Source of the DNA: Strix aluco | Taxonomy: Eukaryota > Chordata > Aves > Strigiformes > Strigidae | Direction of reading: 5' to 3' | Length of the DNA stretch: 64,000 nt | Assembly: GCF_031877795.1 (NCBI RefSeq) | Contig: NC_133935.1 | Span: forward strand, 72,062,303-72,126,302 | The notes under the pieces: generated by a model | The model's input: only the letters and a program-made list of their open reading frames with translations | The model's database searches: none | What the model was told of the DNA's origin: nothing | In this document: positions 1 through 64,000 of the stretch, piece by piece | Numbering within the stretch: the first letter of the stretch is position 1 | How the letters are laid out: each line of letters begins with the position of its first letter | Program-made: the position numbers and the translations under genes

Positions 1-612
1 CAGGGTGGGACAGCTCACACCGGCAAAGTGCTGCCATGCATGGGTTCAGGCTCTCCGGGGAGGACGGGGCAGGCAGGATGGGGCAGGCCCGGGTCATCCT
101 GGCTGTGAGGGAGCAGCAGGACAGCACAGAGCTCTGGCTGGGGGTGGACAATGAGCCACCTCAGAGCACCTGTGTCAGGATTAGAGGGCAACCTATGTGG
201 ATGGCATTGCTGGGGGTGTCTGCTACAGTCTCAGTGGCCAGGAAGAAAGACAAACAGAAGAAGCCTCATGGTTGCAGACCCTTCTCCCAGTGGAGGACTT
301 AAAAGCATTCTGATACCTGCCAGAGGGTCAACACAGAAAGGCACAAGCGGTCCAGGAGGTCTCTGGAGCACTGGTAACTTCCTGACACAGATATGGAGGA
401 GCTGATAAGCGAGGATTGAGCATCTGTCATACAAGGAAAAGCTGAGAGAGCTGGGGCTGTTCAGCCTTGAGAAGAAAATGCTCAGGGGGATCTTATCAAT
501 GCAGGTTGTGGAGTCTCCATTCTTGGAGATATTCAAAATCTAGTTGCCCCTACTGTGAGCACTGGAGTTGAGGACTAGATGATCTCCAGAGGTCAACCTC
601 TGCAATTCTGTA
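1..612 (+). mobile_element. CR1 LINE remnant, internally deleted
   Basis: Roughly the first 300 bases read, in one frame, as the end of the CR1 ORF2 endonuclease domain (for example VREQQDSTELWLGVD followed by CVRIRGQP). From about 405 the sequence switches to the CR1 3' region (AAGCTGAGAGAGCTGGGGCTG, then TTCAGCCTTGAGAAG) and ends in a decayed tail near 612. The reverse transcriptase and most of the 3' region are missing, so this is an old copy that lost its middle. The left end may continue outside the window. Confidence 0.75.
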
Positions 613-2300
613 AATTTTAAAAGAAAGTGAATTTTGAGGACACAGAAATGGCTATGTCCTTTTTCATATCCTCACAGTTGAACCTACCTCTACCAGTACA
701 GTATCAACAAACATACCTGAGAGTGCTGAGAGATGAACTAATAATAAAAACTACACCAGTGTAACACAAAACATTTGTGAAGATTTTAATTGGGACACTT
801 ACTGGAAAACTCAGAAGAGGAAAATGTGGAGCATTAGTTCCTTAGTAATTAATTCCACATTTTGCAAAGATAAGGAAAACATTAGGAAAAAAACATAGAT
901 GTCATGACCAGGATTCATAACACAACCAACCTAACACAAATCAGGAGTTGACATGAAGCGTGAATAATCTTTACAGTTAACCTGCACGTGGATAGACACT
1001 CTGAAGACACTTTTAAATTGAATTGATTTTGACACCAGTAAAAAAGGAAGGCTTTTCTCCCCTCTCAAGCAGATCTACTGTAGTGTCATACAAATGCGTG
1101 AGATTTTAACAGTCTAGCTTTTTTCCATAGGGCTCCCTGAACTGTGTTTAGCTTTGCCAGACTTAGCAGGTGGGCACTGAAGAGTGTCTTCTGCCCCTTC
1201 TACTTCCACGCTTTGAAGAAAAGAGACTACCTTTTACTTTTCTTACCAGAAGAAATAAATTACTAGAAGATAGTAAGACAACAGAAAAGGATGTACATGT
1301 AATCTAAGCCTTCAGATCTGCTGAAAAGATCTATTCATGGTACTACTTTCCTACCACCCAAATTGGTTGCAAAACTCAAAATTCTACACCCATCTGTAAA
1401 GCCCTGCTCCTGCAAAGCTGTACTTTAGGGACAATTACTTTCTACCACCATGCTGAAAGACAGGAATTAATTTTTGTTGACTTGCAGTAATAAAGTTTTA
1501 TTATAAGCTTAGAGTGTCCTCAGTATGCACCCAATCCTTATAAATGTAGGCAATTTGGACAGGGGTATTCAACTCTTCCTAATACCACTCTATTTTGACA
1601 CATGGCAAGATCCAATTATTATCAGGTCTATATTAAGTTAGCTACATAATAAGGAAATGCATATGAATTTGCATTTTTCTGAAGCATAACAATGCATTCC
1701 CTTCTCCAGGAGACAAACCAAACAGCCTCTGCCCTCAGCAATTAAATCAAAATTAGTCAGTTGTGTGAAAAAAAATGTAATGATCAAGACTATTTTTAAA
1801 CCCCTGGATTTGTAATTCTGAATTACATAAACATCTAAACCCACTACTTAATACAGCTTAAGGATCCAAAGCATCTCTTATAAAACTGTATAAAATGAAA
1901 AATAAATATCTGCTGCTTGGAGTTCATTCAAAATGCTGAACTTAAATATCATTCATTCCTCTTCCAGAGTTCAAAGCACAAACACACATTTACTGTAATA
2001 CAACATATATGCTTTACCTAGGGATAGGTATCTTCAAGTAAGAAAAAGAAGTATTTCACTTATGCATAAAAGATAAATTTATGATTTCAGACATGATTTT
2101 TATAGTAAAATTCTTGTATGTGTAACTACTATTAGAGAACAACTTTAAGACATCCCTTGATATGTATTAACATAAATATCACCACCCAGTCCAGTAAAAT
2201 TGTACCAAACTGGCTTTAGTTTTAAACCTGTTCAGTGCTAACAGTCAAGAGCTGGGACTTGATGGTCAACTGACCTTTAAAACATACAGATCAACAAAAA
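613..2300. other. TRMU downstream flank, no gene seen
   Basis: AT-rich unique-looking sequence between the CR1 remnant and the TRMU polyadenylation signal. Only short chance ORFs occur. Several TTTATT or AATAAA strings exist, for example near 1495, and could serve as distal polyadenylation sites for TRMU. I see no coding exon. Confidence 0.5.
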
Positions 2301-2305
2301 ATATG

Positions 2306-2311
2306 TTTATT
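2306..2311 (-). terminator. TRMU: TRMU polyadenylation signal
   Basis: Read on the minus strand this is AATAAA, 62 bases after the TRMU stop codon. It would give a short 3' UTR of about 80-100 nt. Other candidates lie further downstream, so use of this one is inferred. Confidence 0.5.
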
Positions 2312-2373
2312 ATTGTTTTTATTATTCTCAGGCAGCAAATTCTCCAAAGTTCTTCAATAAACAAACCCATATG

Positions 2374-13631
<11,258 letters not shown>

Positions 13632-13740
13632 CACCGCCGCTTCCGGCCGCAGCCCCGCCCTTCCGGGTGCAGCCCCGCCCCTCCGGCCGCCAGCCCCGCC
13701 CCGCCCGGCGGGGTTCCGGCGCTGATCAGGAGCGGGACGG

Positions 13741-14864
13741 GGTAGACCCTGTCAGCTAATGCTGCTGCACGAGTAGCGTGAGCACTTGGTTTACTCGCTT
13801 ATAAAGGCTCGTACCAGGGAGCTCTCGGCCTTTCCCCTTCACCGCTTAACTCGGTGCCGCGCCGCCGGCCTGCCCCTCTCCCCGCAGGGCAGGGGCTGTG
13901 TAGGGGAGGCCATACATTGTTCAACCAAGCAGAAACGGGGAAAAATCAGGAGTGTTCTGGCCCACAACCCTCCCCACTTCAGGCCAACCGAAACCCTCAA
14001 ACAAGGACCCTCCAACTGTCCCTGAGCAACAGGGCTTGGCAAACTGAATTGATCAGAGGAAAACTCATAAGAAAACATTGCAGTCTCCACGGGATTGCTT
14101 CATGTTCATTATCGCTTAATAAGCCCAAGGTGATTCTACCTGGGTCCAGCTGCCACAACAGAGCAGCACAGTCTCCCCTAGCTCCGTGCCCCAGGCAGAC
14201 ATCTGTGCTAATCCTGCTTCAAGAGTCTCTGGCTGTGTGAGCAACCGACTTGTACCTTGAGGTTGGAATGAGGCTTAGTTAAAGACAGATGGAGCTGTCA
14301 ACTGTGTCTGAACCCCCGTGAAGAGTTAGGCTAGTCACTACAGGTGGTGAATCCCAGAAATACTCTGGTGGCCAGGTGCCTGCTTTTAGGAGCACACATT
14401 TGACTCCTGCTTGGTCATAAAGTTCTCATGCTCAAAACCAGGCATCAAAATGTCTGACAAACACCTCTGAACACTTCTTCCAACTTAATGGCTTAGTCTC
14501 CCCTTTCCACCACTTTTTGAATTAATACAAACAGTTGAAAAACCATTTCCATCTTTTGATAATCTTTCATAAGTATATTAAGCTAGTAGATGCAGAGAAG
14601 TCTGTAGTCTCCAAGACATTTATGGGCTACTACTGTGTGCATTTCATCTCCATTCAGCCCCCTGTATTTATAAACTCCCCCTGTATTATCCGAGTGTGGC
14701 AAAAAAAGCATTTTTCTATTCTTTGAGAGTGAGAAAGTTCAAGTCTAACCTTCAAATGTAAAGACTAAACGATCTGGAAGTAACAAGCTGCTGCTTTCTC
14801 CTTTGAATCACACAAATTCAGCTGTTGCTGTTAGCAGAGTCCACTAGCATTGAAGAGTAGAACG
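13741..14864. other. GTSE1-TRMU spacer
   Basis: Region between the TRMU promoter and the GTSE1 polyadenylation signal. It begins GC-rich and becomes AT-rich. I see no gene; short ORFs around 13786-14240 are chance frames in GC-rich DNA. Confidence 0.5.
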
Positions 14865-14870
14865 TTTATT
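14865..14870 (-). terminator. GTSE1: GTSE1 polyadenylation signal
   Basis: AATAAA on the minus strand, about 430 bases after the GTSE1 stop codon. It is the first canonical signal in a good position. Use is inferred. Confidence 0.5.
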
Positions 14871-15302
14871 TCCAAACTTGCTACACTTTTCTATGAAAGA
14901 CCACACTGTATGGAGAACCAATTAATAGTGAAACACTAGAAGAGGTTGCATTTTGTACAACAGTTTGGTAAACAACCCATTTTAAATTAAATATTCATTG
15001 TAAATAGGGGACAAGGAATCAAAGGACAATTGATAGGAAGTAGAGACAGGCTTCCAATACAGAGAATATCCCTTTTTGCCTTGGAGCAACACAGTTTAAA
15101 TACACCCATTGCAGCACATCCATGAACAGAACCATTAATCAGAGTCAGTTTGACTATATCAAGACTGTTAGAATTCTATTGTCTTAATGCAGCTCATCAG
15201 ATTATCTATAGCCATCCTCAAAAAAAAAAAAAATGTATGAAGAGTAACACGTAAACACTTTAAAGATCACAGACACCAAGAATTCTTCATTTCAATTCAA
15301 GT

Positions 15303-18300
15303 TCAGAACTTGAGCAGAGGGGAATCCAGATTTTCTTTGTTTACATCAGGACTCAGAGTGATAAGAGGTGAACTCAAATCAATTAGCTGAAAGAAAAATA
15401 ATAAAATTTAGCTATTGTAGTCAGTATTGTATAACTACTAGCAGCGATAATCTCTATTAACATAGTCTTCAAGTACTTTTTTTGTTTAGGATTCCTATTA
15501 ATATCCAGAAGACCAATACAGGCACCACACTCAAGCTTTTAGGTTCAGGTTTTCAAACATCTAGCTCATTCTTAGCCAAGCACAAGCTTCTCACAAGGTG
15601 GTTATTGCCCATACTCACCTTAAAAGCCTAAAAGGCTTTTCTAAGTTTCACTACTACACACATTCAAATGACACTGTCATCCAGTCAGGGCAGAGCACTG
15701 CTGAACTCCTCTGAACTTGTCCCAGATATCAGACTTCTGTGATCCTCTTTTGAGATACTTTGAAGGACCTGATACTAAATTGATCCCAACCACATCTAAT
15801 GCTGTCAAAGGCTATATCCTCATAGTTATCACCATTCATTTGGCAATATCTAAAGGTATCTACCTTCAAGCCACCCATGTACAAAAAGCACTTGCCCAGA
15901 AATGCTTGTCAAATTTAGAGTAGATACCAACACATCTTTCAACTAAGGAGGGGATTAGGAGAGGAGTTAAACAGGAGAGACAGCCTTGCTTTTTTTGCTG
16001 AAAAGGAGCTGCTGCTGCCAAGAAGTGAAAATTTGTAAGAAAAGAACAAGAGTCAGCATGCCTACTCTACTGAAGACAAGAATTCACTTCCTGCTTCAGA
16101 ACAGTTTAATTCTTTAACTGCTTTAAGCATTAAATTCTCCATCCTCCTTTTCCTATTTGCAGATTGCTCACTGAACTCTAGTTTAAAGTACAGTTTTATT
16201 TTAGACATTATGTTCTCTTTACTTAAGAGCACCCTAGTATGTAGTATTGTATTGAACATATCGAGCCAATATTAAATAATTCTTACAGTACTGTGGAACT
16301 GCTCTGCAGACAAGTATATGCAGCCAGTTGACATTTTTCTGCTAGCATATTTGCACCAGAAGACTTGAATATAAAACTTACCTTCACCTGCCCTGAGAAT
16401 GCAGGCTTTAGAACAGTAATCTTATTCACTTCAGGAGTATTGGAAAGGTCAATCAGAGGTCTACTTTCACATTCCAAAGTGTTTGGAAGAGATTTGTCTA
16501 CTCCAATATCTACCAGTAAGGCCTTAAAAAAAAAGATAATTCAGGTTTTTCCCTCTGTTCTCCATGCTTCCTTCATAAATAATTAGGCAGTCAATTTAGC
16601 TTATACAGTTGTAATAACCACAGGACAGACTTAATTTACAGGTTGGGTATTTTTCATGCAGGATTGTTTGCACACAGTGTAAAAACCTCAGCTCTTGCTC
16701 TGCCAAGGGCTACATCACAAATAGGGAAAATGCAGTGAGACAAAGCAAAAGAGCTCCTTGGGGCATAAAACAATCTTTCGCTTATAAGCAGATTTAAGTC
16801 AGATTTAAAACAGAAGAGTAATAACTCCCTTAATATTTAAATAACTTGACTACAATTATTGTGCAATGTTATTTAGACATATAAACTATTCTGTAGAGCT
16901 CTAAAATTTAGTTATGCTTTTGTCCAATTTAACTACTCTATACATGTGCTAAGCAATTCTGTAACATAGTGTGTCATCAAGCAAGCTAACAAGGAAAATA
17001 CTGATGCAATAACATCAAGTAATTATTCTTCAGATTATTCTACAACTGAATATTTGTAAATCAATAGCCACTTTTACAGGTTAATATTTCAGAACTACCA
17101 GTTCAGTCCTCTCTCCTTAATGCCTGTGGAGCACCAGCTTTCAACATGAAGCCAGTAGATTCTTGGGAGAATGAAAAAGTGTTCACTGGACTAAGTACAT
17201 GACACTTAACTAAGTTTACTGCTACATGGACTTTGGGGTTTAATCCTCACTCATTGTAGGCAGGTTTGTACTGCTGTTAAGTGATTAAGTTTAGCTACAG
17301 CAGTGCATTTTATTTTATTTTTTCAAGAGGGCTTTATGGCTGCAATAGGAACTGCCCTGTGACACTGCTTTTCTAATCGAATCCACAAGGATTTCACAGC
17401 ACCTATCCAGAACTGGAAATTTAATATGAAATCTGCAAGGATTTGACCATTCAGCTTTGAGATGGGAGCGAGCTTAGTGGAAACACTGAACAGATGTCTA
17501 CTGCTGAAAACAGGCACTAGAGGGTGCACACACTTAGTTAATCCATTTTAACTTTGTGTGTACATTATCCTTCATATTGAAATAATTTGTTTTCATGCAG
17601 TTTTACTTACTAGTTCTGTAGAAAAATGTATTGTCATTTCTTACCTCAGTTTGTTTCTCTTCAGCCAACTGATTTCGTACTTCAGCCTCTTTTAATTCAT
17701 TTTCTACTACTTCTGCAGCAGTTTTTTCTGGCGAGAAGTTAAGTGCAAGAGGTAGCACAAGTGGAGGAGATATATCATCTTCTGAAGAAGATACCTGTGT
17801 CTTACTCTCTCTTGTCTGTTTAGAACTAGGGAAAAGAGCATTGGCAGTAATTGAGTTCTATAATCAGCATGAAATACTACAGACAGGCAAGCCAATGCCC
17901 TAATCTAATTTTCTCCTTTTTTACCATAAGTTTTAATGGCCAAAAGGCTTCCCATATTTATATCCAGAAGTATGCTAGTTACTTGCAAAATACAAGATAT
18001 TTTATGCTGCAATAAATTTATAGCCTATCCATGCAAAAAAAGAGCTAACAACTTCATGAAGATTATTTTAATCTTAAATTGAAATATATATGCAGCCTAA
18101 ACTTCACACATGGGAATTTATTTTTTTTAGACTTCAAAGAAACAACTGGCAAACAAGTACTGATACTGCATATCACTGAGAAACCCATTTCAGCCCCTGA
18201 TGAGAGGAAGTACTGACACCAGCTGAAAGACCAGGGCATGTAATCTGAGTAGTATGATAAAGTCATTGTAGAGCATCATTAAAGTCATTGTTCTCTTGAG

Positions 18301-21300
18301 AGAAAAGACTATTTTGGGCATTTAGCCTAAGTAAACATAACGTAGGAAGAGTTTTCTAGGTGTGATTCATTCCTGCTTTAATACTGTTCATCTCCACCAA
18401 CCATGAAGCAAGCCTGCGTATATATATATGGCACTTGTGAGATGTTGAACTGATAATATGAAAAAGCCAACATAATTATGTTTGTTTTCTCTGAACATAA
18501 ACAACAGTGTAGGATTCATCCATTCTGCAAGCAATTATTTCAAATGAGACAGATAAACCTGCACAGAAAGTAAATGCCAGTCAACTAAATCCTTGGCTTT
18601 TTGACTGATGCTTTAACAAAGTGTAATTTTACAGAAGTGTTGGCAACAGTATAAAACAAAGTTAAGAGCAATACGTATTTTAGCCAGCTACTTCCATTCA
18701 TCAGAAGGCAATAGCAAAATAACGCCAACGCCAAATATGTTTTCAGTCAGAGCATCAGATACAAGTCTTAAGTTGTCTGCTAGCTAAAGAAATACAAATA
18801 TAATCTCTAATAGGAAGTTAATTCTTTAATGTTAGATATTGACTCATCTCAGTAAGGCTTATAGTATTTTACTAGTCATAAGACAGAAATCTTTATTAGG
18901 CCTATACAGCATCTGTGCTCAAATGCTTTATTCTAACATTTAGCAGAGGTCCCTGAAACCTGAAAGTCATAATTAAAATTCATTTAGAGGCAGTTTGTCT
19001 ACAATACTCATTTCATGGAGGTTTCTTTCTTACCCAGCTGTAAAAGTCTTTTTGGTAGAAAAGCTGGAACGGTGGCGAGCAGATGCAGCATGTGAAGAAA
19101 ATGCCATTCTTGGTGCAGTTTTAGGAGTCACTGCTGGAAATCCTGAGATACGACGAACAGGTGTAGGTAAACCAGACCGTTTCAGACTGGCAGGAGTCAT
19201 GGAGACAGATGTCTCAAGAACACAAGAATTCTGAAAGAACTGATCTTCTGAGGCTTTCATAGGAGTGCTGACTGCCATGGCACTAAAAAGAGGAACATGC
19301 ATTAGCCAAAAGCTTCTAGAAACAGTTTAATTCGAACTATTCTACAAACATTAGAAATCAGTTTCCCTTTGGTCAGCAAGGAAACAGTAATCATCATAAA
19401 GTTGATAATCACAGCATAGCATGGGCTTTACTTCATTAGAATTCTTTTATGAATGACCTGAGTCTATTTAGCACTGCAAAGAAAACTCCATTCTGGAGAG
19501 GTGGGGGGTGTGTTTGGTTTAGTTTTGGGTTTCAGGGTTTGTTTTGGTTTGTGCATTTGTTTTTTTTTAAATCAGTTCCAACAGGCATTAACACAACTAA
19601 CCTGGAGGGGCCCAGAGGACTAGACAATGAAGTTAGAACTTTTAAAGATTATTGCAACATCCGACCATGTTGCATTCTAAGAAGTATGCCTTGGTACATT
19701 CAATTTTCAGTTAAGCCCTACCTTCCAAGTGTGCCACAAAATGTTAATCCAAGAGATGGTGTTGCTTTTGGTGCTGATTTGTTTGGTGTATCTAAAGAGA
19801 AAAGTTTTGTTATTTGCTATCCACATTCATATTTATTTTTAAAATAACTTATATCTTTCAGTTAAAATAATTCTTTTCAAGAAGTGGACAGAATTGTAAT
19901 GGAACAAATAACCAGCATTCAAGGTAACATTTGCTTTTAATAGCCAATCTAGAAGACAGGTCATGCAAAGTATGTGCTTACCTCCAGTCTTCACTGGAAC
20001 CTTACTTTGACTAGCAGGAACGGACAAAACTCTAGCTTTGGGCTTTGGACACAGGCTTCCTTCTGTTGCACTTCCATCTTTATTCTGCTGACAAAGCTTC
20101 TGCAGACTGGGAACAGAGCTCAGCCTCTGAATTCCACTGCCTACAGCCTCAGATGGTGTTGCAGAAGCTGAAGATTTAGCCAAGCTTACACCACTAGATA
20201 TTTTGGTAGTACTAGCTGATCTTGCTTGCTTTCTGGATTTCTCAGTATTGGCAGCCTGCAGAGATGACACTCTGGTAGGTCTGACAAGGGCCAGCCTGTT
20301 TGTACTAGATGAAAGTTTAGAGCCACTTGCACTAGCTTTTGAAGACGTGCTTGATTTTCCTGAAATAGAAAGTTGTTATACTTCTGAATCATCGCTTACT
20401 GCTAAGTTTTTGACTAAGCAGAATAATGATACATACAGGAAAGAAAAACAGCAATTTACACCATTTAAATTTATGTTCAAACAATCTAAGTTTGAGGAGA
20501 ACATGTACAACTACTGAAAACTTACTCCCTGAATTCTCCTGCAATTTTGTTTGTTTAAGAAAGTCTCCTCACCAGATTCCTGAATTACTGCAATCAAGTC
20601 AAAGAATATTCTTCAAGGAATGCCAAAACAGTCTGCAGATTCAAATTACATTTTCAACATTTTCTCCCAGCACAGTTAGCTCTTAAGCAGGCATTCAAAA
20701 AGGTAGTAGTTCAAGATGCACTGATTAACACCATAGGCTAAACTACCACACAAGTACTTTTCTTAGTTCTCTGTATGGTTCTTTTAGTTTGTAGGTTACT
20801 TTCATTAATAGGATAAATCTTGACTAGACACTTCTATCATATAAAATAATTTTTACTAAGCATTAACTTTTACTGATATATTATTATCCATCCAGAAACA
20901 CAGTACAAAAGAAAAATTTGCAGTAACTTTATATCTTGATAAATCTATAAGAACTGTGGTGCTTACATCTGTCAGTAGTTTTAGGAGACTATTCTCCTGA
21001 TCCTTCAAGGCTTAGTGAAAGGGTCAAATTGATGTCCTCATAGTATAAGCCTCTTGCTTGTATTCAGTTATCTCCCCAGAAGTTTTTTTTGTTTTGGTCC
21101 CCCCCCCCCCGCCCAATCTGCTCGAGTAAAGCTCATCCTTTGATTAGGCTTACGGAAACTCAGAACTAGGCCTTCCACCTTCCTTCCATATTTTGGTTTT
21201 TTTAGTGTTGGGTTGTGGGTTTGGTTTTTTTTTTTTTAAATTCAAGTTAGACAAGCTTACGGCATTTAGAAGCTCATGTACTTGTCTATAAGATCATGTA

Positions 21301-24300
21301 CAAAAGGATTAGGTTTCCCAAGGCATTACTTTCTAGCTGTGTCAGACCCTTGCAAATAGGCATCAGGCTTACGTGAACTTAATTTTTACCAATGATAGAA
21401 GTGTAAGGTTTATCTTTAGTCCACAGATATTTATTGGGCTAGGCTACAAAATTTTATTCTCCATTGAAAATGTTTCTTAGTGCTTGTATGTACTGGACAG
21501 CATTAAAACATATCCAAATCCACAGTTCAAGGCATGCTTAACTACTCCAAAATTGATTTGTGGCACAAATCTGTAGTAAGAGTGATTACCATTTTTTCCT
21601 ATGGGAGAAATCGGTAAACTTGAATTCAGACTTGAGTTCATGCTGGAAATCGATGACAAAGATGAAGTCTTTCTTGTGAGACCACTGGCAACACCGGGAA
21701 GTTTCAGATGTGTTATCTTCTTTAAGCCAGGCTGAATCAGAGAATATAGTTTATTCAAAAGCAAAAAACCTATATAACACATTATTTTGCCATGCTTTTT
21801 CTTGGTATTCTAGCTTATTTGTGAATTTTAGAGAAGCTCCTTCCTCAGATTACAGTTTAAAAAGTTAATTTTCTTAGAAAGAGTTCATTATATCTGTGTT
21901 ATTATACAGAACTGGAACATCAGATCTAGGAGGTGGACTGTTATTTTTGTCCCTGCCACAAACTTGAGTATGGACTTAAAGGGATTAAAGAATAAAAGGA
22001 GTAACCCCAGGCACCAGTATATGCTGGGCACCAACCAGCTGGAAATCAGCTTTGCAGAAAAGGCCCTTAGGAGTACTGGTGGACAAGCTGAACATGAGCC
22101 AGCAACATGCCCTTGCAGCAAAGAATGCTAACAGTATCCTGGGCTGCATTAGGAGTGTTGGCAGCAGGAGGTCAAGGGAGATGATCCTTCCCCTCTGCTC
22201 ACCACTGGGGAGGCCACACCTGAAGATCTGTGTCCAGTTCCAGGCTCCCCAATATCTGGAGCTACTGGAAAGAGTCCAGCAAAGGGCCACTAAGATGATG
22301 AAGGGACTGGAACATCTCCCATCTGAGGAAAGGTTTAGAGAGCTGGGACTGTTCAGCCTAGAGAAGGCTCCAGGTGGATGTCATCAATATATACAAATAT
22401 CTGAAAAGACAGTGTCCAGCGGTTCCCAGTGACAGGACCTAAGGCAATGGGCAGACTGAAACACAGGAGGTTCTACCTCTGAACATCTGGAAAGACTTTT
22501 ATACTGCAAGGGTCACTGAGCACTGGCAGAGAGTGCCCAGAGAGGTTGCCGAGTCTCCATTGTTGGAGATATTCAAAAGCCATCTGGCCATGGTCCTGGG
22601 CAACCAACTCTAGGTGGTCCTGCTTGAGCAGAGGGTTGGACCAGGTGACCTCAAGGGGTCCTTCCATCATTAACCATTCCATGAATCAGTGAAGTGGCAT
22701 GCAGCATGGAAGCAGGTGTCTAAAGCTTCAGAACAACTCCTGACAGCTATAGGTATTCTACCTTCATACAAATTATCCAGGGCTGCATCCAGAGAAGTGT
22801 GGCCAGCAGGTCAGGGGAGGTGATTCTCCCCCTCTAGTCCACTCTTGTGAGACCCCACCTGCAGTGCTGTGTCCAGCTCTGGGCCCCCCAACATAAGAAC
22901 AGGGACCTGCTCAAGCAGGTCCAGAGGAGGGACACAAAGATGATCAGGGGGCTGGAGCACCTCCCCTATGAGGACAGGCTGAGAGAATTGGGGTTGTTCA
23001 GCCCAGAGAAGAGAAGGCTCCGGAGAGACCTTAGAGCGGCCTTCCAGTACTTAAAGGGGGCTACAGGAAAGCCAGAGAGGAACTTTTTACCACAGAGTGT
23101 AGTGATAAGACAAGAGGTAATGGTTTTGAACTGAAAGAGGGTAGATTTAGGTTAGATACAAGGAAGAAATTCTTCACTGTGAGGGTGGTGAGGCATTGGA
23201 ACACGTTGCCCAGAGATGTTGTGGCTGCCCCCTCCCTGGAAGTGTTCAAAGCCCGGTTGGATGGGGCTTTGAGCAACCTGCTCTAGTGGAAGGTGTCCCT
23301 GCCCATGGCAGGGGGGTTGGAACTAGGTGATCTTTAAGGTCCCTTCCAACCCAAACCATTCTATGATAAGTTACAGAAACTTATTCATATGGTATGTATA
23401 GTTAACTACACACATCAAAAACTTTGTTTCTTGCAGAAAATTGCTGATCACTTACCTGCAAGCTAGTGCTTTAAAAACAACGGTAATGCTTGTTAATCCA
23501 ACACATTTATAGTTGCTCTTAAGTATGTTCACTGTGTTATAGACTTAGTACACACATTCAAGAATAGCAATTACAGAACAGAAACTACTTTTCCTTAAAA
23601 CTGTTATAAACAACAATATTGCTTTAAAATAAAAAGTAAACTATATTCAGTTTTTTCTTTTTATCAGAATATCACAAAAAATATTTTCATATTAAGAATG
23701 TTTGCCATTACCTTACTTGGAGCAGGAAGGGCTTTTTTGTCTTGCACTGAGGAACTGCCACTTAACGAAGACTCGAAGACATCTGAAGTTGTACTAGATT
23801 TATCAGAAGTTAGATCTTCAGAAGATCCCATGCTATTCAAGTCTCTTTTTGTAGAAATACTAGTATGTTTTCCTGGTTTGGGCTGCAAATTTCAATGCAA
23901 CATTTTAAAAGCTACTAGCATTTCTAGAAACTACTATAAAGCTTTTTACACAAATTGATTTTGTTAAGAAACCAAGCCAACAATGAAGAAGCCTTTGAAC
24001 CCAGTCAAGTCCTTAGTCTTTAGACTAATATAGTTTAGTCTAGTGAGTGTATTTGCTAAGTACTAAAACATGCAATTCAGATCTGAGACAAGTTGTGGAG
24101 AGAACTAGAGCCAAAAGATTTTCCTGTTCTACTAAAATAATTGTGGGTTTTTTCCCCCTCCTCACCTCCATTGACAAGGGTTAACTGTAAACAAAGCCAT
24201 TCCATTTTTGCACATTAAGTCACCAAGAACAGTGCAGTAATTTTACCAGCAAAAAACCAGTGTTTAAACAGAAGCCAGGAATGATGGTATTCACAAAACC

Positions 24301-26110
24301 AGAATACAATGGAAAAGAAGTTTGCCTGCAGATGCTCTACATTGTCATAATAGATGAACTAGTTGGCTACTATACCATAGTATCTGCCCTGACTTTTCTT
24401 TTTTATTTATAATGTTTCCTGCCTAAGGATCTTTGAGTTAGAGAAACATCATAAGATTAAAGTTCACTTTAAAAAGTAAAAGCTTGTAGACAGTTTAAAC
24501 ATTCCTAAAACACACAAAGGCCATGTTTAAAGAAAACATTGTTGCCCAGAAGCCGTCTTTACCTTTTCAATAGTCAAATTGCTTTTTCCAAGAGCAGTTG
24601 AAGGTTTTGCCATTGGCAGTTTGCCAGTTGCCTTCATATTTTTTTCCTTAGTTTTCTGTTCTTGTGTCAGAGGTGAACTGGCAATTTTTGTAGGAGATAT
24701 ATGAGTTTTAACAGGGCTTCTGTTTGGAGGAGTATGAAGAGCATGTGTTTTGTCATTTGACAAAAGTTTATCCGATTCCTTCTGAAAACAAGGTGGCAGC
24801 TGATATGCTGGGCTATCCTGCACACAGTATGTCTCCCTTTTAACAGCCCTGGGACTTTTCTCTTTATTTTGGTTTCTCAGTATTTTCAATTTTGACTTTG
24901 AGTCCTCCACAAATTTTTCTATAATCTTGTTTTCCTTTTCTTCTGATTGGCTTATTTTAGTCTGTTCATTCTTGCTTCCAGTCTCTATCTGTAGTGCTAA
25001 CAAATGAGCTTCTTTGAAAATTTCCACAAATTTCTCTCCTGTAAGTGGGCTCCACATGAGTTTATCATCAGAAGCAGGTGCACACTTTTTTTCAGCATCT
25101 TTCCTTGCTTCAATATTGACAGCGATACATTTTTCTTTGTGTCCCAAAGGTCCAATAAAAACTTCATCTTCATTTCCACTACAAAGAAAAATAAGTCAGC
25201 CCAGCACCTTATGTGTATCCATTTTAAAAGTATATTTACCTGTAGACACTTCACTTACCTTGCTGGAGAGAGTGAAAGGTCAAAATCAAACTTTTCATCA
25301 GTCAGAAGAGGAAAGTCTGAAACTGTAACAAAAAAGATTTTGTGACAGTGGGGATTTGCAATAAAAATGATTGCATTATGTTTTGATGATTTGGTGAAGC
25401 TGATGTCAGATGGCAAAGAAAGTTTTAGCTACCAAGTTTAAATAATTAAAATCACATATTCTAGGTCAAGGAAATTGAAGGTACAGCTGTGAATATGATC
25501 ATAGTTGTGATGAATGCCCAAATATCATGAAAGATCTCAATGCTAATTTCTAAACATCCATAATAGTAACATGGGATCTGGCCATGGGAAAGGGTATCAG
25601 CAGCCTCTAATCAAGAAAAGTGAAAATATATTATCTAGAGCTACAGGACAATGCAGCTGTCCTATCTTTTCCAACTGTCCATTCTTTTCCAGTTCAGACC
25701 AGCACAGGACACTAACAGTGAGCCAGAGTTTTCTTGTTAGCTAATATATAAACTAAATATTAACTGAATCTGCAACAGACAAAGAAAAAGGAAGAACTCA
25801 GATTATATCTATAGAAGAGAGATGGATGACACGTCACTACTACACATGCTCTAGTACCAGTGCTCCACAAGCTCCCAAGGAAGCTTGTAATTCTGAGACT
25901 GGGAACAACAGCCCATCCAACGAAATGAGTACACAGAACAAGATACAAAGCAGATACAGGAGGTCTACTGATCTAAACTGTCATAACTTTTAATAAGGAA
26001 TACACCAGGTAGAGAATACCCCAACACGTTCTCCACCTACCATTGCGCACGCAACTTTCTTCAGTCACCTGACTTGAGCCGTGTGCTGCCATTTCTTTTC
26101 CTTCCTCCAT
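15303..26110 (-). CDS. GTSE1: G2 and S-phase expressed protein 1
   Basis: Coding exons: 26110-26041, 25322-25259, 25178-24563, 23882-23712, 21731-21590, 20359-19982, 19791-19722, 19282-19034, 17825-17645, 16522-16388, 15386-15303. They total 2160 nt, or 719 aa (human 739). The family binds microtubules through EB1, restrains MCAK, binds clathrin heavy chain on spindles, and moves p53 out of the nucleus after G2 damage. Visible landmarks: the acidic N-terminal block [15 protein letters not shown], then [12 protein letters not shown] (residues 51-62); [20 protein letters not shown] (87-106); a long Ser/Thr/Pro/Lys-rich disordered middle with many SP/TP sites; LALNFSPEK; two LIDL motifs (670-673, 693-696); and a KEN sequence (709-711) in the ending [16 protein letters not shown] stands where human carries an SxIP-type EB1 motif. 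The start is the first ATG of exon 2, MEEGKEM. Two CR1 copies sit in the intron between 21731 and 23712. Exon 16522-16388 has a second donor 6 nt further on. Confidence 0.96.
21102..21112. repeat. Poly-C run
   Basis: Run of about 10-11 C followed by GCCC in a GTSE1 intron, next to T-rich and GT-rich low-complexity DNA at 21080-21240. It is a possible site of sequencing error. Confidence 0.7.
21983..22690 (+). mobile_element. CR1 LINE, 5'-truncated
   Basis: Antisense to GTSE1, inside its intron. It carries the end of CR1 ORF2 in broken frames ([20 protein letters not shown], then [20 protein letters not shown]) and the 3' UTR through GAGGTTGCCGAGTCTCCATT to GACCTCAAGGGGTCCTTCCA, ending ACCATTCCATGAATC. 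It is noticeably diverged and truncated at the 5' side, as is usual for the family. Confidence 0.85.
22778..23372 (+). mobile_element. CR1 LINE, second copy, 5'-truncated
   Basis: Same orientation as the copy ending about 90 bases before it, but a different subfamily and less diverged. It runs from ATCCAGGGCTGC through GTCCAGAGGAGGGACACAAA and GAACACGTTGCCCAGAGATG to the tail CCAACCCAAACCATTCTATG. The ORF2 end is interrupted. It is closely similar to the copies at 35402-35878 (minus) and 37310-37640. Confidence 0.88.
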
Positions 26111-26699
26111 AGTGTCTGGAAAATACAAAATTAGGTATGCAGTAGATTTAAAAGAACAACAATAAGGTCACAGAATTGTATGATACTGCCAAATTAGGAA
26201 GGAGGTAAATACTCCCTTTAAAGACTCATGTTATGGTTAGAAACAGCCACACAAACACAGTTTGTGGGATGTCACGCATCTTACCATGCTCTCTTGAAGC
26301 ATGCTGTTGAATTATCTGAGACTATATGTAAAGTGTTGCAACCTCTGTAAAAAGCCTTCAAAGACAGCAGTGATGCCTAGGATTTCTGAATGCCCTTAAT
26401 GCAAACTCAGTGTTCAGCAACTGAACTCCTTGTATGAATACAGCTGCAATGGGCAACACAGCTATACAGTTACAGCAGAACACTGCCACCCAAGCTAAAA
26501 TAACTTTTCACAGCACTAACTCGAGACTGGCATAACCGAGACTCAGCACATCTCTGCTCTGCAGAAGAAACGCGTGCTGTGCTTAAGACAGCGCCTTTCA
26601 CTTGTGGCCAGAAACCCATCAGAAATGATCTTCTGTGAGCAAAGGTAGACTCGTCCCTACCTTAAGACAACCCGCTCAGGCTTTACCGAGAGGTTAGCC

Positions 26700-27250
26700 A
26701 GGAGACCCTCAGGGAGAGTACCTCATGCGGCGCGGCCAGGCCGACGGGACTACCGCCGAGCACGGACCTACCAGCACTGGTCCCTCACGGGGCAGCTCAG
26801 CAGAGCCCGCCGGATCCCAGGGGACCCCCCGCACACACCCCAGGGAGAACAACTGCCCGGCGTGCGCGGAGCCGCTCACAAGCCACACAGAGCCCCGCGA
26901 GGGACGAGGAGCCGCCCGCCGACCTCCCACATCAGACGAGCTCGCGTAGGGCCCCCCCCCCCGCCCACCCGCAACGACCCCTCCACAGCCGGGTCGCGGG
27001 CCCCCGGCCACCGCAGCACCCGGGAAGCGGCTGGGGCGGCCGAGCCGGGGGCGCTGCGCTCACCTCCGCTGGGCCGCCGAGCACGACGCGGCGCAGCGCT
27101 GCCGCCGGAGGTTTGAAATGGCGCTCGCGCACGTGACGCCCCCCGCGCGCCCTCACTGGCAGGTTCGAACGATACCCGACAACCGCCCCCGCCCCCGCGC
27201 GCCCGTCGCTGTCCGCGGCGCTGGGCCGCAGCCGCCTGCCGTGGCCGGTG
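26700..27250 (-). promoter_or_regulatory. GTSE1: GTSE1 CpG-island promoter and non-coding exon 1
   Basis: CpG-dense block. A good donor (CAGCGGAG followed by GTGAGC, minus strand) ends a likely untranslated first exon at 27064, joining the exon that starts at 26115. Just upstream are TTTGAA at 27112-27117 and TTCGAA at 27164-27169. Both are forms of the cell-cycle homology region (CHR) used by DREAM and MYB-MuvB complexes at G2/M genes. A GGCGC core lies right beside the first, and there is a CACGTGAC at 27130-27137. There is no TATA box. The start site is inferred to lie near 27100. Confidence 0.65.
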
Positions 27251-27723
27251 TTTAACGGGGTAGATACGTGTAACTGCTGCCAGTCCGGTAGAACTAGAGA
27301 CGGGCCTCTGGAGCGTCACAGCACCCAGGGCCATCAGAGGCTGCCCGGAAAGCTGCGGCAGGCGGCCGTGGGGTGGCTGGGTGGCGGCTGGCTCCCTCCG
27401 GCTGCGCTCGGCCTCGCAGGCCAGGCCGCTCCTTGGGCGCTTTCCACTCCTCAAGTGCAGGTTCCAGCCTTGCTGTTTCATCCCCACTGCTTGTTGCTGC
27501 AGAGCCCGGTTTGCCTGGCAGAGCTCGGCAGCCATGGTGGTGGCAGGAATGGAAGGGAAAACCTCGTGCTCCTGCCATGTAGGGAGACAGGTGTCTGCTG
27601 ACCTGTGCCCTGACCTGCAGGAGCCCAGGAGTTGTCTGGGCACTCCTAAAGGACATGGCTTCAGAGCCCTGCCGGGGCGCAGGGCCTCAGGGTGACAGCT
27701 GGCACAGCTGCCGTGCTGGTTGT
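27251..27723. other. GTSE1 upstream flank
   Basis: GC-rich shore of the CpG island running up to the CR1 insertion. Open frames occur on both strands but look like a by-product of base composition. I see no recognisable protein. Confidence 0.45.
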
Positions 27724-28475
27724 GGTGAGGCATACAACAACCCCCAGCAGCGCTACAGGCTTGGGGAGGAGTGGCTGGAGAGCTGCCAGTCAGAGAGGGA
27801 CCTGGGGGTGTTGATTGACAGCGGGCTGAACATGAGCCAGCAGTGTGCCCAGGTGGCCAAGAAGGCCAATGGTATCCTGGCTTGTATCAGAAATAGCATG
27901 GCCAGCAGGGACAGGGAAGTGATCTTACCCCTGGACTCGGCACTGGTGAGGCCGCACCTCAATTACTGTGTTCAGTTTTGGGCCCCTCACTACAAAAAGG
28001 ACATTGAATTACTCGAGCGTGTCCAGAGAAGGGCAACGAAGCTGGTGCAGGGTCTGGAGCACATGTCGTATGAGGAGCGGCTGAGGGAACTGGGGTTGTT
28101 TAGTCTGGAGAAGAGGAGGCTGAGGGGAGACCTCATCGCCCTCTACAACTACCTGAAAGGAGGTTGCAGAGAGCTGGGGATGAGTCTCTTTAACCAAGTA
28201 ACAAGCAATAGGACAAGAGGTAATGGCCTCAAGTTGCTCCAGGGAAGGTTTAGACTGGATGTTAGGAAGCATTTCTTTACAGAACGGGTAGTTAGGCGTT
28301 GGAATGGGCTGCCCAGGGAGGTGGTGGAGTCCCCATCCCTGGAGGTGTTTAAGAGGTGGGTTGACAGAGCCCTTAGGGATATGGTGTAGTTGGGAACTGT
28401 CAGTGCTATGTTAATGGTTGGACTGGATGATCTTCAAGGTCTTTTCCAACCTAGATGATTCTGTGATTCTGTGAG
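27724..28475 (+). mobile_element. CR1 LINE 3' part with long open ORF2 end
   Basis: About 750 bases of CR1, cut off at the 5' side. The frame that ends at 28389 stays open over roughly 220 codons of the ORF2 C-terminus ([72 protein letters not shown]). The 3' UTR follows and ends in GATTCTGTGATTCTGTGA. This is the best preserved CR1 in the window and so probably the youngest. It is not a host gene. It lies about 600 bp upstream of the GTSE1 promoter. Confidence 0.92.
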
Positions 28476-31000
28476 GGTGAAGATGAACTCCTTTTGTTTC
28501 CTCCACACCTTTGCTGCATATGACTGTATAGTCATTTAACTGCACCAAAAGGGATACGTACCTGTTACTAAGCTGACGTAAGGAATATCAAGATTCCCAG
28601 ATGTGCGTCACAGCTACTGCCAATTAATATGGGCTGACTGATAGAATAGTTTTAAAAGTAGACCCATGTCAGTAAGAAACACCAGGAAAACACCACTTTT
28701 CCACATTTTATCTGAAGTTTAATGATGCACAGTGCTTAGGGTTTTCTCCTAATATATGCATGGCCTCAGAAATTGCAGTTAAGTGATGTATTCTGTTCTG
28801 AGTATTATGGGATGACTAACTAAATCACTGGACTGGAATCTAGCAGCTGAATAAAAATGGTTGATCATGATCTGCAGATTTTCATAAGATAACATATTTT
28901 GTAACCCTTTCTCTACTTGGCTGCTTACATTTTGGTATCTTTCATGGAGCCTTGCAAGCAGTATACATGCAACATGAGTATATAGCAAGTATCCTATGTA
29001 TTAACTAAGATGCACAGTAAATGGCTGGGACAAATAGGCTACTAGGCTGAGTGTTAACATGCTTACCTCCCACTTTTCCTCCCTCCCATGACCCCAGGAG
29101 TCTCTCCTGGCTGGCCATGGTCAGTCCGGTGGGGAACTGTCAGGCTTTGTCACTCATAAAACGGGCCAGTCCTCATTATTACAGAGTTTCTGTCTTCCAG
29201 CTTTTTATCTCAGGATTTTATACCTGTTCTGTTTGGTGTTTTTTTCATGGGTCCTTGAGTCACTGTTACTGATATAACAATTTCAATTCTACATTTTTAC
29301 TGTTCTTCTCTTGCATTGCTTTAGCCTACAGAGTGTCTCACTAATAGCTCAAGAGCAATTTTTTTTTTTCAGTAAGTTGAGCAAGTGGCTGTGGCTGTAT
29401 TAATAAAACTGGGCCATGCACATTATAAAGGATAATTTTCAATAAAGAAAATTATTACAGAAGACAAAAAGTTGGGAGATCTCAAGAGTGTTTTATATGA
29501 CCAAAAATCAACAATCTCACACTTCTGAGATGAGGCTTGCACATACCTCCTTTTGCTTAGTTCAATCAAAAAGTGAAAGCATCAGTAAGAAACAGAAAAC
29601 CAAGATGAAACTAATGGGGAAAGGGGCAAATAGGCTTTAAGTGCTACAGATCTTAGGACTGAAGTAGGAAAAATTTATAAAGAAAACTAAAAACATACAG
29701 GAAAAGTTCATTGTACAGCTTTTATTGTGGCATCTACCACTATGCATATGTTATTTAAGAAAACAGAATCTGAAAGTTGTAACTGCCTATATTCTAAGGA
29801 TCAGGTCTGAAAAAGCAACTTAAGTCAGTAATTCTTTACTGATGTCCAAATTTCTTCCTCTAAGTCATTGTAATATTTCCATTTTTCTGTATTTAATATA
29901 TTACTAATAATGAAGAATCATATGACATCCTCAGTAGCTCCAGTGACAGCTTTACTCACATAAACAGCATGTGCACTTCTATTGAAATGCACACTGAGGT
30001 ACTAGTCTTGTAACAATTTTACTTAAAGGAAATGGAGACAAAATCAGTTTCTGTTAAACAGACACAGTGTTGATGAAATTAAAATAGCTCTTTTTCTAAA
30101 TGTTACTTACAGAAAAGAGTTTTAAGACCACTGAGAGTATGAGTACACAAGCTCAGTCTTAATTTTCTGGAGTGTAAGTGATATCCCAAGACATATTTGG
30201 AAATTGCTAATTGTTTTACTAGAACTAAAGGAACCAATTTTATTTATATAGAAACATAAATGCTATGTGAAGGAAAAGCAAAAGCCTTTAGAAATGCACC
30301 AGGACTACAAGTTCAGATTTGTCTTAACGGCAATTATATGTGACAATAAGCTTAAAGTAACAGATAAATGAGAAATGAAGTTATTTTAATGTTTTTGACA
30401 GTTTAAAGATGATGCAAGAAGGTGCCCACATTTTGCTTTGGGAAAGAAGGGCCTTGACCTATTTTTCTAAAATTTAAATGTGTTTATTCACAAGCCCTAC
30501 ACATAGTTACTGGACCATTGGACTTATTATGCTAAACCCACCATTAACCCAGCTAATCATGCAATGCCCAACTTTTGGGGGAACTTCTGCACTGGCATAG
30601 TCTCTTATTAATTAATGGCTCCAGATGGTCAGGGATGAATAGGATGTATGTGACTTTGTTGCTAACCCTGAATGTCCAAATGTTTTCTTTTGTACTGATA
30701 CACTGCTTATTAACTGCTTATTGAATATGACTGTGTTATAAAAGTCAACAGATTATTAAAGAAGGGACTTACTTTTTCATAAAAATCTTTGAATATTAGA
30801 GCATATCTAAGTGATGGTGGCTTGAAATTTCACTCCAGGCAAGTTAAACCAAATTACAGTTGTAGAAAGAAGCAAAGTTTTACCCCAAAATAGCCTGTGA
30901 TCTAATAGAAAGTAGTTCTAAGTTACAGCTCATCCTGCATTTTTCATCACCAGCACCCTCCATCTGTGCATTACTTGTGTTGCTATGAATTTGGCAATGC
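28476..31000. other. Intergenic, no gene seen
   Basis: AT-rich sequence between the CR1 copy and the small membrane-protein gene. ORFs are short and I find no plausible exon pair. A slightly GC-richer patch at 29050-29230 holds a 73-codon chance ORF. Confidence 0.5.
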
Positions 31001-31020
31001 TTCAGCAGCGAGCTACTGTT

Positions 31021-31027
31021 TATAAGA
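31021..31027 (+). promoter_or_regulatory. TATA-like element of the small membrane-protein gene
   Basis: TATAAGA (in TTTATAAGAAGG) about 325 bases before the predicted start codon. A start site near 31050 would give a 5' UTR of about 300 nt in the first exon. There is no CpG island here, unlike the other four genes, which suggests tissue-restricted expression. Inferred. Confidence 0.4.
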
Positions 31028-31345
31028 AGGGATCCCAGCAGCTAAAAGAAGCCAGTCGTTGGGATTACTCATTACTTGCCTTGTGAGCTGCCTCAGGGAA
31101 TTTCTTGAAGAGCAATGTCAAAATCAGCTTTAAAAAACCAGTAATTTGAGAACTTATGATTGACACGTATGAAGTGCTCCCAGATTAGTGTTGGTCAAGT
31201 TTGTGGGCTTGGAAGAAAGATTCTTTTTGTTGGTACTGAGTGAAGCTATTCCTCTTTTATGCAAGGAAACAAGAGGATAAAAAAGGCCTTTTTCCTCGCT
31301 GCAAGAAGAAATCTGACGCATTGGGAACTCAATCACCAAGACAAC

Positions 31346-31890
31346 ATGAATGCTTCCAGGAGGTAAGCTGCACATACTGCATTCCTCTCAGGTAGGAATA
31401 GGAAAGCAAACTAGTGACAGAATATTCCTCTCGTGGTCTTCACATGATGCTGCCAGATAATCATGAACTGTGTTATTTGATTTGCAGTTACACAAGACAG
31501 AAGGTAGCCTTTGTCCTGATAGGAATGTTAAATGTGCATTTCTAATTCTACAGCTACTTTCTGTAAAATCTCAGCTGCAGAACTTCTGTTTTATCGATGA
31601 ATGCCTTTTTGCAGATTGGACTTCCTAGTCTTTCATTTTTAACAGCTCTCTTCATAAGTATATAAATATAATTTGTATTTAAAAGCTCTTTACTTGTAAA
31701 CTGTATCTGCGGTAACGTTTTCGGTAACTTCTCTTCTGTGATAATAACAGCAGGAACATGTATGAACCAGAGCTGTAATACATCTAATACTCCTCAGACC
31801 CCTTCCTAAGCTACATGAAAATCACAAGCTGATTGATCTCCTTTTGGCATTCCAGTTCAGATGGAATTGTGGACATTCAACATTCTTTTC

Positions 31891-31925
<35 letters not shown>

Positions 31926-32756
31926 CAGGCCCACTGGGGCTTAGCAGGCAACTTTCAGTGGTGATAACAATAACTGGAGATCAGTTACCACAGGCTAACA
32001 CTTCTACTTTCAAACCATTTGGAAAAGGTGGCAAAGCAATGTTACTCCAGAGAATCCTACACATATGCTTTGTGTAGTATCTTTGGCTAATGAATACCTT
32101 GACACAGACTGCAGAGGGAAGTCCCCTCTGAAAAGCAGATAGGAACACATTATCAGAGCAGGATGGAAAGCTCACATAGCACACACTGTGCTTATTTTCA
32201 TGGATTAAAGCTTTGGAAACTGGTAATTTTTTTAAAACCCTGCCACTTTCATAATATTGCAAAATGAAAGGGTATGTTTTTTCTCATACAACTGATCTGT
32301 ATCAACAGTGAAGAGCACTGTGCGTCCTCTAACAAGCCCATGCCCAGTCTCTCTGCCTGTCAGTGGGAGAGAAATACCAAATGGCTGGTAAATGTTTTGT
32401 ATTTCCAGTTATGGAAATTACTTTATTAGCCCCATACAGTTTGAAGAGCTCTTTCCCAAATCTAGTCAATGATACAATGCACACTCTGGACTTCATTATA
32501 AACACTATTGAACTGTTAATAAAAAAGAATCATTTTTAATCTTAATCTTGCTTTTTGTTATGGCAGGATACATTCTCTCCGTGCTCACAGACAGAAAAAC
32601 AATGGGAACAAAAGTGAGAACTGGCACAGCAGCTCTGGGTTCAAGCACCAGCATGAAGATGATCTTGCTACAGTCCATGCCCTTTACACAGTGATTGTCA
32701 TGATCCTTCTAATAGCAATTTGGGGAGTCTGGTCAAGAAAGGATTCATCCTTATAG
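31346..32756 (+). CDS. Unrecognised 68-aa single-pass membrane protein
   Basis: Two coding exons, 31346-31362 and 32567-32756, joined across a 1204-nt intron. The donor is AGGAG followed by GTAAGC; the acceptor is a T-rich tract ending GGCAG. The join completes an Arg codon and gives 68 aa. The first half is polar and basic (MNASRRIHSLRAHRQK, then a His/Ser-rich and acidic stretch HQHEDD). Residues 43-61 form one hydrophobic segment (HALYTVIVMILLIAIWGVW). The tail is SRKDSSL, whose last residues fit a class I PDZ ligand (Ser at -2, Leu at 0). NAS at 2-4 is a glycosylation sequon, usable only if the N-terminus faces the lumen. The ATG has A at -3. An in-frame upstream ATG at 31259 could add 29 residues but has a poor context. 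A TATA element and a polyadenylation signal frame the unit. I cannot assign a family; it lacks the length and juxtamembrane motif of KCNE subunits. Confidence 0.62.
31895..31924 (+). repeat. Poly-A tract, 30 bases
   Basis: Uninterrupted run of 30 A inside the intron of the small membrane-protein gene. No recognisable element precedes it and I see no clear target-site duplication, so it may be a simple repeat rather than the tail of a processed insertion. Confidence 0.9.
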
Positions 32757-33345
32757 CAGCAATATGCTTTTTTTGGTCAAATATTTAAATGAATATTTGT
32801 GTTGATTATCCATACCCAGGAGGTACAAAAAAATGGTCTCAGCATATTACAGTTTACTTGAAACTGCTTAAACTATTGCTACTTGTGGAACTGAATCTGT
32901 GAAGCAGTTTAATAAGCAATGTACAGAACATGACTTTGTGAATAACATACGCCTGTTTGCACTGTACACATTTATGTTACCCTTCGCATGTATATGAAAC
33001 TTACTTTAAGCACAATATGCTAGCAAGAAGAAAAGTTCAATTTATGTTTTTATTGGTCAATGTTTTGTATATCTACCCCAGCTTTTCATTTTTCAACCTA
33101 AGTTGTCCAGTCTCTACCTCTGCTAAGATTACCTGTCCCAATCCATGGTAAAACATACACTATAAACAGGCAAATAATCTGCCATGTCACAACAACAGGA
33201 AAAAAAATTCAATAAAACCCACTACGCTGCAGGCAAAGGAAGACCTCTGAACAAGTCAAATTTGCATCTCCATTGCTGAAGAGAGTTTATATGGGACTTG
33301 CATCTGCATATTTTTAACTTATGGTAATGCCTTTGTAAACTCAGG

Positions 33346-33363
33346 AATAAAACCATGAAATAA
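33346..33363 (+). terminator. Polyadenylation signals of the small membrane-protein gene
   Basis: AATAAA at 33346-33351 and again at 33358-33363, about 590 bases after the predicted stop codon. They fit a 3' UTR of about 0.6 kb. Confidence 0.5.
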
Positions 33364-33379
33364 ACTGTATTTGTAAGCC

Positions 33380-35400
33380 TCCTTTGTTGCAGAACCAACT
33401 GGCTCAGTCTTCAATCTTGTACCAATATATTTAATTAATCTTCAACCACAGCTTGCTTTTCCATAATTCATCAATTCCTCACAGCAGTACCAACCTCTAC
33501 ATACACCAGCCAATCCTTGATGGGGGGCATTCCATACTCCCACTTTTTCAGGGAAGTAACTCCATTCAGAAAACCTGCAAGCTTTCTTGAAATACAGCCA
33601 GTTAGCCTCTTTTAAACTCTTTAATTGTATGGTTGCTAACTCCTGATGAACTCGGTTAATTGACTGGCAGCTCTGAGGGGCGGTGGCTGTTGGGAACAAT
33701 AGTCCAAGCCTCTGGAGTTTGAACTCTGCTTAAACCCCAAATTTCAGCATTGCCTAAACTAACAGAACCCTAACAAACAAAGAACTGCAGGACATTTTGA
33801 ATACATAGTAACAAAGAGATACATGTTTGTAATTACGTAGTATCTGTAGACAACACAATTCTTGTAAGTATTGTGTACCCCATTTTGGTATCCGTGCATA
33901 ATCAAAAGAGGTACATCAACTGAAAGGTTTATGAGAAGACCTACACGGCGTACCTCAGGGAGTGTTTACAAAGCACAGTATAGCACCAGAACCTGTGTCA
34001 GCTCTCAACAGGCGGGTGTGGGTGCTGGAATCAGCGTTCCTGTGTCTATGCAACACTTCGCCAGTGTCACCCGACTTGGGCAAACACCCTTGTCAAGGTA
34101 CCATCTCATCATGCTTTAACATGGGAGCAAAGCTTTGATGATGCTTTCTGAAGAACAGCACATAAAGGAATAAGAAGAAAAAAATAGATGATTGGCAATT
34201 GGCACATTAAATGCATTGCCATAAGACATAGGGACCTCAGTCATAAACCATATAGCATGAACTAATATTACAAGTGAAAGCAAAAGGATAGTTCCTCCCT
34301 TGTAAACGTACCATTGAAGTACATGAGAAGAGAGAGGGATTTAGACATTCTGACAGTAGTTTGAAGAACCCCAGGCAATTGGGGTTGTGTGACAGGCAAT
34401 GGCCTCAGTGCCCTGGAAGCTTACCATCATCAAGGTTTTTGCAGGAGAGAGGGAGTTTTGACAACGGGTCAAAGAGTGGTACTGAATAATCATTTATTTT
34501 GAAAATTATGAAGGGAGATTCCCCTAGCTGAAGTAAGCATGGGATGCCTGAAACTGCTGCTATGAAAACACAACAAGGTAAGAGGGTAAGTTTAGGCTGT
34601 AGGAGACCAATATGAACTGTGAAGGGCTTTGGAAGTAAAAGCAGACAGGTAAAAGCATCTCAGGATGACAGAAGAGAGGAAGCCAGTGAACAGAGCTGGG
34701 GAGGGGGGCACACTTAATGGTGAGCAGAATTCAATCCTGGAACCAGTCACTGACAGCTGATGTGGATTTTTCCTTTGCTTAAGTTTTTGTAAATCAGATT
34801 GGCTATTTGTTCTAACATATGTAGCTTTTAGAAACATGCATCTTACTAATATCAAACACACAGTTCGGAGATGCATAGGCTGCAGCTCATAAATTGAGCT
34901 GCCAGACCAGCGAACCTACATCGCTTGTGCTGCCGTGTTCATCACAGTGGCCTGAAGATACGGCTGCAGAGCACTCAGGAGTCATCCTGATGCGAGGGAG
35001 CCTACTCTCCGCTTCTCTTTCCCTGCAGAACCTCTGACTGTCCCTTTCACATCACTGCAAGATTTGCCATGTGCCAGAATATATATTCCCCCAACCATGA
35101 AACGGGCACACATCTGATCCTGCACACATGCACCAGCCCACAGGTGAAGGCTGCTGGCAAATCTTTGTGTGCTACTGGACATCCTCCCTGAGGGGAGGAT
35201 GACCACCTCTGTCACAACAGGGCAGGTAAGTTTTCCTTGAGTATATATCTGTATTCCTGCTGCATGCCCAGAGGTATACCTGTTACATAATGGACAGGCC
35301 AGCATTTTGGACATTTCTCAGATCTACCTAGGTTGAAAGCTTGGGAACTGTCTTTAACTCAAATAGCAATAGCCTGCTGGCTTTAGTGCATATTACAAAG
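33380..35400. other. Intergenic, no gene seen
   Basis: Unique-looking sequence between the small gene and a CR1 copy. A minus-strand frame at 33442-33699 (85 codons) and one at 34982-35314 (110 codons) are open, but neither resembles a protein I know and neither is flanked by convincing splice sites. Confidence 0.4.
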
Positions 35401-35401
35401 T

Positions 35402-35878
35402 CCTAGAATCACAGAATCATAGAATGGTTTGGGTTGGAAGGGACCTTAAAGATCACCTACTTCCAACCCCCCTGCCACAGGCAGGGACACCTTCCACTAG
35501 ACCAAGTTGCTCAAAGCCCCGTCCAACCTGGCCTTGAACACTTTCAGGGAGGGGAAAGCCACAACATCTCTGGGCAACCTGTTCCAGTCCCTCACCACCC
35601 TCACAGTGAAGAATTTCTTCCTTATATCTAATCTAAATCTACCCTCTTTCAGTTTAAAACCATTACCTCTTGTCTTATCACTACACTCTGTGGTAAAAAG
35701 TCCCTCCCCATCTTTCCTGTAGCCCCCTTTAAGTACTAGAAGGCTGGTCTAAGGTCTCCCTGGAGCCTTCTCTTCTCCGGGCTGAACAACCCCAACTCTC
35801 TCAGCCTGTCCTCGTAGGGGAGGTGCTCCAGCCCCCTGATCATCTTTGTGGCCCTCCTCTGGACTCCCTCCAACAGGT
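35402..35878 (-). mobile_element. CR1 LINE, 5'-truncated
   Basis: Reverse-oriented copy. The plus strand begins with the complement of the 3' tail (AGAATCACAGAATCATAGAA), followed by TGGTTTGGGTTGGAAGGGAC, and runs to CCTCTGGACTCCCTCCAACA at the truncated 5' end. It is close to the subfamily at 22778-23372. An AT-rich degenerate repeat abuts its 5' end. Confidence 0.9.
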
Positions 35879-37249
35879 CATTTAAAAAGATGTAAAACAA
35901 GTCATAGTAAAAGAAGTAATTGTAAAACATTGTAAAATGAGTAATTGTAAAAGATGTCTTTGTACAGTCTGTTTCTTTCTTGCCCTGTCTCCTCCCCTCC
36001 CTCCCCCCACCCCCCCCAGAAACTCATGTATTGCAGAGCTTTCAAGCAGGAAAGTGAATTCTGTGGTGGACAAGGTTTTAGCCATCACCTTTCAGAAGAA
36101 CAGGCTGCTGGTTTCGCTCAGTTTTTGTCATATACACAATGTTAAAAGGCAGCACAGAAAAACCACCACCACCCCACCTAAAGAAAAAAAGCTAGAACAA
36201 CTGACCACACATGATACCTTTGGATTTAGTTCTTAATTTATAAATCCTGCAGGTGTAATCCTGCCTCTGAAGCACTGGAGATCCAAATAAGGTATTGAAA
36301 ATGCTTCAGCTTCCTCTCTTTCACCTTATGATAGAGACAAGGTATGAAAGTTCAGAGGGGACAGCAGGAGAACATTAAATGTTTTGAAAAACCTGTCTTT
36401 TTTCGTTAAACTTTTGCTTTGCAGGAAAACAGCAGTGCTTGATTTAACAGTAACATTATAGATACACATTTACTAATTTTTAATGTGTCCAGAAAGAAAA
36501 GTATAACTTTGCAGGGTCAACAAAATCTACATTTATTACCAGTTTTTATAAATAATTTGTTTAACTTAGATAATGCAACTAGGACTAGGGGAAAACTGCT
36601 CTTGCAGGACAATGGCATAGTCTTCACTGACAACAGACCCAAATCATCTGCCTGCCTCACAGGTACTATGGAAGCTTCAGGTCCCAAAATCATTTCCAGG
36701 AAAACCACCCACGAAAATAGCTCATTTGGGTCTCATAATAAATCACAATTTCATAATTTAAGTCATGTCAACAGCAACAAACTATTTACTGTTTCTACAC
36801 CAATGAAATAGACTGATAGTAATTAGAAACTGTGAACCCAAGTTTGGAACTTATATATCAATTATTATGCAGCAATCTTTTTATTAATATTTCTCCTATA
36901 TTAAACAGACCAGACTGATGTTTTACACATGTTCAAAAAAGGCTGTGGTTTAAGCATACCTATCTGCTGTTATTTTAAGCTACCAAAACCAATGTCAGCA
37001 GTTCAGCCAGCAAATCTGATGATATACTCCATGTACCAACTGGACTGTCAGAAAAGGAAAACAAGTCTTTTATTTTCCATGGTCATTCTCACATGCTGAT
37101 GTTACGCATGTTTTATTTCAAAAGACTCAAGCCCTTCCAAGCTCCATTTTTTACTACTGCCTCACATTTTTCCTTTAGAGAGTATGATACATTCTGTAAA
37201 ACCATCTTTAAATCAAGAAATCAGTACAGCCATTTCTCCTGAATAAATT

Positions 37250-37302
37250 ATATTCATATATTTATTCACATATATATGAATAAAAATATATATGATATAT
37301 AA
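37250..37302. repeat. AT-rich simple repeat
   Basis: Low-complexity run of ATATAT and TTCATA units immediately before the CR1 copy at 37310. Confidence 0.7.
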
Positions 37303-37309
37303 TCCTTAT

Positions 37310-37640
37310 AGTGGCCTTTCAGTATTTAAAGGAGGCCTACAGGAAAGATGAGGGACTCTTATCAGGGAGTGTAGTGACAGGACGAGGGGTAATGGTTTTA
37401 AAGAGGGTAGATTTAGATTATACGTGAGAAAGAAATTCTTCACTGAGGGTGATGAGACACTGGAACGGGTTGCCCAGAGAAGCTGTGGCTGCCCCTTCCC
37501 TGGAAGTGTTCAAGGCCAGGTTGGACGGGGCTTTGAGCAACCTGCTCTAGTGGAAGGTGTCCCTGCCCATGGCAGGGGGGTTGGAAGTAGGTGATCTTTA
37601 AGGTCCCTTCCAACCCAAACCATTCTGTGATTCTATGATT
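37310..37640 (+). mobile_element. CR1 LINE 3' end, 5'-truncated
   Basis: Runs from GTGGCCTTTCAGTATTTAAA through GGAACGGGTTGCCCAGAGAA to CCATTCTGTGATTCTATGA. It is inserted next to an AT-rich block of TATATA and TTCATA repeats (37250-37302). Confidence 0.9.
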
Positions 37641-39165
37641 TCTTTTGATAAAACTTGTAATTCCCTTGGTACTTCATAAGAATTTTGCCACTGATTTGGT
37701 TGGTAAGAAAATGAGAGTATTTGTACTACTGTGTTTTAATTGAGGGAAGAATTAACCAAAATCAAAATGCAAACCAGAAGCTAGTGATTTCCATATTAAA
37801 TACAGAAACACAGACAATACTAGGTCTGTATGTCAGTGTGCTGGTCTGTTTACTGTAGTGGATAACATTTCAACTCTAACTCAGACTTGTCTTTCCCTCA
37901 AAACATATTTTGTTTTCCCAAACACTATGTGTAAGAATCTGGGGCATACTCTTCCAAATATCTTGTAAGTACACAAATCATTAATACCTCAAGAGAACAT
38001 TACGGAAAAAAACCAAAAATGCAGACAGCTATACAGTTTTATATACGTCCCAGAAAAACAATGAAGCATCACAATAACAAACAGTATGGATTTCTACTTA
38101 ATTAAGACAGTAATTTTTCTTAAACAGGACACCTGCATGTGATTAAATGATACTCATGCAGAGCTGCTGGACCCAGTGACTAATGGAATCAGTATTCTTT
38201 TCAGCTTTGTTTGACACCCTTTCCTACCACTAGTTCAACAAAACGAGTTCGGTGATCCCTTCAGAATGCTGTTTAAGTTGTATTGGCAATTTAAATGAAC
38301 AAATCTATGGCGCAAACTTCTCTGTGAATCCTGTACATGGAACCAGGCCCTAGGAAGTCAGCATCATTACACATAATTCACTGTTACAAAGTAAAAGCAC
38401 CTCTCATTATCCTTTAATGCCAACAATGAAGTAGCATAGCAACACATCTGTACCTCAGCAGTACACTACATCCGATGACATCAGATTGTCAGGTGCCAGC
38501 ACCACCACAGCATCATCCATACTGACCTTATTCATTGTGCTGCACTTCTCCAGTGCCCCTGCTCCACAGCACCCTCACTGCTGGCTGCCATGGTGCCCCT
38601 CCCACCCCTTCCTGTCCCCACATGCTGGGCAGCGACTCTATCCCGCTAGCAGAAAGAGGAGGCGCTGCTGATAGTTTATGGAAACTTTCTAGTCCATCAG
38701 CAATACTTCGTGCCAGAGACATCTTTTCCGGCAGTAGTATCGTTAAAAGGCTATCATCCATCAGGTGTGCCAAAAGAAAACATATCAGGGGAGGGTTAAT
38801 AAAAATGGTTTACAATGTTTGACTCCTATCTGGGACTAGCAAAACATTTGATGAAAGAGAAAAGTAAGTACAGATTTCCAAGCCTTCTGTTTATGATCAA
38901 CTTAAGGTACTGACAAAAGTGATTTTTTTTTCTTGTTCAGAAAACGGACAGAAATACCAATGGCAATTCTGCTTTAAACAGCAGAATTACTCTCTGTGCT
39001 TAGAACACACCTCAGATTACCCCCATATCCAGGCTTGCTCATTTATGGTTAAAGCTCAGATGTCATGAAACTACTCAGTACTACACCACTTTCTCTGAAA
39101 TGCAGGATGAATTGCGATGAAGTGTTTTTACATCTTAAAAAGCCCTCTTTTTCCTTTAAAAATTA
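37641..39165. other. TPRKB downstream flank, no gene seen
   Basis: Mostly AT-rich, with a GC-richer island at 38480-38680. Overlapping ORFs of 60-95 codons in this island, on both strands, have no recognised similarity. A minus-strand frame at 38528-38773 reads MDDSLLTILLPEKMSLARS and could be a lost exon, but I see no supporting splice partner. Confidence 0.4.
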
Positions 39166-39171
39166 TTTATT
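39166..39171 (-). terminator. TPRKB: TPRKB polyadenylation signal, very close to the stop
   Basis: AATAAA on the minus strand only 9 bases after the TPRKB stop codon. If used, the 3' UTR would be about 35-45 nt. Other signals may exist further downstream. Confidence 0.4.
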
Positions 39172-39180
39172 TTCACATTT

Positions 39181-41559
39181 TCATAAAACATCTTTTGCTG
39201 ACATTCTGCAAACAATACTATCCAATAAGGTGCCGATTTTTTCTTCTTGCGGAGTTACTTTGTACGTCTGCAGTAAAAAAGAACAAGAAAAACACAAAAG
39301 CTGTATAAGAAAGAAAAAAATTGATCACATATCTTCTAAAAATATGTACAGAAGAAAATATTTCCCCCCTCTCGCACTTTTTACATTGGAAACTCCTATC
39401 TTGTCGTGACTGCCAGACAAAATTGGGACTGAGGAACCAAACAAATTATGAAACTGCAAGACATAAAGGAAAGCTAAGAAACTGAATGAGAGCAGCACTT
39501 TTAGCTCCACATGTTACGTGCTATGATTTGTCCAGTTCTATTCAAATGTCTCCCATCATTACTTTGATGAGACATGATCAAGATGATTTAAGTTACTTGA
39601 ATTTTATCGAGTGAAACACATGCTTCAAGATACCTACCTAGCATATGGTAATCTGTTTAAGAGCACACATGCCCTAACACAGCTCCTAGCAGCTAATCAA
39701 CACATTTTTATTTTAGCCGCCCATGCTGGGACTATTTACGTGCTTAAGATTGTGAAACTGTTCAGGACTGAAAATGTATTTTTAATTAAATGGATATTTG
39801 CCCAAGAAAACAGGAAGCAAAAGCACCTAAATGGTAGGCAGCAATCTGGAATTTATTTTTATGTTCCAATTTCCCAATAATGTTAAGAATCAGAAGACTT
39901 AAAACTTGTGATGTCAGGGTGACAACTTTTCAGGTAAAAAAAAAAATAAGAAATAAATAATCAAGGTTCTCTTAAAACAAGTTTCCTGCTGTACTAAAGA
40001 AATACAGAGACTAACTTAATTATGTCCACTGATATTTAATCAGTCAACTAAATCAACTATCGCTTTTCTCTACGCCAGTCATCTCTTTTGGCTGCATACC
40101 TTTTTAACTTTGGCAGTGTCTGTTAGTTGGGGGAGTTCATCTAGAGAAACCTGCTGGCCTTCTACCTGAGATGCTATATCTTCCAGATTTACAGTTTTTT
40201 CTCTGTCCACAACCAGAACAACGAGTACTGCTGTGTCACCGTCTGAAATGCCAAACTTTTTAAATGCATCTGAAATCTAAGAAAAGATGAAAAATACCAG
40301 AATATTATGAGTCACTTTCTCACTATATATAAGCAACCTTTTCAGTTACTGGGTCAAATAAACCAACAGTATAAACTGACACACACTTTACATTAATGGA
40401 ATTCTGACAAGCTACAAGAGATAACAACATATTAGTGTTTTTAAAAATACCAGTAACTTCTATCAGTAGCGAGGTAAACAGGTAAGTGAATACATATATT
40501 TAGTTTGGCTGCATGGACCTTAGCAAGCTTCTCTGGAAAAAAAAAAAAAAAGACATTTGTTCAGTAAATCTTACATTGTTGTTTGGTGAAAGGCTGAAAA
40601 TAATTTCTGCATAGAGAGTTCTGGTCTTCATTTTACCTATCTTGTGTAGATGAACTGCTTTGTTGGCTGCCACAAGAATTTGAAAAGGATCTACAATCTG
40701 TAAAACACAACAGAAGTTAAACAGAAATTTAACATACTATTTTGAACTCTGAAAAAATCCTGACCACTTAATTTTGATAGCCTAAGTCTGCAATTGTAGA
40801 AGTGAGCAAAACAGTGTTCTGCTAGTTATTTTAGCAATTCTTGCTCTTCCAAAGTCAATGTGATTATTTCCTGCGTGGGGTAATACCTGACATTAAAAAA
40901 AAAGTATTACACTCTCTCAATCAGGTTACTGAAATCTTCTGAAAAAAAGAATCACATTAATAAATCTGTCAGTAAACTGCCAGATTAGAGTTTTTTCTCT
41001 GTTCCCTAGCTATTGCTTTGCTAATTCTAACAAAAAAAGTCGAGATTCAGAAACTAGTTATGGGTTTTAATGTGAACAAAGGCTCCAAATAGTAGCTTTT
41101 TCACAGCATTAAGCAATTACTACTACATTTTGCAGACACAAGTAGATTTAAATAGCTCCACCAAGCAGGATGTGAAGTGAATCAAGACGACAGTTGTTTT
41201 GGCCAATCCTGCCACAGCTCTTTCTTTTACACAGATGAACCATTACACTGTAACGAAATCAAAGGAGGGGCATTTGCGCAGAGAAAGCGAAGTGCGCGTA
41301 CAGCAACGCCTGCCAGCGATTACAAACATTTTTCACAGAGCTCCCACCGAGAAGGGCTGCCCACATGCCCTTCAAACGGTAACGCGGTACAAACGGGAGG
41401 ACACAGGCACCCACTCACCAGCGCGGGGTTTATTAATGCCCCTTCAATGGATCCTTCCATGGCTTTTTTTCTTAGAGCAGCGGCATTTTTCACGTGGTTG
41501 AAGAGGAGGAGAGTCACGCTGCAGCCGGGGAACAGCTCCAGCTGATGCGTGAAATCCAT
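39181..41559 (-). CDS. TPRKB: TP53RK-binding protein, KEOPS subunit CGI121
   Basis: Coding exons 41559-41419, 40697-40575, 40276-40100, 39267-39181 total 528 nt, or 175 aa, the same length as human. The protein is the CGI121 subunit of KEOPS. It binds the TP53RK/Bud32 kinase and helps position tRNA for N6-threonylcarbamoyl adenosine at A37. Recognisable blocks are [17 protein letters not shown] and [17 protein letters not shown] (exon 1), [20 protein letters not shown] and [18 protein letters not shown] (exon 2), [17 protein letters not shown] and [15 protein letters not shown] (exon 3), and [20 protein letters not shown] ending SAKDVL (exon 4). All junctions are GT-AG and in phase 0. The start ATG has G at -3 and +4. 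Introns show it is the parental gene, not a retrocopy. It shares a CpG-rich promoter with ALG10, which runs the other way. Confidence 0.97.
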
Positions 41560-42028
41560 CTCTCACCGATGGCGCAGACCGGCCCCGGGAGCGCTCGGCA
41601 GCACCGGCCCTACGGCGTTTGCCAGAGTAACGGTCACACAAGGACGGACACACTCTTGTCTCGTACAGAACACAATTTTAATAACACACAGCCGTTCATG
41701 TATGGTTTTCCACGCTTCCCAGACGGGAAACCCCCCGCATGCGGCCTCCACAGCCGGAGGCAGGCCGCACCTCCCGCCCGCCCCGCCGCCGCTCTCCTCA
41801 CCCCTTCCCACCCAGCAGCGGCCGCACCGACGGGAACCGCCGCTGGCGCCTGGCTCCTCCCGCCCGCCCTCCCAGCCAGCTCCGGCCGCCGCCGCCGTAC
41901 CCCCCGGCCCTCACCGCCGCCCGCCAAGCGCCTCGGCCGCGGCCCCACGCCGCCAGGCCCCTCCTCCCCGCGCCCAGCCCTCCCCGGAAGGGCGGCCCCT
42001 TCCCGGCCAGCGCGGCGGCGGCGGCGGG
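41560..42028. promoter_or_regulatory. Bidirectional CpG-island promoter, TPRKB and ALG10
   Basis: 469 bases between the two divergent start codons, very GC-rich toward ALG10 and ending in a GGC repeat (GCGGCGGCGGCGG) just before the ALG10 ATG. There is no TATA box. Long open frames cross this block on both strands but reflect base composition. Shared control of the two genes is inferred from the layout alone. Confidence 0.7.
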
Positions 42029-45000
42029 ATGGAGCGGGCCGAGGCCTACGGCTTCTCCGCCGCCATGAGCGGCTCCTTCCTGCTGTCGTGCCTGCTCTTC
42101 GCGGCGATCAACCGCCGCCAGCGCGGGCCCTACATGGACGAAGCCTTCCACGTCCCCCAGGCGCAGGCCTACTGCCACGGCCGCTTCCTCCAGGTGCTGC
42201 GCGTTTGCCAGTCAGGAGCGATGATTTCTATAAACGTACTGTGGGCGCTTTGGAAAGAGAATGATTTGTGGTCATTGCTGTCCAAACGCCGGTTTCTGCT
42301 TTCTGTTATTTGGTGGTGCGGTAGGGCGCCAGGCAGGAGACAAGGTGTTCAGAAATTTCAGTCTAATGATGCCAGAAATTCGCTGAACATCCAAGCTAAC
42401 AAAATGGGCCATGGGTGGGAATGGTCTGTCGTAACCTGTTGTGTGTCTCCGGTCCGTAACCCTCTGTCTCTCTCCGCTTTCCAGTGGGACCCCATGATCA
42501 CCACGCTGCCGGGCTTGTACCTGGTCTCGGTGGGCGTAGTGAAGCCCACAGCGTGGCTCTTCGGGTGGACGGGAAGCGTGGTGTGCTCTGCAGGAATGCT
42601 CAGGTTTATTAACCTCCTTTTCAGTGCTGGGAACTTCTACTTACTGTATTTACTTCTCTTCAAGATCCATCAGAAGAATAAGGTACAGTCAAAGTAGAAT
42701 AATTTTATGCGCTCATACAAGCAGTTTTGATGGCTCTGTATGTTCACTTCACTACCTATGTGAGCTGTCCTCTACTACTACCAGTTTGGCCAAGGAGGCA
42801 CATTCCTTTTCTCTTAAAAAAAAAAGATATATTTTTTCTCTCTCACAGTGCAGTCCTCTGAAAATTTACTCTTGTGCATAACTAAAAGTAGTCACACTGA
42901 AATAAAACTTAAACTTAGTATGTGTATAGACTTACTATCCCAAGGTCTGAATACTCATCTAGTTGGAATTACTTAAAGACTTTCCACCAAACTTCAACCA
43001 CTGAATCCTGAGTCAAGCCCTGTGAACTGTGTTTAAACTAAAATCTGTTCTTTAGAAAGATACCATGTTTGACATCAGTATTTAGAACCGGAGAATAATT
43101 CAAGTTGGGAAGAATTGAAGAATGATTCAGGTTGGAAGGGACCTTAGGAGGTCCACCTTCCAGCCCAAAGCAGGCCAGCCCTGAGATCAGATCAGGTTGC
43201 TCAGGACTGGGGCCTGGAAAACTCTCCAAGGACAGAGTGACTGCACAACCTCTGGGGGCAACCTGCTCCATGACTGACTAGCCTCATGGTGAAAAAGGTT
43301 ATTCTTGCATCCAGTTGGAACCTCTCATTTCAGTTTATGCCTGTTGTCTCTTGTCCTCCCATCATGTACCACTTTGAGGAGCCTGGCTCCCTTTACCTGT
43401 TGATATTTTCAGAGATACTGGTAGGCTGCTGTTCGGTCCCCACAAGCCATCTATTTTCCAGACTGAACAAGGCGAGCTCCCTCAGCCCCTCCTCTCAGGG
43501 CAGGTGCTTCAGCCCCCACCTGTCTTGGTGGCCCTCTGCCATTGCTCCAGTTCACTAGTGCTTTTTATGTATCACAGGGCACAAAATTGGACATGGTATT
43601 CTAGGTACAACCTAACAAATAGAGTAAAGAGGGATACTCGCTTCCCTTGATCTGCTGGTATGCTCTTGTTAATGCTGCCCGGAAGACTGTTGCAGTCCCT
43701 TAGTGCCAGGGCGAGCTGCCGGCTCATGGTCACCTCACTGTATGCCAAGACCCCCAGGTCCCTCTCCACAGAGCAGCAGATCCTCAGCTACTCCATGTCC
43801 AGCCTGTATCATTGGAGATTTCTTCCTTTCCAGGTGCAGGCATTTGCATTTGTCCTTTTTGAATTGCATAGCAGTTCTGTTGCCCCATTCCTCCACCCTG
43901 TCTAGGTCACTCTAGATGGCAGCTCTGCTATTTAGCATATTGCCTGGTCCCACCACTTTAGTGTCATCTGCAGACTTGATGAGAGTGTACTCTCGCTGTC
44001 ATTGATAAAGATGTTAAACAGGAGAGGTCCCAGTATAAATCCCTGTGATGCTCTGGTTATTACTCTCCTTTGGGTAGAGTGTGACCAGTTACCATACAGC
44101 CAGTTTTTACCTGTCTAGTAGTCTACCCATCCAGACCATCACAGTTCAACTTGGATACAAGAATATTGTATATTTAAAGTGGTGGAGAATCCAACACTGC
44201 AGTAGGTAAATTGTTTCAGTGGTTAATGGCCTATTCAAAACCTTTCACCTTAGTAAAGTTGTTTAGTTTCACTTTGAACCATAAGAACATTTTTTCCTGT
44301 TTCGCAATAACTGAAGGATTCCTTTACTATAAAGAAAATTTCTTCTGGTGTATTTTCTTGTTGGAGACTGTTCATGTTTAAGCACATGATAAGACTATAC
44401 AGAATTGGGTCAAATTCAGTAAATTGTTTCCACTTTCAGAACACTTTTAATTTTATGCTTGGAGGTGGAAATACAAATATAAGAAAACAAAAGGTTTCAT
44501 GACAGTAGTCTAAGCATTAGAAAATGTAGTTATATTGTTGGCATTTCTTTGAACTCAGCATTTTCTCTGTTCCTCTTTTCTGTAAGGTGGTGACTGGCTG
44601 TTTCGCCCCATGCTACATCATTGAGAAACGTCATGCAACATTTTTTAATGTTGTGAATTGCGTTGCATCATGTAGTACGTGGGATAATTGGGAGGAGTTT
44701 TTAACTGCATGGTCTCCTACCTTCTTTAGAGTTTCTTTTCTAACTCGTGAATTATAATGAAGATAATAAAAGCTGACCAAAGATTAGAAAGTTGGAACTG
44801 GCCACTCTGTGGTCTGGGTTCAAAAGAAGCAAAATTAGAAGCACAGAATGATGTGTTCTGCTGTCTCACAGAGTCTGATGATGAGATTGCAGGGGCATAA
44901 AACCGGTTTTGGTTTTTTCTTTTCTTCTTCCCATTAGTGCAGCTTTTTTATCCTAGGTATGGGTGCAATTATACTCCCACAATGATTTTAATGCCACAAA

Positions 45001-46343
45001 TATGTGAACACCTGACATATGAAAGAAGTTAGTGCATTTTCATTGCCATATTTTTAACTTGCCTGCAATAATGTTCTGTACTTCAATTTGTATTTTAACA
45101 TTGTGTAGTCCAACAGTCTGTATTGGCATAGCAGGAGGTTAACAAAAATACAGCATGCATGCTTGTGCACTAATGGAACCAAAGAGCGTAAGAGATGTTA
45201 CATGGTGTTAATGGAATTCTCAAGAATGATACTCTTTATTTATTTTTACTGGACATTGCTAACCACATTTTTCTGCTTCTTCTCTAGGCTGTGTCTGGTT
45301 TCCAGAGAATCTTGTCTACGTTAACTCTTGCAATGTTTCCCACCCTTTACTTTTTTACATTCCTTTATTATACGGACCCAGGATCAGTATTTTTTACTCT
45401 CTTTGCCTATTTAATGTGCCTTTATGGTAACCATAAAACTTCAGCTCTCCTTGGATTTTGCGGCTTCATGTTTCGTCAGACAAATATTGTGTGGACAGTT
45501 TTTTGTGCTGGAAATGTTGTTGCAGAGAGGCTAAATGAAGCCTGGAAGACAGAGTTACAGAAAAAGAAAGATGAAAAGATTTCTTCCAGGAAAGGATCAT
45601 TTGCAGATTTGATCAGAATATTTCAGTTTCTTATTGAATATCTCATATCACCTAAAAACTTAGTTACACTTACTGCGCTGACTTGGCCATACATCGTATT
45701 AGTAACTGTGTTCTTTGTTTTTGTCTTCATCAACGGTGGAATAGTTGTTGGTGACAGAAGTAGCCATGAAGCCTGTTTGCACTTTCCTCAATTGTTCTAT
45801 TTTCTGTCCTTTACTGTTTTTTTTTCATTCCCTCATTTATTGACCCCTACTAAAATCAGGAAATTCCTTTTGTCATTACGAAAGCACCCTGTGCAGTACA
45901 GCTTAATCGCTGTCATCTCTTTATTCCTGATCTGGAAATTTACTTATGTTCATAAGTATTTACTAGCGGATAACAGACATTATACGTTCTATGTCTGGAG
46001 AAAAGTCTTCCAAAGACACGAGCTTGTAAAATATGTATTAGTTCCAGTCTATATATTTGCTGGCTGGAGTTTCACTGATACGCTGAAATCAAAATCAGTA
46101 TTCTGGATCTTAATGTATTTTGTATGTTTATTAGCAGTCACGATTCCTCAAAAATTGCTAGAATTTCGTTACTTTATTTTGCCATTCTTAATATATAGGC
46201 TCAATATTCCGTTTCCATCTCTATATAGACAACTTCTGGAGCTGGCTTTTTATATTGTTGTGAATGCTGTAACTTTTTATCTTTTTCTAAACAGAACATT
46301 CCAATGGCCAAATAGTGATGAAATCCAGAGGTTTATGTGGTGA
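42029..46343 (+). CDS. ALG10: dolichyl-P-Glc alpha-1,2-glucosyltransferase
   Basis: Exons 42029-42193, 42485-42682, 45288-46343 total 1419 nt, or 472 aa (human 473). The enzyme sits in the ER membrane. It adds the third, terminal glucose to Glc2Man9GlcNAc2-PP-dolichol, the last step before oligosaccharyl transfer. It is a multi-span DIE2/ALG10-family protein: MERAEAYGFSAAMSGS with the first membrane segment, the conserved acidic luminal motif YMDEAFHVPQAQAYC, WDPMITTLPGLYLVS at the start of exon 2, AYLMCLYGNHKTSALLGF, FMFRQTNIVWTVFCAGN, GGIVVGDRSSHEACLHFPQL, YLLADNRHYTFYVWRKVF, KLLEFRYFILPFLIYRLNI and the C-terminus FQWPNSDEIQRFMW. The exon boundaries fit the human protein. Intron 1 is only 291 nt and has no in-frame stop. 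Intron 2 (42683-45287) holds an old reversed CR1. The exon 3 frame opens at GCTGTG after the acceptor TCTCTAG. Confidence 0.97.
43088..44150 (-). mobile_element. Old CR1 LINE, about 1 kb
   Basis: Reverse-oriented copy in ALG10 intron 2. The plus strand starts at the 3' side (GGTTGGAAGGGACCTTAGGA), then reads through the 3' UTR (ACAACCTCTGGGGGCAACCT) and the complement of the ORF2 end (CGAGCTGCCGGCTCATGGTC, AGACCCCCAGGTCCCTCTCC), into the reverse transcriptase region (AAAGATGTTAAACAGGAGAG). It is strongly diverged with many breaks, so clearly older than the other copies. The 5' boundary near 44150 is approximate. Confidence 0.85.
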
Positions 46344-46654
46344 CTTTTTTTTTTTTATACTTTCATACCCTTAGGAGAAAGAACCCAGTTCTGTTTCAGG
46401 ACTGTGGACCCTGGAATGAAGCAATATGTTTTGCATTATGTAAGGACTTTCTTCCCCAGTTGGAATTGGGGAAGTAAGCTGCTTGTATTCTTGCAACTGA
46501 ATGTGAGATCTGATAATGTTGTAATGTGAAGATACTCCATATACTGAATTTATGAGCTCCTGGAATTAACAAATACAACATGAGGGGAAATTTGAGAACA
46601 CCTTTCTGTAATTAATGTGAAGTAAGGCAGATGTTTACAGTAATTTTTCATTAT

Positions 46655-46660
46655 AATAAA
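46655..46660 (+). terminator. ALG10: ALG10 polyadenylation signal
   Basis: AATAAA 312 bases after the ALG10 stop codon. Another AATAAA lies near 46897. Either could be used. Confidence 0.5.
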
Positions 46661-46699
46661 ATATTATATAACATGCCCTTGAAGGTATGGCAGCTTCTA

Positions 46700-49600
46700 A
46701 GTATGTTTCAGAGGTTTCTCTTTAAAACAAAGTATTTCAGTGTTTAACCTTTTTGTTAACTCTGGGTGCATATTTACTCCTTGGATCAGGCCACTTCTGT
46801 GTAGGTTTGCTAGCGGTCAAGGTATGAACCTACTACTAAAGTATAATGTTTTCAAAACCTCCTACATCCCACTGAATTTTCATGATTTTTTTGTCAATAA
46901 ATGCTTACATTAGTTTTGCAAACAGAATGTAAGCTCTTAAATCATGAGAGCATTTTGAAAATTTTATTTCAAACTGATATTTAGAAAATACAGTGGAGGC
47001 TCTGTGCATGTACCTTCTTTGGGGGAATGAATGTTATTGTACAACAAAAGATAAATTGCAGTTGATAATGTGACCTATTAGAAGGGGAGTAATTTATGTA
47101 TGTCAGACTGAAACGTGTATTTACGCAGTGGAATGCAGTCTAATGAATACCCTTTTAAATAATCAGGCTTTTATGTCCTGAGGTTCTGTGTTCACAGGTT
47201 TGTATTGAAGTAGGGTATGAGTGCACTCCCAAGTTGAACTGAGTGTTTCTAAGATCTTTGACATGTAATTTTAAAGAAAAACTAATGGCATTACTGAATT
47301 GTTCTTTTAAATGTTTTTCATATATATACAAATCTAATGGAACTAGGGAGTATATATTTTGTTTTATAAAGGTAAAATACAATGTGTGTATATTTTTAAA
47401 AGCATCTAGTGCGTTATCATCAGAATAAAAGAAGGCTGTAATAGTTCCTGTCAGTAAATTACTTTAATTAGACTCAAAAATATTTGATTGCTTGAAGTTA
47501 ACTATTAAGCAGTTTTATAAATATAAGTAAATTATGTGGCGGGGGGGGAGAATCCAAAACTTCACATACTGTGTAGCATCTTTAAGTTCTTTCTTATTCT
47601 GTAATGAAAATACTGCAGCCAAGTCTATGCAAACATACCATATTACTGCCACTCCAGTTACTCTGAAATGGAATTGTTTCTCAAAAGGTCAGTACTGTGG
47701 AGTTATTACTCACATTGGTACTGTTATTTTTCTTTTACTGTATGCAGATCAGTGTCCTGGCTCTAATCTCTTCCCTGTCCTAACACTATGAAGAGTGTGG
47801 TTAACTCAGATTCTCCTGTCCAATGTTTTTGCAACTGTGTTTCTTCTAAGGAAACTTTAAAGCTACTCTTCAATGAGTAGGTTTATTTGTATTGAATTTA
47901 AGATGTTTGCGTCTTGTCCTGTTGCCAGTATGGTGATTTGTTGGTAATGTGTGTACAATAGGGAAAGCCATTTTCTATTACTCCCTATTTACTTATATAT
48001 GTTGAAGTGGCAAGAGAAACCCAAAATGGGTTGCTTTTCAAGTATCTAATGTAGTTCTTGCAGAGTCCAGGATGTTGTCTTATGTTGTGATTTTAGTATG
48101 ACAGATTTGGGGGGAAGTCTCACATGCCTTCTGCTTCTAGTTTTGTTTTTGTATACCATGCTAGTAAAAACCTAAACAAGGTAAAGAGCATATGCATGGT
48201 TTTGTACTACTTCATTTGTATCCTCAAATTTTAGTACTGAGTTAAAATGGTAATATGGGAAGGAATGGGGCTCTGGGTAGAATTCTGAATTGTCTTCTAG
48301 ATCTGGGGTCTTTTTGGCTTTATGTAGGGTAGCAGGTGTTCGTTTTGCTTGATGAGATGCAAAAATTCCTGTGCTTACATAGTCCACAGGTGTTTTGTTT
48401 TGCCCAGCATGTTTATTATTTGAATGCCTTTGATTATCAGCCCTGTTAAGAAATATGCTTCCTACTTATTCTTAACAGAGATAGCACTCATATTTCAAGT
48501 GAAAAGAACTGAGTTTAAATACGTACCATTTTAATGCATTTCTTCTGATGAGCTCCACATCACAAGACACTAGAAAGAGAGATGTTTGTGAACTGTTGAG
48601 GTTTTTGTAACCAATATTATAAGATGGCATAATATTTTATTACAGGATTTATCAGTATACTTACACATTTTAATTTGAGTACCGTTATTTTCAACGTATC
48701 TCGCTAATTTAAAAGCAGGCTGAGTTGATATGTTTAAATTAAAGAGGGAAGTCCACGAATTACTAAACCTTGAAAGGAGAATTTTAGAGTAAAGCTATGA
48801 ACCACAGGGATTTTGCAGGTAATATTCAATGTTAGCCTGATTCAGTCTCAGAAATCAAGATGATTGTAATTATATCGTAATTAGTCATAAAGAAAGGTCT
48901 CAAATTCCGTCAACATCTCTTAGAAATTTACAAATATCAGTAGCACTGTTTAAATCTAGATATAAGAATTAGTTAAACATACTTTATAATCCTGAAACAT
49001 TTCCTTTGTAGTTGTCTGTAATTTATTAGCTATTCATCTTAAAGACAGGCAGAAAGGACTGTGTTTATCCTGGTTTATGTTGCTACAGTCTTCTAGTTTC
49101 AGTAGAACCATAATTGCTTACTTCAGGTTAATTCCTTAGCAGGTGTCATTTGTTAATGAAATTACTTACAACAGCATTAATTAATTTATTGTAAATTTGA
49201 TTAATCAGCTATCCATTTAGAAAAGAATCACACTAATTTGTTGAAATGTCCAAGATGAAAACAAAAAAAGCTAGCTAACATTTTTGTAATGGCTGTTTAA
49301 AAATAAAATCTCAGGTTGTTTTTCCTCAGACAGAAAGGTGATGATGATTTTTCAATAACTGTCAGAATAATAAAAATAGAGAGCTGAACGACCACAGCAT
49401 GGCTGAATTGTTTTGAAGTGGAAAAAAAAAGACAAATAATTGAACACATTGTGGTTTTTTTTTCTTTTAGTTAAAAATAGGTGGTTATTTGGAAAGATAG
49501 AGTTTGTTTGATAATCCTATATGCTGTGAACTGTATTGTGTTGTGAGCATTCTGTATTGCATTCATTTTAAGTTCTTCGGCAGCATGTGTTCGTTCAAAA

Positions 49601-52600
49601 TTAGCATGAATTTTACACCATAAGCAGTATGTGCATGCTGAAATGGTTTTTTATCTATTATTTTTCTTGTGAGTAGATAAATCAGAGGTATTTCTTCTGT
49701 TAAAAATATCATAGGAAAAAGTATTCTATAGTCTCTGGGGTCAGATAGTTGATTTTTTTTTTCCTGTTAACGCAGGTCTGATTTATTTTTTTTCACAAGG
49801 TGTCAGTCTTGTGCCATCTTGTTAAGATGACCAGCTGCAAAATACAATGCTACTTGAAGTCATAACATCAGGGACTTTAGCAAGGCTATTTCTGAGAATT
49901 AGAAAACTTCAAGTTCGGTCATGACTGATTGCTTGTTTTAGTAGCTGGTTTAGCTAAAATATCCTTATATGTAATTTTAAATATATATTGTTTGTTAAGT
50001 TTTAGAAGAAGAGCAAGTTTTGCTCATCTTTAAAATGCCTTCTTTTGATATTTTTTGGTATTTGTGGGGTTTTCACATCTTGTCTGAGAGAACAAAATGA
50101 AACTTGAAAGCTTACTGTTGAAATGTCATTGTTTTAAGCAGTGTAGTTGCTTAGAAAGCAAATTTCCTGCTGTTATTAAATGTTGCAGCATTCTTATTTT
50201 CACATATTCATTCTATTCATTGCTGTCTAAAAAGAAAAAAAAATTGGAGGAAAAAATGAGGAAAGCAAAGTAATTATGCTTTTGAGACTGACACATGGTG
50301 ATTTTCTAAAATATTCACTCTTTTTAATTGAATGATGCACATATGAAATAGCTCAAATGCCTGTTAGCCCTATAGTAGTTGACATACTGCATTTTAAATG
50401 CATCATCTAGTTTTTGTGTAATGAAAAAGTGTAAAGCCAGAGTCCATGAAAATGACTGCTTATAGTTATCTCAAATTCTTTGTCTATATTCACCGTCCTA
50501 ATTTTTTTCCCTGAAAAGCTTTGCTTTCCTTGCTTATCTCTTGTTAGATAGGATATGCTTTTTATTTTTGATTCAGTGACATTTGTATGTTAGCAGAGGC
50601 ATCTTTTATAGAAAAACATCCTTCTTAAAAGTAAGTTTTAGATGGATGCAGATAATTGATTTTGCTAACAAACATCATTTTGCAAACAAAAAGAATCTCT
50701 ACATGAGGCAGAACTGCTAACCTAGCTAGCAATGTGTAGCTAAAATGCTCTTAATTTGTGAGTTTTTGTGCTTAATCTTGGAATATGCTCAGGGCCTCAT
50801 GCTGCTCCTTCTGCTTCAGGGATAGTTGGGATATGAGGAGGAAGTGAGAGGAAAAAGATTTGCAGAGATAATTGCCATTGCAGTGCTACCATAGCTAGGA
50901 GTATGCAACACCACCAGGAGCAGAAATGAGTGGGGTGCTTTTGAGGGTTCTGGGGCACCACTGTATTTGGCAGTGCACTGCACTGTGGCTTGCTGATGTG
51001 GTGATACAGGAGAGTTGTTTGCCGTGCTTGAGTGGAAATGTCTTCTCCAGCTGGAAGGAGCTTGTTGCTAGAGCTGGACTGATCACTGTGAGAATGATCT
51101 TGCTGAAACTTGGGAGCTAATTGGTTTATTGAAAGATGTTTTGGTACTTAGCTGTGGATCTGTAAATAAAAACCGTTCTGTGTTCAAGAAATGTTGTGAA
51201 CTTACTTGAATTGCAACTGTGGGTTAGTAATAGGGAAGGGGTTGTTTTCATTTTTGGATTGTAAGTTGCCCAGATACTCTAGTGTTTTTATAAAAGACAA
51301 AAATTGTCGTATCTTAAAAAATAAACACTTTTAAAACAGTATCTTCTCATGTGCTTTATATCCTGGTTTTAAGTAGATGTAAATTAATAGCCCGTGCATT
51401 TGATTCAAATTAGTATGAACTCATATTAATAGTAGCAGTATATGCCTTTTCAAAGATGTAATTGCAAAGTTTTTGTCCTTAACTACCTTCAGATCTTCTC
51501 TAATGGGATTAGATTTCCATGTTTTCATATCACCCTCCTAAAGGTATTGTCATAGAAACAATCTTGTGAATATACAATGCAAAAGGAATGGTTATGGTGA
51601 TTATCGCTGACAAGAGTCTCTAATTTTAGGGCACTGCTTCAGACCTGCAAGTTTAATACATGTAAATCATGCTGCATTCCCATCAAATCTCAAACAAAGC
51701 ATTACCTGGCTGAATTGAAATTTAAACGACAAGCTTCAAAACAACAAAGGAGACGCAGTCAGGAATATCACTGATTTCAGAGATGGTGCTTTGCCTTCTG
51801 TGTCAGTGCTGAGCAAATGGCACAATGTTGTTAGTGGGTGGGAGTAAGCATATCATAACTATAGTGCTAGCGAAGAGCAGCGTGGGTGTTTTATACCTAA
51901 TGTTTTCTTTGTTGCATATAGAATTCCTTACTTGCTGCTCTGTGCAGTCCTGTGCTGCTATAGCACTATATACTTTTCATTACCAAGAGGATTATTTTAT
52001 GTTAGTCAATTGAGATGGTTTTGAAGGTGGGAATTCATCTGCCAGATGTCTTGTCAAGACTACCTCCTAGTGCAATCTACTTACTAGAGCACAGCCTGTT
52101 TGGGCAGGGCACTCACCTGAGCTAGGGAAGAGATTTAGAGATTTAGGCCAGAATGACCCGTCTAGCTAAATTTGAGAAGTTTCAGCCCGATGCAGTGTGT
52201 TAACTTGCTTTAAAGTATCAAGAAGTTTTGTGGAATAACCTTCCCTGTCCAGGTCCAGTCCCCCAGGAAAAGAAATTTATTTGCTGGCTATAGTAACGAG
52301 TTGTATGTATCCTTGTGAAAAATCTACAAGCATTTGCTTCAATAACAGTGAGTTTTGTTCAATTAATTATTACTAAGATGGAGTTTTCAGCATTCTTTTT
52401 TGAAACAGGTAAGAATGATACTTTGCTTAAAACCAAAAAGAAATCAAGTGCTTGCCCTTTTAAGAATAAAATACATTTGGGATTTTGTGGCCATCTGTTG
52501 TTTGAGAGGAGCTTTAAGTTTCCCTTAAAGATAAAAACTAGTAATTTCCCTCCACCTTCCTTTATTGCTTATAAGATATACACTGCTTAAATTTTAGAGG

Positions 52601-55600
52601 GGGTGGAGGAGGGGGTAGCATTACAGTGGCCTGATCTGGCTGTTTGCCTGACAGGAGACCACAAAACTTTATCTGAGAATTTCCACTGAGGAGGGAATTA
52701 GTTTCCACATCACATAAGTGAATCCCATAGAGTTTAATATTTTGCAGCTGAAATGGAGCACATCTTCTGAAAATACCCTCTATTTAAAGCCATCAACTAG
52801 TGATGAATTTGCCATATTCTTTGACAAGCTTTTTCAGAGATTAATTACTTTTAGGAAACTTTTTTTCTCTAGTTATGAGCTTTATGCTACATCTGTGCAA
52901 AGACAGTTCTCCCCCTTTTCCTCTTCTATGTGCACAGATATAAACCATTTATACTAGTATGTGCAGATCACAACCCTTAACCACCTGACCTACGGAGATA
53001 TGAGGACTCCTGTGCTCCGGATTGTTTTTCTCTGGCTTTTTTTTTCAGCATGTAAAGAAGTATGATCACCAGAATTGAAGACTGCACAACATTTTTGAGC
53101 TCTTCTTTTTTATAGGGAAGAAGTATCATCCACCTAGACTTGTGTTACCTTGCTCTGTTTAGCCAAAACAAGCTCTGTGGCACCTTGTATGGATACCCTT
53201 AGTTTGAAGAGCATGCTGTCAACATTGTAGGTGGAGCATAATTTTTTGAGTTCTTAAGTCACACTAATGGAATAATCAGTCCAGAATAAATATGTTAACA
53301 ATTCCCGTAACAACTGCTTTCATCTTTGTCAGTGAAGTGGCTTGAGATATACACATTAGTTTGTAGGAATAACCAGGAAGAAGCAAGCTGAGTTAGGTCA
53401 TGTGCAGTTTCAGTTTGGCTGAGCAGTTTATGATTTGGCTGTTTCCTGTAGAGCTCCTTGAAGTTAAATGCTTGTGGAGGTAAATTTAGTTGATCGACTA
53501 CTGTCTTGGTCTGTAAAGCCAAGGCTAACTTAAGTAGCTTGCTGTTGTATTGAGAGGTGGGCTATGTTTGCCTTGAGACACGATTTCTTTGTGGAGTTTG
53601 AGCACAATAATTTTCCTTTTCTGTCTGGTTTGAAATAGAGGTATTCAGACTATGAGAATGGGGTGGCTCTGGAAGGAGTCCCTCTTTCCTTTTCCTCAGG
53701 TTGCCTAAATCACATTGCAGTTGCCTTGATGGGGCTCTAAGTACTTACTCTCTAATCCATGGAGTCAGTCTGCTTGAGGACTAGAGGGCTCTAGGCTATG
53801 TTCAGATCAGCTGATTTTGCAGGAAAACTTTGATTTCTGAAAACAAATGAACGCCACCACCACCAAAATTTGTAGGCACATTTCTCTTGCACTTTCAAAT
53901 CATAGCTTTATAATTAAAAGTTCTTTGTGAATAAGAGTCTGGAAAATAAATGTCAATCCTACTAGCAGTTAGGGCTTCTATAAACTTTAGCATACAATTA
54001 TGGCAAAGATCAGTTAATATACATTGTTTGTGACTGAATCTGAGTGAAAGATGTTAAACACCTGCAAAGATTCTACCTTGCTATTTGTCACACATAATAG
54101 AGTACATGATGCTCTTGAATTTTCTTGCCTATCATTTTGTTAGAGAATAAGCAACCAAACAAGAAGAGCCTTTAAAGTCAGCTATAACATCTTGATAGTC
54201 TCCAGTTATTTGGCAAAAACCCAGCATGTCAAAATCAGCTTGTAGTCTACGCCTTTCTTTTAGTAAAGAGCTTTAAAAGATTTCTGGTAGTTTTTGCTGT
54301 GATGGATCTCATGCTAAATGTCCCTCAGCCCTTTTTGTATTTTCTTTCACAATGTAAGATGCTCTTTCCTGAACTTGGCCTTATTGGCTTGTAGATGAAA
54401 AATTGATTTGGAGGTCTTTTTTATTAAGTTAAAGAAGTGTATACATTTACATGAGTAGGTAGTAGTACTTGGACCAAATGGACCTATACTCTGCAGTCAA
54501 AATGCAGAAATGGTACGTCTTGGCAGAACTCATTCAATACTTTATTTTCTCATTAAATCTAGCACAAAGTAAGCAGGATAATTTGGTATCAGATTTAACC
54601 TTTCATATTACTCTACAAGTGTATAGATATTGACAGTTTCTTTGGTGATTTGAACATCTACTTCCAAGGCAGAGTTGAAGAAGGTAATTACAATCTAACT
54701 CGCTTTTCCATTACCCACATGCTAAGTTAATTGAAATTGTAGTAAGTACAACTTCATGAGATGGATCTATTTTCATTTCAATACTGCATTCTCCAAGGAC
54801 GCTATCTAGAGGATCTAAATCAACAGGAACTACACAATAAAGAAATAATAATGCCCTCTTGAAACACTTCAGCTGCACGCTCTCAGTCTCACAACCTGAA
54901 CAAACAGGCATAAAGACCTTAAAGATTTTTGGATTTGGTATATATAGTAGAATGCATAATGATAAAAAATGAAATAAAACAGCAGTGACTACTTTGTTGC
55001 AAACCTACCATTTGAGATTTACAATAAGACACTATAGAGAAATACTAAGCTGAAAAGATTTTTTGTAACAGATTTTCTATTGCCAGCTTGTATAAGGTAG
55101 AAAGCAGCTGTGCACCAAATCTGAAGAGGTGGGACCGAGTCATGCAGGTGCTCATCTGCATTTTTATGGTCCTAAATACCTTTACAAATCTGATCTTTTT
55201 CTTTGAACCTTCGTTAGGACTTTTGTATTTTGATAACAAATAAGAGAACAAAGTGAGGGGTGTGCCTGGTGGGTCCTATGGAGGAGAGGAAAGATGAAAG
55301 TAATGCTGTGTGTGTTTGCAGGGAGCTTGGGCTGGGAATAAATTCCATGGTAATTACAACCTACTTTATCCTGGCCCCTCAGCCACCAGTTTCATCCCTG
55401 TCTAGGGTGGTCGAACCCATTGCTCCCACCGTAGGCTGTTCCTTTTCTTACTTAGCTGTTCTTCCTTTGGTGCCACACTTTCTTCTTCATGTAAGCACAT
55501 GCTGCAGACTATCTGTGGTCGTAGAGGCCACCCTGGCGAGCTGAGACTGTTCCTTTGTCTCATTCTTGCTGCTGAAAAACAAAACTCTTCGCTCATTCAG

Positions 55601-58600
55601 GCAAGGATTTCAAGAAATCTAAACGTAGTCTGTACTTATCATCAGCTTGGTGGGATGGCACCAAAAAGTCTTGCCTGGGAAAAGAAAAAGTGTGTGATAA
55701 TCCTACCCTGGCTGTCTTTTGCAGAGAGGGAGTTTCACTTATCTTGATTTTCATAGTCATAGTAGGGCCTCTCCAGATGATTGATCCTTTTTAGGTAGGA
55801 TGAGCTAGCAGCCCTTTTGCCTTGTCCCGAGAGAACGGTTACAAGGCGACTGAGCTTAGCAGACTGTATTGCTCCACTCCCAGGAAGTGTTAAAGACAGC
55901 CCTAAAATTACATGTCAGTTGTTAGCCCAGCCTGGCTTCCTCATCTGAGATGTTGCAGTATCAGCATCTGCTCAACCTGGAAATGGATGGCTCTTTAGCA
56001 ACCCAACAGCCAAGGGTGTCTTTTTGATGTTTTCAGAACTTACAAACTATTTGATTCATTTGGCCTAATATAAATTGTGTCACTAAATGACCTATGGAAG
56101 ATATTTTCAAAGACATAAATGGAGACCTGCCAATTATTAGCACTTAAGTATTATGATTCAGGCTTCAGAAGTCCTGAGATTTAAAATCAAAAGAAAGACA
56201 ATTTCTGTCATGCATTCTTAACTTCTCACACTCAGAGGTACACCAAATGTAGTTTTGTTAGAAGTGAAATGGGTATGGAAAACCAAATTATCCCAGTTGA
56301 CTACATAATGCTCTTAATCTGTTTCATTCCTTTTGTCATATTGTTTCCCATTGAAGGTAGTGGAGACAGGATTAGATAATGCACAAAAGTATACTTCTTT
56401 ACTAGACATGTGGCTGCAGAATAAAATTCACTTTTCACTGCTCTCTGTGTACATGTGTCCCTGTAAAAGATTAAAAAACCTTACACTGGTTTCCTGTGGT
56501 GAGACAGGTTCTCTGGTGGCCCATTATGGCTTGATGTCCATCAAAATGCATGAGCACAGCTAGTGTTAGTGGTCAAGTGGCAATTGAGAATGACTTTTTT
56601 CTTTCATTTCCTGTTGCTTTCTTCTTTTTGTATTTAATCTTTGATATGTGTCGAACTAGTCTCATTGTCTTTGCTCTTATTGGATAAGGATATTTTTCCA
56701 ATTTTATGTTACCTTTGTTTTTTCCCTGCATCTTATGGCAAAAAGCTTTTGTGTAAAGAGAAGATGAGAGTTAATTACGTAGAGCTGGCCACCTTCTCTC
56801 ATTTTTTACTTTATTTAATTTGCAATACTTAAAAATTACTTCAGATAAATGTATTTCCAATGCACAGAACCCAGCAAAGAATTATAACCAGTGTTTTTTG
56901 AAGGAAATGTGTTGAATAGTCTCCTTCCTTTGTAGATTAAAAAAAAAATCTAGGTCCTCACACAAGGAAGAACATTAAACTGAAGATTATTTTTTTTAAT
57001 CATTAATGATAAAGGAGACTTTGCTTTGAAATAGAGTTGTAAAAATTAACCTTTACATTTTGGCTCCACTCAAAAAAGCACAGATTGGTATTATTCCCCT
57101 CTTGGACAGCAAGAGTCAATATTCTCTAATTCCTGCTGCTCCTATTAAACCTTCCCTTTATTATTCAATTTAAAGAAATCATTTGCAAATAAAACATAAA
57201 TAAAAATAACTTTTCTAGACAATAAAAAACCCAAAGTGGGTAAACGAAGAGGGGAAGCCAGCGTACTAACTATTTATTAACAGCCATCTTCAAGTTTCCA
57301 AATTTTTAGTAAGATGCAACTGGAGGCAATATGTACGTATAATATGGCAAAACACAGGTGAAAAAGGTTGTCATAGGTAGTAAAGTTCCTCTTTGCACCT
57401 GTGATGTTGTTGTTAAAGAATGTCGGAGCATCACAGAAATGGGTGACACCTTCATTATCTGGCAGCCAAGGGAGGAGCAGAAGATCCAGGCTCCAAACCA
57501 CACCAACCTGTCGCAGAGTGAGGGGCTATATAGCAGCAATTAAAAAGACCAGAGGGAATAATTTGGTAACTAGAAATCATCAGACCCTCAATATTTACCA
57601 GAAAAGGAGACCTACTTAGAGACAGGCTGAGGATTGCTAACATCTGTATGTAGAAGTGGAAGATACACAAGAAGAAAAGGGAGCCTGGCAGTGCTGTGGT
57701 TTGAACCAGATGTTCTTAGAGCTGCTGGTGGCAGCCCGAGAGGAGAAATACATCCTGCTCCCTCCCACGCTCCTCCACTCCTCTGATATTTGTTACTCAA
57801 CCTTTTCTTGTTAAAAATTCATCGTGATTATAAGCTCTGGCACAGATTTCTCACAACGATCACCTAAAAATGCTGCAATAGCTCCTGAAATACTGCTCTC
57901 AGAGCATGCTGGCTGCCTACTGATAAAAGCATATAGCTACTCCATGGGGGTACAGGAGCTACCCCCGTAGCTGCTATATGAGTAGCTGCATCTACCTGTT
58001 ATCACCACTCACCTCACAAGTCAAGTTGTAGATAAGAAGTTCAAATGTTTTTGGAAGGGACTGATCTTCATGCAGGAGCCCAAATGAATAAGGAGGCACA
58101 GTACATCTAAATTTTCCTAGGAATGTTGTCTTTCCCCAGTTGAAAGTCTTGCTTACATAGATTAGAGGATTTGGAATAATTAGATAGGATTTCCAGGTGT
58201 TTTACAGCCCACTTGGAAAAACAGCTGGAAATCTTGATAGACTGCACAGATCAACCCCACAGTGCATGAGCGGTCGGTTGGGAGGATCCCAGGCACGCTA
58301 GGTTCACAGCTCTGTACCACTTGTGCTCACAGGGGCTGTGGCCAAAGATGAGGGACAGCAGGTAGTCATGGGGTGGGAATGAGGAATTTCAGTGCAGGGC
58401 AGTAAAAGGGGCAATGGGATGACTGTTGGTAAGAAACTTAATGTCTAACTGAAGATTTTATTTGGCCCAGTATACAACTACCAGTGGAAAAGAGGATTCT
58501 TGTCCAATTGTTATTTTAATGGCTATACAGGGCTAACGTAAATCTGATGTCCAGTCAAAGTGGATATGAGAAACTCACAAAACTGTACAATGCAGTGTTA

Positions 58601-61600
58601 GCAAATGTAAAGTTTTCCTATTCCATTATTATCTGGGGCAATTTTCCTTCATGGAAATGTAAAATAATTGCTGACAATTTAAATCCTGAGAGCAGGTAGG
58701 TGACCTACTGATGAAAGCCACAGCTCTGAAAGCTCCTGATTCAAACAATGACATTTTTCATTCTTCACCTCACCTATTACTGTACAACACGGATAATAAG
58801 GAAGAAAGCTGAGACCTTAGCACCAACTCTGTCATTTCAGTTTTTCAGTTCATTGCAAATAGGGCTGCGTTGCTTTTAAATACCCAGCATTTCTATAGTA
58901 TATTGCTATTAGAAACCTACTGCATTTTATTATAGCATTTCTCTAACACAAAGCAATCCTGCCCCAAAAAGTAATCATTTTCTGTCTGAATGAAAATAAA
59001 ATGCTAGTATGCTTGGAATTAGGTATTGCCTAAGCAGAACATCTTGAAAAATGTTCCTTTATAAAGCTGTTGCTTGTTTCTTCTTTTTTTCCCCTCTCCA
59101 GGAGAGTATGAGATTTTCATTACAAGTGGCACATGTTGTAATAAGTCATATCTGCTCTACAAGTATCTGTGCTAACCATAAACATGACCCAAGGCGCATT
59201 AGTCAGCCAGAAAGAGCTTGTCAAATAAAGCCTGTCTGCAGGAGGACAGAAGATGCTTATTGGAATTCAGTGGGTGTCAGGGGTGGTCCCTGCTGCCACT
59301 GCTCCTGTGAAGACATGTTAATTAAACAACATGCAAAGGAAATAAGTCTGTCATGTTCTTGTGGTCAGAATCCAGTGAGAGGTAACAGCTGATGATTTAA
59401 CTGGTTTCCAAAAGCTTTGGTTTGGTTTTGTTTTTAAATAAATTGTTTAATAGATATCAGGTTCCTTGAAATTAATCTTAAAGGATATTTTAACTTTCTC
59501 CTTTCTCCTTGTGTTTAGTTCCTCCTTTGATACATTAGATATATCAATGGATCAGAAGCTGTTCCGAGTATATCCATCTCTCACAAATAATTGTGACTAT
59601 GCAGCCCGGGGAGAAAGAGCTTTCTGATCCCATGGCATTTAAAACAAAAGAGTATAGTCTTACTCAAACTTTGATTAGAATCTCTATAACAAGTAGTTGA
59701 AGGCATGCACATTTTTCATAGCTAAAATCACTCAGATTTTGATCCACCTGATCAGAGACAAATTGCTGTAATTGAAGGTGATGATGACACAGTGATCAGC
59801 AAAGTTGTAGAGTTTAACTGTTAATGTTTTGAGCATCTATCAGAATCAATTTGCTGAAGGCTCACCTGCAAGGATTCAGAGGATATTGCTGTACCTGACT
59901 CAAACCGTATCTAATTCTAATTTATCTATTTTATTGCAAGTTCTTATGTGACCCTTAAAGCTAGTACCGATCATAGTGCAAAGAGAAACTCTATATTCTA
60001 TAATTAAAAAATGTTTGTATTTTCATTTTTATTTCACTTTCAAAACTATAACTTCTCTTTACTATAGTGTATGCCAAAACTTTGCCGAAGTATTCTTTTT
60101 CTACAGAGCACACCTTCCCCAAAATAATAAAGAATTTGCCTATAGCATCAGGATCCCAAAGGAGGACTTGGGTAACTCTAAAAATTGTATTCCTAATATA
60201 AAATAACAGACTTGCAAGAAGTATGAATTCACGTATAAATGCTGCCTGGTAACTGGGAGCTTATATATGCACACTAAATAAGCCTAACTGGATTAGAAGA
60301 TTGCAAAATTATCAATGACTCTGGTACATCTACAGATTGATTCACTATTTTAGTAACAAAGCCTGTAATTTACTTTGGGGGAAGAGAGATAAATAGTCTT
60401 TGTGGGGGAGATTAAAATTTTAGTAAGTAGCACTTTGGATCTTCTATTTTAATCATCCACAAAACAGTGAAAAAAGTGCCCAGTATTGTATCATGACATC
60501 ATCTCTACAACACTTAAAAGCCACATTCCCAGTGCTATTTTAAAAGCATGAAGTGGAGGAAAATAGAATCAGGTTTGACGAGAATGCATGAATAAGGTGG
60601 GGAGCTGTATCAGAGAGACCTGATTTTATATCTCCATTTCCTAACCTTTGTAATAATGATGGAGAGAGGAATTTGCTTTACATTTTAGTATTCTTGCTAG
60701 TGAGTGCTTACCTGCTGAGCATCCTAGTTCCCCCTCAAGGTGCAGGAGGTGTGACCCATCACCCCTGTACTGGGGCTCCTACCCTGGGCGCATCTCCTGC
60801 GAGGGCCTGATTGAGATGGGAGAAGGCACTGTCCTCTCCCCAGGCCACAGGGAGGATGTGCGAAAAGGCTGTGCTAGGATTGAAAGTCCCTCCTGGCCTT
60901 CATCCCAGTGCACTGAGGATCGCGTTGGCTTTGCCCCATGGGGACAGGGGAGTGATGCAGGGACTTTCCTGAAGCAGGAGTGCTGGGTGAAAGAGGGAGA
61001 GCAGAGAAGGCATATTTTTAAATTACCTCCCCTTGCCAGCATGCCTGTTGTCCGCAGGTCTTGCCAAAGTGAGCTTTAAATAGCGTCAGACAGCTTATGC
61101 AGACTAATGAAATAAGTCTGTGTTGATGTTGGCGCTTGAGCTGCTTTGCTTCTAAAGGCTGCTTCATGTTCTCCGCCATCTGAGATGGGAATAATGCAGC
61201 CACGACCCCAGGCACTGGCTTGAAAATATGATGATAGGCAGTAAACTGACAGGAGAAATAGGTCAGGAAGAATATCTATTTGCGTAGACATCCTTCGTTT
61301 TGGGAGAAGGAGTGTGTGAGTCTACAGCACAGTTAGGGGGGTTTCGTGCTCTGTCATTAGGGTCCCAACCTGGGGGAGGAGATGGAAAGCTGGTCTTGGG
61401 GGGCTCTGGTATGGTCACGGGGACAGGGCCATCCCTCCTCAGGGGTGTTCGTGACATTCAGGTCAGTGAGTACATTTCTGGATTATTATATATTGAAAGA
61501 GGTATTTTAGTGTAAGGGTTGGATGGAAAAGTGTAGAGAGATATCCTGAAGGGTAACCTGCATTTGGGAATGACAATCTCTCTCCTGCAAACATAAGAAA

Positions 61601-64000
61601 TCAGATCAGCTTTGGCCAGGGACCTCGTTACCCTTCGTTCAGTGAACTACAGCAAGTTCTGGCTTTTTGAAAGTGTGTTCAAGTATACATATGTTATTTC
61701 TAAGACTGTCTGGGTCACCATGAACGTCTGGCTGCCTTCATTCTAGTGGTGGTACATGTCACCTGATTTTAATCCTCAGCTGAATGCTCTGGAGGAGATA
61801 CCTACTACAAGGCTGGCTAAAAGCTACTCCCACTCTTGGTTTGCTCTAGTTGAGCCTATGGTTGCAAATCTAAAATAAGCACTCTGAAACCAGCTTTTCT
61901 TTGATCTGTAGTGAAGTTCATCTCTTCCAGTTAGAGTCAAAGGCTGCATGTCATCTTGTAAAACTTAAACAAATTGAAGGGTGGCATCAGATTTCTGAGT
62001 AATATGGGTGAAGGAAAGCTGAATATACCAACAGGCTGTTTGTTATTATTCTAGCGAAGATCTTCTGTAAGGAGACCAGGGAAACAAACTTAGTCCTGCT
62101 GATGTTGGTACTTGGTGTTATGTGCATGCAGCAGCAGCAGCAGGACTGTAGAGCCATCCGTTTACAAATCACAATTTTTAACATGGGTTTTTAATCACTC
62201 AAGACTGCTGTAACAAACTATTTATGCCTTTGTGTTTGACAGAAATGTGTGCTCCTTCCATTCCCTCATATTGCCTTCCTACTTGCTCAGCATCTCCTCC
62301 TAAGAGCTTGTTCTACTACACACACTTTAAAACAGATCACTTAGTGACTTGGAGCTGGACATTTTGTCCTAAAAGGATGTAATTTGTCACTGGCAGCTCT
62401 CAGGTTTACTAGATCCTTCTAAAATTCAGTTTCTGAGCTGACTCCTCTGGCATTGCAGATCTTGCAGAGCACACTAAGATGCCGCTCCCCTCCCCTTTCC
62501 CGTGCAGTGCTGATGTTTCACCCCACTCACTTAATGCTTTCAAAACCTGGGTGTGCTACATTTTGTACATTTCCCTGCACAGCAACACGGTGCATATTAG
62601 TACAAATATTTGTCTGCCTCTGGGCGTACAAGAGAAGAAGAGTGTCAGCCCAGTTACTACATTCTGGTCCCTAGGGTGAATTTTCTCCCAAAGATCCACA
62701 GGTGACTGGGCCACTTGGGGCTCTCAGTGACAAACTGAGTAGCTACTGGCTTCCAAAGTTTTCACACCCCATGCTCAACTAGTTCCCAGATTTTCTGAAT
62801 TTTGTTTTTACAAGTACTTTTCAGACAAGCCAGTGGGCATCTAAGACTACAGGCATGTTTCTGTGGAAGAAAAGAGTTCCTTTAAGCATGTTGGTAGAGA
62901 ATGCGAAGATTTCATAGACCTCATAGTAAGTGCTTTATGTTAAAACAAATTCAAACAACCATCTATGGGATCTGTCCAAGAAATCTTAAAATTATCTTTG
63001 GATTTAGTTCTGGAACATGCAACAGGCTGGAATAATTTAACTTGATTTGACGCACTGGCCTGAAAGATCAACAACTGGACTCATATTAATACACTTGCAT
63101 GGACTGACAATCAACATTTTGATAGTCAGTCCTTTCCTTCTGTTGCCTTTCCTCCTATCCTTTTATTGCCTTTAATATCCTTCTCCTCTACCTAAACTCT
63201 GAAAACAGGCTTTTGTTAAAATAGGTAATGACCAGATGACCAGGAAGATGTGTCTTAACACTCACATGGAGTCCTCTAGTTCAAGGGCACTCTAGTCTGG
63301 CTGCCTCTAAAACCTGATTTAAATCTCTTGGTGTTAGTAGTACTAGAGCTTAGTCACACCTGTATCTCATAATATCACCATTTAAATTATTTGATGTTAA
63401 CAGTAGTACTGTACAGCTCTTTTACTGGAGCTATCACACCCTGTAATATGTATTCTCTGCAATTTAATGAAAACCAAGTTTGAAGTTTCAACAGTTGTCG
63501 TTTTCTGAGAAAATGAAATATTTTGTCAAAAACTTTGTCCATCAGCTCAGACCATGACGAGACACTTCAAAGCTCTCTTTTGTGTTTCTCTTGACGTTAA
63601 CTGCTGGTGAGAACAGTGTGATTTGTGCAAACACTTGTGGTGCAATGGCACTGATTCACCACAGATGATTTGGCTGGTTGGGTGAGCAGTGACACTGGCT
63701 TGGAGGGAAAATGCGCCTGTGCTTTCACATCCACAAGCCAAAATGGCATTCAGTCAAACAACTCATTAAAAAAAAAAAAAAGCAAAGAAAAATTGAAGGT
63801 GGAATGAAGCATAATGCAAAAAGTAAGACGACTGTATTTCCAGCCTCACCCAGTCTAGCAAGTATTATTCATTTGTGATAGAATCCATGTAGAAGATGAG
63901 GAGGTGAAAAGACCAGAATATATATACTGTACGTGTCTATGTTTGCACCATTTAGTGTTGTTCTACTATGACAGACATGGTAATGGACTTTATGTCCTCT
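46700..64000. other. 17 kb AT-rich region, no gene recognised
   Basis: I find no exon, RNA gene or CR1 copy that I can support between the end of ALG10 and the right edge. ORFs are short and scattered, and none resembles a known family. Local features are a hairpin-forming palindrome at 57931-57990, a homeodomain-site-like AT-rich block at 49140-49260, a five-unit CAG run near 62131-62145, and a somewhat GC-richer patch at 60720-61460. The absence of CR1 over 17 kb contrasts with nine copies or fragments in the first 46 kb. Confidence 0.5.
57931..57990. repeat. Nested inverted repeat
   Basis: Inner arms GGGGGTA (57946-57952) and TACCCCC (57960-57966) enclose a 7-base loop. Outer arms AGCTACTC (57935-57942) and GAGTAGCT (57980-57987) are perfect complements. 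It could fold into a hairpin as DNA or RNA. I see no gene around it. Confidence 0.6.

Follow-up and report, generated by a model that had tools for sequence, protein, structure and literature searches.

A plausible candidate gene for a small tail-anchored membrane protein between GTSE1 and ALG10 in Strix aluco

In this report, we describe a candidate two-exon model on the forward strand of Strix aluco DNA, placed between GTSE1 on the reverse strand and ALG10 on the forward strand, which is a plausible but unproven small gene of a familiar kind, the small single-pass membrane proteins that are overlooked by annotation. The window, that is, the whole stretch of DNA analysed, comprises 64,000 nucleotides (72062303-72126302 of the contig, forward strand read) of an assembly of 1.41 Gb in 202 contigs. 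What the gene model rests on is a set of sequence features together with a predicted helix, and on these grounds we put the prospect that it is a real two-exon gene as drawn, which would encode a 68-residue tail-anchored microprotein, at just short of even. If real, it would add one further small membrane protein of the type that gene finders overlook, and a possible restriction to birds or reptiles would be directly addressable by synteny; if not real, it would be an instructive case of how frequently clean-looking small gene models occur in a large genome. We consider it somewhat unlikely that the model represents an unannotated tail-anchored microprotein gene that is possibly limited to sauropsids and has no mammalian counterpart, lying where the ALG10-GTSE1 neighbourhood broke in mammals, whose order of genes is presumed here.

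Locus, candidate exons and splice sites

Three neighbouring genes are marked by Pfam matches, namely TRMU (tRNA_Me_trans) and GTSE1 (GTSE1_N) on the reverse strand of the window and ALG10 (DIE2_ALG10) on the forward strand, and GTSE1 is divergent from the candidate. Translated frames of the left flank resemble what we take to be CELSR1, and the presumed gene order is CELSR1-TRMU-GTSE1-ALG10. A search of the owl's own genome with the DNA of the locus returned solely the locus itself. A blastn comparison of 31000-33600 with the rest of the window gave seven matches, the longest of 26 nt near an A run; none of the seven overlaps the candidate coding exons, and these exons are therefore not a repeat within the window. 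Two long frames, at 27583-28389 on the forward strand and 35497-36023 on the reverse strand, are presumably remnants of CR1 LINE reverse transcriptase; a Pfam scan of the former gave one weak match below the cut-off and nothing more. These remnants, like the order of the neighbouring genes, point to bird DNA.

The candidate first coding exon (31346..31362, forward strand) is 17 nt long, specifies MNASR plus two nucleotides and is followed by the donor GTAAGC; a candidate intron of 1204 nt (31363..32566, forward strand) then leads to the second coding exon (32567..32756, forward strand), which carries the membrane segment and closes with the stop codon TAG ending at 32756. An earlier note on this DNA had proposed that the frame running from the ATG at 31346 through the donor GAG/GTAAGC to the acceptor ...TTTTTGTTATGGCAG/GAT at 32567 yields 68 residues, and it does splice to that product. 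Because no ATG precedes the hydrophobic segment in frame in the translation of exon 2, this exon requires an upstream exon; the donor at 31362 was the best among four donors (in five rows) that score at least 3 and have a phase-2 ATG frame within 200 nt, for donors between 27500 and 32480. A run of 30 A residues lies within the candidate intron, at 31895-31924 on the forward strand.

Splice sites were scored with weight matrices, by which the candidate donor reached 6.89, matched or beaten by 20 of 6890 GT on both strands (top 0.3%), and the candidate acceptor 7.11, matched or beaten by 49 of 9140 AG on both strands (top 0.6%). The matrices were checked against ALG10, GTSE1 and TRMU, in which nine presumed borders could be placed to within tens of bases only. 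The top acceptors per range scored 7.84 and 10.37 (ALG10), 3.08 (GTSE1) and 2.78 (TRMU), and the top donors in the five presumed-border ranges scored 0.04, 1.11, 2.74, 3.73 and 6.12; as far as such approximate borders allow, the candidate splice sites outscore most of the presumed real ones in these genes. The list of the 22 top donors includes none of the five known-gene donors, again with approximate borders, and thus a high donor score does not by itself mark a gene here. A codon score trained on 819 codons gave the candidate an average value that was matched or beaten by 38 of the 77 non-coding stop-free stretches; this scoring failed leave-one-out on known exons and was therefore discarded as evidence for or against.

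Chance expectation and alternative transcripts

The candidate exceeds chance only weakly; it is unusual locally, not proven. A substantial possibility, though well below even, is that there is no gene at all and that seemingly strong splice sites coincide in intergenic DNA with an open frame and a hydrophobic stretch. We counted models under a full set of criteria, comprising a donor and an acceptor scoring at least as high as the candidate's, A or G at -3, a product of 50-150 aa, a KD-19 value of at least 1.6, a TATA-like string and AATAAA. These criteria were fitted to the candidate after it had been seen, and the chance figures therefore flatter it. The window holds one such model on the forward strand, which is the candidate, and none on the reverse strand. 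Comparable models do arise in simulated DNA, with full-criteria models in 1 of 150 (Markov-3) and 3 of 600 (Markov-4) simulated 64-kb strands, and models defined by splice sites and membrane segment only in 5 of the 150 Markov-3 and 31 of the 600 Markov-4 strands. The strength of the membrane segment argues against coincidence, however, since a KD value of at least 2.4 combined with the splice criteria was found in none of the 150 Markov-3 strands and in just one of the 600 Markov-4 strands.

Real sequence speaks on both sides of this question. No full-criteria model was found in 140 kb of flank on both strands, but the same flank contains two distinct models (ORFs) with splice sites and a membrane segment, one of them reaching a KD value of 2.4, and at looser splice scores (5, 5) it contains ten models without TATA and poly(A) and one with them. 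Because the real flank holds splice and membrane models far more often than simulated DNA, the latter understates the background. A rate of 0.005 per 64-kb strand corresponds to some 200-220 chance models per 1.41-Gb genome, a figure extrapolated from three events. In addition, the exon 2 frame of 77 aa is not unusual in length, because 176 stop-to-stop frames of at least 70 aa occur in the window, which again suits a coincidental origin. A scan that had taken only the first ATG per frame missed the candidate owing to an ATG at 31259, and every ATG was then taken; across 40 simulated strands, that earlier scan gave no strict model and no full-criteria model, and eight strands had loose models. 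In the flank, the reverse strand of piece L004 carries a splice and membrane model that starts with MLLVIALALHILWLISLCIF and reaches a KD value of 2.4, and the second part of this model coincides with a translated frame of the same piece.

The signals around the exons had been said to agree on one small transcript; the claimed parts are present, but they leave room for a 97-aa product starting at 31259 and for a 60-aa form spliced to another acceptor at 32591, which also preserves the frame. The start context has the favourable A at -3 and lacks the G at +4, where an A is found instead. Likewise, the TATA-like element GATAAAAA exists (31276..31283, forward strand; score 5.88, with 0.29% of forward-strand window positions scoring at least that), but it is weak and non-canonical. 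In the stretch of 545 bases that precedes the ATG, three sites outscore it, two of them overlapping, namely TTTATAAG at 31019, TATAAGAA at 31021..31028 (score 6.77), which may be an alternative promoter, and TTTAAAAA at 31129, all on the forward strand. That a real transcript of these exons is read in one of these other ways, or is a non-coding RNA, is in our view quite unlikely: the alternative start, acceptor and better TATA-like sites would permit it, but the in-frame upstream ATG (31259..31261, forward strand) has the weak context TCTTTTATGC, with T at -3, and the acceptor at 32591 is weaker than that at 32567 and surfaces only at splice-score settings of 6,6 and 5,5. A start at 31259 would also put the GATAAAAA element within the coding sequence.

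For the gene as drawn, two further observations of the earlier note were borne out. A CpG island is absent, with a CpG o/e of 0.28 over 31000-31500; the value is 0.92 in two GC-rich stretches (26600-27200 and 41900-42200) close to the 5' portions of GTSE1 and ALG10. Polyadenylation signals are present as three AATAAA motifs, at 33211, 33346 and 33359, within a candidate 3' UTR (32757..33380, forward strand) whose end position is a guess.

Predicted product and membrane topology

The 68-aa product contains nine K/R, five D/E and six H residues, and two glycosylation-type motifs at N2 and N20. It has the single hydrophobic segment that had been claimed for it, with a KD-19 maximum of 2.48 for LATVHALYTVIVMILLIAI; this segment lies near the C terminus, at residues 39-57 of 68, and a second strong segment is absent, as judged by eye. 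By the position of the membrane segment, the KD-19 scan and the one predicted helix in the exon-2 part agree with a tail-anchored product. AlphaFold2, run on exon 2 as a single sequence, gave one helix at 23-60 of 62 (29-66 of 68), with a mean pLDDT of 71, a pTM of 0.39 and, for the greater part of the membrane segment, pLDDT block means of 87 and 91; this helix model carries no topology information.

Tail-anchored proteins are inserted after translation, with the N terminus cytosolic. The candidate, in which about seven residues follow the segment, would be laid out with a basic, His-rich tail of about 40 residues, a membrane segment at about 42-61 and a seven-residue end. With the segment this close to the C terminus, co-translational recognition would be missed and the chain would be released from the ribosome beforehand; insertion would then be post-translational, as a tail-anchored protein with a cytosolic N terminus, through either the EMC or TRC40. 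Among tail-anchored proteins, those whose segments are moderately hydrophobic are reported to have the EMC as an insertase (PMC5788257). Once inserted, the helix may act by packing against a larger membrane protein, and the basic tail may bind a cytosolic partner or an acidic lipid. The short end after the segment suggests this tail-anchored, N-cytosolic topology, although the charges flanking the segment (E-D-D before, R-K after) point to the opposite one. If the product is tail-anchored, both glycosylation motifs would be unused, and the DSSL end would be lumenal, which disfavours the proposal that it serves as a PDZ ligand.

Comparison with known small membrane proteins

The family had not been recognised from the sequence, and our searches of Pfam, NCBIfam, PDB, viral and prokaryote collections agree in giving no relative, in libraries that are thin for small vertebrate proteins. 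Among five candidate forms scanned against Pfam, three matched DUF6584 only (E 0.027-0.15) and two matched nothing; the DUF6584 matches, which lie below the family cut-off, we take as chance. No relative of the candidate was found in NCBIfam or in the PDB, and none of the six pattern matches in viral contigs or the 42 in prokaryote contigs was confirmed as a relative. At the level of listings, a literature search on the gene neighbourhood, on microproteins and on candidate peptides did not identify the candidate; it returned no paper joining GTSE1, TRMU, ALG10 and chicken, and no match to the candidate peptide strings.

In overall design, the candidate resembles SERP1/RAMP4 (PF06624), which at 66 aa versus 68 has a basic N-terminal part and a single membrane helix near its C-terminal end, and M1, A3, R6, I7, K16 and N17 coincide without gaps. 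In contrast to the human SERP1 control, which matches the Pfam RAMP4 model at 2.7e-28, the candidate has no match to it. The local alignment score of 23 is below the shuffle mean of 25.8 and was reached by 3462 of 5000 shuffles, the global score was reached by 480 of 5000, and positions 2-24, a stretch that was picked after it had been seen, show 5 identities in 23 ungapped positions, with a shuffle fraction of 0.017. Membership of the RAMP4/SERP family was therefore rejected, on the missing Pfam match and an alignment no better than composition-matched shuffles. A likeness to the KCNE potassium-channel subunits, for which we take PF02060 to be the accession, lies in a single helix followed by S-R-K and in N-terminal glycosylation-type motifs (N2 and N20 in the candidate), features that we presume for KCNE; the candidate differs in lacking the C-terminal part that we likewise presume for that family. 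Pfam lends this resemblance no support, with no KCNE model among the matches listed at E of at most 10, a range in which HMMER filters drop most weak matches.

SMIM31 is a protein with a single membrane segment. Found by PhyloCSF and 71 aa long, it is like the candidate in being shorter than 100 aa, in having more than one coding exon and in having been missed by earlier annotation (PMC6886504). The likeness is one of general description, and SMIM31 differs in its conservation to coelacanth and its cDNA support, both as given in that source. According to the same source, translations shorter than 100 aa make up 50 of the 144 human genes that were newly added (PMC6886504), and small coding sequences are thus a known annotation gap.
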